From the NCBI RefSeq assembly GCF_037996645.1, contig NZ_JBBMXV010000003.1, positions 496,001-560,000 of the forward strand: a stretch of 64,000 bases of DNA. Direction: 5' to 3'. Below the pieces are notes generated by a model. That model ran no database searches, had not been told where the DNA came from, and worked only from the letters and a program-made list of their open reading frames with translations. This document shows positions 1 to 64,000 of this stretch, piece by piece. The stretch is from Halalkalicoccus tibetensis (lineage in GTDB: Archaea; Halobacteriota; Halobacteria; Halobacteriales; Halalkalicoccaceae). Each line of letters opens with the position of its first letter. Positions within the stretch are counted from its first letter, which is position 1. The translations under genes and the position numbers were made by a program.

Positions 1-828
1 CTCGCCGTCGTTGTTGATCAGCAGGCCGTACTGGTAGCCGTCGACGCGGTTCGCGCCGCCCTCGTAGTCGGGCGCCTCGCTGTCGATCAGCGCCATGTGC
101 GCGCCGCCCCACTGCCCGGTCGCGCGGCCGCCCGCGTCGAGCACCATCTCGATCCCCTCCCCGGTGTTGTACCGGCTGCCGCGGACCTTCATCGCGTCGT
201 AGTCGGAGCCGTAGTAGCGGGTGCGCTTCTCCTCGCTCGACTCGTAACCGCCGGCGGCGACGATGACGGCGTCGGCCTTGAACTCGACCTCGCCGTCGTC
301 GTTTCGGGCGCGGACCCCCGCGACCTCGCCGTCCTCGAAGACGAGTTCGCGCGCTTCGGTCCGGTATTCGAAGGTCGCGCCCTCCTCTTCGGCTGCCTCG
401 ACGAGCGCGCTGACGAGCTGCTCGCCGTCGAAGAACGTCCGCGCGACCGTGTAACCGGAGTTGAGCGGCTCCATGTCCCACTCGACGCCGCGTTCGGTGA
501 GCCACTCGACGGTCGGTCCGATCTCGTCGACGATCGTCCGGGCCAGGTCGTCGTCGGCCCGTCCGTTCGTCTGCTTCATGATGTCGGCGTAGAAGTCGTC
601 CGGCGAGTAGTCGTTGATGTCGAACTCGTAGCCGTACTGTTCGAGGTCGGCCTCGGTCGACGCGACGCGGAACGACTCGCTGTGCCACGTGTGCCCACCG
701 CGTTTCTCCTTGGGGGATTTCTCGAGAACGGTGACGTCCATCCCGAGTTCGGCCGCCCGATTGGCCGCGCTCAGTCCCGCGATACCACACCCTACGACTA
801 CGAGTCGCTGATCGTTGACTGCGTCCAT
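1..828 (-). CDS. FAD-dependent oxidoreductase, fumarate reductase/succinate dehydrogenase flavoprotein-like (partial)
   Basis: Open from an ATG at 828 to the window edge, giving 276 codons without a stop, so the C-terminus lies outside. The protein opens with a dinucleotide-binding beta-alpha-beta unit, VVVGCGIAGLSAAN at about residues 9-22, followed by the acidic end of the second strand (VTVLEKS), as in FAD-binding flavoproteins. The spread of later motifs, including a GG-rich segment ending in VIVAAGGYE, matches the fumarate reductase/3-ketosteroid dehydrogenase/tricarballylate dehydrogenase superfamily. These enzymes oxidise or reduce a C-C bond next to a carboxyl or keto group. It is divergent from the alcohol dehydrogenase at 932 and sits among organic-acid catabolism genes, so a redox role on an unsaturated acid is likely. 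The exact substrate cannot be told from the sequence. Confidence 0.88.
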   Translation of the reverse strand, partial: MDAVNDQRLVVVGCGIAGLSAANRAAELGMDVTVLEKSPKEKRGGHTWHSESFRVASTEADLEQYGYEFDINDYSPDDFYADIMKQTNGRADDDLARTIVDEIGPTVEWLTERGVEWDMEPLNSGYTVARTFFDGEQLVSALVEAAEEEGATFEYRTEARELVFEDGEVAGVRARNDDGEVEFKADAVIVAAGGYESSEEKRTRYYGSDYDAMKVRGSRYNTGEGIEMVLDAGGRATGQWGGAHMALIDSEAPDYEGGANRVDGYQYGLLINNDGE

Positions 829-931
829 CCCTACCAAGAACGTAAAAGGGAACCACCATAGACGTTTCGTCACACGGCCCATCCACTCCGGCCGTCCGAG
901 GATATTTCTACCAGCCGGTGGACGGGGCGGT

Positions 932-2041
932 ATGGACGCGATCGTCGTCGGGGAGTTCGGATCGTCGAGCGTCGTGGACGTAGAGCGCCCCGAACCGGGG
1001 AACGGCGAGGCGCTGATCGACGTCTCGCGAGTACAGCTGAGCGTAACCGAGTGTCTCCTCTATCGGGGTCGGGAGGTCGCCCACTACGACGCCGTCGAGC
1101 AGGCAATCCACGGAGGGGAGGTTGGAGCCCGGCTGTTCGGCCACGAGTTCTGTGGCGAGGTCGTCGAGTGCGGCCCGGACGTCGAGGCGTTCGCCGTCGG
1201 CGATCGCGTGTACGCGCCGGGAAAGATCCACTGTGGCTCGTGTCCGTACTGCCGTTCGGGGTATGCCAACTACTGCCTTGACACGACTGCCATCGGCTAC
1301 GACAGACCGGGGGCGCTCGCCGAGTACGTCCGACTCCCGACCGGTCCGCTCCGGGCGCTTCCCGACGGCGTCTCCGATGCGGCAGGCGCGGCCCTCCAGC
1401 CGCTCGCGAGTTCGGTCCTCTGTACGATCGATGCGGGAATCGAGCCTGGCGACGACGTCCTCGTCGTCGGGGCGGGTGTGATGGGCTTCCACTGTGCGAT
1501 GCTCGCACGGCGGTTCGGCGCGGGTGAGGTCTACGCCGTCGACGTCAGGGAACGCCCCCTCTCGATCGCGGCCGACTGCGGCATCACGCCGATCGACGCG
1601 ACGGAGACCGATCCCGTCGCGGAGATCCGGGCCGCGACGGGCGGGCTGGGCGCCGACGTCGCGTTCGCCGCGGTCGGCGGCGAGCAGTCACACGCCACCG
1701 ACGGCGACGCCCCTCTCGCACAGGCATTCCGCGCGCTCCGTCGGGGCGGGACGCTCCTCCAGGTCGGCCACATCGAGGGGGAGATCGAAATGACGCCTCG
1801 TGTCGCCAGATCGAAGGCGGTCCGTTGGGAGAACCCGCGAAAGGGCGTCGCGAACGTCAGCCCGGGAACGGACACCGGCGAGCTCGCTGCCGAGTTGGTC
1901 GCGTCCGATACGATCTCCGTCGAGGAGTACGTCACTCACGAACTCGATGGCCTCGAATCCTTCGAGGAGGCGGTTGAGATCACGCTCGACAAGCAGACAC
2001 ACGATGCACTCGGGCCGGCACAAATCGTGCTTGACAACTAG
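932..2041 (+). CDS. Zinc-dependent medium-chain alcohol dehydrogenase
   Basis: A 369-residue member of the medium-chain dehydrogenase/reductase superfamily, which oxidises an alcohol to an aldehyde or ketone with NAD(P)+. Catalytic zinc ligands are visible as the Cys of SVTECLL and the GHEFCGEV motif; the structural zinc site is CGSCPYCRSGYANYC with the four-cysteine spacing of the family. A Rossmann motif VLVVGAGVMGFH follows at the middle of the protein. I chose the ATG at 932; the reading frame extends further upstream, but that part overlaps the divergent flavoprotein and its promoter. It is first in a plus-strand run with the PrpF-like and NicX-like genes. It resembles threonine/sorbitol dehydrogenase-like enzymes, and the substrate is not predictable. 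Confidence 0.93.
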   Translation: MDAIVVGEFGSSSVVDVERPEPGNGEALIDVSRVQLSVTECLLYRGREVAHYDAVEQAIHGGEVGARLFGHEFCGEVVECGPDVEAFAVGDRVYAPGKIHCGSCPYCRSGYANYCLDTTAIGYDRPGALAEYVRLPTGPLRALPDGVSDAAGAALQPLASSVLCTIDAGIEPGDDVLVVGAGVMGFHCAMLARRFGAGEVYAVDVRERPLSIAADCGITPIDATETDPVAEIRAATGGLGADVAFAAVGGEQSHATDGDAPLAQAFRALRRGGTLLQVGHIEGEIEMTPRVARSKAVRWENPRKGVANVSPGTDTGELAAELVASDTISVEEYVTHELDGLESFEEAVEITLDKQTHDALGPAQIVLDN

Positions 2042-2135
2042 TTCGGCATCCCCCTGGTAACGAGACGGACGCCCTGATGCCGAACGAAGCTGCCGATCGC
2101 GAACGCCTAATATCCCCGGCCGTGAGGCCCGACAT

Positions 2136-3290
2136 ATGTCGGACCCAGAGTCGACGCTACAACGGGGCATCGACGGCCACCTCATTCGGGGCGGAACCAG
2201 CAAGGGGTTCTTCGCGGATCCAGCGGCGTTCCCGGCCGATCCGGCCGAACGCAACGAGCTCGTTCTCGAGCTGTTCGGGTCGCCGGACCCGTTGCAGGTC
2301 GACGGCCTCGGCGGCTCGCACACGCACACGAGCAAGCTGATGCTGGTCGGCGAGAGCGATCGCGAGGACGCCGACCTCGCCTACCGGTACGCGCAGGTCG
2401 GCATCGACGAGGCGACGGTCGACTGGGACGGCAACTGCGGCAATCTCGCGAGCGCCGTCGGCGTCTACGGGGTTCTCGAGGGACTCGTCGCGTCCTCCGA
2501 GCCGACGACGACGGTCCAGATCCACAGCGAGAACACCGACTCCCTGCTCGAACAGAAAGTCCCGGTCACGAACGGGAAGCCCGACCCCTATGGGGACGCC
2601 CGGATCGACGGCGTCCCCGGCTCCGGCGCGCGCGTCCCGACCCGGTATCTCGATCCCTGTGGCGGGATGCTCGGTGCAGCGCTTCCCACCGGAAACGCGA
2701 CCGACGAGCTCGTGGTCGACGGCGAGTCCCACACGGTTTCGATCGTCGACGCGACCAACGTCACGGTCTTCCTCCGCGCGGGCGCACTGGGACTCGAGGG
2801 AACCGAGTCGCCATCGGAGATCGAGGAAGACGACGGGCTTCTCGAGCGGCTCGAACGGATCCGGGCGGCGGCCTGCGTCGAACTCGGGCTCATCGACGAC
2901 CCCGATCGCGCCCCGATCGAGCGCCCGACCATGCCGTTCGTCGCCGTCGTCGCCCCGCCGCGGGACTACGCGACGACCGTCGGCTGCGACGTCGCTGCCG
3001 ATAACGTCGACGTCACCGCCCGAATGGTCTCGACGGGCCGACCGCATCACGCCTACGCGACGACCGGGGCGATGTGTCTCGCGGCGGCGACGCGGCTCCC
3101 GGGGACGATCCCGAACGAGGTCGCCCGTGGGGTCGGCGAGGCGGTGCGGATTGGCCACCCGAAGGGGGTGATACGGATCGGCGTCGACGCGGACGCCGCG
3201 GCGGGGTCAATCCGGAGCGTCTCCATCGACCGGACGGCCCGACTCCTGATGAGCGGGACGGCGTTCGCCCGCGATCTCGACCGGGCGTAA
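2136..3290 (+). CDS. PrpF-family isomerase (methylitaconate/oxalomesaconate-type)
   Basis: A 384-residue protein of the PrpF family, which has a double diaminopimelate-epimerase fold and shifts a double bond in unsaturated di- or tricarboxylic acids (2-methylaconitate, 3-methylitaconate or 4-oxalomesaconate, depending on the member). The N-terminal RGGTSKG, the THTSK lysine at about residue 67 and the NCGN cysteine at about residue 101 correspond to the conserved Lys and Cys pair described for PrpF. A second-half GGM motif and the MPFVAVV segment are also present. It lies between an alcohol dehydrogenase and a NicX-like enzyme and near two carboxylate transporters, which supports organic-acid catabolism. 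No 2-methylcitrate synthase or lyase is in the window, so a propionate role is not supported here. Confidence 0.9.
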   Translation: MSDPESTLQRGIDGHLIRGGTSKGFFADPAAFPADPAERNELVLELFGSPDPLQVDGLGGSHTHTSKLMLVGESDREDADLAYRYAQVGIDEATVDWDGNCGNLASAVGVYGVLEGLVASSEPTTTVQIHSENTDSLLEQKVPVTNGKPDPYGDARIDGVPGSGARVPTRYLDPCGGMLGAALPTGNATDELVVDGESHTVSIVDATNVTVFLRAGALGLEGTESPSEIEEDDGLLERLERIRAAACVELGLIDDPDRAPIERPTMPFVAVVAPPRDYATTVGCDVAADNVDVTARMVSTGRPHHAYATTGAMCLAAATRLPGTIPNEVARGVGEAVRIGHPKGVIRIGVDADAAAGSIRSVSIDRTARLLMSGTAFARDLDRA

Positions 3291-3370
3291 GTGGGAGCTG
3301 AGACGTGGTCCGACGACCCGTGTCGGGCGCATCAGGAACGTATTAGTAGCCGCCTGTGTGATGACGAGTC

Positions 3371-4354
3371 ATGGACTCAGTCCAGGAGATGAAAGGTGCG
3401 AGCATCGTCGTTGAGACCTGCGCCGCGATCGAACCCGATGAGGACGTCCTCGTGGTCTCGGACTGGCAGGTCGCAGACGTCGCCGAGCGGGTCGCTGCTG
3501 CGGCCAACGAACGCGACGCCAACGTCACGATGACGCTCATGGAACCGCGCGAGTACGACGGCAACGAACCCGAGGAGGTCGTCGCCGCGGCGATGATGGA
3601 GGCGGACGTGATCATCACGCCCGTCCACCGCTCGATCACCCATTCGTCGGCGGCGGCCGAGGCCAAGGAGAACGGCGCCCGCATCATCAGCATGGTCAAG
3701 TTCACCGACGAGCAGCTCGTCCGCGGCGGCCTCTACGCCGACTACGAGGGAATGCGTCCCCACTGCGAGGAGATGGCCCGCCGGTTCTCCGAGGCCAGCG
3801 AGGCGCGCGTCACCTCGCCCCAGGGGACCGACGTCACCGTCGACCTTGAGGGACGCGAGGGCAACGCCCACCCCGGTATCGCCGACGAGCCCGGCGAGTT
3901 CACCGCGCTGGTCCACATCGAGTCGAACATCGCTCCGGTCGAGGGCGGCACCGACGGCACCGTCGTCTTCGACGGTGCGATCCCGAACCTCGACATCGGC
4001 GTCCTCGAGGATCCGGTCACGATGGAGATCGAGGACGGTGCCGTCACCTCGGTCGAGGGCGGCAAGGAGGCCGAGAAGATCCAACGCGTCTGGGAAGAAC
4101 ACGACGATCCGGCCGTCTACAACATCGCACAGCTCGCCGTCGGAATGAACCCGGAGTGTCCGGAGTTCAACGGCTGGTTCTCGAACGACCACGGTCGCTA
4201 CGGCAACGTCCACTTCGGAATCGGCACTAGCAGCAACCTCGGCGGGACGACGCGTGCCCCGGTCCACTTCGACGCGATGATGGCCGAGCCGACCCTCGAG
4301 TTCGACGGCGAGACCGTCGTCGAGAACGGCGAGTTCACGTTCTTCGACCGATAG
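3371..4354 (+). CDS. NicX/M29-aminopeptidase-like metalloenzyme
   Basis: A 327-residue protein of the M29 (aminopeptidase T) fold group, which also contains 2,5-dihydroxypyridine 5,6-dioxygenase (NicX). The C-terminal VHFDAMM has the His-x-Asp pair (about H299/D301) used as metal ligands in both subfamilies, and NVHFGIG supplies a further His (about H281). Where M29 peptidases carry a metal-binding Glu in a GE motif, this protein has a Gln (NIAQLAVGMNP), so a classic dinuclear peptidase site is doubtful. Together with PrpF, a flavoprotein and carboxylate transporters, this favours a mononuclear iron ring-cleaving or related catabolic role over peptide cleavage, but that is inference. The start at 3371 follows a 70-nt gap after the PrpF-like gene; the genes are probably co-transcribed. 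Confidence 0.85.
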   Translation: MDSVQEMKGASIVVETCAAIEPDEDVLVVSDWQVADVAERVAAAANERDANVTMTLMEPREYDGNEPEEVVAAAMMEADVIITPVHRSITHSSAAAEAKENGARIISMVKFTDEQLVRGGLYADYEGMRPHCEEMARRFSEASEARVTSPQGTDVTVDLEGREGNAHPGIADEPGEFTALVHIESNIAPVEGGTDGTVVFDGAIPNLDIGVLEDPVTMEIEDGAVTSVEGGKEAEKIQRVWEEHDDPAVYNIAQLAVGMNPECPEFNGWFSNDHGRYGNVHFGIGTSSNLGGTTRAPVHFDAMMAEPTLEFDGETVVENGEFTFFDR

Positions 4355-4396
4355 AAAGAATCGTGACCGGTGACCGGCGATTCTGCCGGCTGCCGG

Positions 4397-5890
4397 CTAC
4401 CGACTATCGAGATAGCTTTTGATCTTCGGCGAGATGAACGGCCCCAGCAGGATCACCAGGGTCATGATGACCAGGAGGACCGAGATCGGCCTTGTCACGA
4501 AGATCGCATACGACCCCTCGGAGAGCTGGAGCGACCGCAAGAGGTTCTCCTCGGCAATCTCGCCGAGGATCACCCCGAGCAACAGCGCAATGATCGAATA
4601 GTCGTGTTGGACCATGAAGTACCCGATCACCCCCAGCAACAGCACGACCCAGACGTCGAACCAGTTAGTTTCCAAGGCGTATCCACCCATGATCGAGAGC
4701 ACCACGACGACCGGGATGATGACGTGGGTGTTGATCTGCGTGAGGACTCCCAACCGCGTCACCAGGAAGATTCCGCCAAGCAGGATCAACACGTTACCGA
4801 TCAGCAGTGCAAGCAGGAACGTGTAGGTGGTGGCGAGCTCGGCGTCGAACAGGTCGGGACCGGGGTTGATCCCGTGCATCAACAGCGCGCCAAGCAGTAC
4901 GGCGGAAGCGCCGCTACCGGGGATCCCAAACGAGAGTGTCGGAATGAGCGATCCACCGATCGTCCCGTTGTTCGACGCCTCGGTCGCGAGGACACCAAGT
5001 GGGTTTCCGGCGCCGAACGACTCTTGGTCCTTTGAGGATCGGACTGCCTCCCCGTAGGCGAAGAAGTTCGCTACTGTGGCCCCTGCCCCGGGAATCGATC
5101 CAATGAACATTCCCATATACCCGTATTTGACCGTAGCAACTGGATGATTGAGGACTGTTTTTACCCCGGAGAGGAGATCTCCAGTCATGTCGATCGATTT
5201 GTCGGCTATTCCGCCTTCCTGAGCGGCCAGCTTGATCATCTCGGCGATAGCGAAGACGCCGATGAGCGCCGCGATGAAGTCGATCCCGTCGTAGAGCGCC
5301 AGACTCCCGAATGTGTATCTCTCCTCGGGGCTGTTTGGGGCAATACCGATCGCGGTGATCATCAGCCCGAAGGCGCCGGCCGTGAGTCCCTTAATCAAGG
5401 ATCCCCGGACGACGACGGTGATCATCGCGATCCCGAGGATCGCCATGAGGAAGTACTCGGGCGAGCCGAACGCGAGCACGACCTCAATGATGATCGGCGA
5501 CAGCAACAGCAGGGTCGCGACCGAAAAGAATCCGGCGATGGCCGACGCCGTCGCGGCCAACGAGAGGGCCTCTACCGCTTCGCCCTTCTGTGACATCGGA
5601 TAGCCGTCGAGCGTCGTCGCCGCAGATCCGCCTGTTCCGGGCACGTTCACGAGGATCGCGGGAATGGACCCACCGTACATCGACCCGCTGTACATCCCGA
5701 CCAAGAGAACGAGGGCGTTCGTCGGCGAGAGCGGGAGCGTGAGGGGGAGAACGATCGCCATTCCCAGTGCGGACCCGATGCCGGGAAGCGCCCCCGCGAC
5801 GATCCCGAGCAGGAGCCCGAGGATGACCCAGCCCATCGTCGGCCAGCTGAACAGTACCGACGCTGCCTCGGAAACCGATTCGACGACCAT
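4397..5890 (-). CDS. tctA: Tripartite tricarboxylate transporter large permease TctA
   Basis: A 497-residue, highly hydrophobic membrane protein with about a dozen predicted transmembrane segments. It carries the two Gly/Pro-rich signature loops of TctA: GALPGIGSALGM near the N-terminus, and GSIPGAGATVANF with SFGIPGSGASAVLLG in the middle. TctA forms the ion-driven channel of the TTT importer for citrate-like acids and related compounds. The start at 5890 was chosen because it lies one base beyond the TctB stop and has a GAGGTG ribosome-binding site eight bases upstream; the longer frame to 5923 overlaps TctB. The minus-strand order is C, B, A. Confidence 0.95.
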   Translation of the reverse strand: MVVESVSEAASVLFSWPTMGWVILGLLLGIVAGALPGIGSALGMAIVLPLTLPLSPTNALVLLVGMYSGSMYGGSIPAILVNVPGTGGSAATTLDGYPMSQKGEAVEALSLAATASAIAGFFSVATLLLLSPIIIEVVLAFGSPEYFLMAILGIAMITVVVRGSLIKGLTAGAFGLMITAIGIAPNSPEERYTFGSLALYDGIDFIAALIGVFAIAEMIKLAAQEGGIADKSIDMTGDLLSGVKTVLNHPVATVKYGYMGMFIGSIPGAGATVANFFAYGEAVRSSKDQESFGAGNPLGVLATEASNNGTIGGSLIPTLSFGIPGSGASAVLLGALLMHGINPGPDLFDAELATTYTFLLALLIGNVLILLGGIFLVTRLGVLTQINTHVIIPVVVVLSIMGGYALETNWFDVWVVLLLGVIGYFMVQHDYSIIALLLGVILGEIAEENLLRSLQLSEGSYAIFVTRPISVLLVIMTLVILLGPFISPKIKSYLDSR

Positions 5891-5891
5891 C

Positions 5892-6458
5892 TCAGAGCCC
5901 ACCTCTGTTGACGATCTCCCCACTGTCCACGGGGATGTTCACGAACTCCATGAAGCCAAACCCGATCATGAATGAGAGGGGGACGATGACGGCGAGGACA
6001 CGCCATGACAGCTTAAACCAGAGCCCGTAGATGAGGACGAACACTGGGGTTACCCACATCAGCCCGGCGACGTATCCGGCTAGTGCGTAGCCGATCGCTG
6101 CGGCGGCGGCAAACACCGAGTCGGGGATCGGCCGCCCGACCGAGGAGAAGGTGCTTTCTACCTCGCCATCGAGCTCGTCGTCTATCTCCTTGTCCTCCTC
6201 CACGTCGATCAACTGTGACTCGTTGGTGACGATCGAATAGATCGGTTCGGGAAGCACCGGACGCAGGAGGAGTAGCACCGATCCGAATATCACGAATCCT
6301 GCCATGATCCGGGGGAAGATCGTGGCGGAGGTCGCTTGGAAGTCATAGGACTGAATAAACATGTATACCGCCGGAATGAGCATCGTAAACAGAATTACGT
6401 ACTCCGTGTTTATCCTCTCCGTCGCTTTGCGGAAAACCGATTCAAGAGTCATAATCAA
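5892..6458 (-). CDS. tctB: Tripartite tricarboxylate transporter small permease TctB
   Basis: A 188-residue membrane protein with about four hydrophobic segments: residues 18-36, 44-64, 112-128 and 139-180 as a split pair. This matches the four-helix TctB subunit in size and layout. An acidic loop of about 40 residues rich in Glu and Asp separates the halves, a common haloarchaeal trait. It sits between the receptor gene upstream and TctA downstream, with only one base before TctA, so translation is probably coupled. A second ATG two codons in could also be the start. Sequence conservation of TctB is always weak, so the call rests on hydropathy and gene order. Confidence 0.88.
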   Translation of the reverse strand: MIMTLESVFRKATERINTEYVILFTMLIPAVYMFIQSYDFQATSATIFPRIMAGFVIFGSVLLLLRPVLPEPIYSIVTNESQLIDVEEDKEIDDELDGEVESTFSSVGRPIPDSVFAAAAAIGYALAGYVAGLMWVTPVFVLIYGLWFKLSWRVLAVIVPLSFMIGFGFMEFVNIPVDSGEIVNRGGL

Positions 6459-6564
6459 CTGATGTGCGTTTTCGATTAATGGGTGTCTGGGACATTGTGT
6501 CGTTCGATAGTGGGATACCGACCGCTGTGATTTCCGCGCTTCTCCTCCCGTTGTGACCTATCGA

Positions 6565-7575
6565 TCAGCCCTCCTGTTCGGCTTCGCGCACCTCTTCGAG
6601 GTCGATGGCATCCGGGATCTCATCGTAGGCCTCCTGGACGACCTCTTCGGCTTCCTCGCCGGTTCCGAAGAGGACCTCGTTTCCGGTTTCCTCGGACCAC
6701 TCCTCCATCTCGTCGGACGTCATGACCGTCTCGAGGGCGTCCTCCCATGCCTCGACGACCTCGTCGGGTGTGTCCGGCGGGGCGTACATGCCGCGCGAGA
6801 GCTCGACGATGTAGTCGATCTCCTCGTATCCCTGGTCGGTGATCGACTCCTCGTCCGGAAACACCGAGGATCCGTCCTCGGCGAGCACGGTGACGAGGTC
6901 GACACCCCCGTCCTCGACCGCCGAAAGGGCGGCCGAGTCCGTACTGACCGCCGCGGGGACCTCGCCCGAGAGCGTGGCCTCCACTGCGGGGCCAGAGCCG
7001 TCGTACCCGACATACTGATCCCAGTTGAGACCGTGGGAGTTGCGCATGATCGTCGCCATGACGTGGTCGACGCCACCGCGCTCTTTCCCGCTGAAGTTCG
7101 TCAGCTCCCCGTCGTCGTACCGATCAATCAGGTCGCCGTAGTCCTCGATCTCGTGTTCGGGGTTGGCGACGACGACGAACGGGGTCGAGGCGAACAGACC
7201 GAGGCCGGTCGCGTTCTCAAGTTCGTAGTCCTGTGGGGTGACCATTTCGGAGACCGGCGTGGACGGTGGGTTGTACGCGGCCACTGTGTAGCCGTCCGGC
7301 TCCGACTGCATCATCTCCCCGGTTCCCCGAAGCGATGCAGCGCCGGAGATGTTCTCGATCGCGATGTTTACACCCAGCTCCTCGCTGAGGTGTGGTGACA
7401 TCTCGCGGGCGTAAACGTCTGTCCCGCCACCCTGACTGAAGGGAATGATCCAGGTGATGTCCTGCTCCGGGTAATCTCCACCGTCCCCCTCGTCCTCGCC
7501 AAGACAGCCCGCTAGACCGGTCAATGAAACCGCCGAAACGACTCCCGCTCGCTTCGCGAACGAACGCCTGCTCAT
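6565..7575 (-). CDS. tctC: TctC-type substrate-binding lipoprotein of the TTT importer
   Basis: A 336-residue extracytoplasmic receptor. The N-terminus has a Tat signal MSRRSFAKRAGVV, a hydrophobic stretch and a lipobox LAGC, so it is exported folded and probably lipid-anchored. The mature protein starts with an acidic linker and then shows the TctC/Bug family opening IPFSQGGGTDVYAR. The start at 7575 places the twin arginine at residues 3-4. Starts at 7602 and 7632 are open, but a TATA-like box at 7651-7658 would place the transcript start close to 7625, which argues against 7632. It leads the tctCBA operon and defines its specificity, probably a di- or tricarboxylate or aromatic acid. Confidence 0.92.
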   Translation of the reverse strand: MSRRSFAKRAGVVSAVSLTGLAGCLGEDEGDGGDYPEQDITWIIPFSQGGGTDVYAREMSPHLSEELGVNIAIENISGAASLRGTGEMMQSEPDGYTVAAYNPPSTPVSEMVTPQDYELENATGLGLFASTPFVVVANPEHEIEDYGDLIDRYDDGELTNFSGKERGGVDHVMATIMRNSHGLNWDQYVGYDGSGPAVEATLSGEVPAAVSTDSAALSAVEDGGVDLVTVLAEDGSSVFPDEESITDQGYEEIDYIVELSRGMYAPPDTPDEVVEAWEDALETVMTSDEMEEWSEETGNEVLFGTGEEAEEVVQEAYDEIPDAIDLEEVREAEQEG

Positions 7576-7650
7576 GTCGCATTTACTGATATCTCTTGCC
7601 ATTGCATACCACACTCTCTTAGACGCAGTCATATAGTTAACGGTTCACAA

Positions 7651-7658
7651 TTATATAA
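7651..7658 (-). promoter_or_regulatory. TATA-like promoter element for tctCBA
   Basis: On the minus strand the sequence reads CCTTATATAATT, a good archaeal TATA box. It lies about 75 bases upstream of the chosen tctC start, leaving a leader of roughly 50 bases. No obvious operator was recognised. Confidence 0.45.
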
Positions 7659-7727
7659 GGGCCACACGTTATATCGAAAATATGCCTGGGCTACTAGGTG
7701 TCCCAACCCTCGATTCGTAACAGGCGT

Positions 7728-9191
7728 TCATCGGATCAGGGGCCAGTAGAGGACCCACGAGAGGATGATGATCAGGGTCGAGTATAGCATCGTCACGAGA
7801 CTAAACGCGAACACATCACGCGACGTCAGCGGCCCTCGGTCGAACGATAGCAACACTGCCGTCGTGTTGAAGGGGAGGAAGGTGGTCGAGCCGATGATCA
7901 TGAGGACAGAAAAAGCCAGGAAAAGCTGATCGAGACCGAGCACCTCACCGAATTCGAGGATGATCGGTAGAACAACGACGATCGCGGCGGAGGCCGTTGA
8001 AAAGAAGACACGTAAAACTACGGCCAGAGCGAGGAGGGCCCCGACCGATTGCCACGTGTTGAAAGCGCTGAATGGGATGAGGCCGAGCAGCGAATTGACG
8101 ACGACGTCGAGGGCGCCGGTCGACTGCATCACCTCGAGGATGGAGAACATAGCCCCGATCAGGAACAGTATTCCCCAGCTCACTTCGGCGATATCGTCCT
8201 TCGTGATGACTCCTATTCCGGGCAACGAGAGAACGGTCACGGCCGCGATCGCGGGAAGGATCGTCGGTATTCCAGTAAACGATCCAACGATCCAGGCGAG
8301 GACCGCCCCGAGCATGACCCAGCCGACGATCCGCTCGTCGCGCGTGAGCGGGTCCGTCTGCTCATCGCCGTTCATCACCGCCTCCACGAGTTCCTCGTCC
8401 TCACCGTTCGAGTCCGGTGAGATGGTCTGTGAGTCATCGACGGAGTAGATCTTTTCGGCGGTAACCGCCGAGAGGGCGTAGAGCGCGACCGTCGGTGGGA
8501 TCATGAATATCCCCCACTCAACCCAGGTGATTGGCCGCACGGACGACTGGATCAGTTCGGAGGTGATGATCGCCATCCCTCCACCCGTCATGAGCGCCAT
8601 CGAGGCGATCGGGTTAATGTGGCCCAGGATGAAAAAAGAGGTCCGCTCGAAGTTACTGTTGGAGCCGAGCTGATAGACATCCGTTATCTGCCGGACGACG
8701 GGGATGAACGTCACCGTCCGGGCGACGGCGGAGGGCATGAGAAAGGACAGCCCGAGCAGGTTGATTGATAGCGACCGAACGGACTCGCGTGGTGTGCTCG
8801 TTGCCGAGAGCATCCGTTGTGCGACCCGCTCGTCCAGACCGACTTTTGAGATGGAGTGGCCGAGCAGTAACAGCAACAGGAGGAAGAAGACGAGCGTTTC
8901 GGCGTAGCCGGTGACGGCCTCCTCGAAGGAGTCGGTGACACCGAAAGCGAACAGGAGGGTGACGCTAAGTACGCTCGAAACGACGTACGGAACCGGCTTC
9001 GCGATCCATAGAACGATCGTCGCGGCGAAGACCGCCAGTGTTCGCTGGATCTCGATCGTTATGCCCTCAGGTGGAGGAACGACGAGGCCGACGAGGAGGA
9101 TTCCAACAGTGCAGACCACTCCGGCCAGCTGAGGGACTGATAAGGAGCTAGGGGGATCACTATCCGCTGAACCTGCCATATAACAGCTCAT
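7728..9191 (-). CDS. SLC13/DASS-family sodium-coupled anion symporter
   Basis: A membrane protein of about 487 residues with some 11-12 hydrophobic segments, fitting the divalent anion:sodium symporter family that takes up dicarboxylates, citrate or sulfate. Features include the paired helix-loop regions around MPSAVARTVTFIPVV and the C-terminal LPFNTTAVLLSF, which correspond to the two SNT-type substrate/sodium loops, here in altered form. A polar acidic loop sits in the middle. The start at 9191 (or 9179, MAGSADSDPP) was chosen because the longer open frame runs antisense to uspA and has no coding character. It follows tctC on the same strand, so two unrelated carboxylate importers sit side by side. 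Confidence 0.9.
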   Translation of the reverse strand: MSCYMAGSADSDPPSSLSVPQLAGVVCTVGILLVGLVVPPPEGITIEIQRTLAVFAATIVLWIAKPVPYVVSSVLSVTLLFAFGVTDSFEEAVTGYAETLVFFLLLLLLLGHSISKVGLDERVAQRMLSATSTPRESVRSLSINLLGLSFLMPSAVARTVTFIPVVRQITDVYQLGSNSNFERTSFFILGHINPIASMALMTGGGMAIITSELIQSSVRPITWVEWGIFMIPPTVALYALSAVTAEKIYSVDDSQTISPDSNGEDEELVEAVMNGDEQTDPLTRDERIVGWVMLGAVLAWIVGSFTGIPTILPAIAAVTVLSLPGIGVITKDDIAEVSWGILFLIGAMFSILEVMQSTGALDVVVNSLLGLIPFSAFNTWQSVGALLALAVVLRVFFSTASAAIVVVLPIILEFGEVLGLDQLFLAFSVLMIIGSTTFLPFNTTAVLLSFDRGPLTSRDVFAFSLVTMLYSTLIIILSWVLYWPLIR

Positions 9192-9244
9192 CCAACTGCT
9201 CACTAAAACACGATCAATGAGGCAAGAAATGTGACGACGCCGAT

Positions 9245-9257
9245 TAAGTATATATAT
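9245..9257 (+). promoter_or_regulatory. TATA-like promoter element for uspA
   Basis: TAAGTATATATAT is centred about 30 bases before the uspA ATG at 9282. This spacing would give a leaderless or nearly leaderless transcript, as is common in haloarchaea. Confidence 0.5.
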
Positions 9258-9281
9258 CTGAACTAGTAATGCAGATCTAGT

Positions 9282-9707
9282 ATGCCAGTTATTGCCGCCG
9301 TCGACCGAGGCGAGCCGACGGACCGCATCGTGACCGAAGGACGAGCGCTCGCAGACGCGTTCGATACCGATCTCCACGTTGTCCACGTCCTCAGCCGTTC
9401 GGAATTCGTCGAGCTTGAGCGGACGAGCGTCGAGAAGTCCGGCGAGACTGTCGATATGGACCGTATCCGTGATTACGCCACGAAAGTCGCCAAAGAGGCC
9501 GCTCAAGACGGGGACACCTGCGTCGGATTGGTGGGTGATGCGGCCGATCAGCTCGCCGAGTACGCCGAGGACCACGACGCGTCGTACCTCGTCGTCGGCG
9601 GTCGACGGCGGTCGCCGGTGGGGAAAGCCCTCTTCGGCAGCGTCACCCAGGAGGTCCTCCTCAGCGCACCGGTCCCAGTCGTCACCGTCCTCGACGAGGA
9701 GGACTGA
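9282..9707 (+). CDS. Universal stress protein UspA family
   Basis: A 141-residue single-domain protein with the Rossmann-like USP fold: MPVIAAVDRGEPTDRI at the start, a central DLHVVHVL strand, and the C-terminal VVGGRRRSPVGKALFGSV, which matches the G-x2-G-x9-G(S/T) nucleotide loop of ATP-binding USPs. It ends SAPVPVVTVL, as is usual. Its stop precedes the ATG of the hydroxyacid dehydrogenase by a single base, so the two form an operon. In archaeal genomes USP genes often accompany transporters; here it may modulate the uptake or catabolic genes, but no direct evidence shows this. Confidence 0.93.
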   Translation: MPVIAAVDRGEPTDRIVTEGRALADAFDTDLHVVHVLSRSEFVELERTSVEKSGETVDMDRIRDYATKVAKEAAQDGDTCVGLVGDAADQLAEYAEDHDASYLVVGGRRRSPVGKALFGSVTQEVLLSAPVPVVTVLDEED

Positions 9708-9708
9708 G

Positions 9709-10677
9709 ATGGTCTGGTGTGCCGTCGACGACGACATCCAACCGGCGTCGTATCTCGAATCCTGTGTTGACGACGACGTCGAGCTCTCGTTCGGTATCGG
9801 TGACGGCGAAGACGCTGCGATCGAGGCCCTTTCCGGGGCGGATGGACTGTTCACGACATCGCGAGTCCCGGTTACAGAGACCGTCCTCGAAGACGTTCCC
9901 GACCTCGACTTGGTCGCGAAGATCGGGACGGGCCTCGACAGCATCGACCTCGATGCTGCGCACCAGGAGGGCGTTACCGTCGTCTATACGCCCGGTCTCA
10001 ACGCCCGATCGGTCGCCGAACACGCCGTGTCGCTCCTGCTCGCCGTCAACCGGAACGTACTGCTTGGCCATCGTCGCCTCGAGGAGGGAGGCTGGCGCGA
10101 CACGATGCCGACCAGCAAATCCGTTACGGACACTACGATCGGGATCGTCGGCTTCGGTAACGTCGGCCAGCGCATTGCGGGCCTGTTATCGGGCTTTCAG
10201 GCCGACGTCCTTGCGCACGATCCGTACGTTCATCCGATCGATACGGATCTCACGGGAGCGACGCTGGTCGGACTCTCCGAGCTGCTCGAGTCCGCGGACG
10301 CCGTGATCATCTCCGCCGAGCGCACTCCCGAAACCGAGAAGCTCATCGATGCTCAGGCACTCGAGACGATGAAAGACGATGCCACCCTCGTCAACAGCGC
10401 ACGCGGACCTATCGTCGATCAGGACGCGCTCATTGATGCGCTCGAACGTGACGCGATCGGTGGGGCCGGCCTCGACGTGTTCGAGACCGAGCCACTCCCG
10501 CCCGATTCGCCGCTCCATGAGTTCGACAACGTCGTCCTCACTCCACATATGGGTGCCTCCTCGCTCCGTGCTCGCAAAGCTGCGATCAAGACCCTGGCGG
10601 AAACCGCGTGTGACTTCTTCGCTGGAGAGGAACTCAACGACCGATTCGTCGCCGTTCGTGGCGACGGACTTCGGTAG
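9709..10677 (+). CDS. D-2-hydroxyacid dehydrogenase (D-isomer specific, NAD(P)-dependent)
   Basis: A 322-residue member of the D-2-hydroxyacid dehydrogenase family, which interconverts 2-oxo acids and D-2-hydroxy acids in the cytoplasm. The NAD-binding motif GIVGFGNVGQ lies near residue 142. The catalytic triad is visible as Arg in NSARGPIVD, Glu in DVFETEP and His in LTPHMGA. The true start is the ATG at 9709, one base after the uspA stop; the frame is open further upstream only because it runs through uspA. Phosphoglycerate dehydrogenase-like and glyoxylate reductase-like activities are both possible. The gene precedes icd, so its product may feed or drain 2-oxo acids near the TCA cycle. 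Confidence 0.93.
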   Translation: MVWCAVDDDIQPASYLESCVDDDVELSFGIGDGEDAAIEALSGADGLFTTSRVPVTETVLEDVPDLDLVAKIGTGLDSIDLDAAHQEGVTVVYTPGLNARSVAEHAVSLLLAVNRNVLLGHRRLEEGGWRDTMPTSKSVTDTTIGIVGFGNVGQRIAGLLSGFQADVLAHDPYVHPIDTDLTGATLVGLSELLESADAVIISAERTPETEKLIDAQALETMKDDATLVNSARGPIVDQDALIDALERDAIGGAGLDVFETEPLPPDSPLHEFDNVVLTPHMGASSLRARKAAIKTLAETACDFFAGEELNDRFVAVRGDGLR

Positions 10678-10752
10678 ATTTCCTAGCCGACTTCGGATGT
10701 CGACCGGTGAACCACACGATTTTTGTAATACTGACGAATCTGTGAAACCGCT

Positions 10753-12012
<1,260 letters not shown>

Positions 12013-12160
12013 ACAACTGATCGGACTTTTGCGGCGTCACTATGGGAATATCGAGACTCTGTCATAGCTGCCTTCCGATACTCGTGTATTTTCGGAATAT
12101 AAAACATCGAAAAATGAGGCCGATTTGCCTACCACTGTTTGAAACAGGAATAAGCGCCTA

Positions 12161-12955
12161 TCAGAAGGCGTGTCTGTGCCATCCCCCGTCGACGGGGAGT
12201 ACTGCCCCAGTCACGTAATCCGCAGCGGGTGATGCGAGAAAAGCAACGGTACGAGCGAACGATTCGGGTGTCCCGAGGTCCGGTACCGGAAGTTCCTCGA
12301 CGCGCTGTTCGCGTGCCTCTGCTTCGGTGATGCCCTGCTGTTCGGCACGCTGGGAGAGCTTCTGATCTATCCGGTCGGACATGATCCCGCGTGGCGAGAC
12401 GCAGTTGACTCTGACGTTGGACTCCCCGAACTCCTCGGAAAGGACCTTCGAGAGGCCGTAGATCCCGGGCCGAAAGACGTTTCCGAGCGCCCCGCTCGCC
12501 GACGGCTCCAGCGCGGAGGCAGCGACGAGGTTTGTGACCGAACCACCACCATTGGAGAGCGCCGGAAGGCACTCCTGACAGACCTGGAGTGTGCTTCGGA
12601 GGATTCCCTGATAGCCAGTATCGAACTCCCCGAGGGAGAGCTCCGAGAAAGGTTCGGTCGACGGGCCACCGTGGTTCGTCACGAGTGCGTCCAACCCACC
12701 TAGGTCGTCGATCGCACCCTTCGTTGCGTCGTGAATGCTATCGGGCTCCATCAAGTCACAGACCTTGTAATCAATTGCTTCCGTCCGACCGGTCTCCTCC
12801 GCGATAGAATCCGTGGCTGCTCGTAGGTTGTCCTCGTTGCAAGATGAGATGATGACGTCCGCCCCTTCGCGTACCAGTTCGGTCGCGACCGCTTTCCCCA
12901 AGCCGCCACTGGCTGCTGTGAGATACGCTCTCTTTCCGACCAGGTTGAGATCCAT
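12161..12955 (-). CDS. Short-chain dehydrogenase/reductase
   Basis: A 264-residue classical-size SDR. The cofactor motif is the variant TAASGGLGKA near residue 13, where the usual first Gly is Ala. The NNAG-equivalent reads TNHGG, the catalytic Ser lies in LVAASAL, and the Tyr/Lys pair is YGLSK. A loop of about 20 residues lengthens the space between Ser and Tyr compared with FabG. The C-terminal DYVTGAVLPVDGGW is typical. The product probably reduces or oxidises a hydroxyl/keto group of a small acid or acyl-CoA. It stands alone on the minus strand, divergent from the small winged-helix gene at 13109 that may control it. The substrate is unknown. Confidence 0.9.
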   Translation of the reverse strand: MDLNLVGKRAYLTAASGGLGKAVATELVREGADVIISSCNEDNLRAATDSIAEETGRTEAIDYKVCDLMEPDSIHDATKGAIDDLGGLDALVTNHGGPSTEPFSELSLGEFDTGYQGILRSTLQVCQECLPALSNGGGSVTNLVAASALEPSASGALGNVFRPGIYGLSKVLSEEFGESNVRVNCVSPRGIMSDRIDQKLSQRAEQQGITEAEAREQRVEELPVPDLGTPESFARTVAFLASPAADYVTGAVLPVDGGWHRHAF

Positions 12956-13108
12956 ACACTGCTGTGACGTCCATGGTTAATATAGATACTGTCATGAACG
13001 TTCTCGCTCACGAGGACTGGATTCCGTTCGCTTGAGTGGCTATACCGCCGAGTGAGGTCCGTGAAGCTACATTTATTAGCTCCGTTTTCCTTAGTGGGGA
13101 GCACTAGC

Positions 13109-13339
13109 ATGGTCTCGGATCAGAAGACGGTTATTGCGGACCTGCCGCCGAGCTCGAAGTTAGTATACTACGTACTGAAAAACGAGGGCGAGATGACGAA
13201 ACGGCAGATAATTGCCGAATCCCGCCTTTCCGAGCAGACGACTCGCCTCGGGTTGGAACGACTGGAGAGTTCGAACATAGTTGTGCGCGAGACGGCAAAC
13301 ACGTCCGAGAAGCCACGAGGGGTGTATTCTCTCGTTTAA
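13109..13339 (+). CDS. Small winged helix-turn-helix regulator
   Basis: A 76-residue protein that is almost entirely one winged-helix domain: LPPSSKLVYYVLKNEGEMTK, then the recognition region SRLSEQTTRLGLERLESS, and a wing with VVRETANTSEKPRGVYSL. It resembles the MarR/TrmB-like stand-alone DNA-binding domains that are common in haloarchaea. The ATG at 13109 was chosen over an upstream in-frame codon because a TATA-like TTTATTA at 13071-13077 would lie inside the longer version. It lies between two short-chain dehydrogenase genes, divergent from one and convergent with the other. A local regulatory role is inferred; there is no ligand domain. Confidence 0.85.
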   Translation: MVSDQKTVIADLPPSSKLVYYVLKNEGEMTKRQIIAESRLSEQTTRLGLERLESSNIVVRETANTSEKPRGVYSLV

Positions 13340-13407
13340 CCTGATGCGCCGACGTTTCAGGAGCTGCGGTGAGGAGTCCGTCCCAGCAGGCCTGACAGTA
13401 TGCCACG

Positions 13408-14169
13408 TCACTCCGGCGGGATCACGTTCGGCGTCGGGTAGCTGCCGCCGTTCGCGTGAATCACCTGTCCCGTGATGAACGACGCCCGATCGGATGCCAA
13501 GAAGCAACAGACGTCCGCAATTTCCCGTTTTGTACCCATCCGTTGGAGTGGCGTGGCCTGAATAACCTGTTCGTGACCGGCGAACGTTTCCTCCCGGTCC
13601 GTATCGATAAGCCCCGGGGAGAGGCCGTTCACACGGATTCCTTTCGGCCCGAACTCGGACGCGAGCTGTCGAACGTAGCCCACGATCCCCATTTTGCTTC
13701 CATAGGAATGTGCCTTTCCGGTCCTGCCGAGAAACACCATGGCGCCGATCAGGTTGACGATCGACCCGTGGTCGACTTCCAGCATGTCCTCGATAACGTG
13801 CTGAGTGAGGAGGAACTGCCCCTTCAAGTTCACGTCCAGCACCTGGTCGAGCTCCGCGGGCTCTACCTCGAAAAACGGCGTCATCGGCCGGACGGTCGCG
13901 TTGTTGACGAGGATATCGATCGGTCCCAACTCGTCCCTAATTCCCTCTACGATCACTTCGACGTCGTCGGGTTTCCCCAAATCACCGAGCACGACGGCAG
14001 CCTCGCTCCCTGCGGCCTCGACTTCGCGTGCCGTCTCTTCACATCCGTCCTCGTTGCTGTGTGACGTGACCCCGACATCGGCCCCCGCTTCGGCCATCGT
14101 CGTCGCGATCGTCTGCCCGATGTTACGGCTCGATCCGGTGACTAATGCCGTCCGTCCTTCGAGATCCAT
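13408..14169 (-). CDS. Short-chain dehydrogenase/reductase lacking the catalytic serine
   Basis: A 253-residue FabG-like SDR with TGSSRNIGQ for cofactor binding, NNATVRP in place of NNAG, and YGSKMG as the catalytic Tyr/Lys motif. At the position of the catalytic Ser, normally found in an NxSS stretch, the protein reads IVNLIGAMVF, so no serine is present there. The ATG at 14169 was preferred because the reverse-strand GGGGGAG a few bases upstream is a good ribosome-binding site; the frame is open to 14226. It is divergent from the MFS transporter gene at 14348, with a shared promoter gap. The protein may have an altered mechanism or bind cofactor without classical activity. Confidence 0.88.
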   Translation of the reverse strand: MDLEGRTALVTGSSRNIGQTIATTMAEAGADVGVTSHSNEDGCEETAREVEAAGSEAAVVLGDLGKPDDVEVIVEGIRDELGPIDILVNNATVRPMTPFFEVEPAELDQVLDVNLKGQFLLTQHVIEDMLEVDHGSIVNLIGAMVFLGRTGKAHSYGSKMGIVGYVRQLASEFGPKGIRVNGLSPGLIDTDREETFAGHEQVIQATPLQRMGTKREIADVCCFLASDRASFITGQVIHANGGSYPTPNVIPPE

Positions 14170-14347
14170 CTCTACTCCCCCGTCTCTCCTCGCTGTAATG
14201 GATCTTACGACATCTGTTAGCATCAATCACACAGATCTTGTCTCCCGCGGGTATCCGCCCTTGGTCAAATGTCGACACATCATAGACCGGCCCAATAGAG
14301 CCGGTACCCAATCCTATTTGAGCGTACATGACCGTCTGAAGAGTATC

Positions 14348-15603
14348 ATGGCCGGTCGGCTTCAGCGCGTTATGGCGGTCTCTCGGCCCCGAGTCGTCGG
14401 ACCGGTTACCGTCGGGCACGGAATAAACGAGTTCTTCGCGATTGTCATCCCACCGATCATCCCGCTTCTGGTCTCCGATCTCGGTATAACCTACGGCCAG
14501 GCTGGGTTCCTGCTGACGATCTTCTTCATCATGTACTCTATCTTCCAGCTGCCTGCCGGAATCCTCGCCGATCGGATTGGGAAGATTCGACTGATGATCG
14601 TCGGTCTCGTCGGAATGTCCGGTGCGATCTTCTTCGCCAGCGTTGCTGATAGGTACGGGATGTTGCTGGTCGCACAGACCCTTGCCGGCATCGGCGGCAG
14701 TACGTTCCACCCGACCGGGATGTTGATCATCAGCGACGTCGAGACACACGAAACCGAGGGCAAGGCGATGGGGGTCTTCGGCTTCGGCGGTGCGCTCGGA
14801 ACGATGTCCTCACCGCTCGTCGTCGGCGGGTTGGCGGCGATCGCGGGGTGGCGTATCGCCCTCCTCGGCGCAGCGCTTCTCGGTATCACGGTCACCGCGG
14901 TGAGTATCCTGTTCCTGATCGCTGCCACATCCGACGGTGAGGGAACGCTCCGCGCTGATGGCGGACGATCGATCCGAGTCCGCGATCTGTTCCGCCCCCG
15001 TCGGCGATCGATCGATATCCCGATCACCCGTGAGATCGTCTTGCTCTTTCTCATAACGCTGGTCCTTTTCCTGCAGCATCGGGCAATTCAGACGTTCACG
15101 ACGTCGTATATCGCCGCCGAGACCGGCGCGTCGACCTTGGTCGGGAATCTCGCCTTCTTCACCCTCCTCGTCGGCGGGAGCTTCGCCTCATTATGGGCAG
15201 GGGACCTCGCCGATCGGTTCGACTGGGAACTTCTCGGCGCCGGTACAGCCGTCACTACGGCGATTTTCGTCAGTGCGACGCTGCTCGTTACCCGAGTGCT
15301 CGGTGGGATCCGGTTCGAGGTCCTGATCGCGATTCTGGCGCTCTGGTTCGCCATCATCGGCGTCATGATGTACGTGAGCTATCCGGTCAAGAACGCCCTG
15401 GTCTCGGAGCAGGCCAACACTGCTTCGAGTGGTACCTCTTCGGCGTCATCCAGACGGCGTCCGTGGCGGGTAGTGCGAGTGGTCCAGCTATCTTCGGCGC
15501 GCTCGCGACGGAATGGGGCGTCGTGGCCGCGTTTCCGGCGATCGCCTTTGTGAGCATTGTGCTGGCGGGGCTGTTCATGATACTACGACGGCTCGAAAAA
15601 TAG
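14348..15603 (+). pseudogene. MFS transporter, frameshifted near its C-terminus
   Basis: The reading frame from 14348 encodes a major facilitator superfamily permease: 10 hydrophobic segments, the loop-2 motif GILADRIGKIR (G-x3-D-R-x-G-x-R/K) and a GADLADRF-like repeat in the second half (GDLADRFDW). The frame loses similarity after about 15417 (NALVSEQAN), while the -1 frame immediately continues a plausible helix pair (FEWYLFGVIQTASVAGSA and a final transmembrane segment ending LFMILRRLEK at 15603). A single missing base around 15417-15421 explains this. Either the gene is inactivated and loses its last two helices, or the base was missed in sequencing. The cargo is unknown; the neighbours suggest organic acid transport. 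Confidence 0.82.
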
Positions 15604-15788
15604 CTATAGCTGACATTATTGTCTTCTGCTTCAACTAAAAAAGATATAGACACAGCTACTAGCTTATAGTATCTCAATTATAATAGCCTTTTCTCTATGT
15701 AACCGGTAATATTTTGAAGACCCCACAGGCTTATTACTAACTAATGGTGTAGGTACATTATCAGAAAGAAGTATACTATATTCGACCT

Positions 15789-16259
15789 ATGGAAGATATC
15801 ATACAAACCACACCAGCAGAAGTAATTTCAATCGATAACAGAAGCAGCTCTCAGACAGTTCCATTCCGGATTAGATCTGGGACAAAGGCAATCGTCTCTG
15901 CTTCAGATAAGGTCCTTCTCCTTAAGGAACAACATGCAAGCGGATCTACTTTCTGGACGTTGCCTGGTGGTGGCATAGAACCTAGTGAATCGTTACTTGA
16001 GGGCCTTACTCGAGAGTTATTTGAGGAATTGCGGTGTCAGTCTCTTATTAGAGAACCGGTCGGAACGGTCTGGTATGCCCATCTGAGTCGTCGAAATACA
16101 TTCTCCACCTACGCGGTTTTCGAATGCTCCCTTCTATCAACTCCTCTTCCCAGCAAGCAAGAAGGTATCCTCGACCATCAATGGGTGTCTCCGGCAAATC
16201 TTCCTTCTTCTACCCTTCCACAGGTACGGTACTTACTTCGAAGCGAAGTGAATCACTGA
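15789..16259 (+). CDS. Nudix hydrolase
   Basis: A 156-residue protein with a complete Nudix box spanning about residues 60-82: GG-IEPSE, seven residues, then RELFEEL, fitting G-x5-E-x7-R-E-x2-E-E. The Gly usually found after the second Glu pair is replaced by Arg. Nudix enzymes cleave nucleoside diphosphates linked to another moiety, with Mg2+ bound by the Glu cluster. The preceding 30 residues are Ser/Thr-rich and unlike the family core. This is the first gene after the drop in GC content, and its codon use is clearly more AT-rich than that of icd or tctA. Substrate cannot be inferred; ADP-ribose, mutagenic nucleotides or nucleotide sugars are all possible. Confidence 0.9.
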   Translation: MEDIIQTTPAEVISIDNRSSSQTVPFRIRSGTKAIVSASDKVLLLKEQHASGSTFWTLPGGGIEPSESLLEGLTRELFEELRCQSLIREPVGTVWYAHLSRRNTFSTYAVFECSLLSTPLPSKQEGILDHQWVSPANLPSSTLPQVRYLLRSEVNH

Positions 16260-16261
16260 AA

Positions 16262-16381
16262 TTATGTTATTTCTTTCTCTTCACCACAGATTCCACAGAC
16301 CCACCTTTCTGTTCTATCAATCCTTTCTCCGGTAGTATTTGCTCGACACCATTCACAAAAATGGTCTTCTATACTCGACAT
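16262..16381 (-). CDS. Mini zinc-ribbon protein
   Basis: A 39-residue protein with two CxxC knuckles, CEWC and CGIC, separated by about 17 residues, the layout of a single treble-clef or ribbon zinc site. The ATG at 16381 starts MSSIEDHF just downstream of the stop of the next gene (16401), giving a tight pair; a longer frame to 16456 would overlap that gene. Such micro zinc proteins are abundant in haloarchaea and mostly have no assigned role. It is convergent with the Nudix gene, with stops three bases apart. Confidence 0.6.
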   Translation of the reverse strand: MSSIEDHFCEWCRANTTGERIDRTERWVCGICGEEKEIT

Positions 16382-16400
16382 ATTTATTATTTCTCCCAGT

Positions 16401-16640
16401 TTAGTCTTCGGTCGTTGTATTAGACTCGCAAACCGGTCTGATATCTTCGGATGCAAGTCTCCATTCTATGGTTCCATTATCAATCCCCTTACTAACGGAC
16501 TCAACAGCCTCATCTAGAAATTCGTATGCCTCTGCTTGTTCATCGAGTTCGTCTCGTATATGGGCTATTTCCTCCTGATGGACCCGTAGTTGGTCAACCA
16601 TATATTCATCTAACTGGGTCCTATTCGTATCATTATTCAT
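16401..16640 (-). CDS. Small acidic hypothetical protein
   Basis: A 79-residue, charged, predicted alpha-helical protein with a heptad-like stretch (HQEEIAHIRDELDEQAEAYE) that could form a short coiled coil. I do not recognise a family. On the minus strand a TATA-like ATATATAA lies only about 12 bases before the ATG, so the actual start may be the internal Met 14 codons later. It precedes the mini zinc-ribbon gene by 19 bases and is likely co-transcribed with it. Confidence 0.55.
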   Translation of the reverse strand: MNNDTNRTQLDEYMVDQLRVHQEEIAHIRDELDEQAEAYEFLDEAVESVSKGIDNGTIEWRLASEDIRPVCESNTTTED

Positions 16641-17084
16641 TTATATATGCTTTTCCAAGACGATTATTTGACGCTCATTTTCGGGTTCTGGTGGGTAGTA
16701 CGGGAACAATGTGCTCCGTGCCCGATCTCTGTCAAAGTGCTTCATTCGTTGTATTCAGATTTATCTGAAGACTATTAATATATTTGGTTGCAATAGAAAA
16801 TTAAAATTACTACAGAACATTAAGAAGAAAGACAGCAGACATGACTAGCGAAGTTGCACTATAGATTTCTATTTCCTATTGCTATTGACGCCTGACTCGT
16901 ACTAGTATGTTCCAGTCTAGTAGTATTCTTGGCTATTCTGTGCCTCATATAACGACTCTCTGTTTGCGATTCATAAGAGAAAATCGCCCAACAACCGTTA
17001 ATGTCGATTGGTACAATACCGTACTGTTCCGATCTATTATGTTGTGTATATTGATAGTTGATGGGGTAATATCATACCAAAGAG
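16641..17084. other. AT-rich intergenic stretch
   Basis: No convincing gene. Two short overlapping open frames on opposite strands (about 16907-17119 and 16945-17154) show no recognisable domain, no ribosome-binding site and no haloarchaeal amino-acid bias. The stretch probably carries the promoter of the zinc-ribbon protein at 17085. Confidence 0.5.
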
Positions 17085-18083
17085 ATGGTGTCAACTGGCA
17101 AGCTCCGACTGATGGCTGAACTAGGAACGGATTCAATCGAGTGCTTTGCTCCAACTGTCAATGATAAAGGTCGTGTCAATTATCCAGAGGTTGCAAAGTT
17201 GCTCACAGAACGAGACAGTTCGAGTATTGAAGCCTTGAATTCGTTAGCTGAAAGAGGATTACTTAATAAAGAATACAAAACTAAAGTATATATATGTCCT
17301 TCATGTCAGATTGAAGGTCTCCAGTATATTACGGGATGCCCATCCTGTAAGAGTACACATACTATCCGCACTAGGTTTTTCGAACACAAACCATGTAGCT
17401 ACTCAGCTCCATCTGATGCGTTTGAGACAGAGGACAATGGAGACCTGTATTATTGCCCGAATTGTGAAGACAAGGTAGAATTCTCAGAGTTCCATATACT
17501 ACAAAAACACCTCTGTAATGAATGTGATGAGTCATTTGACAACCCAAACCACCAACTCTGGTGTTTAGAGTGTCTTCATATCTGTCCACCAGCGAACGCA
17601 ACCGAACAAACTCTTTATGAATATCATCTAACTGAAAATGGTGATCGTTGGTATCGAACACAAACTGAGGCCAGAGAGCTACTAGCGGATGAGTTCGATA
17701 CTCGCGGATTTGATGTATCCGTCGATACCGAACTACAAAACGACGAAGGCATCTTATATGACGTGCATATTCACGCCAGAGATGAGCTTCTCAACCAACG
17801 GATCATAGCAGATATCCACTCGACAGTTACTCCCGAGAATATCCAGTATCTCGGTAGAGTTGCAGAAGAACTGCAGGCTCAACCATACCTTCTTATCACA
17901 GAGGATTCTGCGCCTGAGACTACACTGCAGGCCGCATATCAGCATGGTGTGACACTGCTCTGGATTGACCAGAATGGTTCAATACAAAGATATGAATCAT
18001 TAGAGGATGAACACCGCTCCCCTGGAACTATCATTGATCGATTGTCCTCGGCAGTCGGGTTTAAGTCTGCTGAGGAAAGCTAA
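17085..18083 (+). CDS. Multi-zinc-ribbon protein, TackOD1-like, with nuclease-fold-like C-terminus
   Basis: A 332-residue protein in three parts. Residues 1-65 look like a winged-helix domain (VNYPEVAKLLTERDSSSIEA). Residues 68-170 hold a run of CxxC knuckles: CPSC, CPSC, CPNC, CNEC and CLEC with spaced His, enough for two or three zinc ribbons, in the style of the TackOD1 output domain. Residues 195-310 read as alternating strands and helices (YDVHIHARDELLN, IIADIHSTVT, QPYLLIT) reminiscent of the PD-(D/E)xK/Mrr nuclease fold, but the expected Lys is His (ADIHS), so activity is doubtful. DNA binding or sensing is the most likely role. It sits alone in an AT-rich segment. Confidence 0.8.
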   Translation: MVSTGKLRLMAELGTDSIECFAPTVNDKGRVNYPEVAKLLTERDSSSIEALNSLAERGLLNKEYKTKVYICPSCQIEGLQYITGCPSCKSTHTIRTRFFEHKPCSYSAPSDAFETEDNGDLYYCPNCEDKVEFSEFHILQKHLCNECDESFDNPNHQLWCLECLHICPPANATEQTLYEYHLTENGDRWYRTQTEARELLADEFDTRGFDVSVDTELQNDEGILYDVHIHARDELLNQRIIADIHSTVTPENIQYLGRVAEELQAQPYLLITEDSAPETTLQAAYQHGVTLLWIDQNGSIQRYESLEDEHRSPGTIIDRLSSAVGFKSAEES

Positions 18084-18202
18084 TATACTATCGTGTGCGC
18101 ACAGATGGACCAGAACTTACGATTCTCTCGAAGGCATTTTGATGAATAGTAACGAAGCTAATATAGTCTGTTATGTAGTCAGGTATATCTATATGAAGAA
18201 GA

Positions 18203-19618
18203 GTGCTCGTCACTGGCAGTTGGCTGCAGTACAAGTTCAGGTGGATCGTGGTTGACATTCGATCAGACAGCGGGCGTCCCTGTGATGAGAGCCAGATCAA
18301 TGATCGTGATCGGCTTGTTAAATATATTTGGGGCAAGCATGCTTCGGAAACACCGTCTGTACCACTTCATTATCCACTGCTTGCAGTCCTCGTGATCGCA
18401 GCGAGTATCGCACCAACGACATGGTTCCTTTCGAGAGATCTAGGATATCTAATCGTAGCTGGAGTGCTTTGTCTCATCATTGCCTATGGAGTTCTCTTTA
18501 CGAGCGTTCGTCTGACAATCGATCCGGCGTTTCTTGTGCTTCTTGGTGGCTACTGGCTTGGGCTTGTTGCTCATTACTACTACTTCCCTCATTCAGAGCT
18601 TCTACAATACATTCTTGTTACACCGATTGCCGTCTTTGGGACCGTCGTTATTCTTCCCCAATTTGTCGAAGGGCGACGCCAGACGTTCACAATGGGACTA
18701 ACTGTTCTCTCGGTCATTGTTGCACTTATTGGTGTATGGATACTTTGGCAGCCAGGAACAATCGACTCGGAGCTTCCGAACTCGATTGGAGGCGAAGTAA
18801 TGGGTCTTTATGCAATTCGGAGCACTTCAGTTTTTCATAATCCCAACACTTATGGGTTTTTCATGATGGTTGGCTGTCTTGCAGCGCTCTATACTGTCGT
18901 AGTCCGAGGTGGGCTGGTTTGGATTGCTGCACTCGGAATATGCTTGCTTGGACTGTTTATGAGTGAAGGAGACGCTGCACTGATTGGTCTTGGTGTTGGT
19001 TCGATCGTCGTGTTAGCGGGTCGTAGTCAATGGCTCTCATTCTTCGGGATCGGCGCGGGAGTCGTTGGTCTTTATGGCCTGATTCAGGTCGGACACGTAC
19101 CTGAGGTCATGGAAACCACATTGATGAGCCGTGTCGACCGTTGGGTACTCTCTCTCGAACGCCTCGCACTCGATCCACTGTGGGGAATCGGCTTTGTCGA
19201 CCCTGGTCCAGAGATCAATGGTGCCCGCGGTCCCCATAACTCGTATATACATGTGCTACTTAATACAGGTGTGATCGCTGGCTCACTTTATCTCGGTGCA
19301 CTCGCCTACGCGGTCGGTTCCGGCATCCGGCGGCGCTGGACTCCGTGGAGTGGATTCATTCTCGGAACTGGTGCAGGAACCTTCGCGTATATGGGCTTCG
19401 AATCGCTCTTCCTCGGTGGACTGACAACCTCGTCAATTGTACTGGGTTTGTTTATTGGGCTCATGCTTCTCACCGATCCATCCTCAGAGGAACGCGATTC
19501 GGAACCAGCTACGGCAAAGTATGCACTCGTGACCAGCCGTGCCGGTCGCGCCTTCGATAGTTTCCGATCAAGTTCGGACAACCGACAGGCTCCACCACAA
19601 CCAAAAACGGAGGACTAA
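18203..19618 (+). CDS. O-antigen ligase-like (Wzy_C) membrane protein
   Basis: A protein of about 471 residues with roughly 11 transmembrane segments. It shows two hallmarks of the O-antigen ligase/polymerase family: FHNPNTYGFFM and, in a large external loop, RGPHNSYIHVLLNTG. Family members ligate or polymerise lipid-linked glycans outside the membrane. The first 50 residues (before PLHYPLLAVL) are hydrophilic and poorly supported, so the true start may be an internal GTG near 18248 or later. It is the first of a chain ending in MoxR: the next gene starts three bases after its stop. A glycan polymerase in a MoxR operon is unusual and suggests a link to the cell surface. Confidence 0.85.
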   Translation: MLVTGSWLQYKFRWIVVDIRSDSGRPCDESQINDRDRLVKYIWGKHASETPSVPLHYPLLAVLVIAASIAPTTWFLSRDLGYLIVAGVLCLIIAYGVLFTSVRLTIDPAFLVLLGGYWLGLVAHYYYFPHSELLQYILVTPIAVFGTVVILPQFVEGRRQTFTMGLTVLSVIVALIGVWILWQPGTIDSELPNSIGGEVMGLYAIRSTSVFHNPNTYGFFMMVGCLAALYTVVVRGGLVWIAALGICLLGLFMSEGDAALIGLGVGSIVVLAGRSQWLSFFGIGAGVVGLYGLIQVGHVPEVMETTLMSRVDRWVLSLERLALDPLWGIGFVDPGPEINGARGPHNSYIHVLLNTGVIAGSLYLGALAYAVGSGIRRRWTPWSGFILGTGAGTFAYMGFESLFLGGLTTSSIVLGLFIGLMLLTDPSSEERDSEPATAKYALVTSRAGRAFDSFRSSSDNRQAPPQPKTED

Positions 19619-19621
19619 TCA

Positions 19622-19897
19622 ATGTCAACCCACCGCCGACAACGCTTTATCCATGCTCAAACGGCTTGGATGCTTGTGACGATCATCCTGCTTGCAGTAC
19701 TGAACACACTCTCGATTGAGTTGTTCTTCGTCCTTTCCTTGATCGGATTCTTGGTCGTTACCGAACTCACTGCACCATTTAACGTCACGCCGGAGTGGCG
19801 GAGTCGATTGCGCTGGATTATTATTGCCGGTCTCGCTATCTTCGGGTACATCGTCGTTCACCGCCTCTTGGCGATCCTTCCTGAGGGGCTGATCTGA
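19622..19897 (+). CDS. Small membrane protein of the MoxR operon
   Basis: A 91-residue protein with two or three hydrophobic segments: AWMLVTIILLAVLNT, LFFVLSLIGFLVVTE and IIIAGLAIFGYIVVH. It starts three bases after the upstream stop and ends one base before the next ATG, so it is in the operon. It resembles the small integral proteins that sit beside DUF4350/MoxR genes in haloarchaea. No catalytic residues are visible; it may be a structural partner. Confidence 0.85.
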   Translation: MSTHRRQRFIHAQTAWMLVTIILLAVLNTLSIELFFVLSLIGFLVVTELTAPFNVTPEWRSRLRWIIIAGLAIFGYIVVHRLLAILPEGLI

Positions 19898-19898
19898 T

Positions 19899-20969
19899 AT
19901 GAGATGGTCACTCTCCAATCGATCCATGCCGGAGCTCATTGCGGGAGCGTACATCGCTGTCGTCATTATCGCGATCATCGTCGCCGCAAGTACTTCCGGT
20001 GCAGCGTTTGGCGCCTTCACATTCTCTTGGGAGGGTACCTCGGACCTCAGAGGAGAAGCTGAGTCGGCTGACGCCGATCTCCGCGTCATAACCGATACTG
20101 AACAGTATGACGAGCAGCCGGCAAACGAATCTGTCGCATTCGTTTTTTCCCCTGACGAACGTTATGATGGTGAGGATCGCGAACGGTTACAGGCATTCGT
20201 TGAGAACGGCGGCACACTTGTCGTCGCTGACGCGTTTGGGCCGCATGGCAATCCATTACTTGAGGATGTCGGTGCGAGTGCCCAATTCAATGGCGATCCA
20301 CTGCGCGACGAATGGTATTACTACCGCTCACCCTCCCTTCCAGTTGCGAATAATATCGGCGACCATCCCTATGTTGCCCAGAGTGATGAGATAACGCTCA
20401 ACCAGGGTACAGCAGTTGAACCCGGTAATGCAACAGTTCTCGCAGCAAGCTCGGAATACGGATATCTCGACCATAACCGTAATCAAGAGCTCGATGACGA
20501 CGAAACGCTCAGTACCTATCCTGTCGTTACGGCTGAGAACGTTGGTGAGGGTGAAGTCGTTGCAGTAAGCGATCCAAGTATCTTTATCAACGTCATGCTT
20601 GAACGTCCCGGTAACCAGGCGTTCGCTCAGGGACTGTTTGCCCTCCATGATAACGTGCTGTTCGATACATCGCACAGTACGGACGTGCCTCCAACCGCCA
20701 TGGCAGTCTTCTCACTGCGTGAGTCGGCTGCTCTGCAGATCCTCCTCGGTGGCGGACTACTACTGTCAATCGCTTTCATCCATCGGTGGCCCTCGCTGGG
20801 GCCACTTCGCCGGAGTCGATCAACGTCGGATGATGGCGATCAGATTGGGATGAGCGACGCCGAGTTACGTCGTGTACTCGACGATCACTACCCCGATCTG
20901 AGCGAGGAGCAGCGCGATAGTGCCATAACAACCATTACCTCTCGGAAAAAAGAGGTGAACGATGACTAA
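19899..20969 (+). CDS. DUF4350-type membrane-anchored protein
   Basis: A 356-residue protein with an N-terminal transmembrane anchor (residues 10-32), an external domain of about 230 residues, a second transmembrane segment near residue 285 (LQILLGGGLLLSIAFIH) and a cytoplasmic acidic tail. The core strands SVAFVFSPDERYDGEDRERL, GGTLVVADAFG and GEVVAVSDPSIFIN follow the glutamine-amidotransferase-like flavodoxin layout of DUF4350. Such proteins are regular members of MoxR/DUF58 clusters. The stop overlaps the MoxR start by eight bases, implying translational coupling. Confidence 0.9.
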   Translation: MRWSLSNRSMPELIAGAYIAVVIIAIIVAASTSGAAFGAFTFSWEGTSDLRGEAESADADLRVITDTEQYDEQPANESVAFVFSPDERYDGEDRERLQAFVENGGTLVVADAFGPHGNPLLEDVGASAQFNGDPLRDEWYYYRSPSLPVANNIGDHPYVAQSDEITLNQGTAVEPGNATVLAASSEYGYLDHNRNQELDDDETLSTYPVVTAENVGEGEVVAVSDPSIFINVMLERPGNQAFAQGLFALHDNVLFDTSHSTDVPPTAMAVFSLRESAALQILLGGGLLLSIAFIHRWPSLGPLRRSRSTSDDGDQIGMSDAELRRVLDDHYPDLSEEQRDSAITTITSRKKEVNDD

Positions 20970-21957
20970 TCCCGCAGAAACATACGAAGCGATTCAAGAC
21001 GAGGTACAGACCGTGCTCATCGGCAACGAAGAGATCGTTGAGCGTCTCACGATCTCCCTGCTCACAGGCGGTCACGTTCTCCTTGAAGGCGTTCCAGGGA
21101 TTGCAAAGACAACCGCCGCGACGCTGTTTGCTCGCGCGAGCGGGCTTGATGATGCTCGTATTCAGATGACGCCTGACCTATTGCCTGCCGACATTACTGG
21201 GACACACGTTTACCACGAATCAACAGGGGAGTTTGCACTTCAACGCGGTCCCGTATTCACGAACCTCGTCTTGGCTGACGAGATCAACCGATCAACGCCG
21301 AAGACCCAAAGCGCGCTGCTCGAAGCAATGCAAGAACGCCAGGTGACCATCGAAGGTGATACGCTCTCGCTTCCGTCGCCATTCATGGTAATTGCGACTC
21401 AGAACCCTATTGAGATGGAGGGGACCTTCGAGCTTCCTGAGGCCCAGCGTGATCGCTTCCAGATGAAGCTGCAGGTCGGACTGCCTAACAGAGAAAATGA
21501 ACGTGAACTTCTCGACCGATTCAACGAAACGCCCGATCTCGGTGCAGACGCGATTGAACAAGTTGTTGATCCGTCGGATCTACTTGCAGCTCGTGAGGAG
21601 GTCGTTGATATCTATGTTGATGACGATATCAAGAACTATATCCTCGATCTAGTTGCTGCGACTCGTGACCATTCCGACACAACTAACGGCGCCTCCCCGC
21701 GTGCATCATTGGCATTCCTGCATACTTCTAAGGCCCGAGCAGCTATTCAAAGCCGTGAATACGTCATTCCTGACGACGTCAAGGCTCTCGCCAAGCCAAT
21801 CCTTGTCCACCGACTACTCCTTTCAGCAGAGGCTGAACTCAGCGATATTACTGGTGCTGACATCGTTGAAGACGTCGTCTCCTCGGTCGAGCCCCCAGGC
21901 AGTCTCGTTCCTGAAGATGAACCTGCTTCCAGTGGCCCTGTTCCCTACAACAAATAG
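20962..21957 (+). CDS. MoxR-family AAA+ ATPase
   Basis: A 331-residue AAA+ ATPase with Walker A GVPGIAKTTAA near residue 43, Walker B LVLADEINRS, sensor 1 in VIATQNPIEMEGTF, and arginine-bearing helices further on (PEAQRDRFQMKL). MoxR ATPases act as chaperones that help assemble or activate metal-dependent and von Willebrand-type proteins, usually together with a DUF58 partner. Here the DUF58 gene is 2.6 kb away on the opposite strand, with DUF4350 directly upstream. The C-terminal 25 residues are acidic and disordered. The protein is cytoplasmic. Confidence 0.95.
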   Translation: MTNPAETYEAIQDEVQTVLIGNEEIVERLTISLLTGGHVLLEGVPGIAKTTAATLFARASGLDDARIQMTPDLLPADITGTHVYHESTGEFALQRGPVFTNLVLADEINRSTPKTQSALLEAMQERQVTIEGDTLSLPSPFMVIATQNPIEMEGTFELPEAQRDRFQMKLQVGLPNRENERELLDRFNETPDLGADAIEQVVDPSDLLAAREEVVDIYVDDDIKNYILDLVAATRDHSDTTNGASPRASLAFLHTSKARAAIQSREYVIPDDVKALAKPILVHRLLLSAEAELSDITGADIVEDVVSSVEPPGSLVPEDEPASSGPVPYNK

Positions 21958-22133
21958 ATTTTTGCGGTAGTAGTTTTGGTAGAGGCGATTCAGATCCTCA
22001 CTCACCCTCTCTGGTTGCTACGTACTATACGATTTCAATCACCCTTCTGTGTATTGGACGAATATTTATTACATAATCCTATCTAGAAATGCATAGAAAT
22101 AATATCCTATATGGAGTAATTAAGCCAAACCAT

Positions 22134-22817
22134 ATGAAGAGAAGACAGTTGCTACAGAGTCTTGTTCCGATTTCTGCCTGTTCTGCAGGGTGTGCCAATA
22201 TTGCTATTGAATCAGACTCAGAGAATGAACCTGATGAGAGGGAGGAACTTATGTCAGTCGAATCAACTGCGGTCTCAATCGAATCTGCAATTGTCGAGCA
22301 AGCCGACTATGAACTCGAACGTGATACCACGTTCAAACTCACACAAACGATTACAGTAGGCGATGAATCTTACCTTATTCAAGCTGTGAACGATCTTACT
22401 GAATACAAGCGAACTGCTGAATTGCCACAGACTGGCTCCCAAGAGATAGTACGACTTACCGCTGTTTCAACACCTGAGGTTGAGGCCTTCTCCCAGGAGA
22501 TCGACTTCATTGATCAGGTGACGGCTGAAGCACTGGGGAACGGTCTACAATCGACATATAAAGATGTCGAGGTTGACGATGAACCATCTGATACCCACCT
22601 AATTACCACATTTGGTCATGAAACGATGGTTGCGAAGCACGAAGGAACCGCTAAGGTTGAGGGTCATTCGATAGAGATTTATGTTCATATTGCGGAAACA
22701 TTCACTGAATCGGATTATATCACTCTATTTGGGATTTATCCGCAGATACTCGTTGACAAGGAGCAAGGACGAGTTCTTGAGATGATGCAGGGAATCCAGA
22801 TGGAGGAACCGCCATGA
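22134..22817 (+). CDS. Tat lipoprotein, DUF6517-like
   Basis: A 227-residue secreted lipoprotein: MKRRQLLQSLVPI is a short twin-arginine-type signal and SAGC the lipobox, followed by an acidic spacer. The mature part has alternating strands (YLIQAVNDLTEYKR, DTHLITTFGHETMVAKHEG) and resembles the haloarchaeal DUF6517 family of unknown function. The ATG at 22134 was chosen over one at 22089 because it puts the signal peptide at the very N-terminus. It follows the MoxR gene after a 180-base gap and is probably a separate transcript. Confidence 0.82.
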   Translation: MKRRQLLQSLVPISACSAGCANIAIESDSENEPDEREELMSVESTAVSIESAIVEQADYELERDTTFKLTQTITVGDESYLIQAVNDLTEYKRTAELPQTGSQEIVRLTAVSTPEVEAFSQEIDFIDQVTAEALGNGLQSTYKDVEVDDEPSDTHLITTFGHETMVAKHEGTAKVEGHSIEIYVHIAETFTESDYITLFGIYPQILVDKEQGRVLEMMQGIQMEEPP

Positions 22818-23134
22818 GCCATGTGTGTGATGATGTTTTATAATTGAACTGCTTTATCCTATTGTGGAATTACTCTTCTTCTATACTTTCAACATGACTA
22901 CTACACCTATCTAGCTTAGGCGCTGTTGGCGCTATCTCAATAGATGTCTGAACAGTACTCTTATATCCTCTATTAGATCTTCTACTAGTGCTTGGTGCCG
23001 GTATGTACAATGTATATACATTCAAATACACTGATACATATTATTATGAAGTCTTTGTAATATATTCAATTCTGATACCTAGGCGGCTAAATATTGAGGT
23101 AGACCTAAGCCGGCGCTATCCATTATATACTACA
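22818..23134. other. AT-rich intergenic stretch
   Basis: I see no gene here. It is low in GC and contains several TATA-like runs. The upstream part of the open frame at 22988-23251 has no coding support before the ATG at 23135. Confidence 0.45.
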
Positions 23135-23251
23135 ATGGCTCAAAAACAGATCGGCTATTGTCCCAGATGCGATGCTGATCGGGAGATCAGAGTCACCGTC
23201 GCATGGCAGTCAGATTTCTGTACTGAATGTGGTGCAGAAATTGACGACTAA
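23135..23251 (+). CDS. Mini zinc-ribbon protein
   Basis: A 38-residue protein, MAQKQIGYCPRCDAD at the start and FCTECGAEIDD at the end, with two CxxC knuckles 21 residues apart and a short beta hairpin between (REIRVTVAWQS). This is a minimal zinc ribbon. Stop codons of this gene and the convergent gene at 23248 overlap by four bases. The frame extends upstream to 22988, but the added residues have no haloarchaeal character. Confidence 0.65.
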   Translation: MAQKQIGYCPRCDADREIRVTVAWQSDFCTECGAEIDD

Positions 23252-24096
23252 ATTGGTTGGCAGGTAATAATATAGCTGCCTTCTTCTGTCTCAGTGACCT
23301 CCAGTTCGACTGTTGAGTCTTGTTCTGCGGCGACAGCAGCAGCGATCGTTGACGCGACAGGATGGTCAAACCGATCGACAGGTCCATAGGCGCTTCCGGT
23401 TACTTCAATTGAGAGCCGACCGGTTTCGGGATCGGTATTGGCCGTTGCGTTATCAACGAGTTCAAAGACTTCAACAAGTCCGTCTATAAGTTGATCGGCG
23501 AGGACGTTGAGATCGCTTCCAAGGTCAGCGCTCGTAGTAGACCGTAGTTCCTTAACGAGCGCGCCACCAGTTGGCTCGAACGCCACACCTCGACCACGGT
23601 TATCGGATGGTAAGACGAGGACTGAGTTGAGCTCCTCGTCCTCGGGTACAGTATATTCTACTTGTTGTGGAACAAACAATCGAACTGAGGGCTCGGTATC
23701 CGTTTCAATTGGGGTGTAGAGGCGTTTGTCACCGAGACCAAGTTCGTTGGTGAGCGTTTCATGGTCGGTTGCGAGTGCCTCATAGATCTGCCGACCGACT
23801 GTTGCAGAGACGAACCGTTCTGGTGTGAGATATCGGATCAGAACTGCAGTAAACAGTCCTGTTCCACCCAGTGCAAACAAGACGGTACTTGCGGCGGGAA
23901 ATAGCAGAGCTCCAATGATTGCAATGACACCGATTCCAGCGGTACCAGTCGCAGCACGGCGGTAACGTGCTTGGCGTGCCTGAGTTAACTCACGACGGAG
24001 TCGATCGTTTTCGGCTTCTAGTAGCTCAACCTGAGCCGCAGCTACAGTGGGATCCTGGTTTTCGTTGTCAGAGTCAACAGCCTGACCGAGGCTCAT
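23248..24096 (-). CDS. Membrane-associated protein of the DUF58 operon
   Basis: A 282-residue protein. Residues 15-45 form a coiled coil (QVELLEAENDRLRRELTQAR), followed by two transmembrane segments (residues 50-90) and an external or cytoplasmic mixed alpha/beta region with SVLVLPSDNRGRGVAFEPTG. Families of this kind recur downstream of DUF58 in haloarchaeal MoxR clusters and carry only DUF names. Its start overlaps the stop of the next upstream gene by four bases (ATGA type), so the three minus-strand genes are one operon. No enzyme motif is visible. Confidence 0.82.
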   Translation of the reverse strand: MSLGQAVDSDNENQDPTVAAAQVELLEAENDRLRRELTQARQARYRRAATGTAGIGVIAIIGALLFPAASTVLFALGGTGLFTAVLIRYLTPERFVSATVGRQIYEALATDHETLTNELGLGDKRLYTPIETDTEPSVRLFVPQQVEYTVPEDEELNSVLVLPSDNRGRGVAFEPTGGALVKELRSTTSADLGSDLNVLADQLIDGLVEVFELVDNATANTDPETGRLSIEVTGSAYGPVDRFDHPVASTIAAAVAAEQDSTVELEVTETEEGSYIITCQPI

Positions 24097-24572
24097 ACGG
24101 ATCCCTCCACGAGACCAAGCGAGACAAGTTCATAGCGGTGCATTCCATACGAAGCAAGCGCTCCGACAATCAGCAAGGCAAGCGCACCGAGCCAGAGTGA
24201 GCTACTTGTCACATAAACGATTCCAAACGTAAATACGAATAGACCAAGCATAAACACTATCATAGAAACCACTGTTCTGCGTCCATAAAGGGCTGGTGTT
24301 GCCAGTAGTATCATCCCTCCCAACCCGAGTTCGACGGTAACAATAGCCCATGTAGTGAACCCGTCGACCGTGAGTGCCGCAACTAAAACGTGACCCAATG
24401 CGACTGTATATACCATTGGCAACGCGAACCAAGCCCCAACAATAAGGGTCGCACTTACTGTACCAAGTAGTCCAGGATCACTGAGAAATACAAATCCGAC
24501 GGCTGCAAGGAGGACCGGAAGAAATTCTACCCAAGAATACTCGTCAAGCGAGCGGTCTTTTTCCCACATCAT
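24093..24572 (-). CDS. Small multi-spanning membrane protein of the DUF58 operon
   Basis: A 159-residue protein with about five hydrophobic segments covering most of its length (for example FLPVLLAAVGFVFLSD, LIVGAWFALPMVYTVALG, LWLGALALLIVGALAS). It overlaps both neighbours by four bases and so is translationally coupled between DUF58 and the coiled-coil protein. Function unknown; the position suggests a membrane scaffold for the MoxR/DUF58 system. Confidence 0.85.
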   Translation of the reverse strand: MMWEKDRSLDEYSWVEFLPVLLAAVGFVFLSDPGLLGTVSATLIVGAWFALPMVYTVALGHVLVAALTVDGFTTWAIVTVELGLGGMILLATPALYGRRTVVSMIVFMLGLFVFTFGIVYVTSSSLWLGALALLIVGALASYGMHRYELVSLGLVEGSV

Positions 24573-25999
24573 GTGGCAGCCCTCCGTTCTTGCCGACCGC
24601 TAGATTGAACGACTGAGAGCCGGTCGCTGGGCGCAACTTCAACTGCTGAAACACGCTCCAGACGATCGAGTGACCGCCGGAACGACTCAAATTCGCTGTA
24701 TGCATCATAGGCTGCCGAGAGATCAGTGAACCCACCAGACTCAAACAGCACAGTTGGAGTCAGCATCACGAGAACGCGATCTCCTCGGTGACGTGCCAGC
24801 AATACTGCTTCGCGTACCTCTGCTCGGTGGGTGTCGTCAGTCATTAGTACAGTCCAAGTCCCGCTCCCGAGTCGTTGAATGTGCGTTCTGATTGTCGCCG
24901 TCAGTGGTTTATCTTCCACAGACTGGGTATCTGTTATCATCGAGTCAGCATATGGACAGAGCCGTGTAGCAAATGGTGATTCGTCGTCATCAAGTGTCGC
25001 TAAATCCCGTGTCCGAGCGGTTGACCACCGATCACGGTCCATTGACGTTGGCATGTCACCAGGCGTAACGGAGAGTTCGTGCAGTCGGGAACGAACGGCT
25101 GCATAATGCTGGTTTGAATTTCGTGGCGGAAGACGATCAGTCACTCCGCTTTCATCAACTGCATAGAGTCCAAGCGGGTCGGCACTCTCCTGGACCTGCT
25201 CAACGAGTGAGAGTGCTACATGGCGGGCATAATCGAACTTTGATTCTCCTTCGGGACCATCGTTCATTGTACTTCGTTGATCCATGAGTAGCACCGTCTT
25301 TCGATCAGTTTCCGATTCGAATTCTCGGACGTGGGGATAGCCCATTCTAGCTGTCGACTTCCAGTCAATAATGCGGGCGGCGTCACCAGGAACATATTTC
25401 CGGATCTCTTCGGGATCCATTCCAGATTCAAGTGGATCAGCTTGGTGTTCACCGAACGATCGACGGATTCGCTCGCCTCCCTTTCCAACGTGGACGTTTC
25501 GCGGCCCACGAGGCTCGACTGTCACTGATGGTGTCGTTCCATTTGAGAGAGTCTGTTCAAACAGTCCTATTGGATCTCGAGCATGGATTGATGCTGGATC
25601 GAACTCGAACGTTCCTGAGATTGGCCAGCTAACGTCGATAATACCCTGTACTTTGCGATTTGGGCCGAGTGAGAGATCGACGTCTCTTTCGGTTTGCGCG
25701 CCGATCGGAATTCCTGGTTCTACCGATAGATTCAATTGAGTCGGTCTTTCCAGGGTAGCACCAACCGACAGCGGAGTTGATCGGTCCGTGACGATCCGGT
25801 CTTGTGCGAGTTCCTGATTGATTGAGAGTGCTTTTGTTGTGTCGTTGAGCGCTAATGCGAAGACATACTGCTGAGCGACCAGCCACGCTCCAATCATTGC
25901 TGCGCCGACCACGAGCACTGGTCGAGCGAGGACAACACCTCCTACGAGAAGTGTCATCGCTATCGCAACGACCGCCCAGAACTGCCGGGTGGCATGCAT
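24569..25999 (-). CDS. DUF58 domain protein
   Basis: A 476-residue protein with two N-terminal transmembrane helices (residues 7-50), a beta-rich central part, and a vWA-like C-terminal half. The DUF58 signature is present: PGDAARIIDWKSTARMG followed by EFESETDRKTVLLMDQRSTM, where the DxRxTM-like segment is the metal-adhesion site. DUF58 proteins are the usual partners of MoxR ATPases. It is the promoter-proximal gene of the minus-strand operon and divergent from the DUF4129-type gene at 26077, so the 77-base gap carries both promoters. Confidence 0.94.
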   Translation of the reverse strand: MHATRQFWAVVAIAMTLLVGGVVLARPVLVVGAAMIGAWLVAQQYVFALALNDTTKALSINQELAQDRIVTDRSTPLSVGATLERPTQLNLSVEPGIPIGAQTERDVDLSLGPNRKVQGIIDVSWPISGTFEFDPASIHARDPIGLFEQTLSNGTTPSVTVEPRGPRNVHVGKGGERIRRSFGEHQADPLESGMDPEEIRKYVPGDAARIIDWKSTARMGYPHVREFESETDRKTVLLMDQRSTMNDGPEGESKFDYARHVALSLVEQVQESADPLGLYAVDESGVTDRLPPRNSNQHYAAVRSRLHELSVTPGDMPTSMDRDRWSTARTRDLATLDDDESPFATRLCPYADSMITDTQSVEDKPLTATIRTHIQRLGSGTWTVLMTDDTHRAEVREAVLLARHRGDRVLVMLTPTVLFESGGFTDLSAAYDAYSEFESFRRSLDRLERVSAVEVAPSDRLSVVQSSGRQERRAAT

Positions 26000-26076
26000 A
26001 CTTCCTTAAACTTTGGAGAGGTAATTGAAGCTATCGACGAGAGGTTTTTATCCCTTGGTGTCGGATATGTGAATAC

Positions 26077-28116
26077 GTGCCCCGTAATCGACGTGTATTG
26101 ACATTGGTCGTACTCGCCGTTTGCCTTTCTCTTCTTGCAGTCAGTGGCTTCGCTCCTATCGGCGAGGTTACAGCACAGGACGAAGAAGACAACGAGACAG
26201 ACGCACCTCATACTAACCCTGATGAAGCAAGTGAGGAGGGGGACGGTGACCGCGTCTCAGACTGGCTCCAAGACCGTCTCTCTGACTCGCTTGGCGATAG
26301 CAACGAACAGGTTAGTGAAGGCCAGTATGATCAGGCACGTGAGATACTTGGGGATGATTACGACGATTATCTTGAACAGTACGGCGAAGTTTCCGATGAA
26401 GGTGGTGCTGATGAATACGAAGAATCTCGTGACAACCAGACAGAACTGATCGACGCTGCTGAGGAGTATGACGCAACCTACGAAGAGTACGAAGAAGCCC
26501 GCGAAGCAGGTAATGATCAGCGTGCTCGCGAACTTGCCCGCGAGTTAGATTCTCTCGCGGATGAGATAGATGAGGAAGGCCAAGCAGTCAATGAAAGTCA
26601 GGAGACCATAGAAGAAGAAACTGGAACTGATACTTCTGAAACACGCGAAGCCGTCGATGATATCCGCTCAGATACCCAAAGTACCCAACAAGAGATACGT
26701 GATGTAGAGTTTATTCCGACTGAGATAACGGTTGAGACGGATTCCGAAACGGCTTCATTCGATGATCCAATGACGATTGATGGCACGATTACGACAACTG
26801 ATGGTGCCCCAGTCACAAACGAGCAGATCACTCTTGAGATCGGTGATCAGACGGTGCAGACGACGACTGATTTGACTGGTTCGTTCACAGTCGAATACCG
26901 CCCGACGATTGAGTCGCTCGAACAGACTGAGCTTGAGATAGACTACACTCCTGAAGCCCAATCCGAATATGGTGGGGACGGGACGACTATTCCCGTAACC
27001 ATTGAGCAGTCTGAAGCCGATGTCGAGATAACCGAAACGACCGAGAGCGTAGCTTTCGGCGAAGAGCTGTCGATCAGTGGGACTGTTGGAGCTAACGGCG
27101 TTGGTGCCCAGAACGTTCCTGTCGCGATATTTGCCGATGGCGATCGACTAGGACAAGTCATAACCGATGAGGATGGAACCTTCGAGGGTACGACAGAGTT
27201 GCCCGCCAACATACGTGCAGGTGATATCGAACTACGGGCACTCGCTTCGCTCAACGAGCAGGCACTCACAGGATCCGAGACTACAACTTCTATTGAGGTC
27301 ACTGAGACACCAAGCACGAGCGACGTAGCAGCCGAGCACACTGACGAATCGATCTACGTAGAAGGGTTGCTAGCAACTGAAGATGGCACGCCTATCGCCG
27401 GCGAACTCGTTACGCTTGAGTTTGGCGGAGAAAGTGTGACTGTAGAAACTGAGGAGGATGGGAGTTACGAAACACTCGTTGCTGTTCCTGATGGAGCAGG
27501 TCCGTTCGTCACCGTTGATGCGATCTATGCCGATGATGGAAGTAATATTGGCGATAGCTCAGCCTCAACAGAAGTTCAAGTAGGTGAGGAGACGCTCCTT
27601 ATTCAAATCAGTGAATTCCTTGGAATTAGCTGGCTTGCTACAGCTCTTTCACCAATTAATGCGAACTACTGGCTTGCGCTTGCCGGTCTTCTCTTGCTCA
27701 GTGCCACAGGAGCGTACTTCCTCATTGGGCAGCGTGGAAACTCGACGGACAGTTCGGCGGCAGGACCGAGCGGTTCAAACAGTGGAGCTAGCAGTACATC
27801 CTCACAGGAATCGGTTGCCCTCCGCATGACACTACTCGAATCCGCTCGCGAGCTAGCACGGACTGGTGATACTGATCAGGCAGTCGAACGAGCATATATC
27901 GCCGTCCGTCAAGACGAATCCGGTGAGGGACGAGCTGACACACATTGGGAGTTCTATCGCAACCGCCAGGAGGGCGGTTTCGCGTCTGAACAGATCAACG
28001 CCCTCAGAGAACTCACCCAACGCTTTGAGCGCGCAGCGTTCTCTACATTCAATGTCTCCCAGAATGATGCGGAGGACGCAATTGAAGACGCTGAGACGCT
28101 TATTGATGACTCATAA
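26077..28116 (+). CDS. DUF4129-type surface protein with Ig-like repeats
   Basis: A 679-residue exported protein with a GTG start at 26077 and a Sec-type signal (VLTLVVLAVCLSLLAVSGFA). An extremely acidic helical region follows (residues 35-200, many Glu/Asp/Gln), then three or four beta-sandwich repeats of about 80 residues with the TxDGAPVTNEQITLEIG / TEDGTPIAGELVTLEFG pattern. A transmembrane segment near residue 535 (YWLALAGLLLLSATGAYF) precedes a cytoplasmic DUF4129-like tail with RELARTGDTDQAVERAYIAV and EFYRNRQEGG. It is divergent from DUF58 and completes the MoxR set. Likely a surface or assembly factor for the cell envelope. Confidence 0.9.
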   Translation: MPRNRRVLTLVVLAVCLSLLAVSGFAPIGEVTAQDEEDNETDAPHTNPDEASEEGDGDRVSDWLQDRLSDSLGDSNEQVSEGQYDQAREILGDDYDDYLEQYGEVSDEGGADEYEESRDNQTELIDAAEEYDATYEEYEEAREAGNDQRARELARELDSLADEIDEEGQAVNESQETIEEETGTDTSETREAVDDIRSDTQSTQQEIRDVEFIPTEITVETDSETASFDDPMTIDGTITTTDGAPVTNEQITLEIGDQTVQTTTDLTGSFTVEYRPTIESLEQTELEIDYTPEAQSEYGGDGTTIPVTIEQSEADVEITETTESVAFGEELSISGTVGANGVGAQNVPVAIFADGDRLGQVITDEDGTFEGTTELPANIRAGDIELRALASLNEQALTGSETTTSIEVTETPSTSDVAAEHTDESIYVEGLLATEDGTPIAGELVTLEFGGESVTVETEEDGSYETLVAVPDGAGPFVTVDAIYADDGSNIGDSSASTEVQVGEETLLIQISEFLGISWLATALSPINANYWLALAGLLLLSATGAYFLIGQRGNSTDSSAAGPSGSNSGASSTSSQESVALRMTLLESARELARTGDTDQAVERAYIAVRQDESGEGRADTHWEFYRNRQEGGFASEQINALRELTQRFERAAFSTFNVSQNDAEDAIEDAETLIDDS

Positions 28117-28403
28117 TAGGCTGGCATCTCCTACTGTTGGTAGGCAGCTACAAGATAGCTGGAACGATATATCACATATATAACATAATAACGACATCAT
28201 ATTTTGCGCACAGTTTCCCGATATCCATACGGCCACCCCATAAATACAAACTACTGTGCTAGTATCCCTACTCCATTCTTTTAGAACATTTCCCCATATA
28301 CTGGCCAGAAAGCTAATATGAATAGACATGATATATACTGTAGATGAAAGATCCAGCTGCGTTCAACGAAGGGTATGAGAGAGACAGCGAACAGAGAACT
28401 ACT

Positions 28404-28817
28404 ATGAGTCGTCGTACGTATCTGCAGGGGCTTGGGGTCACCTCCATAATAGCGGGCCTCGCAGTTTCCGGAACTAGTCCAGCCGCAGCCTCAACGACCA
28501 GTCAGCTGGGATACGGTGAAGGGAGATACGGGGAGTTTGGATATGGTAGTATCAATAGCGATCAAGCAGGCCATGCAAAGCTGGTGATTTGCGTTGAGAA
28601 TGCTGAAGGAGAACCCGTTGAAGATGCCGAACTAACGATCCATAGCGAGCCGATAAAAACAGCCCAGACGGATTCAGATGGGGAAGTACTTGTTGGACTT
28701 GAAAAAGGAAATCACAACGTAGAAGTATCAAAAGATGACTGTTATAGAAAGGCCGTCATAGATGTTGAAGCGGCTGGGGGTGGTCGAGTATACTCCCTCA
28801 TTATTCTAGAAGTGTAA
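28404..28817 (+). CDS. Tat-exported Gly/Tyr-repeat protein with Ig-like domain
   Basis: The protein starts MSRRTYLQGLGVTS, a twin-arginine signal with hydrophobic core and an AAAS cleavage region, then a short aromatic/glycine repeat (YGEGRYGEFGYG), then an 80-residue beta-sandwich of the carboxypeptidase-regulatory type (EPVEDAELTIHSEP, TDSDGEVLVGLEKGNHNVEV). An upstream ATG at 28344 keeps the frame, but a TATA-like ATATATA at 28331-28337 would place the transcript start past it, so I prefer 28404. Proteins like this are typical of haloarchaeal polysaccharide loci and may be glycan-bound surface components. It opens the island. Confidence 0.83.
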   Translation: MSRRTYLQGLGVTSIIAGLAVSGTSPAAASTTSQLGYGEGRYGEFGYGSINSDQAGHAKLVICVENAEGEPVEDAELTIHSEPIKTAQTDSDGEVLVGLEKGNHNVEVSKDDCYRKAVIDVEAAGGGRVYSLIILEV

Positions 28818-29349
28818 TATGCGGTAGTACCGAGTGAGGTAGAAATTGTCACGCCCCTATCAATAACTGAAGGTGTAGCGACCACATGGCAGCGAGAATC
28901 TGATCTACAGGTGAATGCTTGCGATCGGACTGCCTGGCATTATGATTATCCAAATCATATTTATCATAGATAGTTACCAGCTGGGAGATGGCATGAAACC
29001 GATTCAACGATTACAGTAGACGTCTCGGTGAGAGTAAGCTTCAGACCACGCTTCAACGCAACTCTCTCGATAGGATGTCAGAAAAAATTCAGACTATTGG
29101 CTACAAATACGTAGTATGTCTCATAATACATGTATACATGTATAGCGTATTAGGACAGAAAAATATCAACTGAAACTGGCATGCAGTAATTATATATGCT
29201 GCCCTAGCGTCATAGAAGACGAGAAACGGGGGGATTAGATGATTTCAGGGCCTACTATACCTATAAAAATAGAAGCATCAGCGATACCGTACGCCTTCGT
29301 GGCCGAGACGATGGATTTCACCCGCAGTGGTGGGAGCGATCGGTAGTCC
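28818..29349. other. Long intergenic leader of the polysaccharide island
   Basis: No gene. It contains an interrupted inverted repeat at 29030-29066 (GAGAGT and AAGC on the left, GCTT and ACTCTC on the right) and an 18-bp perfect palindrome at 29126-29143. These lie between the Gly/Tyr-repeat gene and the glycosyltransferase and could be operator or terminator elements. Confidence 0.5.
29126..29143. promoter_or_regulatory. 18-bp perfect palindrome, possible operator
   Basis: The bases ATACATGTATACATGTAT read the same on both strands. They also form a tandem of TACATGTA half-palindromes. The site is about 205 bases before the GT2 start. A dimeric regulator binding site is possible; chance in AT-rich DNA is the alternative. 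Confidence 0.35.
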
Positions 29350-30417
29350 GTGTATCGGGACCAGACTGTCGGTGTCGTTATTCCTGCATACAACGAGGAA
29401 GGATTCATTGGGGGTGTACTCAGAGACATCCCCGAATACGTTGATCGGATCTACGTTATCGACGATTGTTCGACTGATAAAACATGGGATGAGATCATAT
29501 CCACTGCTCAGGAGGTATTAGGTAGCAAAACTGCTTATGTAGAAGAGCAGATCAACACCGCGAACAAGCAGATTGCTACTGATGGTGGGACACTAGCTGG
29601 TCGCGCGTTTGTCCATGAACCAATCGGATGTGTCCTACCGATTGAACACCTCTCAAATTTCGGTGCAGGAGGCGCAATCAAAACAGGATACCTTGCGGCA
29701 TTACAGGATAAGACTGATGTCGTAGTGACTATCGACGGCGATGGTCAGATGGATTTGGACTATCTTCCTCGACTACTTGACCCGATCGTCAATGGCAAGG
29801 CTGACTATGCTAAAGCCAACCGTCTTCTCTATCAAGAGTACCGGCAGGGTATGTCTGGGTGGCGATTTTTCGGGAATTCAATACTGACCTTCCTTACGAA
29901 GATCGCAAGTGGTTACTGGAAGATGATGGACCCTCAGAATGGGTACACAGCGGCTTCCCACCATGCATTGGACAATATCGGTGTCGAAGGGATGTATGAG
30001 TACTATGGCTACTGCAACGATATTTTGGTAAAGTTAAATGCCAAAGGGCTTCGCCTTGCCGACGTTGCTATCCCGGGCCAGTACGGGGATGAAGAAAGTA
30101 GCATCCGTTATCCTGAGTATATTCGGAAAGTCTCCTCAATGCTTCTTCGAAACTTCCTGTGGCGACTAAAGATCCGATATTTCGTGCTTGACTTTCATCC
30201 ACTTGGACTGTTCTACCTGTTTGGCGCGATTACCGCAGTCTCCGGGTTCACCGGGATGAGTTGGTCGACACTAGGATACCTGCTCTTTGATCAAGACCTG
30301 TTCATCCGTATGGCGCTTAGTACTTTGTTGTTTTTGATGGGCAGTATGTTCCTCATGTTTGCGATGTTGTTCGACATGCAAGCTAACGAAAATCGAGAAC
30401 TACAGGTCTATGAATAA
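29350..30417 (+). CDS. Family 2 glycosyltransferase with membrane anchor
   Basis: A 355-residue GT2 enzyme. The GT-A opening VGVVIPAYNEEGFIGGVL, the IDDCSTDKTW nucleotide-sugar segment and the DxD-type TIDGDGQMD are present. Between the last two is an unusually long insert of about 50 residues (SKTAYVEEQINTANK). The C-terminus has two transmembrane helices (residues 281-345). It resembles polyprenyl-phosphate sugar transferases acting at the inner face of the membrane. The start is GTG at 29350. Its end overlaps the deacetylase start by eight bases. Likely the first sugar-transfer step in the glycan. Confidence 0.9.
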   Translation: MYRDQTVGVVIPAYNEEGFIGGVLRDIPEYVDRIYVIDDCSTDKTWDEIISTAQEVLGSKTAYVEEQINTANKQIATDGGTLAGRAFVHEPIGCVLPIEHLSNFGAGGAIKTGYLAALQDKTDVVVTIDGDGQMDLDYLPRLLDPIVNGKADYAKANRLLYQEYRQGMSGWRFFGNSILTFLTKIASGYWKMMDPQNGYTAASHHALDNIGVEGMYEYYGYCNDILVKLNAKGLRLADVAIPGQYGDEESSIRYPEYIRKVSSMLLRNFLWRLKIRYFVLDFHPLGLFYLFGAITAVSGFTGMSWSTLGYLLFDQDLFIRMALSTLLFLMGSMFLMFAMLFDMQANENRELQVYE

Positions 30418-31306
30418 GCACACCACTGGGGAGAAATTCCTCTGCCTGACGCTTGACCTTGAGAATGACTGGTACTTCGACGAACCGGGGTATGATCATC
30501 TCACGTTCGAATACATCGATACGTTCATCGACCTCATTAATGATCTAGATGTCCCTCTCAGCGTGTTCGTCGTTGGACAAACACTAGAACAATACCCTGA
30601 AGAGATCGATCGTCTCTCGAATCAACTTGAGTGTGAGTTTCACCTTCACTCATACCAACATGATACGAGTAAAAATTATGACTTCCGGGAAGAAGTCATC
30701 AACGGAAAAGAGGCCTACCGAAATCATTTCGGGAGGAACCCAACTGGGTATCGGGCACCACAGGGCAACATCGCAGAACACGAGCTGAGTCTCCTTGAGG
30801 AGCTGGGATTTGAGTTCGACTCCAGCATTTTCCCCTCATATCGGCCAGGTGTCTACAATAACCTATCTGCACCATTGACGCCGTACACTCCAGCAGGGGC
30901 AACCTCACTGCTAGAGATTCCTCCTGGAGCATTCTCAGGTATCCGGATCCCTACTTCCCATAGCTACTTCAAGCTCATTGGCCGGTCGCTGTCATCATAC
31001 CTTTCGGTCTCGCCGCTTCCGGAGGTCCTCGTCTACAGTATCCATCTTCAGGACCTCTTTAAAACGGCGTCTCACGATCACTTGCCAGTCCCGAAACGGT
31101 GGATCATGAAGCGTAACCTCAATAACGCAGAGCGGATGCTTCGAAAGAACATTTCAACTCTCCTATCGCGGGGCTACCAGCCGAGAACGATGACTGATAT
31201 ATACAGTGCACATACTAGGGATGATAGCTACGAGTCCCAAACAAATGCCCCGAAAGATCATCTCGATCCGTCTCCTGTTTGGGCCTCGGCCGAGAACGAC
31301 GACTGA
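30410..31306 (+). CDS. Polysaccharide deacetylase (NodB-type)
   Basis: A 298-residue NodB-fold deacetylase removing N-acetyl groups from sugars. Visible motifs are the variant metal Asp in LTLDLENDWYF, the histidine motif HLHSYQHD and the GYRAPQGN arginine motif. There is no signal peptide, so it acts in the cytoplasm, probably on a nucleotide- or lipid-linked sugar. The ATG at 30410 overlaps the upstream GT2 stop by eight bases, a coupled operon. Two downstream genes (formyltransferase and ATP-grasp ligase) act on amines, so the deacetylase could create the amine they modify. Confidence 0.88.
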   Translation: MNKHTTGEKFLCLTLDLENDWYFDEPGYDHLTFEYIDTFIDLINDLDVPLSVFVVGQTLEQYPEEIDRLSNQLECEFHLHSYQHDTSKNYDFREEVINGKEAYRNHFGRNPTGYRAPQGNIAEHELSLLEELGFEFDSSIFPSYRPGVYNNLSAPLTPYTPAGATSLLEIPPGAFSGIRIPTSHSYFKLIGRSLSSYLSVSPLPEVLVYSIHLQDLFKTASHDHLPVPKRWIMKRNLNNAERMLRKNISTLLSRGYQPRTMTDIYSAHTRDDSYESQTNAPKDHLDPSPVWASAENDD

Positions 31307-31379
31307 CCGTTACTATTTTCCTGGGCGACGACAGTTGCTGATTCAGCAGGGTTAAGTCTCTGACGCGCCATTCCACTAT

Positions 31380-32069
31380 ATGACCGATGTCGCTGTATTT
31401 TTAATCGAGAGCGACGGGTTAAAGGGTCGAACTGTCGTCGAACGGTTCATTTCCTCAGTTAATTACCCTGACATTGACATTCGTGTCGTCGTTGACGGTC
31501 CGGATGGGAAGGCGATCCAAACGTTAGATCGGCTTGAGATTCCTTACACAGTAGCCGCTGATCCAGCAGCACCGTCTGACGCGATTGAGCGTGTGACCTC
31601 TAATGATGATGGAATCCGATATCTGATCACCTGCGGCTGGGTCCACAAAATCCCAAATACGTCGATATCGATGGCGGATAACGCTATCAACTGTCATAGC
31701 TCATATCTCCCCGGTTACAAAGGCCGATGTACATATCGACCACAGTGGGCGCATGCCGAATCTAAAGGCGGTGCAACGATTCATTTCTTGACAGAGAAAT
31801 TCGACGAAGGCGCGATAATCTGCCGAGAGGAATTTGTGATTTCCTCCTGGGACTCTCCTCTTGATATTGCCTACAAATATTCTGATATTACAACACCACT
31901 GCTTCGTGAAGCAATGCTTCTGTTAGATGAGGGATTCTCGGGAAAATCTCATGATGGCGGGCGATATTACCCTACTATCCCTTGGACGACTACTATTGCC
32001 CATGGTATCATTAACCACATCTCGCGAGGATTCGGATCAGATTGGCGCTGGGAGATTGAGCCTTCATAA
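31380..32069 (+). CDS. Formyltransferase-family enzyme, probable sugar N-formyltransferase
   Basis: A 229-residue protein containing the formyltransferase fold. The active-site region NAINCHSSYLPGYKG provides the Asn and His of the Asn-His-Asp triad, and KFDEGAII provides the Asp. A hydrophobic N-terminal strand DVAVFLIESDG fits the N-terminal subdomain. There is no C-terminal OB-fold domain as in methionyl-tRNA formyltransferase, and the location in a glycan operon suggests N-formylation of an amino sugar with N10-formyltetrahydrofolate. The target sugar cannot be named. A purine-type GART role is unlikely because of context. Confidence 0.85.
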   Translation: MTDVAVFLIESDGLKGRTVVERFISSVNYPDIDIRVVVDGPDGKAIQTLDRLEIPYTVAADPAAPSDAIERVTSNDDGIRYLITCGWVHKIPNTSISMADNAINCHSSYLPGYKGRCTYRPQWAHAESKGGATIHFLTEKFDEGAIICREEFVISSWDSPLDIAYKYSDITTPLLREAMLLLDEGFSGKSHDGGRYYPTIPWTTTIAHGIINHISRGFGSDWRWEIEPS

Positions 32070-32175
32070 AACAAATACGCTTAACCAGATCGACAACAGT
32101 TATCGGATGATGACTCAACATAGGATTGCACACGTAGTCCGGACAAGACCAGAACCGATTTTTCATCTCTAATAT

Positions 32176-33348
32176 ATGGGTGATGTACTCGTTACCGATG
32201 GACGGACACTCTCAGCACTTGCTGTCATTCGGTCGCTGGGAGAGAGTGGATTGGAAGTTCATACCGGCGACGCCTTCTCATCAACAATCACGTCCTATTC
32301 TAAATATACTGACTCAAATATCGTCTATCCATCAGCGGACAATTCTCCACACGGGTTTATTGACGAGATCGTCGCAAAGGCAAATGAGGAAGCATACGAT
32401 CTCATCGTCCCGGTTCGAGACGAAACAACGTTATTACTCTCACAGTACCGATCAGAGCTACCCGCAAGTACAGATGTTTTCGTAGCGGATCATTCGATTA
32501 TCGAACAGTTATTGGATAAAGGAGAGACGATGAAATTAGCCAGCCAGTATGGGGTTTCGATTCCTGTGACCTACTATCCCTCTGAGTCGGGTCTTAAAAC
32601 CGTTCGAGATTCGGTTGAATATCCCGTTTTGATAAAACCTCGCCGTAGTTCGGGCTCTAGAGGCATTCAGTATGCTCATTCAGAGACCGAGTTACTGCAG
32701 CGATATGAGGCAGTAAGCAAGGAGTACGACAACCCAATCGTGCAGGAGTACGTTAGCCACGACGGTGGTCACTACAGCATTGGTACCTTATTCGATCAAG
32801 ACTCGAAGCCTGTTGCACTACACGTCTATAAGGAAACAAAGCAGTATCCTCCATCAGGTGGGCCGGCGGCGACGGCTACGAGCGTCGCTCCAGATGAGTG
32901 GGTATGGGACATAATCGAGTTACTGAAGCAGGTTGATTGGATCGGCCCTGCCCATATGGACATACTGTTTGATCCCGAGACCTCGGAATACAAACTGCTT
33001 GAAATCAACCCTCGACTCTGGATGTCACTGAATTTGACGGTACAATCCGGTGTCGATGTTCCATACCTACTTTATAAACTATCAACAGAGGGTTCAGCTG
33101 ATCCAGTTCGTAGCTATACGGCCGGAATCGATTACCGGTGGATCCTTCCGAACGAACTCCTCTGGGGGCTCGCACAGGACCAAAAGGTGAGTGCTGCTCG
33201 GGAACTTCTCCGGTATTCTGGTCGGCAAACCTGTTATGGAGTGTTATCACGAACGGATCCACTCCCTGTCATCGGCGTAGCTGCACAGAGTCTTCAGTTC
33301 CTCAAGGATCCTGAGAAACGGGCTTCTATTTTTGATCGCGGTTGGTAG
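32176..33348 (+). CDS. ATP-grasp carboxylate-amine ligase
   Basis: A 390-residue ATP-grasp protein of the carbamoyl-phosphate-synthase-like type. The layout is an N-terminal Rossmann-like part (VLVTDGRTLSALAVIRSLGE), an ATP-binding lysine in VLIKPRRSSGSRG, and the magnesium motif LLEINPRLWMS. Such enzymes activate a carboxylate as acyl phosphate and couple it to an amine, often adding amino acids to sugars or small metabolites. It shares the TDGRTLSA/TGLNSHSY-type opening and EINPRxW motif with the second ATP-grasp gene at 61491. The context is amine decoration of a surface glycan. Confidence 0.88.
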   Translation: MGDVLVTDGRTLSALAVIRSLGESGLEVHTGDAFSSTITSYSKYTDSNIVYPSADNSPHGFIDEIVAKANEEAYDLIVPVRDETTLLLSQYRSELPASTDVFVADHSIIEQLLDKGETMKLASQYGVSIPVTYYPSESGLKTVRDSVEYPVLIKPRRSSGSRGIQYAHSETELLQRYEAVSKEYDNPIVQEYVSHDGGHYSIGTLFDQDSKPVALHVYKETKQYPPSGGPAATATSVAPDEWVWDIIELLKQVDWIGPAHMDILFDPETSEYKLLEINPRLWMSLNLTVQSGVDVPYLLYKLSTEGSADPVRSYTAGIDYRWILPNELLWGLAQDQKVSAARELLRYSGRQTCYGVLSRTDPLPVIGVAAQSLQFLKDPEKRASIFDRGW

Positions 33349-33813
33349 TTTCAGAGTATGAATGTCAATTCTAGAAAGGTCCGAGTTTACATCTAGTATC
33401 AGCCCTATTGGGGCATCTCCGCATAAACTAGTCCGTACAAATACTCAAGTCTACTCGCATATCCTTTCGACGTAGTCCTCCCTCGGCCTCCCCTCGATTT
33501 GGCTGTCGGTCACTATGGGGTGTTATCCCAATCAGAGTTCACACTCGGTGCTGCTCGAGGCCATGGGCGACTACGCTGTCACTATAGTAGCCTCATTGAG
33601 TATTAGGTGCGGTACGATCGAACGCTTATTGATCCCTGACGGAGAAAACAACGCACCTGCTGACATGAACCCAACTCAGGACTTTGGTAGCCTCACTTGG
33701 CATACGGTGTCACTGCAAAATCAGCGAGATACTGTTGATCTCACTACACTGGGACCACGGTCCCTGCGTAATCCGGCACAAGGCACAGAACGGTCTGATA
33801 GGAAATAGACATC
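33349..33813. other. Intergenic stretch, possible decayed gene
   Basis: An open frame from 33515 to 33808 has no recognisable domain and no good start signals. The DNA is more GC-rich than a typical spacer here. It could be the worn remains of a gene between the ATP-grasp and DUF354 genes, but I cannot identify it. Confidence 0.3.
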
Positions 33814-34830
33814 ATGAGAATACTCGTCCAGGCCTCACATCCCGCCCACGTCCATTTCTTCAAACACTTCATCTGGGAGGCTAATAAAGATGGACACGAC
33901 CTAAAAGTTATTTCGAATAAACGACCAATGGTCCGAGAACTGCTCGAGAGATACGACATCGACTACAAAGTCGTATCAGAACCAGCTGACTTCATTGTAC
34001 TGAGTCAGTTGCGATTCACCCTAGGTACGTATCAGGTTGCAAAGGAGTTCGATCCAGATGTACTTCTCTCTGTTGGTGGTACATCAGTCGCGCACGCTTC
34101 TAAATTCATTCGTGGCCGATCGATCGTTTTCTATGATACGGAACATGCAACGGTCCAGAACTCGATAACGTACCCGTTCGCCGACCGTATCTATACACCT
34201 GACTGTTACCAAGGAGACATCGGAACAAACCAGATCCAGTATCCTGGTTATCAGGAACTCGCGTACTTGCACCCGAATCGATTTACACCGGATCCCACCA
34301 TCAGGGATCTCGCAGGTCTTGGTGAGGACGAGCGGTTCGTTATCTTGCGCTTAGTGTCATGGGAGGCTATACACGACAGAGGAGATAGCGGATTCGATAA
34401 TGTCAAAGACGTTGTCCGTGCGTTAGAGGAACGTGGGGTACGCGTTCTGATCACCTCGGAAGCAGAACTTCCCCCTGAACTCCAAGATCACCGTGTAGGT
34501 GTTCCTCCTGACCGAATTCATGATCTGATGTACTATGCCGATTTGTTCATCGGAGAAAGTGCTACGATGGCAACCGAAAGCGCAGTGCTCGGCACCCCTG
34601 CAGTGTTTGTCTCATCAAGCCGACGGGGGTATACGGACGAACTAGAAGAGAAGTACAGGCTGGTATTCAACTTCTCTGACGATGATCGGCAACATCACTC
34701 CCTTGATAAGGCGCTCTCCATCCTCGAAGGATACGATCCAGAAGTGTGGGACAGTCGCCAGGAACGCATGTTGAATGACAAACTCGATACGACGGAGATG
34801 ATGCTCCAAGAGATTCTCGAAGCTAAGTAA
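33814..34830 (+). CDS. DUF354 family glycosyltransferase-like protein
   Basis: A 338-residue protein with the GT-B-like fold of DUF354, related to UDP-GlcNAc 2-epimerase and MurG-type enzymes. The N-terminus MRILVQASHPAHVHFFKHF and the TLGTYQVAKEFDPDVLLSVGG region are characteristic, and the C-terminal Rossmann part has FIGESATMATESAVLGTPAVF, the usual nucleotide-binding loop. DUF354 genes are a constant feature of archaeal surface glycan loci. The activity is not firmly known for the family. Confidence 0.9.
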   Translation: MRILVQASHPAHVHFFKHFIWEANKDGHDLKVISNKRPMVRELLERYDIDYKVVSEPADFIVLSQLRFTLGTYQVAKEFDPDVLLSVGGTSVAHASKFIRGRSIVFYDTEHATVQNSITYPFADRIYTPDCYQGDIGTNQIQYPGYQELAYLHPNRFTPDPTIRDLAGLGEDERFVILRLVSWEAIHDRGDSGFDNVKDVVRALEERGVRVLITSEAELPPELQDHRVGVPPDRIHDLMYYADLFIGESATMATESAVLGTPAVFVSSSRRGYTDELEEKYRLVFNFSDDDRQHHSLDKALSILEGYDPEVWDSRQERMLNDKLDTTEMMLQEILEAK

Positions 34831-35081
34831 GCTTGGACTCGTAAATCGTACACGAGCCGAATTCTTGTGTTTCTTTATTTTAAATACTGGAAACAATAGG
34901 TGTATTAGTAGACTCTCCGACCGATCTCGCTGTAAGCGTCGATAGTTGCCGTGTCTGGCATATAGGCCTCTTCTCAGTAGAACTGAAGTATATTTCTACC
35001 AAAAAGCCTATTACAATAAAGGTTAAAATAGAGAATGTATGAGATCAAACAACTCTGCTGCTGGAAGAGAGCATTACAACA

Positions 35082-35855
35082 ATGAGTAGCGATAATAGGG
35101 GCTATAACCTCCCTGATCAGGGTGAAACAGACTGGGACGAGCTACTCAACGAAAACTTCGAGGATATCGACACGGATGTTCAAGAACTATTCGACATGAG
35201 TACTGGTGGCGAGATCAATGAAAACGTCACTACCTACGATCATGTTGGTCCACTTCATCAGGGCTCGTATCATACTACCTCAAGTCCTGATGGGGGCCTG
35301 GGTGTTGTCTTTACGGCAACTGACCTGTATATCGATAGTGTCGTTGTCGATTCCGATCTCTCGGACATCAGTGAAACGGATCTCACGATTGAGCTACGTG
35401 AGTACAACGGAGGTGCGGCTGATTCGCCAGTCGTCGATTCAACCACTGTAACCCTCTCGGGCGGCCCTGAGAGGATTGACCTTGGATTCCAGATACCGGA
35501 ATCCGGTGATGGTGACTCTGATGATGAATATGTTCTCGGCCGTGGGCCGGTACCCGATGACGAGGAAGCGATCCCTCTACGCCGTATTAATCAGGATGAT
35601 TGGGGCCAAGACGCCTATGCTACTCACACTTACGACGATATTGATTTTTTACGAGGAACGCATACGGGTGAATCTGATGACTGGGGTGCTGAAGACTACT
35701 GGTACTATACGTTTGATTGGCGGATCAGTGACGAAGGGGCGCGTCTGACTGCACCCTGGTCGACTGACATCGACGAGATCTATATGCGCCCTCGTGATCC
35801 TAAGGAAGAATTCGATGACGTGAGTCCTCGTTCAATCTGGTTCGACACGTCGTGA
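35082..35855 (+). CDS. Fibre-like protein with tail-protein-type N-terminus
   Basis: A 257-residue, strongly acidic, beta-rich protein with no signal peptide. The N-terminal segment NRGYNLPDQGETDWDELLNE and ENFEDIDTDVQ looks like the trimerising start of phage or virus-like tail-fibre proteins. The remaining sequence (TIELREYNGGAADSPVV, RIDLGFQIPES) suggests a beta-sandwich. It is followed after four bases by the beta-helix gene, so the two are made together. I do not recognise a catalytic domain. It may be an anchoring partner for the beta-helix protein. Confidence 0.75.
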   Translation: MSSDNRGYNLPDQGETDWDELLNENFEDIDTDVQELFDMSTGGEINENVTTYDHVGPLHQGSYHTTSSPDGGLGVVFTATDLYIDSVVVDSDLSDISETDLTIELREYNGGAADSPVVDSTTVTLSGGPERIDLGFQIPESGDGDSDDEYVLGRGPVPDDEEAIPLRRINQDDWGQDAYATHTYDDIDFLRGTHTGESDDWGAEDYWYYTFDWRISDEGARLTAPWSTDIDEIYMRPRDPKEEFDDVSPRSIWFDTS

Positions 35856-35859
35856 TATC

Positions 35860-37395
35860 ATGAATTGGAAATATCGCAGTAGCAGCGACTGGTCGACGCC
35901 GACGGTGAAGATAAAACGGGATGGACAGTGGATCGCGCTTAGTTCTGCTCAACCCGGAAACCCGACAGACGAGTTTGGCTGGAGTGACCCACCAACCCGG
36001 TCATCGACTGTGCTTCATTCGGACATTGGTGGGTCTATTCAGGATGCATTTGACTCTCTTTCTTCGGATACGGAGCTTGTCCTCGATGATGGGCCATACG
36101 AAGAGACCGCGACTCTTCCTACCACAAACCAAATCACTATCATGGGGGAATCCTCGGGGACAATATGGAATGCGCCAGGCCCAGTGCATCGGGTGCTTGA
36201 TGCACCAGAATGGTCGCTAGAAACGACTAGTTGTGACGCTATCGACGAGGGTGAATCAACACTTTCAGTTGGGAACACCTCGGAGTTCGAATCTGGTGAT
36301 GATCTCGAAATTCTCGATTCTTCAGATCTGTATTATGGTCTTGGAAGTGATGACCTCAATGATAACCATACTCAGTACAAAGGCGAGTTCGCGGTTGTTG
36401 AGTCAGTAGACACCGATAATGATACGATCACGATTGAAGACGAGGTACATCAGGAGTATGCTAATCCGAATGGCGACCTCCAGGTTTCATCGATCGATTG
36501 GGGGCTGACAGACATTCATATCACGAATCTTGACTTCTATGGTGGCGTCAGTCGTGACGAACTTGATCCATATGGTCCTCAACCTGCGAAGCCGATGCAT
36601 CTCTCGCAACTGAAAGATGTCTGGATTACCGACTGCACGGCTGATGGCTGGCATCAAGATCTCGTTACTGTTGCACAGGGACGGAACTCCTATATTGCGG
36701 ATTGTTACGTCCATGATATCGGCCGGTATGGGATTAGCCACACTGACGGATGGACACATAGTCGCGTGCAAGACTGCGCAGGCGGGTATATCGATCCCGA
36801 TGAATCAGGCTACTTAGTCCAGGCCGGTGGTGGTTCGACGGATGAACCCGATCGGCCAGCACCGACCTATGACGTCCAGGCCCGCGATTGCACATGTGAG
36901 ACGTCAGACTTCCTGTATGAAGCTCACTTCGCCGCTGAGAACGTTCGCTACTATGACGGCGACATTGACTCCGGGAACAGTCGCGTCTGTAAGATGCGTG
37001 GAATCGACCAACACCTCATTGGTGGAACGTATAGCCCTGCAACTGGATGGGCGTTCCAGAGTTCACAGGTCGCCCGTGAGTGTTCAATCGAAGACGCCTA
37101 TATTAGCGATGCGAATCACGGCTGGGTGCTCTGGCCCAGAGAAGACCAGTGGTTCGGTAACTTACTCATGCGAGATGTTCAGTGGGAAGATATGGACGGC
37201 TCTCCTGTCTACTTCCGCGAGACCGACGACGGTCAAGCGCCGGATATTCGTGGTATTGAAATCATCAATTCCTCGTGGAACGGCGAATGGATCGATGATG
37301 CGGCAATCGAGTCATCTAATGGATTCGAGTCGAGCCGGGTTGACTATTCAACCGAATATCCGGACGACCAGACGCCTGCTGAATATTTCGACTGA
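35860..37395 (+). CDS. Right-handed beta-helix protein (pectate-lyase-like fold)
   Basis: A 511-residue protein without signal peptide. Residues 1-30 (SSDWSTPTVKIKRDGQW) form a short docking module; from about residue 60 on, GSIQDAFDSLSSDTELVLDDG is the usual cap of parallel beta-helix proteins, and repeated Asp/Gly/Asn turns about 20-25 residues apart continue (YIADCYVHDIGRYGISHTDG, SRVQDCAGGYI). Such folds bind or cleave polysaccharides, as in lyases, epimerases and tail-spikes. Catalytic residues cannot be placed. The neighbours (fibre-like protein and sulfatase) indicate polysaccharide processing or modification. Confidence 0.85.
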   Translation: MNWKYRSSSDWSTPTVKIKRDGQWIALSSAQPGNPTDEFGWSDPPTRSSTVLHSDIGGSIQDAFDSLSSDTELVLDDGPYEETATLPTTNQITIMGESSGTIWNAPGPVHRVLDAPEWSLETTSCDAIDEGESTLSVGNTSEFESGDDLEILDSSDLYYGLGSDDLNDNHTQYKGEFAVVESVDTDNDTITIEDEVHQEYANPNGDLQVSSIDWGLTDIHITNLDFYGGVSRDELDPYGPQPAKPMHLSQLKDVWITDCTADGWHQDLVTVAQGRNSYIADCYVHDIGRYGISHTDGWTHSRVQDCAGGYIDPDESGYLVQAGGGSTDEPDRPAPTYDVQARDCTCETSDFLYEAHFAAENVRYYDGDIDSGNSRVCKMRGIDQHLIGGTYSPATGWAFQSSQVARECSIEDAYISDANHGWVLWPREDQWFGNLLMRDVQWEDMDGSPVYFRETDDGQAPDIRGIEIINSSWNGEWIDDAAIESSNGFESSRVDYSTEYPDDQTPAEYFD

Positions 37396-37527
37396 TATCT
37401 CCTCTCTTCTTAACGGTGCTACTTGATATAGACACGTCCTTCAGCGGGATCAAATATCTCTATATCTCAATCTACCAGTGAGGATAAGAAGGACAAATAC
37501 ATGTTGGGTTAACAAGTAGGCTACATC

Positions 37528-38964
37528 ATGCCTCCCAATATACTTCTACTAGTCATTGATACAAGTCGAGCTGACATTTTCTATGAGTTAATGGACTCTG
37601 GCGAACTGACCGCCATACAGCGTATCGCTAGCGAGGGACGAGTCTACGAAAATGCGATAAGCAATAGCTGCTGGACATTACCTTCTCATGCTAGCATCTT
37701 TACTGGTCAGCGAGTGCATGATCATGAAACACATGCAGGGAACAAACGATTCGACGCAGCTCATCCCCTTCCAGATATGTTATCCAAGTCGGGCTATCGA
37801 ACGCTCGGGATCTCAGGTAATGTCTGGATCAGTTCCGAGTTCGGTTTTGATACTGGATTTGATAATCTGACTCGAGATTTCGATCTATTCTGGTCTGGTG
37901 GAGATCTCTCAAAAGTATACAATGCTAATGGGCTCTTCGAGAGCGTATCCGCTTTCTTTGACCTTGTCGATTTCAAAACAGCATTACCAACACTTGGAAA
38001 CGGAATTTACGCCAAACTCGGAAGGAGTGATAAAGGAGCCCATAATACCACCCGCCGAACGGTACGATGGTTACAGAACGACGCCGAACAGCAACAGCCA
38101 TTCTTCTACTTTATCAATTATTTAGAGCCTCATCTACCGTACAAACCCCAGAAAGAATACGCCCAGCGATTCCTTCCGGATGATGTATCATACGAAGACG
38201 CAATCGGAATTGAACAAAACCCGTGGGAATACGTTACAGGCTATCAGGAGTATAATGAGAAGACGTTCGATATTTTCCGATCTCTGTACAAGGCAGAATT
38301 ATCGTACGTAGACGATAATATCTCCAAGATAGTAACCGCTCTGAAAAACGAGGACCTCTATGAAGATACATCGATCCTCATCGTCGGTGATCACGGAGAA
38401 AACATCGGTGATCATGATCTGATGGATCACCAGTATTCGCTCTATCAATCACTAGTCAACGTCCCACTTATTATGAAAAGCGAAGAAATTGATCCTGGTT
38501 GGACTAAGGAACCCGTCGAAATCAGGGATCTCTATCCATCGGTGATGGATCTGGCTGGTATTCCCATTCGTCAAGACTCGTCAGTTTCACAGCGTAGCTT
38601 GATCAATGAGAATACAAGAACTTTCGCCGTTTCAGAGTATAAGGCTCCACAGCCTTCCATGGAATCACTCCATGACAAAGTAGGCGACGACATTCCGACA
38701 CAGGAGAAACTTGATAGAACCTATAGAGCTATCCAAGGTAATGGATGGAAATTGATCGAAGGATCGGACGAGGTTACTGAACTCTACAACTTAAATTCTG
38801 ACCCTCTAGAAACAAGTGACGTCTCGACTAGGAATCCAGAGAAGGTTGATGAGTTGAAAGCCGAACTCGATGATAGAGAAGTTCCAGTAGAATACCGTAA
38901 CACGGATACCCATAACGCATCGAGCGTCACTGAACAACGACTTAAGGATCTTGGATATATATGA
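37528..38964 (+). CDS. Sulfatase-like alkaline phosphatase superfamily enzyme with Thr at the nucleophile site
   Basis: A 478-residue cytoplasmic-looking protein with the sulfatase/phosphotransferase fold. Metal ligands are NILLLVIDTSRAD at the N-terminus and VGDHGENIGDH further on. The region that contains CxPxR in true sulfatases reads SCWTLPSHASIFTG, with Thr in place of Cys/Ser and His in place of Arg. This is the pattern of threonine-nucleophile phosphotransferases as much as of sulfatases, so sulfate ester hydrolysis is uncertain. EPHLPY adds another probable ligand. It lies in a glycan operon and may transfer or remove a phospho- or sulfo-group. Confidence 0.87.
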   Translation: MPPNILLLVIDTSRADIFYELMDSGELTAIQRIASEGRVYENAISNSCWTLPSHASIFTGQRVHDHETHAGNKRFDAAHPLPDMLSKSGYRTLGISGNVWISSEFGFDTGFDNLTRDFDLFWSGGDLSKVYNANGLFESVSAFFDLVDFKTALPTLGNGIYAKLGRSDKGAHNTTRRTVRWLQNDAEQQQPFFYFINYLEPHLPYKPQKEYAQRFLPDDVSYEDAIGIEQNPWEYVTGYQEYNEKTFDIFRSLYKAELSYVDDNISKIVTALKNEDLYEDTSILIVGDHGENIGDHDLMDHQYSLYQSLVNVPLIMKSEEIDPGWTKEPVEIRDLYPSVMDLAGIPIRQDSSVSQRSLINENTRTFAVSEYKAPQPSMESLHDKVGDDIPTQEKLDRTYRAIQGNGWKLIEGSDEVTELYNLNSDPLETSDVSTRNPEKVDELKAELDDREVPVEYRNTDTHNASSVTEQRLKDLGYI

Positions 38965-39169
38965 AAACATATATTGTCTTATCACCCGTGGCACAGATTA
39001 GATAACGGCTCGTCCAATCAGTCGAACCAGCATGCAACGAAACGTAGTATGGTAACTCAATGATCGTCATACAGGGGATGGGGAGGGATCCGCAGTTAGC
39101 TATATTTGAGTGCTTGCTAACAAAACGGATCCAGCAGCTATACCGGCGCCTTGTCGATGAGGTTACATT

Positions 39170-40945
39170 GTGAGTTCTATACGCGCTCCCAGAGGAACAA
39201 GTACTGTGGCTCAGGATCGGTTAGGAAAGGCTGCTGCAATATTTCTATTCGTCTCACTATCTCTTGCCACTATTATCGCCCATCAATCACCAGCCACCGG
39301 CTATGAGTTAACGATCTATACCGGAACGCCGGTTGGTTACTGGGTGTTCTTTGGTGCGGTTCTCCTAGTGGGAACCATCCTTGCGGTGTGGGATATTCAG
39401 CGCCGACTTGCACTTAGCGCTCTTGGAATTGCCATAACGACGTTTGTTCTTCTCCCCGTCATTCGTGGCTACTATATGCTCGGTCAGCGTGACTCGCTTA
39501 CTCATTTAGGACGGGTTCGCGACACCCTTGCTGGTAGCCCGATCTCCGAAGGATTTCTCTATCCAAACTATCCGATCTTCAGCGCGGTATTTGTACGAGT
39601 AACGGGACTTCCCGAAAACCAGGTACTGTTACTCGCTACGGCCGCATTGATTCTTCCTAGTCTTGCGTTCATCCCACTACTTGTTCGTGAAATAGATCCC
39701 AGTCGAATGACGGTCGTTGCCAGTGCCGTCATTGCTGTCGGATTACTCCCGCTCAATCCGTTCAACGTATTCCTATGGCCACACCCTTCAGCGCAGATTG
39801 TCTTTTTTGCGGCGATTCCCCTCTATGCGTTTCTTCGTATCTTCCGAGGACAGGGTCGCCTGACGTATTCGGTCTTATTTGGTGTTTCCCTTCTATCAGT
39901 ACTCTATTTCCACCCTCAGCAGGCACTTAACGTCTTCTTCGTAACGGGTGCTATGACTGTCGGGATATTTGCTGCTAAACGCCACAGTGTACTACCTGAG
40001 CTGTACAGAGCTCCTGTCTCCGTATTCGCTGCAGTCGGGGCATTCGTCTGGCTGCGGGTTACTTCGATTCCTCGTTTCGAAGATGTCTTTGCCAGCACGA
40101 TCGTAACTATTCTGATCGCTGGCTCCAGTGACGGTCACCGCGAGTCCGGATCAATATTTGAGAGCCTTGAGGCACTCGGCGTTTCATTTGAATTGTTTGC
40201 GCTATCAATCGTTGGCAAGTATCTACCTCTTGTCGTCCCTGCAGCCGTTGCGATTTATATTGGATTTCGGACTCGGCGGCGTCCTGAACTAGCTCTACTC
40301 GCGGTTGGTGGGCTATTTGTCGTTCCGTTCGTAGCCTACTTTATGGTTGCTGGGAATGTCAATCAGTGGGGCCGTTATGTTGCCTTTCTGGCGCTGCTCT
40401 TCTGTGTATTCGCTGCTGTCGGTCTGGGAGCGATGTACCGTCATCTGGCCGCACGAAAAGGTATCCCTGTTGCAAATATTGCTATTGCTGTACTGCTATG
40501 TCTATCGCTTGCTGCGTCGGTTCCTGTCATGCAACCTTCGCCATTGACCCAACAAGGGAATACACAGGTCTCCAATGGGATGTACTCCGGGTATGAGTCC
40601 ATGATCAATCATACTGATCGGGCAACGCCGATTTACGACACACGGTCGCCGCCTGATCGATATGTCCAAGCCATCGATGAAGTAAGCCAAGACCGCGTAC
40701 GGTATGAGACTCCGGATCGATTTAATAATCATAACTTGCCAGGGTTCGTCGAGCGTGATTCGTATTTAGCGATAAATGAGGGAGACATTCGCCAAGACGT
40801 CGAACTCTACGATGGATTCAGGTACTCTGAGGCGGACTTCGAATACCTCTCACAAGACCCTGACATCCACAAGGTACAGGACGGTGATGTTGAGCTTTAC
40901 CAGGTTGACTCTCGAGACGATTCGACTCCCACAGACGAACCATAG
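39170..40945 (+). CDS. Polytopic membrane protein, GT-C glycosyltransferase-like
   Basis: A 591-residue protein starting at GTG 39170, with about 12 hydrophobic segments and a hydrophilic C-terminal tail of roughly 130 residues. The first large loop has GQRDSLTHLGRVRDTLAGS, whose acidic-basic pattern resembles the catalytic loop of GT-C family polyprenyl-phosphate-sugar transferases. No exact family is recognised. The tail contains paired Asp/Tyr motifs and could be extracellular. It is followed by a convergent flippase gene, so it is probably the last plus-strand step of glycan assembly. Confidence 0.75.
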   Translation: MSSIRAPRGTSTVAQDRLGKAAAIFLFVSLSLATIIAHQSPATGYELTIYTGTPVGYWVFFGAVLLVGTILAVWDIQRRLALSALGIAITTFVLLPVIRGYYMLGQRDSLTHLGRVRDTLAGSPISEGFLYPNYPIFSAVFVRVTGLPENQVLLLATAALILPSLAFIPLLVREIDPSRMTVVASAVIAVGLLPLNPFNVFLWPHPSAQIVFFAAIPLYAFLRIFRGQGRLTYSVLFGVSLLSVLYFHPQQALNVFFVTGAMTVGIFAAKRHSVLPELYRAPVSVFAAVGAFVWLRVTSIPRFEDVFASTIVTILIAGSSDGHRESGSIFESLEALGVSFELFALSIVGKYLPLVVPAAVAIYIGFRTRRRPELALLAVGGLFVVPFVAYFMVAGNVNQWGRYVAFLALLFCVFAAVGLGAMYRHLAARKGIPVANIAIAVLLCLSLAASVPVMQPSPLTQQGNTQVSNGMYSGYESMINHTDRATPIYDTRSPPDRYVQAIDEVSQDRVRYETPDRFNNHNLPGFVERDSYLAINEGDIRQDVELYDGFRYSEADFEYLSQDPDIHKVQDGDVELYQVDSRDDSTPTDEP

Positions 40946-41029
40946 AGTAGTTCTCAAGACTGTTTAGACTCGGATCGGCTGGTCCAACCATCCACCGCAT
41001 TTCCTGGCATAGGCCACTTCTTCTGGGGT

Positions 41030-42496
41030 CTATGTAACCGCACGAACGATCCTTTGGACATCTAGTAGACCAGCAAGTATGGAGAGCACTGCCCAGACAA
41101 TTACACCAACCGCGACTACAAGCAGAAGGGTCACCCACCCCTGAACATATCCCAGTAGAAGGAAGACTACCGTGCTCATTACCCCTGTTATCACCACGAT
41201 CGTGGCAGTGTTTTTCAGCAAATACGGAACTCGGAGATCAAACTCTTGATGGATGATATAGACACTTGCAATTGTATACAATGAGAAGGTGGTTATTGTT
41301 GCTATCGCTGCTCCGACTACGCCAATCGTCGGTATGAGCACTATGTTGAGACCAACGTTCAGGACCGCTGTTATGCCCCTTACGATAGCGCGAGCACGCG
41401 CCCGTCCAAGGAAGTCCAAGCCGTGACTTGTGATGTCCATTACGGCAATCAAAACTGCGTAGAGGCTAAGCACTTGGAGAACAGGAACTGCGTCGATATA
41501 CTCGATGCCGAAGACCAATTCAATGAGTGGGTCCGCGACAAGGACGAGCCCGGCAGCTGCAGGCGTATACAGCAGCAACGAGTGAACAAGCGACGTTTCA
41601 TAGAGCCGTGCCGCTCCATCAACGTTTCCGGCGGCTTTTTCGGCCCCGAACGTTGGGCTGATCGTGAATCCAAGTGCTGCTGCCGGCGTCTGTAGGAAAT
41701 CAATGATCTGGTTTGAGACGGCATAGAAGCTCACGGCAGCGGGGTTGAGAAAGAATCCTACCAGAAGTGTGTCTACCCTACTATCCAATTGCTTCGCCGC
41801 CTGTGTTAGCATCAATGGTACCGAGTACTCCGCCATCCGACGTTTGAGACCGTGCTCCATCTCAGCGGCCGCTTCGAATGTCCGGTAGTACAATAGATAA
41901 ATAACCACCAGACCGAACAGTGCGGCGAGAAATGATCTAAGGGCATAGCCGCCGAGTGCCCCTATTGCTCCAAACCCCGCGAGGACTAATCCGATTGCGA
42001 AGACGACCTTCCCGACACCTTGGATGATCTTGACAACAGATGCAAGCTGTATAGCCTCGAATGCTTGTAGTATGGAACGAGCGTAGCCAGTCAATACGTT
42101 GAAAATCAAGTAGACCACGCCCACCAGAAGGAAGGGTGCCAGCTCGGGTTCATCCAGTCGATTTGCTATCAGTTCATGTCCAACCGTCATGACGGTCGCC
42201 ACGCTCGCAACGAGAACAAGAAGTAAAATAGACGATGTTCGCAGAATATGTGGTAGCTGTGTCGGGTTGTCTTCTTTATATTCGGCAATGTATCGAGCGG
42301 CTGACTCCGGGACGCCGAGCTTAGCAAACATTTTCGAGATCTCGACGACAGCTATCGCGAGGAAAAGCAACCCATATCCGTTCGGATCAAGGAGACGAGC
42401 GAGTATGACAACAGTCAATGCACTACAGACTGCATGGATTATTTGCGCCAGAAACTCCGCTCGGAATCGGTTTCCGATACTGGAGACCAAACTCAC
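41030..42496 (-). CDS. Oligosaccharide flippase (Wzx-like, polysaccharide exporter family)
   Basis: A 488-residue, 12-14-helix membrane protein of the MATE/MOP-type oligosaccharide flippase family. The N-terminus (FLAQIIHAVCSALTVVILARLLDPNGYGL) and the internal SVPLMLTQAAKQLDSRVDTLLVG segment are typical. It flips lipid-linked oligosaccharides to the outside. It begins a minus-strand operon with the GT4 at 42609 upstream of it, and is convergent with the GT-C-like gene. It completes a Wzx/Wzy-type route together with the O-antigen-ligase-like protein at 18203, though the two are 22 kb apart. Confidence 0.93.
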   Translation of the reverse strand: MSLVSSIGNRFRAEFLAQIIHAVCSALTVVILARLLDPNGYGLLFLAIAVVEISKMFAKLGVPESAARYIAEYKEDNPTQLPHILRTSSILLLVLVASVATVMTVGHELIANRLDEPELAPFLLVGVVYLIFNVLTGYARSILQAFEAIQLASVVKIIQGVGKVVFAIGLVLAGFGAIGALGGYALRSFLAALFGLVVIYLLYYRTFEAAAEMEHGLKRRMAEYSVPLMLTQAAKQLDSRVDTLLVGFFLNPAAVSFYAVSNQIIDFLQTPAAALGFTISPTFGAEKAAGNVDGAARLYETSLVHSLLLYTPAAAGLVLVADPLIELVFGIEYIDAVPVLQVLSLYAVLIAVMDITSHGLDFLGRARARAIVRGITAVLNVGLNIVLIPTIGVVGAAIATITTFSLYTIASVYIIHQEFDLRVPYLLKNTATIVVITGVMSTVVFLLLGYVQGWVTLLLVVAVGVIVWAVLSILAGLLDVQRIVRAVT

Positions 42497-42608
42497 TTTT
42501 TAAAGACATCGTGACAGGAATACTTTTAGTTGCCGATTCGACTTCTCTCCGTCAGTCGATTGTCGATAGCAGGTAATGAGTGACCGCAGGTAATAATCTA
42601 ATCATAAG

Positions 42609-43562
42609 CTATTTTACGACGAGTTGGTACAACGCTATGATCGCCTTCGCTATGTTCTCCCAGGAAACCTCCCGTACCTCCTCTCGACCATTGGTCCGCT
42701 CTCCAGACAGCAGCACTTGTTTTAGACCGGAGACTAACTCCGCCTCATTTCTACCAACATAGGAGTTTGTTACGTTCTTCAACCGAAGCTGTACGTCTCC
42801 AACATCGGTCGTCACAACGGGAACATTGCATGCCATCGCCTCCTTTACCGTGTTTGGCGATCCTTCTCGAGATGACGTTAGCAATATCGCATCTGAAGCG
42901 TTCATATACACTGGTACCTTCTCATGCTCGATATCGGAGATCGTCTGTAACTCAATATCCATTCCGAGCTCGTCGCTTACTTCATTCACTACGGCTTCAG
43001 CCAGCGGATAGTTCTTCCGCGTATACCCTGGAGAATACGGGAATAGCACTTGGAATGGCTCTTCTGCCCACCCTACTTCACGCCGTGCGTCTACTGTTGA
43101 CATCGGCTGAAACAGATCCAAATCGACTCCACTCGGTACGATCTCCGCATTACAGGGTAACATCTCCGCCATCTCCTCGCTGCGAACCATGACGCCGTCA
43201 CAGCGCTTAGCACATAGCTTCGTCACAGGACCGTATTTCCCCATGAGGTCCGTTCCCCAGAGAGTCATCACTACCGGTGTGCGGAACTGTGAAAGTGCTA
43301 TTGGCGCTGTTAGACCGAAGTTCGAATGAATAACGTCATAATCAGAATGTGTGTAATCCTTATGAAATTCGATGAGAGTTTTTATATAATGGCTATAACT
43401 TCTCGTTTCCTCTGGCCCACCATCGACTACCTCTTTTCCAGATACCGTGAGCGTATCAATTTCGACTCCCTGTTTTCTCAGATGTTCCTCTTGTTGCCTA
43501 TAAAATGATGTTTCCGAGGTGACGAGTGAAAGAACGGATAGCCTCGGATCGGAATTGCTCAT
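42609..43562 (-). CDS. Family 4 glycosyltransferase (GT-B fold)
   Basis: A 317-residue GT4/GT1-type transferase. The C-terminal half has the canonical E-x7-E motif in SREGSPNTVKEAMACNVPVV, and SGVDLDLF, a phosphate-binding region, before it. The N-terminal domain has the NFGLTAPIALSQF and VMTLWGTD stretches. It transfers a nucleotide sugar in the cytoplasm. The start at 43562 (MSNSDPRLSV) is preferred over 43571. It lies upstream of the flippase on the same strand with a 112-base gap. Confidence 0.93.
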   Translation of the reverse strand: MSNSDPRLSVLSLVTSETSFYRQQEEHLRKQGVEIDTLTVSGKEVVDGGPEETRSYSHYIKTLIEFHKDYTHSDYDVIHSNFGLTAPIALSQFRTPVVMTLWGTDLMGKYGPVTKLCAKRCDGVMVRSEEMAEMLPCNAEIVPSGVDLDLFQPMSTVDARREVGWAEEPFQVLFPYSPGYTRKNYPLAEAVVNEVSDELGMDIELQTISDIEHEKVPVYMNASDAILLTSSREGSPNTVKEAMACNVPVVTTDVGDVQLRLKNVTNSYVGRNEAELVSGLKQVLLSGERTNGREEVREVSWENIAKAIIALYQLVVK

Positions 43563-43653
43563 ATAGCGCACTGCTAGTTAAGAGATTGTAAGTTATGCTA
43601 TTTCGATGGGGATTGTCTATCTGCGAATTCTGCTGCTATCCCCTCAAACCGGT

Positions 43654-43761
43654 TCAGGCCGGGAAACTCGTGTAAGCTTGATTCGTCCGTGATGGCTCAA
43701 CGATGACCCCGTAGAATTGTTGTTTGATTTCGTCGGCTAGCGTTACCAGCTTACGGCTGAG
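43654..43761 (-). pseudogene. Gene fragment at the edge of the polysaccharide island
   Basis: A 35-codon open stretch on the minus strand ends in a TGA and reads LSRKLVTLADEIKQQFYG followed by VIVEPSRTNQAYTSFPA. It has normal protein-like composition but no start and is closed upstream by a stop at 43762. It looks like the C-terminal remnant of a gene deleted when the island joined its flank. The parent protein is not recognised. Confidence 0.4.
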
Positions 43762-43780
43762 TTATGGGGCGGGCACCCTT

Positions 43781-44392
43781 TCACCGTTGGTCATTATTGG
43801 TATCCAAACGCGAAACACGCTCACGAACACCATGATATCCTTCCTTGACGACTGGCATGCCGTCATATAGCCAGAGCAGGAAGGCAAAGCTGCCGAGTCC
43901 GAGTACAAACAAGAGATACCGGCTCGGCTCACCGGTGAGTAGTTGTCCTCCGATGGAACGAACATACGGTACGAAGTTGATAACGACTCCTTCAGAGATG
44001 CTGTCTTGCTGGGACCCATTCCCTCCAATCGGCCAAAGAATCCGCTCAAGTTGAAGCTCACCGCTTCCGATGTAAGTCGGAAGGACATCAAAAAGAGGAT
44101 GAAGCAGATAACCGATTCCGAATGCCCAGCTGAATCGTGATTGCCCACGGTTGTAGGCTAGAATGGCCACAGCAGCGGAGAGCGGAACTGCAAAGAAAAT
44201 CGAATGACCGAGTGCATATCCGCCTTCAAAGACACCGAATTGCCACGCGAGAGGCTTGTCTATGAGGTCGGGCAGTAGCGATGCGAATACAACGATAATC
44301 GTTTCGTGGCTTGTCGGAGAATCTTGATACACCGTGTGTACAAACAGTGAATACGCGACATAACCGATGATCGCATGCTCCCATGGCATCAT
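43781..44392 (-). CDS. Membrane-bound metal-dependent hydrolase, YdjM-like
   Basis: A 203-residue membrane protein with about five hydrophobic segments. The N-terminus MMPWEHAIIGYVAYSLF and the histidines in LGHSIFFAV and YLLHPLFDVLPT follow the layout of the YdjM/LexA-regulated inner membrane metal-dependent hydrolase family, where spaced His and Asp could bind a metal. Function in archaea is not established. It sits just outside the polysaccharide island on the minus strand, with no clear operon partner. Confidence 0.82.
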   Translation of the reverse strand: MMPWEHAIIGYVAYSLFVHTVYQDSPTSHETIIVVFASLLPDLIDKPLAWQFGVFEGGYALGHSIFFAVPLSAAVAILAYNRGQSRFSWAFGIGYLLHPLFDVLPTYIGSGELQLERILWPIGGNGSQQDSISEGVVINFVPYVRSIGGQLLTGEPSRYLLFVLGLGSFAFLLWLYDGMPVVKEGYHGVRERVSRLDTNNDQR

Positions 44393-44616
44393 GCTACTAC
44401 TGCCTCATCTGGTGGAACTCGCGTTCTTTGATGTTCTCTCTCTGTTTCTCACGAACTGCTAACCCATCTACTATCATAGAGACAATATAATCGGATAAAC
44501 ATCTGCCGATTAGTGTTTCAGAGACGGCCGGGAGATATCTCCTACTCTCTCGATCAGGAACACTCTGCCTATCGATCCTTATCGGGTGGGACGTTTTTTC
44601 ATGTCGTATCAGTTCA

Positions 44617-45375
44617 CTACGCTCTGGCGATCTGGCCGTTCACTGTAGTGATCTCTGCTATGAGGGATGTGTATGCAGCTAGAAGTGGGTATTGCGTAGA
44701 GCAATCACGATACAAATACTCATGAAATGCATAGTTCTCACTACGTGGATGTTTTCGAGAAGTGGTCTGTATATGATGTTGGTGCTCCTCGATCCAACTG
44801 TTAGTACGTGTTTCGTACTCATGGAGTGTTTCGTATACTGGGTGCAGCTCATCAAACGACGGATCACGGTGCAGCAGCTGTTGAATTTCTCTTAGCCCCT
44901 GGCGGATTTCACGGATACTGACGGCTGCTTCTGTAAGTTGATCATGTTCTGTATTGAGGTCCTGAAGAAGTTGTTTGCGTGCATCCCATTCGCGCTTGCC
45001 TGCTTGGAGCACCGCTTGTTTCAGTTGTGGTGTGAGAGATTGACTGGTTGTAAGCGCTGTTCGTATCTCTTCACCTAACTCAGCACCCAGATGAATATCC
45101 AGTGGCTCGTCGTAGACTGCTTCATAACGGGGCACATTTACCACTGTCTCATCATAAATAGTGATTATCTTCTGGCAGGAATTATTCGCCGACTGACTCG
45201 AATTTACCGCAGAGGATTTTGGCTGGAAATAAATTTGTCCATTCTGGCCCGTATCTATCTCTATGATTTGATCGATGAACCGCTTGAAGGCTTTTTGCTC
45301 AACAGTGACTTGCTTCTGCTCTTCGCTCACAACCGCCACTGCATCCGAGAGTTGTTTAGTTCTCATTTTGGCCAT
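44617..45375 (-). CDS. Coiled-coil hypothetical protein (DUF7260-like)
   Basis: A 252-residue mostly helical soluble protein. Coiled-coil segments are visible at residues 15-45 and 120-185 (AAVSIREIRQGLREIQQLLH). A central region with VPRYEAVYDEPLDIHLGAEL separates them. It resembles the haloarchaeal DUF7260 group, but I am not certain. No catalytic residues or membrane helices are seen. It stands alone between the YdjM-like and deacetylase lipoprotein genes. Confidence 0.75.
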   Translation of the reverse strand: MAKMRTKQLSDAVAVVSEEQKQVTVEQKAFKRFIDQIIEIDTGQNGQIYFQPKSSAVNSSQSANNSCQKIITIYDETVVNVPRYEAVYDEPLDIHLGAELGEEIRTALTTSQSLTPQLKQAVLQAGKREWDARKQLLQDLNTEHDQLTEAAVSIREIRQGLREIQQLLHRDPSFDELHPVYETLHEYETRTNSWIEEHQHHIQTTSRKHPRSENYAFHEYLYRDCSTQYPLLAAYTSLIAEITTVNGQIARA

Positions 45376-45523
45376 TGATCGTCGATAGGGCTGTAGGTCA
45401 AGTCAGCACCTCAGTGAGACTACTTGTCGCCATCGGGGGTGGGAGTTCGGAGCAGTAGTGGACAGAGGGTGAATGAGCACAGCTTTGCTCACGAGCCCTC
45501 TACGGTCCATTCACATTCGGTGT

Positions 45524-46819
45524 TCAGAGATCCTCCTGGCTGTCCAGTAAGTCCGAGGGAGTGACAACTTGAACATCGCTCTCCTCGATGTAGTCAAGCA
45601 GCTCCTCAAGTTCTTCAGTGGTCATATCTGCCAGTGGGTCGTCTTCGATTTCGTTTTCCGGGACGATTCCATGTGCGAGTCCGATTGCAAGTTGGTTGTG
45701 CTCCTCAGCGATATCGATCATGGAGGTAAAGCCCTCAAGGTCATGCATGTCAACTCTCGAAAGATGCATTGGATCCGTGAACGGCACAGCGTTAGGTGTA
45801 CCACCAAAATACGAACTCAGATCGTGATACTCACGGGTGATCTCGACGACCTCTTCGTTCGTATTATGATACGGGACGAACATCGACCGTGCCCCATCAG
45901 GGAAGCCACGTTCATCGAGATATTCATAGTCTGATTCGATAACTTGACGGATCGATTCGGGATCATTGAGCTCCATGAACGCCTCCCCTTCAGGATGCGA
46001 AGAGATGTCCCAGCCCGCATCGCGCATTTCGCGGAGATGATCGATCGTCATACGATCTTCGCGGTTGAGCGAATCAGGGACGACAGATGCAGTAGCTGAC
46101 ATACCGCGCTCTTCAAGAAGAGGGAGTGCGTTTTCGTACTGACTTTCGACCCCGTCGTCAAACGTCAGCATTACATAACCTTGATCGGCGGCGGGAGTCA
46201 TCCGGAGATCATCGACCCAGAAGCGAATTTCCTCTTCATCTTGACTTTCGATAAGAATCTGGATCTCTTGAACATCATCGAGAAATGGTTCGCCTACTTG
46301 ATTGGTATAGCCGACGTCCATTCGAAGCCAGCCTTCATATGTACCGACAATTGTTCGGGTACTTTCGAGCTGATCAGCTTCGCCGGGCGCAAGTATTCGG
46401 ACAGTAATGCCAACAGGACGGGGGTTTTCAACTCGAACGGCAAGTGAAAGGTGGTGTCCTTCCATGTCCAGACCATCGGGATACGCGCGAAACATGCCTG
46501 CAACGTTGCCTGCATTTTCGATACGTGGCACTTGCGAGCCTGTAAGCGCTTCATCCTCATCAGGTGTGATATCACCTTCAAGAGCAGCCCACTCATCGAG
46601 ATCTTCGAAGTCATCAACGACTTCACCGTGATCGATCGCGGGTGGTGTTGCGTCTTGCTCTTCATTGTCATCGACAGGTGCCGTGTCATCGCTGTCTTCT
46701 CCGTTATCGTCGCCTCCTGGTGTGGCGTCCGAAAACTGGTCAGTACATCCAGCTGTCAGAGCGAGTGAGCCGGCACCGAGCGCGGTTATGAACTGCCGTC
46801 GATCAGTTTGATCGTCCAT
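45524..46819 (-). CDS. Polysaccharide deacetylase Tat lipoprotein
   Basis: A 431-residue exported enzyme. DRRQFITALGAGSLALTAGC is a Tat signal with lipobox; an acidic Asp/Asn/Glu linker follows. Residues 60-205 are a beta-sandwich resembling a carbohydrate-binding module (HLSLAVRVENPRPVG, EIRFWVDDLRM). Residues 210-425 are NodB-like: VMLTFDDGVESQYENA provides the catalytic Asp pair, WDISSHPEGE the metal His region. The ATG at 46819 is preceded by AAGGAGGAGGTG, a strong ribosome-binding site; the GTG just before it is less likely. It acts outside the cell, unlike the deacetylase at 30410. Confidence 0.92.
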   Translation of the reverse strand: MDDQTDRRQFITALGAGSLALTAGCTDQFSDATPGGDDNGEDSDDTAPVDDNEEQDATPPAIDHGEVVDDFEDLDEWAALEGDITPDEDEALTGSQVPRIENAGNVAGMFRAYPDGLDMEGHHLSLAVRVENPRPVGITVRILAPGEADQLESTRTIVGTYEGWLRMDVGYTNQVGEPFLDDVQEIQILIESQDEEEIRFWVDDLRMTPAADQGYVMLTFDDGVESQYENALPLLEERGMSATASVVPDSLNREDRMTIDHLREMRDAGWDISSHPEGEAFMELNDPESIRQVIESDYEYLDERGFPDGARSMFVPYHNTNEEVVEITREYHDLSSYFGGTPNAVPFTDPMHLSRVDMHDLEGFTSMIDIAEEHNQLAIGLAHGIVPENEIEDDPLADMTTEELEELLDYIEESDVQVVTPSDLLDSQEDL

Positions 46820-47398
46820 CACCTCCTCCTTATTCTCAAATAGACTTCGTTCATTGCAGCCTAATTTTTACATTCATCTGAATTATGAATAAAGCAACTG
46901 TTTCGCGGAGACAAACAGTCTCTGCTAAAAAGTGTTAGAGTGGCACTCAAGTGGCCAGCAACGAATATTTGAGCCGTGAACGGAGTAATCTGGCTCAATT
47001 AGCTATATTATAAGGTTTGGTACTAGGCACTATACATCCCATTTCTTCCTACTGACGTCGTTCACTCCTTGAGGGTTAGCTTCCTGTTTTAACAGATATG
47101 CGCACGTATCCACTAGGAGCCCAGTCTCTGTAGGGTGGATTGGTGTGTTCCACCCCTCTCTGCTTGAAGTCCCGAGAACAAATGTTCCATGCTACATTGG
47201 CGCTGTTATCGGCCGTTAGACTGCAGGCGAGACTGAGTGTTTGCAGATCTACGGATCATTGACCAAAACGCCACCGCTGCGCATTTTTCTCCTACTGTTC
47301 TATCGGTTCAATAGTGATCCTGCATAGAAGTTGAGACATAGGATATAGTAGCTCCTACCAACGATCTCTCCTATTGGTTGTTATAGTCGTGCTACAAA
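46820..47398. other. Intergenic stretch with one hairpin
   Basis: No gene. A perfect 7-bp hairpin with a 9-base loop lies at 47133-47155 (GGGTGGA and TCCACCC arms). The rest is AT-rich. Confidence 0.4.
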
Positions 47399-47662
47399 CT
47401 ATCCTTCTGGATAAGATTTATCGATTAGAAACGATGTCCAAACATCACAGAGATCATCCGCACACTCCTGGCAAAGTCGAGCATGTTCAACGCTCTTCGC
47501 CCATTGTGTTAGGAGTCCATTCGAAATACCACCAACCCAAACTCCTTGCTCATTCAAGGAAAACCGATGAAGACGGCTTCCGTCCAAAAATTGTGTATGG
47601 CATCGATCACACTCTATGACCTTCTGAGTGGTTATTGCTAGGTTATTATGATTTTCAGACAT
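47399..47662 (-). CDS. Small zinc-binding protein
   Basis: An 87-residue soluble protein with two CxxC knuckles, CDRC and CQEC, 47 residues apart. Between them is a beta-strand/helix region with SRLHRFSLNEQGVWVG. This is a split zinc-ribbon or treble-clef layout. It is preceded by an AT-rich gap and followed by a decayed beta-helix gene on the far side. The family is not recognised; zinc-dependent nucleic acid or protein binding is possible. Confidence 0.65.
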   Translation of the reverse strand: MSENHNNLAITTQKVIECDRCHTQFLDGSRLHRFSLNEQGVWVGGISNGLLTQWAKSVEHARLCQECADDLCDVWTSFLIDKSYPEG

Positions 47663-47798
47663 TTGCTTATTGTTCCTATCTCTAATACTATGAATTTATC
47701 TATTACAAATATATAAATATTATTAATATAACATCTCTATACTTATACATCAACAGAATAACACGATAGAATTCCTGACTATATCACTAAATTTACTA

Positions 47799-48934
47799 CT
47801 AATATTCATATACTTCATATCGAGAGTTACCATTTACTTCGAGATCATCAACTGTCACTGGACCTGCTCCCTGTGTCACTGCAATACCATCTCTGACCTG
47901 GTCGCTCAATTCCATCGTAACATCGGCGATTACTGCTGATTCGACATTCGGGAGTATCCGAAGTGCTTCTGTTACGGGTGCATCCATATCAATATCGCAA
48001 TTACGTACTTCCATACCTACACCATTATCGAGGCGAATCGGACGTTGAGCACCGAACCCCTCAAATGGCTCGTCCACAATGAACTGGGCACCCTCAATAG
48101 TGCTGCCATCACCCTTTAATCGAACACCAGCAACATTCGCGTTTTCAAAAACACCGCCCTCAACATGAACACTACCATTTGCACCAGAGACGTATAATCC
48201 GTTATCAGGAAATGGTCCAACGTGTACGTCTCGAATTGTTATATTTCCTTGATGATAATCGCTCACTAGGAGGCCCGTCCCGCCGTTACCATTGTTTGTA
48301 TCGACATCCCCATCTGAGATATCGATATTCTCAACAATACCCGTTCCACTATTAGTCTGTAGTCCTACAAGGAGGGATCCTTTGCTTGCTGTGTCATGCG
48401 TACCAACTATATTGATACCACGTGCTATAAGATTGTTACTTGCTTGAAGCTCCAAAGCTCGCCCTCCTTATTCTCTCTGGAAATATCAAACGTAAGACCG
48501 TCGATTTGAAGATCATTAATAGGGCTCTGATAGGTACCGAGTTTGAATACATATCCATTGGTCGGAGCAACACTAATCGTCGCATTTTCTCCGGTTATCC
48601 CGAACTTATCATAATTGGCAATACGGAACTGGCCATCCGTAAAATAAATACCTTCAGGAAAGTGAACAAGAGTACCGTCCTCGGCAACTTTATTGAGAAT
48701 CGGAATAACTGAACTATCTCCACTATTATCGGCACCGGCCTCGACAATATCGACAACGTTTGAATAGCCCGAGGAATCTTCCGGTATTCCACCATTATTA
48801 TTTTCTATGTTGCTGTTATCGGGTGGGCCCTCATCCGCATTTGCGGATGTAACAAGCGATGTTGTCAGGGCAAATCCAGCAACCGCTTTACAGTATAATC
48901 GTCGGCTTCTGTGTCTATGGTTATGCTCTTGCAT
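47799..48934 (-). pseudogene. Beta-helix surface protein interrupted by a frameshift
   Basis: Two consecutive frames form one protein. The first, starting at ATG 48934 (MQEHNHRHRSRRLYCKAVAG), carries a twin-arginine-like signal and the beta-helix cap region VVDIVEAGADNSGDSSVIP. It drifts into another frame at about 48452, near GELW. The second frame continues the helix coils (ELQASNNLIARGINI, GNITIRDVHVGPFPDNG) to 47799. Restoring one G (GAGGCTTTGG in place of GAGCTTTGG) would give GEALELQASNN, a seamless helix. The gene is inactivated, or the base was missed in sequencing. Intact, it would be a 378-residue secreted polysaccharide-binding protein. Confidence 0.75.
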
Positions 48935-49157
48935 GCGTAACTCCAGAAAAGTTGATAATACCAATAATTAAATAACTATCGATAAACATTTCAGAGCTCA
49001 ATTCGAAACTGTATATGATGATTCGTTACTAATTATTAACTAGAAATACGATTATATGAACGAATAATATCCATAATTTCTATAACAGCCATAACAAACA
49101 ATTACCTGATAACTCTACTGAAAATATATAATATATTCTACAAATACCGGTGGTTTA

Positions 49158-49430
49158 ATGCAGTACTACCAATATACAATAAACGTGAGAAGTACTGAAT
49201 TCGAGCTGTGTGAGCTCTGTGATAAACCAATCTTTACCGAAGTAACAGAGTGCCCGCATTGCGGCTTTGATCCTAAGGCAAACGTACTAAAATTGGGGAT
49301 TGGAATTGCAATTTTCTTTGGTTTAGTTGGGGTCATAGTCCCGTTCCTATGGACGGTCGCCGCTAGTGGCGTCGTAATAGCTATTATCTCAATGCTGGTA
49401 ACTATTACACCAACAAATCCCACTACATGA
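49158..49430 (+). CDS. Zinc-ribbon membrane protein
   Basis: A 90-residue protein with an N-terminal zinc ribbon (FELCELCDKPIF, ECPHCGFDP) and two transmembrane segments (LGIGIAIFFGLVGVIVPFL and VVIAIISMLVTI). This arrangement, a zinc ribbon attached to a short membrane hairpin, is common in haloarchaea and usually has only a DUF name. It is isolated, with AT-rich spacers on both sides. Confidence 0.7.
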   Translation: MQYYQYTINVRSTEFELCELCDKPIFTEVTECPHCGFDPKANVLKLGIGIAIFFGLVGVIVPFLWTVAASGVVIAIISMLVTITPTNPTT

Positions 49431-49659
49431 TAGCAGTAGGCACTCATCTTAGTAAAGGACGCTTTGTTGAGTTCGCTGTTAGTAGTGATATATTCCTAGT
49501 TGTGCGGAATCAATAACGTACTTTTATCCTCGGAGTTATCCGACCCTCGATAGTTTAGTGTAATAATTAAAGTTAACTACATAAATAAAAATACTTAGCA
49601 GATACTGAAACATGTGTATTATACTAATATTTATATATCTGCGCGGAGTTGTGATAGCT

Positions 49660-49941
49660 ATGAAGGAGTTGACTGCCTTCCAACGAGACTTGCTGTGTGT
49701 CATTAGCGGATTAGATAAACCCCATGGCGTGGCAGTAAAAGACGAGATCGAAGAATACTATGGGAGAGAAATCCCGCCTGGAAGACTATATCCAAATCTT
49801 GATGAATTAGTGAAGGCTGATTTAGTAAGCAAAGGGCAGCATGATCTTCGAACAAATGCTTATATCTTAACAGAGCAAGGGAAACAGAGGATAGCGACTC
49901 ATGAAGAGTGGATCTCTAACTATCGAGTTGCTAACTCATAA
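49660..49941 (+). CDS. PadR-family transcriptional regulator (copy 1)
   Basis: A 93-residue winged-helix regulator. The PadR signature is FQRDLLCVISGLDKPHGVAV, then the recognition part PPGRLYPNLDELVKADLV and the wing KGQHDLRTNAYILTEQG. It has no C-terminal dimerisation domain and so belongs to the short PadR-s2 type. The ATG at 49660 is preferred over 49612. A paralogue at 50483 shares the FQRDLL and GRLYPNLD motifs. The target is unknown. Confidence 0.9.
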   Translation: MKELTAFQRDLLCVISGLDKPHGVAVKDEIEEYYGREIPPGRLYPNLDELVKADLVSKGQHDLRTNAYILTEQGKQRIATHEEWISNYRVANS

Positions 49942-50189
49942 CTGAATTCACTTTGTTGACGTAGTTATGATCTTACCTCTGTAGAACACTCAAATATGTC
50001 TTATAGACTTCTCTCTACAATAACCGGGCAGTAACTATCTCTAAGAGGATAGGAGGGGCTTATCAGGATGTGACACAACGATAGTTCTCTGGTCTAAAAT
50101 CTCCCATGCCCTGGGAGGTTGCTCGACATCCATCCTGTGTCGAACGATTCTTGACGAGGAGTAGACACCTCGTCAGTATACTCTATATG

Positions 50190-50360
50190 ATCAGACAGGA
50201 TATGCTTTATGGCTGTTTTGATAGCGGCTTCCTCGCTCAGCTACGATTCGGAGATACTGTGGCACTCTACTCTTCTCTTGAGGCTGCAAATCTTGATTAG
50301 TTAGTGGTTCTGGACCAGAGAGATGGAGACTACCGGGATCGAACTTACCAGTAGGTAGTA
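50190..50360 (+). pseudogene. Probable decayed third PadR copy
   Basis: Between the two intact PadR genes, the translated DNA still reads IRQDMLYG, then YDSEI in another frame, then VALYSSLEAANLD and, after an in-frame stop, LVVLDQRDGDYRDRTYQ. These line up in order with FQRDLLWAV, YDTEI, GRLYPNLDTL and LIKKGQIDKRTNKY of the neighbours. Stops and frame changes show it is not expressed as a whole protein. The match is by eye and is weak. Confidence 0.35.
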
Positions 50361-50482
50361 CCGTTTCGCACTTTTAATTTTTATAAATAGTAAAATCTGT
50401 GTTCTCTCCATCTATTTTTATTCTCTATACTAGTTATGAATAAATGCGAAATATTGACACCGATTCCACTCTCATAGAGAAT

Positions 50483-50785
50483 ATGAACGATCTGACTGGG
50501 TTCCAGCGTGACCTGTTATGGGCAGTTAGTGGACTCGACGAGCCGCATGGCCTTGCAATAAAAACGGAACTCGAGAATTATTACGATACCGAGATTCATC
50601 ATGGTCGCCTATACCCTAACCTTGATACGCTTGTTGACAAAGGGCTAATCAAAAAGGGACAGATAGATAAGCGAACAAATAAGTACGAACCCACTGACCG
50701 GGGTCATCGAGAGCTGGAAGCACGTCGTGAGTGGGAAAATAAGTACATTAGCGATCTAAGTAGTATTGAGACTAACACTGATTAA
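50483..50785 (+). CDS. PadR-family transcriptional regulator (copy 2)
   Basis: A 100-residue PadR-s2 regulator, close relative of the protein at 49660: FQRDLLWAVSGLDEPHGLAI, HHGRLYPNLDTLVDKGLI and KGQIDKRTNKYEPTDRG. The ATG at 50483 is the first that keeps the domain intact; an upstream frame to 50444 adds residues without support. Two PadR genes 540 bases apart, plus remnants between, suggest local duplication. The regulated genes are not evident. Confidence 0.9.
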   Translation: MNDLTGFQRDLLWAVSGLDEPHGLAIKTELENYYDTEIHHGRLYPNLDTLVDKGLIKKGQIDKRTNKYEPTDRGHRELEARREWENKYISDLSSIETNTD

Positions 50786-50986
50786 GAGCAACTGTTGTAC
50801 TCTGTTTGAAGCAGACACCTTCTACGATGGATTTTGAGATTTCTGAGATCTATGGGGTGTGTTTTCTCGTGAGGAGAGTAGTAGTACACAATCCCGATCG
50901 GTCGACTCCCTCTATCTACTCTGTGCGGTTGTAACCACACTATATCACAGCTCCTCATATTCTATTTAGCTATCCTCATATATCTG

Positions 50987-51748
50987 TTAGAGGATTGTAT
51001 GAACTGTCTTAGCAGCTGTTTTTCCAACTTCTGCGGCTAAATCCCATGCTACTCGTTGAATTTGTTCAGTAGTACTACGGGACCACCGTCCGGGATGGAC
51101 AAGAAGATAAAGTCGATTACAGCAATCCGCCTCGAGTGCTGTGATCAAATCATCAGTAGTTGAGAGCTGTCCGATTCCAGGAAGAGACGTATTCCAGTTG
51201 CGACCCGTATCGGAGAGATACGAGGGCTTTGCTGAATCATTGTGACTCGTCTCCATTGATAGATATGCCTCGCCAGTTAGGTCATAGTCTTCAATACTGT
51301 TTTCGTTGGTCCACATGTCTAAGTTGTGATGAGGCGACAGGGGGCTACCATGAGGGCAGATCGTTGTGACTTCAGCATGCTCACGAAAACGCGCAAGATT
51401 GCGTGCAAACCGCTTGTGACTCTCTTTGATGTTGCCTCGAGACTTAACGAAATCCTCATAATGATAGCCAACTTCGTGGCCGAGGTCTGCAACCTCAGCA
51501 ACTATCTTTGGACTAAAGGTCGAAGTTCGGAAATAGTACGTCGTGGGGATATCGCGTTCGGCTTCTGTCTTAGCCATTGAACGGGCTGTACTGACCTTTC
51601 TATCAACGTCGTGACGGATAGCGATATAGGGATTATCGTGATCAGATCGGCGGATGTGTTCGTCCACACTATAGAAGGTGTACCCATTATCAAGTGCGGC
51701 ATCGAGCAGTTTCTCATAATGATCAAACGTAAAGTCGCGAATGTTCAT
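50987..51748 (-). CDS. Polysaccharide deacetylase-like protein
   Basis: A 253-residue protein with NodB-like motifs: YIAIRHDVDRKVSTARSM holds the Asp of the metal site, GHEVGYHYEDF the His region, and TICPHGSPLSPHHN a further active-site loop. There is no signal peptide or membrane anchor, so it is probably cytoplasmic. It is the third deacetylase-type gene in the window after 30410 and 45524, but from a different subfamily (the RHDVD type). It is alone, with AT-rich spacers. Confidence 0.85.
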   Translation of the reverse strand: MNIRDFTFDHYEKLLDAALDNGYTFYSVDEHIRRSDHDNPYIAIRHDVDRKVSTARSMAKTEAERDIPTTYYFRTSTFSPKIVAEVADLGHEVGYHYEDFVKSRGNIKESHKRFARNLARFREHAEVTTICPHGSPLSPHHNLDMWTNENSIEDYDLTGEAYLSMETSHNDSAKPSYLSDTGRNWNTSLPGIGQLSTTDDLITALEADCCNRLYLLVHPGRWSRSTTEQIQRVAWDLAAEVGKTAAKTVHTIL

Positions 51749-53010
51749 TGTGGTTTCTGTACTATAATGTATTCTCCGATGTCATATATGTCTCGGTACT
51801 AACGATAGTAGCAATTGCACAGTGATGCCCCTGACCAGACGGAAATACGCTGGCCTTCACTCCGTCCTACATTAGATATCTAGTACAAATACTGTAATAC
51901 TCTGAATAGACGGCCCTTGAAATAGAAATACAACGACATACAAAAGTAGAGATCGCAATTGATGGCGCAGGGAGGTAGAACCATGATAAAAGGTCGGAGA
52001 ATGGTCCAATTAGGTACGGCAATGTTGCGGTCGATGAAACGGTGATTTGTACTTCAGAGGCTCTCCTCTATCCAGGTAACGTATCTTCTTAGTGCCTGTC
52101 GAAGGGATAAGGACTTTCCCTCATCCCTTTGAGGCCATAGTTACACTGTCAATAGACAGTGCAGTCAGATAATTGACTGCTATAGCTTATTAATCTTTTT
52201 AATTCTGTAGTTATCCATAATGGATTTAAATATATTATATATCGAAAAGTACAATACCATATAATAATATAAATAGAGTATAGGATACTCAACAAAGAGA
52301 CCAGTAACAACAGGAACTAACTGTGTTTCAGTACATTATTCTCATTGCCTTTAGTGGAGAGACAGAAAACGAACTCAGAGCCAGAGTGGTATCATGATTT
52401 ATCATTTTGAGGTTTTTTGACTATTTTACGAACTTTTCTATCATCACGCTGCGGGTCATGGCATAGGCTCGAGGCTCATTGAACTTAGTTCGATATTTTC
52501 AGAAATACGTTTAACGAGAATTCGTTCCTTTTTTGCATGAAGCACCTTGATCCATTCCTACAACCTCGTTAGTCAGTGTAGATCGCTGGGTGTTGAGCAG
52601 TGTCAGTATAACGACCAGCTCGTTGACGGTGACCTCGGTATATATGCTTATTAGCGACCCCACCTTAGTGGCTTCCTGACAACATCCAAATTAATCGGAA
52701 GCAATTACAGGCAGATGAGATAGACGGTTATCGACAATGAATTTTCGCACGTTATCAGCTAAACCCTTGATAGATCCCAAATACTCAAAGTGGTATTCTA
52801 GTTAAATGAGGATTATTAGAATTATCGGAGTCATTATACCTTGACTATGTCACCCTCTATTATTTACTACAAAAGAGTTATTGCAATCAACTACATAACT
52901 AGATTTGGGAGGAGTGTATGTGCCTCTGACCACTATAGCTCCTCCCAATATCGAAATACTCCATAGTTGACACCGCATCAATATTATTATATTATAGGAG
53001 ATGTACTGCT
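51749..53010. other. Long AT-rich gene desert
   Basis: About 1.26 kb without a credible gene. The composition is strongly AT-rich with scattered stop codons in all frames. It may be a decayed segment or contain untranslated RNA; nothing definite was seen. Confidence 0.5.
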
Positions 53011-53246
53011 TTGATCAAAACAGGCGGTATGCTAGTCGTGACCACAAAACCGAGTACGGCTCGACGGAACGCCGCTACAATGGAAGGGCTTGCCATGGTC
53101 ATTTTATTGTCTGCACTTATTATTCAATTTCCGATTGGGATCATAATCGCGTGGGGCGTGAGACGAGTAGGGATGGATCCGGAGTGCGAGGAATGGGAGT
53201 GCTCATTCCTCTTGGTGGATTGGCCGTTCTACTTGCCTATTTCTAG
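53011..53246 (+). pseudogene. Small membrane protein, frameshifted
   Basis: The frame from 53011 encodes a transmembrane segment, MVILLSALIIQFPIGIII, then WGVRRVGMDPE, and then loses sense (WECSFLL). The next frame continues with VLIPLGGLAVLLAYF and a stop at 53246. A missing G in the run near 53194-53196 (TGGGAG in place of TGGGGAG) would give EEWGVLIPLGGLAVLLAYF, a plausible second helix. The intact form would be a protein of about 78 residues. Confidence 0.6.
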
Positions 53247-53784
53247 GAGCGAGTGAGTGCTGTCGAAGACAAGATATATGAGAACCAATACTCAACAGGT
53301 GACGGTAACTATCCTCACTTGCCGCCACGTGTTCTACATCAAGATGAATAGAAGACTTGTGCTCCCCATTCAGTAGTGAATCAACTATTCGTCCATATCC
53401 AGACTTTTAGCGATCGGACGTCAATGACCGATCGGGCACTGGCCGTTCAGACATTAAGGCTTGTGCCCTATTCGTAGCGCACTGAATTCTCTGCCAGTCT
53501 CGTCTATTTCCTTACTCTGAAGCCCAAAACACGTGTCTCAGTGTAATGCCGTGCTACAGCATATAGCTGGTAATCATATCTCTTGTATCAAGTGCATGTC
53601 TTTGTGAATATCTCAAGTATAAATACAATCTAGATAGTAATTTAATTATATACTTATCTAACTATTACACTAGGAAAAATTACATGATATTATTGTGTCT
53701 GTTTAGCTAGGTAGATATCGACACTGAGTCACGTGGTGATATCAGACGTTGACAATTTTACCCGCATCGCTCAATATCGACCAC
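53247..53784. other. AT-rich intergenic stretch
   Basis: No gene recognised. Short inverted segments such as GATCGG are present but no clear repeat or terminator. Confidence 0.4.
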
Positions 53785-54075
53785 TCACTGGAGAGTAACC
53801 CGTGTAATCGCGATTAGAGCAAGAAACTCCAGGAATGAAACGAGTAAAAACAGTTGCTGCATTGAAGTAGCAGTTACGTACATCATTTCCATCATATACC
53901 ACAGATAAAGCACACTCAGATTCTCCAAAAGTAATGCGATGCCAAAACAGAGAAAGCCGACTGTAAGACTGGTTTGATACTGGCGATAGTTACGAACCCA
54001 CACTACCAGCAGAACACACAGCAACCCAATTGAGAGAATGGAAAGAACCGCACCACTAAGAGTCCAATAGATCAT
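53785..54075 (-). CDS. Small multi-spanning membrane protein paired with an HTH regulator
   Basis: A 96-residue protein of three hydrophobic segments (SGAVLSILSIGLLCVLLVVW, LTVGFLCFGIALLLENLSVLY, LFLLVSFLEFLALIAIT). The start overlaps the stop of the HTH gene upstream by four bases (ATGA), so the two are coupled. Membrane partners of winged-helix proteins often sense or transmit a surface signal, but nothing in this sequence proves it. Confidence 0.8.
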   Translation of the reverse strand: MIYWTLSGAVLSILSIGLLCVLLVVWVRNYRQYQTSLTVGFLCFGIALLLENLSVLYLWYMMEMMYVTATSMQQLFLLVSFLEFLALIAITRVTLQ

Positions 54076-54386
54076 GTAGGCTTCTCCTTGTTCTCTGGAC
54101 TACTGCTATCAATATCTGACGAAATTCGCTCAAACACCTCTCGATGCTCGGAAAATGCATCAGTTGTGAAATACATTTCAGCGTACTGACTACCGGTTGA
54201 CGTAACGATCCCATGGTCCGTAAGGAGCCCGAGATGGTGACGGACGGTTTTGTAATTCAAATTCAGATCAGTAGCGAGCTGATTAGCATTTTTGGGCTGC
54301 TCAAGAAGCGAGCGGAGAATCCGAACTCTATTTGTTCCTCCTCGCATTCCGGTGAGAAGGTAGAATAAAGTCTTCTCTACAACCAT
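54072..54386 (-). CDS. Winged-helix regulator (ArsR-like)
   Basis: A 104-residue winged-helix DNA-binding protein. The HTH reads NRVRILRSLLEQPKNANQLA and LNLNYKTVRHHLGLL, with a wing at GIVTSTGSQYAEMYF. It belongs to the ArsR/HVO-type haloarchaeal regulators. The C-terminal 25 residues are acidic. It is co-transcribed with the small membrane protein (four-base overlap), typical of one- or two-component-like pairs of unknown signal. Confidence 0.88.
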   Translation of the reverse strand: MVVEKTLFYLLTGMRGGTNRVRILRSLLEQPKNANQLATDLNLNYKTVRHHLGLLTDHGIVTSTGSQYAEMYFTTDAFSEHREVFERISSDIDSSSPENKEKPT

Positions 54387-54534
54387 AAATGAAGAATCTT
54401 TTATGTGGGATTATAGATTTGTTGATTGATAGCTATTGTTGCCAGTCGTAAGCAGGCTGATTTGGAGATTAATCCAAAATACGAGAACCCATATTAGATT
54501 ATGAATTCTGGCTACAGAGCGAAGGTGATAGTTA

Positions 54535-54708
54535 CTACCTCAACGTCGTTAGGCAGCTATCCGCTCGATTTATCACATAGACAATGGGAACGACCGTCGC
54601 TTCGTTGCACTCATAACAGAAATCGCATTTTGATTTGTTCGGGGTCCCACAGTGCTGACAGGCATATCTCCAGGACCGCTCATCGACGTTTTGTGCATTG
54701 TATATCAT
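54535..54708 (-). CDS. Small zinc-finger protein (57 residues)
   Basis: Too short for a standard gene finder, but well supported. From an ATG at 54708, preceded by the ribosome-binding site AAGGAG, it reads MIYNAQNVDERSWRYACQHC, then GTPNKSKCDFCYECNEATVV and a basic tail. CQHC and CDFCYEC give four or five zinc-binding cysteines in a compact treble clef. It lies 148 bases from the start of the HTH gene on the same strand. Function unknown. Confidence 0.7.
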   Translation of the reverse strand: MIYNAQNVDERSWRYACQHCGTPNKSKCDFCYECNEATVVPIVYVINRADSCLTTLR

Positions 54709-54839
54709 ATCTTTCTCCTTTTTCTACAATACGTGCGTCTATTATTAGCACATTCCTCTTGCAGTTGCTGAACGAGTTCCTCGGGACGTCACCGAAAGAT
54801 ATCTCAGAATCTGTGGCACTACTATTACGGGAGCGATAG

Positions 54840-55500
54840 GGGGTTCAGTATCGTCGCTCTTCGAAGAGATCTACTGTCCGCTCTGCGGGGTCATCCGTGA
54901 GAGTTCTTCGGCCTGTGCAGAATCTAGACGCACGGGTTCTTGCTCCCTGTCCTCGAGGAGCCCGACCAGATCTGTACCTCACGGACCAGTGTCCGATTTT
55001 CATCAAGACACCCCTTCTCAGCACGATCAAGCGTAATGGTGGTCTGGTTGCCTATGCAATTGCTTCCAATTATACGGGTATAACGTTGTTTGTTCGAAAC
55101 GGAGATACAGAACTGAGGAGTTGCTCTCTGGACTATCTTTATTGGGGGGTGTAGTCCCTCCGGCAAGTCCTGACTACTGCTATCGCACTTTCACAGGTGT
55201 ACTCGCTGTGATCATACCACTCAAGCACATGCTTGTGTGGGAGGTAGAGTTGACCTTTAGTGGAGAATGACTCATCCTTGCTGCGAATAAGGTCAAAGGC
55301 AGTACGTACTCAAGTACCAGCTAACTCTGGTCCAATCAACTCACCCAGAATTTTCGAACTTCTGATCACGTTGTCTCCTCAGTCGAGATCGCCAGAACGG
55401 GTCTTTGAAACTCCTTCTTCGCGGCTTCTGGTACCAATAGACGGTGGCCTTTGCTTCTCGGAGGGTAGCCTTAAGTTGCATTACCAGCGTTCTGCAATCC
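54840..55500 (-). pseudogene. Decayed gene region, unidentified
   Basis: On the minus strand, long stretches without stops are broken by frame changes and single stops. One part, near 55500, reads LVMQLKATLREAKATVYWYQ and onward; another, near 55155-55390, reads AFDLIRSKDESFSTKGQLYL and PHKHVLEWYDHSEYTCESA; a third, near 54845-55030, ends in GRRTLTDDPAERTVDLFE. The amino-acid use looks protein-like, but there is no single intact frame. It may be the remains of one or two genes. I do not recognise the family. Confidence 0.35.
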
Positions 55501-55695
55501 ATTTACTAGGACTACACCACATGAGATCAGCGCTCGCTTCTCTGTGAATGGAGATTATAGAGCGAAACTATAGAGGAACTCTTACCAGAACCATCGTTAG
55601 CAAGTAAGTTACGTTTCCCTCCAGAGGAATATACTGGGTATGTAGTGTGTATTATCAATCATATAACTAACTTTTGATAGGAAGTTTCTACAACG

Positions 55696-56154
55696 GTGAA
55701 AGAAGATCCGATATTGTCCTTTGGGGATATTGCACATTCTCACCAGGACAGAGAGACCGCAAAAAGAGGGACTAACAAAGAAGGGCGATTTCTGACTAGT
55801 GCGAGGGTTCTCGTGACAGTCCTGATGTTTCCCGCAACTATACTTCATGAGCTGACACACTATCTGGTAGCCAAACTGTTAGGTTTTGAAGTGAGTGGTG
55901 TTATCTTATTTCAGTACTCTCCAAGACAACAAGGAATGGTTCTCATTCCGGCCGAGGAAACCAAGAAGACCATTAGATACAACATCGTATTAGCATCGCC
56001 AATGCTAACGTGTGGATGCGTTTGGGGATACTACGTTTTGCATGGGTATACCTATACTTCAACCCTCTCTGAGTATCTGATCGCCTCTATTGTTATGACC
56101 GGGTTTTTCGTTAGTGCAATTCCTGATCAGATCCGGGAACAGATCCCACTATGA
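55696..56154 (+). CDS. Membrane protein with HExxH zinc-metalloprotease motif
   Basis: A 152-residue membrane protein, GTG start at 55696. A polar N-terminal part of about 45 residues is followed by a hydrophobic helix containing MFPATILHELTHYLVAKLLG. The HELTH motif is the zinc-binding and catalytic HExxH of metalloproteases embedded in a membrane helix, as in M50-type or DUF3267-like proteins. Two or three further helices follow. The short size suggests a minimal, possibly regulatory, intramembrane protease. It is on the plus strand, convergent with the PQQ-type gene at 56191. Confidence 0.78.
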   Translation: MKEDPILSFGDIAHSHQDRETAKRGTNKEGRFLTSARVLVTVLMFPATILHELTHYLVAKLLGFEVSGVILFQYSPRQQGMVLIPAEETKKTIRYNIVLASPMLTCGCVWGYYVLHGYTYTSTLSEYLIASIVMTGFFVSAIPDQIREQIPL

Positions 56155-56190
56155 GCGTTACTGTATGTGTTTATAAAACAGGATAGTATC

Positions 56191-57408
56191 CTACGCAGGA
56201 ACCAGACGAACAAGAGGAGCGCTCTCCTCGTCTATTACTATGTAAAGATGACCTGTATCAGGGGCAACCTCAACATCGCGGATTCGCCACTCTTGGTCCT
56301 CTAGTAGTGGAGTCGTTTCCGCAACATCTCTATCATCGACGGTGAATCGGCCGATGTATTCTCCGGGCAGGTTTCCGACAAACAGATCTCCTTGCCAATC
56401 GGGGAATGCCTCTCCATCGTAGAACGTCATACCACCAGGTGGGAAGCCACCGGACCCACATTCCCAATAGTACACAGGGTTCACTGTATCATCACGCTCA
56501 TCCGGCAGATCGCCGACTGGAATATCTGTATCATATTCACAGCCATAGTGTGCGATTGGCCATCCGTAATTGCCTCCCGCTTCAATAATATTGATCTCGT
56601 CACCGGCTTCCTCACCGTGCTCTGATTGCCATATTTCACCACTCTCTGGATGAATAGTCATCCCCTGGCTGTTCCGATGTCCATAACTGAAAATCGCGTC
56701 GTGGACATCCGGCTCATCGACAAACGGGTTATCATCGGGAATAGTACCATCAGGCATGAATCGCAACGTCGCACCGACTCCGTTGCTTGTATCCTGAGAT
56801 ACATGGTCCTCGCCGAAATCCTTCAGCTGTCGGTCACCAGTCGTCATATAGAGCGTCTGGTCGTCGTCAAAAATAATCCGAGAGCCAAAGTGGCCGTCAC
56901 CTTCGATATAGGGTTCGGCGACATAGAGCTCCTCAAAGTCCTGGAGAGTTTGCTCCTCCGTATCGAGGCGTCCTCGACCAAGTTCTGTAGCTGACTCACC
57001 ATCGTCGTTCGTCACTGAGTAAGTGAGATAAACCCAACATTCATCCGGGAAGTTTGGATGCAACGCTACGTCGAGCAGTCCACCTTGGCCCTCTGCATAG
57101 ACCTCTGGTGTCTCATCGATAAGTTCGAGCGTTCCATCGTCCCGATCAAGGAGGCTTAGATTCCCTTCCCGTTCTGTAATGAGTATTTCAGACTCATTCG
57201 GAAGGAACGCGATTGCCCATGGATTGCTGAGGTCATCAGCAACTTCTTCGATCTCAAAATCCGTTCTATCCTGCTCTTCGTCAGCTTCATCGGATTCGTC
57301 GTCCTCGTCTTCAGCGCCTTCAGCGCAACCGGCAACAGTGAACACTCCGATTGCTGCACTCGTACTGAGGAATGAACGCCGGTTGATCTTGTTCTTGTTT
57401 GGCATCAT
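56191..57408 (-). CDS. PQQ-dependent sugar dehydrogenase-like Tat lipoprotein
   Basis: A 405-residue exported beta-propeller enzyme. NKINRRSFLSTSAAIGVF is the twin-arginine signal and TVAGC the lipobox, followed by an acidic linker. The domain is of the soluble aldose sugar dehydrogenase (Hedgehog-interacting-like) type: GGLLDVALHPNF, GSRIIFDDD, SYGHRNSQGM and EHGEEAGDEINIIEAGGNYG carry the calcium/PQQ-binding segments. Oxidation of aldoses on the outer side of the membrane is the usual role. Whether the archaeon makes PQQ is unknown. Confidence 0.92.
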   Translation of the reverse strand: MMPNKNKINRRSFLSTSAAIGVFTVAGCAEGAEDEDDESDEADEEQDRTDFEIEEVADDLSNPWAIAFLPNESEILITEREGNLSLLDRDDGTLELIDETPEVYAEGQGGLLDVALHPNFPDECWVYLTYSVTNDDGESATELGRGRLDTEEQTLQDFEELYVAEPYIEGDGHFGSRIIFDDDQTLYMTTGDRQLKDFGEDHVSQDTSNGVGATLRFMPDGTIPDDNPFVDEPDVHDAIFSYGHRNSQGMTIHPESGEIWQSEHGEEAGDEINIIEAGGNYGWPIAHYGCEYDTDIPVGDLPDERDDTVNPVYYWECGSGGFPPGGMTFYDGEAFPDWQGDLFVGNLPGEYIGRFTVDDRDVAETTPLLEDQEWRIRDVEVAPDTGHLYIVIDEESAPLVRLVPA

Positions 57409-57649
57409 CGATTCTCACCGATATTCGCACAACGAATCGAAATATATTATATCTATTGGTATATGATAAAATATAGAAAAGACTCTATAGAAAGGCGGCT
57501 TTTTTATGAAGACTAACTGTCGACATATGGTTCATCTATGTAATTAAATTGATAGTATCTGGGCCAATAGTGACTTCCTAGCCGGACGCTAACACGGAAT
57601 ACTACAAACTGATCATCGGCTCATCAAGAAGATCTATCTTTTAGTTGCC
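57409..57649. other. Promoter-side spacer
   Basis: An AT-rich region before the structured block at 57650. It probably contains the promoter of the PQQ-type gene on the minus strand. No gene. Confidence 0.4.
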
Positions 57650-57746
57650 GAGTGTATCCCTTCACAGGGATGTCCCAGCCGGTTACTGGTTCAGTGTCAT
57701 CGGGTGGGTGCCCTCTCACATCGTTTCGGCGAATCGAGGACCCACC
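57650..57746. ncRNA. GC-rich folded segment, candidate small RNA or remnant
   Basis: Three stems stand in series in an AT-rich spacer. First, ATCCCT at 57656-57661 with AGGGAT at 57666-57671; second, CCAG at 57675-57678 with CTGG at 57686-57689; third, GGTGGGT and CCTC at 57703-57715 (two-base bulge) with GAGG and ACCCACC at 57736-57746. There is no convincing open frame. It could be an sRNA, a leader of the gene at 57842, or the end of a mobile element. The strand is not determined. Confidence 0.35.
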
Positions 57747-57841
57747 TCGATTCTGCCCAACTTATCTCTTCTACAACTGGTTTTCTCTACTAATGACTAT
57801 AATACAACATCTATATGCGTGTCCAAACTGTTATTTGAGAT

Positions 57842-59119
57842 ATGGATCGTAGACGGTTTATTGCCCACACAACTGCAATGACATGTCCCTGTATTGCGCT
57901 TGCAGGGTGTACAGATGAGCGAAACGGCAGTACAGCAGATTCTACTGAAGATGACGATGAGGAACCGCCTGACTCTGACGAGGAAGTGAACGAAGAGCAG
58001 AATGATGTGGAGCACGATGGGGAGCCAATCACTGATTACGATCTGGAGGTTCATGATGAACGCTCAAACGGTCACGTTTTCTGGGTTGATCACAACGAGC
58101 GGATGTACGGTGGCCGCTCCAATCGCGTGCTTATCAGTGACGATTGGTGGGAGACAACTGAAACACTATATACAGTTACCGAACACGAGGACACGAACGA
58201 CTATATCCAGTCGGTGATCGTTCCTGAGAGTGGGCGTGTTGTCGTCGGTGTTGGCGGTCGTGCCGATAAAACAACTGGACGCGTGATTCTCTTAGACGAA
58301 GATGTTGAGGATCATGAGACCGTCTACGAATTCGACTGGGGACGCGTCTCGAACAGCCTCGCTCACGTGGTTTACGAGGATATCATCGTTATTGGTTCGT
58401 ACGGACAGTCAGATTTTGAGGACGGGAATCATCCCAACGAGGTTATTCTCTCAACTGATGGCGGGGAGAGTTTCAACCGCATTCTCGAAGCCGAACTCCG
58501 TACAGAGGATGCACCAAATCTTCACATACACGATGTCGAGTACGATCCGCACGCTGAGCGGATCTGGGTCGCCGTTGGTGACAACGCTAACACCCAGCTT
58601 CATTGGAGCGACGACTTAGGTGATTCCTGGGAGCAGATCGGTGAAACTGGTGAGGCACCAATGGTCACTCAGATCAGTGCATTTGAAGATTGCATCGTAC
58701 TCGGCACTGACGGTACTCCAGAGGGTATCATTCGCTGGGAACGCGATACCCCGGATGAGGAACCTGACGGCGTTGAGGAGTTCGAACACCATAGCACACT
58801 GCAGTTCGAGACAGACAACGACCGCATGCAGACGTTTGCCAGACGACGTTGGCATATCCGCGAGGATGATGGGCGCGAGCTTTGTCTCATGCCATTTGGA
58901 TACTCTCCGATGAACCCCGATGCGACCGATTCAGTTCTGTTGGCAAGTACTGATGGGGATGCCTGGTATGAACTCTATCGAACTGAAACACAGGATATTC
59001 TGCTCTCTAATGTCATGGGACCGCTATCGATGGACGGTGATCTGCGAACGCTTGTATCAGACAGCTTTCAATCAGGTGGTCATCAGATCGATGCGACAGT
59101 GCCAGAATTCTGGGAGTAG
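57842..59119 (+). CDS. Beta-propeller lipoprotein (BNR/sialidase-like)
   Basis: A 425-residue exported protein. MDRRRFIAHTTAMT is a twin-arginine signal and LAGC the lipobox; an acidic linker of about 40 residues follows. The mature part has repeated STDGGESF, WSDDLGDSW and STDGDAWYEL blocks, the Asp-box-like BNR repeats of sialidase-type propellers, with 50-60 residue spacing. Carbohydrate binding or degradation is the usual role. The ATG at 57842 is the first codon of the signal peptide. It is the most probable target of any leader made from the folded segment just upstream. Confidence 0.88.
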   Translation: MDRRRFIAHTTAMTCPCIALAGCTDERNGSTADSTEDDDEEPPDSDEEVNEEQNDVEHDGEPITDYDLEVHDERSNGHVFWVDHNERMYGGRSNRVLISDDWWETTETLYTVTEHEDTNDYIQSVIVPESGRVVVGVGGRADKTTGRVILLDEDVEDHETVYEFDWGRVSNSLAHVVYEDIIVIGSYGQSDFEDGNHPNEVILSTDGGESFNRILEAELRTEDAPNLHIHDVEYDPHAERIWVAVGDNANTQLHWSDDLGDSWEQIGETGEAPMVTQISAFEDCIVLGTDGTPEGIIRWERDTPDEEPDGVEEFEHHSTLQFETDNDRMQTFARRRWHIREDDGRELCLMPFGYSPMNPDATDSVLLASTDGDAWYELYRTETQDILLSNVMGPLSMDGDLRTLVSDSFQSGGHQIDATVPEFWE

Positions 59120-59314
59120 TCCCGACTGCTGTGCCAAAGTGGTACTGTGGTTGCTCTCGATGAGCTTCTATACTGTAAAATGGACATATCTCTTCCGTCG
59201 AATAAGAGAGATCGCTCACCGGAGCCCGCTTTTCCACGGCTCTACTTATTTTGCTAGGTATCATTGAATTCCGATCTATTGGACTTGAATAGCTCCCGGT
59301 AGATCATCAGAGCA

Positions 59315-59470
59315 CTACGCCGATTCAGTATTATCATGTGCCGCTTTCCCATTGATGACTTCGCCTCTCTCCTGACAGTCTAGACATCCGAAAACCTCGC
59401 CATCGTTTGATCCGAAAACCTGCCGGAAGCGATCAGTAACATGTCCACCACATGAGCCACAGGTAGCCAT
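59315..59470 (-). CDS. Small zinc-finger protein, DUF7563-like (51 residues)
   Basis: A mini-protein below the usual length cut-off. From ATG 59470 it reads MATCGSCGGHVTDRFRQVFG, then SNDGEVFGCLDCQERGEV and a short polar tail. CGSC and CLDC, 25 residues apart, make a zinc ribbon typical of the haloarchaeal DUF7563 family. A TATA-like ATTTATATC lies about 27 bases upstream on this strand, fitting a leaderless transcript. It ends near 59315, clear of the propeller gene. Confidence 0.75.
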   Translation of the reverse strand: MATCGSCGGHVTDRFRQVFGSNDGEVFGCLDCQERGEVINGKAAHDNTESA

Positions 59471-59493
59471 TAATTTTAGATATATCTATAGAG

Positions 59494-59500
59494 ATATAAA
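59494..59500 (-). promoter_or_regulatory. TATA-like element for the small zinc-finger gene
   Basis: On the minus strand it reads TTTATAT within CATTTATATCTC, about 27 bases from the ATG at 59470. This is the expected spacing for a leaderless haloarchaeal mRNA. Confidence 0.4.
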
Positions 59501-59766
59501 TGTTTGCAGTCTATGCTACGGACTCGCCCGATGAGATAGTGATTGTGGTTGCGATTGGATACTCTCTACTGGCTATCAGTTATACTACTAGTGCTATGAT
59601 CCCCAGCAGTAATGGTACTCCGCTGAGGACAGGAGCTCAGAAATGGCGCACAGCGATAAGGTGGAGGCGGAGGATGAGCCTTAAGCACGGGCCGATGCCG
59701 ACCAAGCAACCACTTGCGAATGGCAAACCCGTGTCGCTGTGCGCTACCAAATATTGGATACTGTAA
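59500..59766 (+). CDS. Doubtful open frame divergent from the zinc-finger gene
   Basis: A frame of 88 codons starts with a short hydrophobic stretch (IVIVVAIGYSLLAISYTTS) and then becomes basic and unstructured. The second half runs through the strongly folded RNA-like segment at 59644-59746, so coding is unlikely there. It may be a remnant of a membrane protein. Low confidence. Confidence 0.2.
   Translation: MFAVYATDSPDEIVIVVAIGYSLLAISYTTSAMIPSSNGTPLRTGAQKWRTAIRWRRRMSLKHGPMPTKQPLANGKPVSLCATKYWIL
59644..59746 (-). ncRNA. Candidate structured RNA with three-way junction
   Basis: A 103-base segment folds with a 13-bp closing stem (59644-59656 with 59734-59746, one G-U pair), arm 1 of 5 bp (59657-59661 with 59679-59683, 17-base loop) and arm 2 of 6 bp (59686-59691 with 59728-59733), which continues as 4 bp (59696-59699 with 59722-59725) and 4 bp (59703-59706 with 59713-59716). 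Arm 2 stacks directly on the closing stem. GC content is far above the flanks. I favour the minus strand because a TATA-like run (ATTTAAGTATTTA) lies 25-30 bases upstream of 59746 on that strand; arm 1's loop then reads CTCATCCTCCGCCTCCA, rich in anti-Shine-Dalgarno CCTCC. The strand is not proved. Confidence 0.5.
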
Positions 59767-59957
59767 ATACTTAAATTTAATTACTGAAAAGGATATTAGA
59801 GGGAGCGGGGTTTACGAGCCACTCAACCACTTACAGTGATTGTAGGGATCTGTTGTTGACTATGTGAGAGGCCACCGATAGCTACTCGTACAAGATGGGT
59901 GTGTGTCTATTTCCCTTGTCCTATAGTATACCATCCTGCATTTCTAGGGCGAGCTAT
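59747..59957. other. AT-rich spacer between two folded segments
   Basis: No gene. It holds the putative promoter of the RNA at 59644-59746 (about 59763-59780, minus strand). The rest is unremarkable. Confidence 0.4.
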
Positions 59958-60100
59958 ATGGATAGTATAGAATCCATCGGCCAACAGATGTAATAATATT
60001 CGGTGCATAGGGGAATGTGGGGTGAAAGCCCCGACGCGTTGGTTGCGCGTGCATGTCATCCGTCTTAGACGGACGCGGCAGGTGTCCATTCACCCGCCGC
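59958..60100. ncRNA. Folded GC-rich block with multiple hairpins, possible RNA or mobile-element end
   Basis: Starts with ATGGAT/ATCCAT (59958-59963 with 59972-59977), then four hairpins: GGGG/CCCC at 60019-60022 and 60029-60032; ACGCG/CGCGT at 60034-60038 and 60046-60050; a 6-bp TCCGTC/GACGGA stem at 60059-60064 and 60068-60073; and GCGGC plus GGTG at 60075-60084 with CACC plus GCCGC at 60091-60100. The arrangement recalls, from memory, the right ends of haloarchaeal IS200/IS605-type TnpB elements, whose RNA ends in such hairpins. No tnpB is near, so this may be a solitary remnant or a miniature element. Confidence 0.4.
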
Positions 60101-60245
60101 TATTCGTACCACAACTATCATACAGTACTCACTTTTGAACTGAGCCGAAATGATTGATCAAACTCTGATTGCTACCGTCTCTATAGTGTATTTACAACAT
60201 CTTCTGAGTAGAAAGATTATTTACCAGACAATCAATGAATTTTAT

Positions 60246-60446
60246 ATGCCATCCGTACTGATTGCCGATATTCTCGATCAATTCGAGCCCAGCTCAGACG
60301 AGACTCCTACTGCCCCACCGAAAAACAGCCGTGGAAAATTGATTTGCGCACGTGAGTGTGCAGATGGAATACCGTGCAAACAGAGAGTACGAATTCCATT
60401 CATTGCGTGCCTGTACCACGAGAATCACGATCCCGTGATCGGGTAA
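60246..60446 (+). CDS. Small Cys/His-rich protein
   Basis: A 66-residue protein starting at ATG 60246 (MPSVLIADILDQFEPS). The C-terminal half has CARECADGIPCKQRVRIP and IACLYHENHDP, with four Cys and two His in a layout that could bind zinc. An upstream frame to 60150 adds 32 residues without support. It is the last gene before another decayed stretch. Family not recognised. Confidence 0.55.
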   Translation: MPSVLIADILDQFEPSSDETPTAPPKNSRGKLICARECADGIPCKQRVRIPFIACLYHENHDPVIG

Positions 60447-60927
60447 AACGGAGTTACAGGGAACTCCTTGGAACGAAGTCCTGACAATCTAAACACCCAG
60501 CAGACCGTTTCTCTTTGAATGAGACTTCTGTCGACGTTCACGACTGAGTTCTCTACTGGGAGCCTCGTTTGTTGAGGGTCTGTGAGGGATTTGGAGTTTG
60601 TGCGCTCCTCGTGACCAATTGCATGGTACGGATCACTATGGTCGTTCCAGTTGACGTACGAGCCGTGCCCTCAGACGCTCTATGATGCTGTACCGTCGTA
60701 GGACCGTTTAAACCCCTCTGAAATCCGGGCTATAGACGTTAGCTGTTGAACCCGAATATATCCGAACTTCTGAAGCGCCCGTTAAACACTTCAGAGCGCT
60801 ATTTTGCCGAGAAAAAGCTCTGGTTCTATCACTCCTCCTTGATATCTACAATATGATTTGTAGAATTAATATGTATTTTTCTAGCTAAGATACTAATATA
60901 TATTCCGAACTTGAGAGGGAATATAAC
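60447..60927. other. Spacer with a zinc-ribbon gene remnant
   Basis: On the minus strand the 26 codons ending at 60454 read TSTEVSFKEKRSAGC, then LDCQDFVPRSSL, with one CxxC that resembles the GCLDCQ end of the gene at 59315. The upstream half is missing. The rest of the stretch has no gene that I can support. Confidence 0.35.
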
Positions 60928-61401
60928 ATGAAACGAAGAAAATTCATTGCTATGAGTGGTACAGCAACAGCTGTTCCTCTCGTTGGTTGTATGGGGAGTG
61001 ACAACGAGGACAGAAATGAGAGTGAGGAGGATGGGGAGCCGGAAGAAGCCACTGAAAAGGGAGGACGAACTGAAGTAGATGAACTGCTTGAAGGAGGAGT
61101 ATCAGATATTGAGGGGCTTGAGATCCTCGAGTATGAATTCATCGAGGAAGACTTCAGTACACGAATCGAGGGTATCGTCGTAAACAATACTGGGAGCGAT
61201 CTCGATTACGTCGAAGTTGGTATCATCCTCTACAATGAAGACAGTCAGGGCACTGAAGACAGCTTTACTAATATAACAAATCTACCGACTGGAGAAGACT
61301 GGGTTTTTGAGATCCGACTACCCGAAGGCGTCACAGATATCGATGATTATAGAATCGTGGTCGTTGATCGCCCGTTGCTTTCCCTCTCTCGTTTCAACTG
61401 A
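60928..61401 (+). CDS. FxLYD-like Tat lipoprotein
   Basis: A 157-residue exported protein. MKRRKFIAMSGTATAV is a Tat signal, LVGC the lipobox, and an acidic linker of about 45 residues follows. The C-terminal 90 residues (STRIEGIVVNNTGSDLDYVEV, GEDWVFEIRLP) form a beta-sandwich of the FxLYD type, often found in haloarchaeal lipoproteins with no known activity. The ATG at 60928 is preceded by GAGAGGGA, a fair ribosome-binding site. It is convergent with the ATP-grasp gene at 61491. Confidence 0.85.
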   Translation: MKRRKFIAMSGTATAVPLVGCMGSDNEDRNESEEDGEPEEATEKGGRTEVDELLEGGVSDIEGLEILEYEFIEEDFSTRIEGIVVNNTGSDLDYVEVGIILYNEDSQGTEDSFTNITNLPTGEDWVFEIRLPEGVTDIDDYRIVVVDRPLLSLSRFN

Positions 61402-61490
61402 ATATGCAACTGCGTGCTTCAGTGCCGTCTGTCGATCTACAGCGGAACCATCCTGCTAAATACATTTGAGAGACGGCTCGAGACGCTCTA

Positions 61491-62696
61491 TTATGGCCGT
61501 CTGGATTTTCGAATAGCCTCTCGGACCCCATAGACAATCGGTAAGGGATCGTCGAGATAGACGGTATCGAAGTGAGGCTCGGCCACGATCGATAAAAGAA
61601 CGTCACTGATCGAAGACATGAATGAGGGAGGTTCAACAAGGGTCGAATCTGTTTGTACGAGACTTGCTAGATACTTCAACTCACCGTACAGATAGTGGCT
61701 ACCGACACCGACTTTGTAGCCCGGTTCGATCAGATCTCCTTGTTCGGTCGCCAGAAGCCAGAAATCATGCGGAAAATCCGCGCCTGCCCGAACCGCACAT
61801 GGAAGCGATTGCCACATGCGTGGGTTGATCTCCGTGAGTTTGAACTCACCAGTTTCAGCATCCCGCATATACTCGATACAGGCAAGGCCATGCCAGTCGA
61901 GTGCATCGAGTAGTGTTCGACCCACCTCTTCGAGTTCCGGGATATGCACTGACTTCCGATACACACCGCCACCACCAGTGTATGAATCGGCTCGGATCTG
62001 ACGGTGCTGGAACGTTGTTTTTGCTTCCCCGTGGTCGTACAACGCGCCGAAGACGTATTCATCGCTGCTGTGGACATACTCCTGTACAATCGGTGTGTGC
62101 TCCATCTTTTCACACAGTACCGCCACATCCGGCTCTTCGCCCGGCTGGAGGTGTTCGATCGTCTTCACGATCCCCATGTCGTGTGGGGTATAGGAGTCGG
62201 CGTACTCCTCGGCTAGTAGGTTGTACCGAGACTTGACGATGAGCTCGGGACTCCAATCGTCGACCTCATCGAGCAGCCGTGTCTCGGGGACAGGTACGCC
62301 GGCTTCTTCGGCAATTTCGCTCAGACGCAACCGGTCATGAACGTTTTTGAGTGACTCGAATGAGGGGGTGACGACTGAGACGTACTCTTCGAACTCCTCT
62401 TCATATTTCGAGAGCAGATAGGTGTCTTGGGGCTGTGCCGGGATGATGGTCCGAATATCTGGTCGAGCCGCAATTCCGACTAATGCGTCCTTGTACGCAA
62501 TGAGGTCGTCCTCGGCGGCCGGAATGATGATCGTCTCGTTACTGTAGCGTCCTGCATAGACGGGAAGATCAGCCCGATCCGATGCGAGGACCGTATGAAT
62601 TCCGTGCCGAGAAAGCGAACGCGCTGTAATGTAACTGTGGGAGTTCAACCCTGTTGGTAATAGAACGGCATCTCGTTCACTACCTGTATTCGACAT
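61491..62696 (-). CDS. ATP-grasp carboxylate-amine ligase (second copy)
   Basis: A 401-residue ATP-grasp enzyme with the same domain plan as the gene at 32176. The N-terminus reads LLPTGLNSHSYITARSL and IIPAQPQDTYLLSKYEEE; the ATP-binding Lys lies in LIVKSRYNLLAEEY and the magnesium motif is KLTEINPRMWQSLP. It ligates a carboxylate to an amine or similar. The ATG at 62696 is used because the earlier frame starts (62720) have no site. It is divergent from the DUF1616 gene. Its position at the end of the window suggests a second polysaccharide-type locus beyond the border. Confidence 0.88.
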   Translation of the reverse strand: MSNTGSERDAVLLPTGLNSHSYITARSLSRHGIHTVLASDRADLPVYAGRYSNETIIIPAAEDDLIAYKDALVGIAARPDIRTIIPAQPQDTYLLSKYEEEFEEYVSVVTPSFESLKNVHDRLRLSEIAEEAGVPVPETRLLDEVDDWSPELIVKSRYNLLAEEYADSYTPHDMGIVKTIEHLQPGEEPDVAVLCEKMEHTPIVQEYVHSSDEYVFGALYDHGEAKTTFQHRQIRADSYTGGGGVYRKSVHIPELEEVGRTLLDALDWHGLACIEYMRDAETGEFKLTEINPRMWQSLPCAVRAGADFPHDFWLLATEQGDLIEPGYKVGVGSHYLYGELKYLASLVQTDSTLVEPPSFMSSISDVLLSIVAEPHFDTVYLDDPLPIVYGVREAIRKSRRP

Positions 62697-62962
62697 ATTA
62701 CTTCCCATATTGTATACCATCTTATATGTATGTTGGTATTCGGGCTCCTACTCCGGTGTTGATTGCGAATAGCTGTAGTGTGATCTTCGGTAGCAAACAC
62801 CCTTATTCTGATAGATCGTCTTCTTGGTAGCGATTTTCGACCAAAGAACTCGTGTAGCTCTCTGTGTGGAGTAGAGAGATCGGTCTGCGGTCTCCGCGTG
62901 ATTGATTGTTCTTTACCAATCTATACCGACTGATTTTTTAGGTCCCATATGTAATGGGATAT

Positions 62963-63991
62963 ATGGCATCCGATCGCGGCTGGTGGTTGCTATTGCCGGA
63001 GCCGCTTCGCCGCTTTCCGGCCGACCTTGTAGCCGTGATTATACTGACACTTCTGACGATGCTTGCGGTAGCATCGCCTATTGTTCGTGAGACACCGCTT
63101 CGCATTCTGCTTGGGCTGCCGTTCGTACTGTTTCTCCCTGGCTATGCTTTTATTGCTGCTCTCTTCCCCGAGCGGGGACGGCCACCTGTAGAGGATGAGG
63201 AAGAAACGAGTGGAGACCGGGGCATCGATCCGATCGAGCGAGTTGCACTCGCGATAGGGATGAGCATCGCGATCGTCCCTCTTCTGGGGCTTTTGCTGAA
63301 CTTCACACCATGGGGGATCCGGCTTGCGCCCATCGTATTGAGCGTCAGTGGCTTCACGATCGCGTGTGCAGTTATTGGGGCCGTTCGACGAAGAGAGCTT
63401 GAGCCTGAACAGCGCTTTTCAGTACCGTACCGTGAGTGGATTGCTACGGGACGAGCGGAGCTGTTTGAGCCCGATGATCGGTTAGACGGGGCGCTGAACG
63501 TCGCACTCGCACTGGCGATTCTTCTCGCGGTTGGGAGCGTCGGATTCGCTGTTGCAGTCCCGCAAGACGGCGAGCAGTTCACCGAGTTCTACCTGCTGAC
63601 CGAGGACGACGATGGCGACCTCGTAGCGGATGATTACCCCGAGGAGTTCCTTCAGGGTGAGCCCCAGTCGCTGATTATCGGCATCGAGAACAACGAGCAC
63701 GAGACGGTCGACTATTCAGTAGTGGTCCAACTCGAGCGGGTTGAAGGAGAGACTGTCGGTGAGGGTGATGAAGTAGAGACAGAAACGGAAGTAGTCGAAC
63801 GTGACGAGCTCGATCGGTTCACGACGACCGTTGATCACAATGAGACGGTTCACGAAGAGCAGACGATCACACCGACGATGCTTGGTGAGGATCTCCGGCT
63901 AACCTTCCTGCTCTACAACGATGAGGTGCCTGCGGAACCAACTCGTGAGAACGCCGACCGCGATCTTCACCTCTGGATCGATACCGCATAG
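62963..63991 (+). CDS. DUF1616 membrane protein
   Basis: A 342-residue protein with an N-terminal set of about five hydrophobic segments (residues 20-195) and a C-terminal 140-residue beta-rich, acidic domain (FTEFYLLTEDDDGDL, SLIIGIENNEHETVDYSVVV). This is the DUF1616 architecture, found in archaeal envelope and glycan loci. The start at 62963 (MASDRGWWLLL) is preferred over the ATG nine bases upstream. The stop at 63991 is near the window edge. Role unknown, probably in assembling the surface layer or polysaccharide. Confidence 0.9.
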   Translation: MASDRGWWLLLPEPLRRFPADLVAVIILTLLTMLAVASPIVRETPLRILLGLPFVLFLPGYAFIAALFPERGRPPVEDEEETSGDRGIDPIERVALAIGMSIAIVPLLGLLLNFTPWGIRLAPIVLSVSGFTIACAVIGAVRRRELEPEQRFSVPYREWIATGRAELFEPDDRLDGALNVALALAILLAVGSVGFAVAVPQDGEQFTEFYLLTEDDDGDLVADDYPEEFLQGEPQSLIIGIENNEHETVDYSVVVQLERVEGETVGEGDEVETETEVVERDELDRFTTTVDHNETVHEEQTITPTMLGEDLRLTFLLYNDEVPAEPTRENADRDLHLWIDTA

Positions 63992-64000
63992 CGAATTACA

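Follow-up and report, generated by a model that had tools for sequence, protein, structure and literature searches.

What is the function of three consecutive genes, encoding a polysaccharide deacetylase, a formyltransferase-fold protein, and an ATP-grasp ligase, that lie in a glycan locus of Halalkalicoccus tibetensis? We addressed this question in a stretch of 64,000 nucleotides (contig NZ_JBBMXV010000003.1, positions 496,001 to 560,000), here called the window. The first-pass annotation had proposed that the three genes form a module for sugar-amine decoration, acting on nucleotide- or lipid-linked sugars and yielding N-formyl or amino-acylated amino sugars on the archaeal surface.

The locus

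The three open reading frames (ORFs) were confirmed on the plus strand (Table 1), with gaps of 73 nt between the deacetylase and formyltransferase genes and 106 nt between the formyltransferase and ligase genes. They form the middle of a larger cassette, with a GT2 glycosyltransferase gene in front, whose 3' end overlaps the deacetylase gene by 8 nt and contains its ATG, and a DUF354 gene behind, which recurs in sister cassettes. The neighbors of the core genes in the window are glycan genes, and the arrangement is not a product of chance because it recurs in other genera. A flippase-like gene also lies in the window; we infer a part for it in the cassette as a possibility only.

TABLE 1 Features of the cassette and its surroundings (positions in the window)
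Feature	Position	Strand	Evidence
GT2, dolichyl/polyprenyl-phosphate-sugar synthase type	29350..30417	+	Glycos_transf_2, 62.8 bits
CE4-type polysaccharide deacetylase, probable sugar N-deacetylase	30410..31306	+	PF01522 above cutoff, invariant residues
Formyltransferase-fold protein, probable amino-sugar N-formyltransferase	31380..32069	+	PF00551 above cutoff, invariant N104, H106, D142
ATP-grasp ligase, PRK12767-like group, probable amide-forming enzyme	32176..33348	+	PF02786 and PF02655 above cutoff
DUF354 protein, glycosyltransferase-like, probable next glycosyltransferase of the cassette	33814..34830	+	PF04007, 60.3 bits (cutoff, 22)
Polysaccharide flippase-like protein, Wzx/MurJ type, possible product exporter	41030..42496	-	PF01943, 97.5 bits

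Consistent with the earlier remark that none of the core proteins has a signal peptide, a Kyte-Doolittle scan showed no hydrophobic N terminus or transmembrane stretch in the deacetylase, the formyltransferase, or the ligase. In the GT2 protein, the scan showed hydrophobic windows from residue 317, near the C terminus. The best solved relative of GT2 in a profile search was the DolP-mannose synthase 5mlz (E value, 1.3e-10), and the match to DolP-sugar synthases together with the C-terminal membrane segment places the protein among the dolichyl-phosphate-sugar synthases. It did not qualify as AglJ (TIGR04182; 60.1 bits against a cutoff of 325) despite an E value of 2.3e-16. The context is that of cytosolic lipid-linked sugar assembly, which agrees with the proposal that nucleotide- or lipid-linked sugars are the substrates.

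Enzyme identities

The deacetylase belongs to the Polysacc_deac_1 family (PF01522; 51.7 bits against a curated cutoff of 23.1). Residues D16, E18, H80, H84, R115, and H212, which we take to be the CE4 metal-binding and catalytic residues, are intact and invariant in all 26 sequences compared. Motif 1 reads D-x-E; the usual CE4 motif 1 is DD. From these features, the protein is probably a sugar N-deacetylase. It scored far lower than required by the models for the XrtA-system polysaccharide deacetylase (TIGR03006; 54.2 against 276.2 bits) and NodB (13 against 240 bits).

The formyltransferase belongs to Formyl_trans_N (PF00551; 53 bits against a cutoff of 26.1), and N104, H106, and D142, presumably the Asn-His-Asp triad of formyltransferases, are invariant in 16 of 16 sequences. 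The protein is probably an amino-sugar N-formyltransferase, judging by its family and residues. The supply of formyl-folate is plausible in this genome. We also considered the possibility that the three enzymes serve small-molecule metabolism apart from glycans (the making of purines or siderophores, for example). These folds are in wide use, and the formyltransferase matched the models for PurN (37 bits), PurU (32.3), Fmt (36.3), ArnA (32.8), and dTDP-Qui4N formyltransferase (32). However, each of these scores is far under the respective cutoff, PurU and PurN-PurH genes (two genes with GART-fold housekeeping roles, named by eye from sequence) occur elsewhere in the genome, and the neighbors are glycan genes. 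A purine-pathway role was ruled out on the curated cutoffs and these two genes, and we regard small-molecule metabolism as a whole as highly improbable. A tblastn search of plasmids with the formyltransferase returned 55 records, all with less than 80% query coverage; the best 15 of the 55 had at most 33.6% identity, and the annotated ones among them were PurU/PurN-like.

The ligase matched CPSase_L_D2 (PF02786; 31.8 bits against a cutoff of 19.8) and ATP-grasp_3 (PF02655; 30.5 against 23.2), which places it in the ATP-grasp superfamily, and E276 and N278, presumably the metal-binding Glu and Asn, are invariant in 15 of 15 sequences. It belongs to a cassette-linked subfamily and is probably an amide-forming enzyme. 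We found no characterized relative; the best solved one was 2pn1, which has no stated substrate. No PurT model was among the best 25 of 42 NCBIfam matches, so a PurT-like role was set aside.

Conservation across haloarchaea

We compared the genes that follow deacetylases of this family in related haloarchaea. Counting as genes the longest ORFs of at least 100 amino acids, among which spurious ORFs may mask neighbors, we found a formyltransferase as the next same-strand gene within 400 nt for 10 of 41 deacetylases and for none of the 367 other genes in these loci (P = 3.6e-11, a value inflated by the kinship of the genomes). The 41 deacetylases include a second, divergent deacetylase of locus L097, outside the 41 places first listed, and leave out L088, where no same-strand ORF lies downstream. 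The deacetylase-linked formyltransferases split into two separate clades, and a tree test rejected a single clade; the pairing therefore arose at least twice. The deacetylase tree has three very long branches. The earlier view of the three genes as one module holds in part: they are a conserved unit in which the first two members were paired repeatedly and independently.

The pairing could also be read in the manner of the Arn system, with transient formylation: the formyltransferase would cap a nucleotide-linked amino sugar, GT2 would pass the capped sugar on to the lipid, and deformylation by the CE4 enzyme would follow; the resulting free amine would then be exported or used by the ligase. 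The arn operon of Escherichia coli groups the same three enzyme classes (formyltransferase ArnA, polyprenyl-phosphate sugar transferase ArnC, and the CE4-like ArnD, annotated as a deformylase), and GT2 weakly resembles ArnC. However, the similarity of our deacetylase to ArnD is near nil (hhalign probability, 1.9; E value, 0.026); the low ArnA score of the formyltransferase is given above. Further, 31 of the 41 family deacetylases lack an adjacent formyltransferase, which makes it improbable that they act on a formyl group, and we identified no aminotransferase among the scanned ORFs next to the window genes. We consider the Arn-like scheme decidedly unlikely.

In other loci, the slot after the deacetylase is occupied by a GNAT-like, hexapeptide, or FemAB-like gene. 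With formyltransferases included, one of these four acyl classes was the next gene after 17 of 41 deacetylases and after 5 of 367 other genes, where only the formyltransferase class was fixed in advance and the other three were defined after the neighbors had been seen. The GNAT-like family scores under the Pfam cutoffs. The exchange is visible between sister loci: in G363, G325, and G207, whose deacetylases are 75% identical, the space between deacetylase and ligase holds a formyltransferase, a hexapeptide gene, and nothing, respectively. Neither an acyl class nor an ATP-grasp gene was found within 5 kb in 10 of 40 deacetylase loci. A pattern scan of the named genomes matched only Natrialba swarupiae, whose strain ESP3B_9 shares the gene order of the window. 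In Haloarcula halobia XH51, a deacetylase and a formyltransferase are annotated as a pair.

Dehydrogenases bear on the source of the amine. In 4 genomes whose formyltransferase belongs to the same clade as that of the window, a UDP-GlcNAc 3-dehydrogenase-like gene replaces, or lies beside, a close deacetylase, so the amine may stem from transamination. Such genes are found in the FT-I loci G087, G363, G344, and G563 (above the curated cutoff only in G563), with an aminotransferase also present in G087 and G563. Such loci would suit two independent branches: a dehydrogenase and an aminotransferase would generate a 3-amino sugar for the formyltransferase, and the deacetylase would work on a different residue of that glycan. 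H. tibetensis itself has such a dehydrogenase gene and an aminotransferase gene at about C3:334-337 kb, among the sugar-supply genes present elsewhere in its genome. No dehydrogenase lies beside the cassette in the window; the dehydrogenase relatives are ∼190 kb away. TviB-like dehydrogenases, below the TviB cutoff, adjoin GT2 in sister loci and count in favor of the pathway predicted below. We regard two branches as unlikely, since they do not account for the finding that two formyltransferase clades repeatedly sit next to the deacetylase.

The target of the ligase was examined in the same loci. The idea closest to the first-pass annotation is that the ATP-grasp enzyme joins the freed amine to an amino acid and that this amino acid, or a different residue, is what becomes formylated. 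In L071 and L080, an ATP-grasp gene directly follows the deacetylase with no acyltransferase between, and each of the 8 formyltransferases in the clade of the window's enzyme adjoins an ATP-grasp gene. However, 7 of 40 deacetylase loci contain the ligase alongside transferases of the formyl, GNAT-like, and hexapeptide classes, which would compete with it for the same amine. Because the ligase accompanies acyltransferases and does not replace them, its site of action may be a different one, perhaps a C6 carboxylate. This co-occurrence is weak evidence that the same amine is not amino-acylated, and we hold such amino-acylation to be rather improbable.

Predicted pathway

We favor, at about even odds, a reading in which the cassette replaces the N-acetyl group of a lipid-linked sugar with N-formyl. 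GT2 would load dolichol phosphate with a UDP-bound, N-acetylated amino sugar (probably an aminouronic acid), and the CE4 enzyme would strip the N-acetyl group from the resulting DolP-linked sugar. The formyltransferase would then cap the amine, with 10-formyl-tetrahydrofolate as the donor. The following sugar would be attached by the DUF354 enzyme, and the flippase would export the product, presumably to the cell surface, for assembly of the surface glycan. The ATP-grasp enzyme would form a further amide, for which we tentatively, and with less than even confidence, prefer the C6 carboxylate to the same amine. It is important to note that we infer the substrate, step order, donor, export, and ligase target. 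Weighing against this reading are the UDP-GlcNAc 3-dehydrogenase-like genes in the 4 genomes, the 10 loci with neither an acyl class nor an ATP-grasp gene, the low scores of the GNAT-like family, and the lack of a dehydrogenase beside the cassette in the window.

The conserved unit, the repeated pairing, and the context of cytosolic lipid-linked sugar assembly make an N-formyl amino sugar the best prediction. Of the two products first suggested, the N-formyl sugar is thus strengthened and the amino-acylated one weakly disfavored.

More broadly, and somewhat doubtfully, haloarchaea may vary their surface glycans by means of a modular cassette. Its constant part, a DolP-sugar synthase and a deacetylase, would lay bare the amine of an aminouronic acid, an exchangeable enzyme would determine the new acyl group (formyl, acetyl-type, or other), and an ATP-grasp ligase specific to the cassette would amidate the C6 carboxylate. 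The subfamily of this ligase could underlie archaeal uronic-acid amides, such as that with threonine in Methanococcus. The swapping of acyl-adding enzymes suggests that surface chemistry is varied without altering the sugar backbone.

Relation to known systems

The enzyme families and the NodC-NodB-NodA logic are already known; we found no description of a swappable archaeal cassette in the literature. In the synthesis of the Nod factor core (PMC5380657), a glycosyltransferase forms a product of GlcNAc, on which a CE4 deacetylase exposes an amine for re-acylation by an acyltransferase. The cassette may work by the same logic without being a member of that system, which is bacterial and uses a chitin oligomer and a fatty acyl donor, whereas the cassette has a DolP-sugar-type GT2, a formyltransferase in the place of NodA, and an additional ATP-grasp enzyme. 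Similarly, the Caulobacter holdfast pair HfsH-HfsK consists of a cytosolic polysaccharide deacetylase and a bacterial GNAT that, its authors suggested, possibly acylates exposed amines of a lipid-linked glycan; the role of HfsK is itself unproven, and the available text names neither a formyltransferase nor an ATP-grasp enzyme (PMC5362036). Among haloarchaeal proteins, AepG of Haloarcula hispanica is comparable to the window's GT2 by its description: it is likewise a GT2 enzyme of the DolP-sugar synthase type and carries membrane segments at its C terminus; its substrate is a uronic acid, GlcA, not an amino sugar (PMC9943897).

Precedents for N-formyl and uronic-amide sugars were counted in favor of the N-acetyl-to-N-formyl replacement. 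The surface glycan of Halorubrum sp. PV6 contains 5-N-formyl-legionaminic acid, with a predicted formyltransferase gene, but this is a nine-carbon sugar pathway, and the text searched mentions no deacetylase (PMC6137143). The O-antigen of Pseudomonas aeruginosa PAK, a bacterium, contains GalNFmA, an N-formyl aminouronic acid in a surface glycan; the available portion of the source does not name the formylating enzyme (PMC4773840). If true, N-formylation following deacetylation would complement the aminotransferase route to N-formyl sugars, within a gene-by-gene prediction for archaeal surface sugars, a field with few worked-out pathways. In Methanococcus maripaludis, the enzyme that attaches threonine had not been identified as of a 2010 review, in the part available (PMC2952790), and the ligase subfamily is a candidate type for such uronic-acid amidation, open to test.

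A formyltransferase repeatedly follows the deacetylase

Relatives of the deacetylase were found in 39 of 391 class genomes (41 places; 1e-25), and the formyltransferase profile matched in 24 of the 391 (1e-15). Of the deacetylases, 10/41 are followed by a formyltransferase as the nearest downstream gene on the same strand, no more than 400 nt away, versus 0/367 other genes at the same loci (Fisher p 3.6e-11), a p-value that overstates independence because the set contains related genomes. This inflation is offset because the deacetylase-linked formyltransferases form two strongly separated clades, with a single-clade tree rejected, and because the formyltransferase label requires 5 changes on the deacetylase tree, at least 2 of them forced by well-supported branches. 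The window's formyltransferase clade has 8 copies in 7 genomes, and each of them neighbors an ATP-grasp gene. From sequence, we firmly predict an N-formyl amino sugar.

Three predicted enzymes

The first-pass annotation had placed three such genes in a row, each lacking a signal peptide. The ORF coordinates agree exactly, and a Kyte-Doolittle scan found no hydrophobic N-terminus and no transmembrane stretch in any of the three proteins. The deacetylase ATG lies within the final codons of the upstream GT2 gene (a dolichyl-phosphate [DolP]-sugar-synthase-type glycosyltransferase), and the identical 8-nt overlap recurs in eight other haloarchaeal loci (L057, L060, L072, L078, L079, L080, L089, and L098). 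Residues D16, E18, H80, H84, R115, and H212 of the deacetylase (26/26 sequences), N104, H106, and D142 of the formyltransferase (16/16), and E276 and N278 of the ATP-grasp protein (15/15) are invariant. We take these to be the active-site residues of their families, and by this conservation all three look like working enzymes.

Genes of the cassette and other genes of interest, in window coordinates unless prefixed
Feature	Position	Strand	Remark
CE4-type deacetylase	30410-31306	+	passes at least one Pfam curated cutoff
Formyltransferase	31380-32069	+	passes at least one Pfam curated cutoff
ATP-grasp protein	32176-33348	+	passes at least one Pfam curated cutoff
DUF7260 protein	44617-45375	-	unknown function; in glycan locus
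Second polysaccharide-deacetylase-domain protein	45524-46822	-	N terminus by eye like exported lipoprotein
Two overlapping ORFs, different frames	47799-48964	-	by eye resemble one exported repeat protein
Divergent ATP-grasp gene	61491-62720	-	at window's end
Divergent ATP-grasp gene	G000:C3:560101-561252		own genome, beside window's end

The second deacetylase-domain protein could work on the glycan outside the cell. A frameshift may have broken a single gene into the two overlapping ORFs; Pfam gave no match for the one at 48425.

Two additional formyltransferase-fold proteins were matched in the genome, which read by sequence as PurU and a PurN-PurH fusion. The window's formyltransferase scored far under the PurN, PurU, and Fmt cutoffs, and these identities were rejected; at E 1e-20, its matches among the 293 order genomes were confined to 4, its own included. 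A formyl-folate donor is plausible, since a FolD-family gene is present.

Conserved arrangement and a swappable slot

The deacetylase loci, together with several of the formyltransferase loci, were retrieved, and their neighbors were labeled by home-made profiles and clustering. These loci repeatedly show the series nucleotide-sugar dehydrogenase, GT2, deacetylase, acyl slot, often ATP-grasp, and DUF354, an arrangement that is conserved and partly novel. Counting genes up to 5 kb from the deacetylase, 31/40 loci have one of GT2 class, 13/40 a dehydrogenase, and 11/40 DUF354. Of the equivalog models, three such dehydrogenases score best with TviB, yet under its cutoff; TviB is the UDP-GlcNAc 6-dehydrogenase of Vi antigen, hence the idea of an aminouronic acid substrate.

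The acyl slot may be filled differently. A family weakly similar to GNAT (Pfam E 0.0058, below cutoff) lies in or near it in 6/40 loci, and a hexapeptide transferase occupies or adjoins it in others. Across the 40 loci, formyltransferase, GNAT-like, and hexapeptide genes are mutually exclusive (0 shared); FemAB/Acetyltransf_6 proteins, near the deacetylase in more loci than GNAT-like or hexapeptide genes, co-occur with each of the three. The sharpest swap is among sister loci in genomes G363, G325, and G207, where the gene between deacetylase and ligase is a formyltransferase (G363, opposite strand), a hexapeptide transferase (G325), or absent (G207); the deacetylases of the latter two each share 75% identity with the one in G363. 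Counting against a swap, no acyltransferase was found within 5 kb of the deacetylase in L087, L088, and L090, and 10/40 deacetylase loci lack both an acyl class and an ATP-grasp gene.

The ATP-grasp ligase

Among 391 genomes, 12 close ATP-grasp relatives (E below 1e-90, the window's own included) were found. Eight lie within 3 kb of a deacetylase of the 41-place set, three (G363, G207, and G325) adjoin a divergent deacetylase, and one (G431) is near a FemAB-like and a DUF354 gene; 2 of 14 weaker matches (G246 and G290) also adjoin a deacetylase of the set. Over 40 loci, the ATP-grasp gene co-occurs with formyltransferase (4), GNAT-like (2), and hexapeptide (1) genes, and occurs without an acyl class in 3. 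Because it accompanies all three transferase types, the pattern weakly favors a ligase that would act at another site, for example a C6 carboxylate. Threonine carried on position 6 of an aminouronic acid is known from archaeal glycans; according to a 2010 review, the enzyme that attaches it had not been identified (PMC2952790).

PHP-domain hydrolases adjoin the ATP-grasp gene in two deacetylase loci (L086:8686-9339 and L101:5998-6693). In three genomes, the formyltransferase-ATP-grasp pair is clustered with a CapA-like (PGA_cap) protein (L056:6668-7855, L059:6997-8205, and L063:10375-11511), an assignment that comes from Pfam for the L056 member only. The divergent ATP-grasp pair lies ~6 to 11 kb before another GT2, 67% identical to the window's.

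Known systems and the origin of the amine

The cassette would work like NodC-NodB-NodA (PMC5380657) and the proposed HfsH-HfsK pair (PMC5362036) but belongs to neither. It shares enzyme classes with the Arn pathway, whose logic differs; similarity of the deacetylase to ArnD is near nil. The GT2 profile best matched DolP-mannose synthase among solved structures, and AepG, a haloarchaeal GT2 of the DolP-sugar-synthase type, makes DolP-glucuronic acid (PMC9943897). An archaeal precedent for N-formyl sugars is 5-N-formyl-legionaminic acid (PMC6137143), and an N-formyl aminouronic acid is found in a Pseudomonas O-antigen (PMC4773840).

What chiefly speaks against linking the formyltransferase solely to the deacetylase is a possible 3-amine route. 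In four other genomes, formyltransferase loci of the window's clade carry a 3-dehydrogenase-like gene (above the curated cutoff only in G563), so for some species the clade's substrate may be a 3-amine produced by transamination. At ~C3:334-342 kb of the window's own genome lie candidate sugar-supply genes, named from BLAST relatives: an aminotransferase, a UDP-GlcNAc 3-dehydrogenase-like gene, a hexapeptide-like gene, two nucleotide-sugar dehydrogenases, DUF354, and GT4. Other formyltransferases, in L067, L109, and L110, are near a gene reading by eye as a NeuB-type synthase and, by analogy, may be legionaminic acid formyltransferases, as proposed in Halorubrum PV6.

Follow-up and report, generated by a model that had tools for sequence, protein, structure and literature searches.

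The element at positions 59644 to 59746 of the window, the 64,000-nt stretch of Halalkalicoccus tibetensis DNA analysed here, is probably a minus-strand small RNA gene that is transcribed independently, a member of a lineage-specific, multicopy Halalkalicoccus family in which a helix would serve as the handle for a trans-acting payload. Seven copies of the family share a conserved TATA-like box, a paired closing helix and a variable interior, and they indicate the strand of the RNA. From the comparison of these sequences we propose that the conserved TATA box would direct transcription from a start immediately ahead of the closing helix, and that the 11-19-bp helix would seal the RNA and enclose an interior of 60-75 nt. 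The helix would be a common handle, putatively for stability and/or the binding of a shared protein, while the interior would be a copy-specific payload, putatively acting in trans by pairing with targets of its own.

The element and its predicted fold

The features of the locus, in window coordinates, are as follows.

59644..59746, minus strand: predicted small RNA gene of ~100 nt, expected to begin a few nt ahead of 59744
59771..59782, minus strand: TATA-like box AATTAAATTTAA, the core ATTTAA being invariant in 7 of 7 copies
59734..59744, minus strand: closing helix, 5' strand GCGCACAGCGA, with the CACAG-Y-GA core common to all copies (from fold and alignment)
59646..59656, minus strand: closing helix, 3' strand UCGCUGUGCGC (from fold and alignment)
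59686..59733, minus strand: long stepped arm, 8+4+5 bp predicted, within the variable interior and not kept in paralogues
59665..59681, minus strand: short arm of 4 bp, copy-specific, its loop containing the two CCUCC motifs
59470..59315, minus strand: DUF7563 zinc-finger-like ORF of 51 aa, downstream of the element

The original prediction, a structured minus-strand RNA that is unannotated and has a TATA-like box of its own, is borne out: no Rfam family was matched and homologues with compensating changes exist. Folding recovers the nested structure described at these coordinates on both strands. The plus-strand minimum free energy (MFE) structure (-47.7 kcal/mol, z -3.69) combines 12 nested outer pairs with an arm of 5 bp and a second, stepped arm. 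That of the minus strand has an 11-bp closing helix, a long arm of 8+4+5 bp and a short arm of 4 bp (-46.6 kcal/mol, z -3.74, with 1 of 200 shuffles equally good). The outer helix is thus present, but the 13 bp first given for it become 12 nested pairs in the MFE structure, and one of the 13 is a G-U. The description of the segment as GC-rich in AT-rich DNA applies only locally (~0.6 GC against 0.2 just upstream), as GC content elsewhere is ~0.45-0.5. On its own, the inverted repeat is no rarer than chance: about one perfect 11-bp inverted repeat at a spacing of 40-100 nt is expected in 64 kb, the mean in a simulation being 0.98. What stands out is the folding energy alone (z ~ -3.7). We take the element as real because of its set of relatives, not because of the inverted repeat alone. 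No clear terminator was found 3' of it. At window positions 60001-60110, the AT-rich intergenic DNA contains another GC-rich stretch, which forms several hairpins on either strand (~-50 kcal/mol for 151 nt); Rfam gave nothing above threshold for it, and the loci compared contained no relative.

A family of seven copies restricted to Halalkalicoccus

The family spans three Halalkalicoccus species, with three copies in the window's genome, two in H. jeotgali B3 and two in H. paucihalophilus DSM 24557. We call the window element WIN1, and the other copies of its genome, both within 7.4 kb of it, WIN0 (L011 2844-2967, minus strand) and WIN2 (L011 1525-1655, plus strand). HJa and HJb lie on plasmid 1 (NC_014298) and the chromosome of H. 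jeotgali, and HPa and HPb on contigs C13 and C11 of H. paucihalophilus. BLAST within the genus gave two partial matches, HJa and HPa, spanning the 3' arm and the promoter, which on inspection proved to be complete, their arms the same and their interiors different; the annotation has no gene at the HJa element. A two-arm pattern search recovered these two along with a second copy in the window's genome, ~7 kb beyond WIN1. Covariance model R1, built on four members, found the third local copy, WIN2 (E 0.009), and a weak match in H. paucihalophilus, HPb (E 1.4), and model R2, built on six, found HJb as a clear further copy (E 1.8e-8). HJb is the syntenic orthologue of HPb, at 85% identity, and the weak match is therefore confirmed independently.

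A covariance search of haloarchaeal genomes had been proposed with the original prediction, and homologues with compensating changes were found, all of them within Halalkalicoccus. Model R3 (seven members) returned no further copies from 391 class-level haloarchaeal genomes under stringent filters, with few candidates scored per genome, and scanning 40 relatives under more permissive settings gave none above chance outside the genus. Several classes of more distant match were rejected. BLAST matches of the 'b' copies in other genera are fragments of 18-39 nt with E ~0.001-0.05, which we treat as chance; pattern matches in IMG/VR have chance-level model scores and no promoter part; and the few arm-pattern matches inspected in non-haloarchaeal genomes had no promoter, the remainder being about as many as expected by chance or belonging to a single repeat family within one MAG. 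A phage or plasmid origin was likewise rejected, the matches being limited to plasmid 1 of H. jeotgali and chance fragments. Of seven Halalkalicoccus genomes searched, four lack the element, so it would be either dispensable or mobile.

A conserved TATA-like box and a covarying closing helix

The TATA-like run that had been placed upstream of the first stem base on the minus strand is there, at 59782-59771. The first T of TTTAA precedes the helix's GCAC core by 30-33 nt in 7 of 7 copies, and mean pairwise identity over the seven copies is 93% for the TATA box and 38% for the spacer between it and the helix. The distance from TATA box to start in haloarchaea fits a transcription start just before the closing helix. 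Haloarchaeal promoter elements as described in PMC4983044 match the ATTTAA box as a TATA box. Like haloarchaeal intergenic sRNAs, the family has a predicted promoter of its own, in the form of ATTTAA at a near-fixed distance in every copy.

The closing helix, of 11-19 bp, contains the near-invariant core CACAGYGA / UCGYUGUG in all copies, and its arms have a mean pairwise identity of 83-86% over the seven. Across 15 helix pairs in seven copies, 93.3% of cells pair and four pairs show two-sided changes, in a count whose cells, from seven sequences of three species, are not independent events and which is biased by the discovery of WIN2, HPb and HJb with models that score pairing and of two other copies by exact arm match. 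Two observations fall outside the bias of the pairing models: the WIN2 helix extends to 19 bp against the 11 bp modelled (z -11.2), and HJa and HPa, found by BLAST, supply a G-U at the outermost pair. The helix covariation score is 0.34; shuffles give 0.21, none of the 500 reaching the observed value, and slid controls give 0.12 at most.

The 11 core pairs also assign the strand. Read on the minus strand of the window, 67 of their 77 cells are Watson-Crick, 10 are G-U and none is mismatched, and a plus-strand reading turns the ten G-U cells into A-C mismatches. Because only the minus strand gives G-U without mismatch, we assign the element to that strand and favor an RNA over a DNA dyad. A regulatory dyad at the DNA level, with two operator half-sites downstream of the promoter bound by a dimeric protein, would account for the inverted symmetry and its near-invariant 8-nt core. 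It is nonetheless highly improbable, given that the one-sided differences are compatible with G-U on one strand in 10 of 10 cells, that the 70-nt interior is kept between species, and that no gene follows the copies at a constant distance or strand.

A variable interior that is kept between matched copies

The interior, of ~60-75 nt, has a mean pairwise identity of 34% between paralogues, which is near background. Between matched cross-species copies, identity is 81% for HJa/HPa and 88% for HJb/HPb, and HJb and HPb share an inner hairpin of 6 bp whose loop is identical in the two. WIN0 and WIN2 fold as one long rod and HJa and HPa have other arms, so the three-way junction originally put forward is particular to WIN1 or at most loosely common. 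The two CCTCC motifs described earlier do occur on the minus strand of WIN1, but the anti-Shine-Dalgarno role suggested for them is rejected, as CCTCC is confined to this copy and HJa and HPa instead carry two GGAGG. We also rejected a small protein, since frames differ between copies, with stops or frameshifting indels and no common frame. As with haloarchaeal intergenic sRNAs, the element lies between genes and has no conserved coding frame.

The main rival explanation retains the same RNA gene and has it act through the constant helix only, which would sequester a double-strand-binding or regulatory protein as a decoy or scaffold, with the interior as filler. Conservation of the core in sequence as well as pairing in all copies would suit such a role, as would the low identity of paralogue interiors. 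Bacterial 6S RNA and CsrB can in principle titrate proteins, and the Halalkalicoccus RNA would resemble them in action if its closing helix were a protein decoy; the Rfam scan of the window gives no match to RNAs of this type. We consider the decoy unlikely, however, because the interiors of HJa/HPa and HJb/HPb are more conserved than their flanks, and filler would not retain the inner hairpin and loop that HJb and HPb share. A constant handle joined to a variable payload is the best-supported reading: the constancy of the helix at the sequence level suggests a shared binding partner, and the conservation of the interior between matched copies suggests copy-specific jobs. Regulation in trans by the RNAs of this family is plausible.

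Boundaries and genomic neighbourhood

In both cross-species pairs the conserved block consists of the promoter and the RNA. Alignment quality climbs at the promoter and drops within a few tens of bases past the helix end, and identity in the flanks falls to ~40-50%. The 'a' copies have no common neighbours. Synteny does hold for the 'b' copies of H. jeotgali and H. paucihalophilus. The three local copies have ATP-grasp-like, DUF1616, glycosyltransferase-like and sulfatase-like ORFs nearby; two large proteins, of which one matched asparagine synthase, lie beside HPa, and a PadR regulator and a VapC-type pair beside HJa. Just upstream of WIN0, a predicted lipoprotein (L011 3181-3660, minus strand) consists mostly of acidic DPAADDEEDP-like repeats. 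The 'b' RNA adjoins a Tat-signal-type protein that has a second, inverted copy 75-94 kb away, with 98% identity within H. jeotgali (491568-492233 minus and 567206-567868 plus on G001:C1; in H. paucihalophilus, 386-1051 minus and 94468-95133 plus on G003:C11), an arrangement that looks as if the intervening segment could invert.

These surroundings bear on two further alternatives. The DUF7563 ORF follows WIN1 on the same strand, and the element might then be a cis-acting 5' leader of this gene. However, the ORF has its own TATA-like TTTATATC ~30 nt before the ATG, its transcript looks leaderless, and the other copies have no close same-strand gene; a leader is accordingly very doubtful. A mobile-element end had been named in the original prediction as the alternative to a regulatory RNA. 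In a miniature mobile element the helix arms would be terminal inverted repeats, consistent with the several copies, the non-syntenic 'a' copies, the patchy distribution, and the presence of a TnpB-type transposase 0.6 kb away from one of the copies in H. paucihalophilus. We disfavor this origin and regard it as quite improbable. Conservation takes in a promoter that lies outside the inverted repeat and is kept at near-fixed spacing, while interiors differ (34% identical), where a MITE or transposon end would be bounded by the inverted repeats and have a homogeneous interior and a target-site duplication; the 'b' copy is syntenic; no target-site duplication was visible by eye at the element's ends or in its flanks; and the arm differences are only G-U of one polarity or compensated changes.

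Relation to known RNAs

The claim that no named RNA has such a shape agrees with a search of 4227 Rfam models at gathering thresholds, which gave no match in the window. A permissive Rfam search produced only a chance-level match to STnc390, located elsewhere, and ARAGORN found no tRNA or tmRNA in the window. A limited search of the open literature revealed no haloarchaeal RNA family of this build and, for small RNAs of Halalkalicoccus, no account of such an element.

The closest known systems are the haloarchaeal intergenic sRNAs, such as sRNA132 of Haloferax volcanii (collections in PMC3956466, PMC6560208 and PMC4983044). The Halalkalicoccus element resembles them in being intergenic, ~100 nt long, lineage-restricted and structured, with its own TATA-like box, and it appears to belong to this known kind as a new family. 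It differs in being multicopy, with a constant closing helix and a changing interior. The ~108-nt expansion segment of Halococcus/Halalkalicoccus 5S rRNA (PMC7812874) is similar to WIN1 in genus, size and its combination of a short hairpin with a long stepped arm. In contrast to that segment, which sits inside 5S rRNA, WIN1 has its own TATA-like box and no sequence similarity to it. We rejected the segment as a source, having found no significant similarity to the 5S loci of the genus. Halalkalicoccus 5S rRNA genes (L110 and L113, from position 1501) visibly bear the ~108-nt segment of PMC7812874.

Implications

More tentatively, the family could represent a modular archaeal RNA system, in which a single promoter-plus-handle cassette, bound by a dedicated protein, would be combined with different payloads for different targets and be duplicated and moved among loci of the genus; we see this as possible, if doubtful. 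To our knowledge, defined families with covarying structure are rare among archaeal small RNAs. The natural paralogues and orthologues of this family in cultured species mean that handle and payload could be separated by swaps of helix and interior. If a protein binds the constant helix, the family would offer a starting point for the study of haloarchaeal RNA-based regulation.
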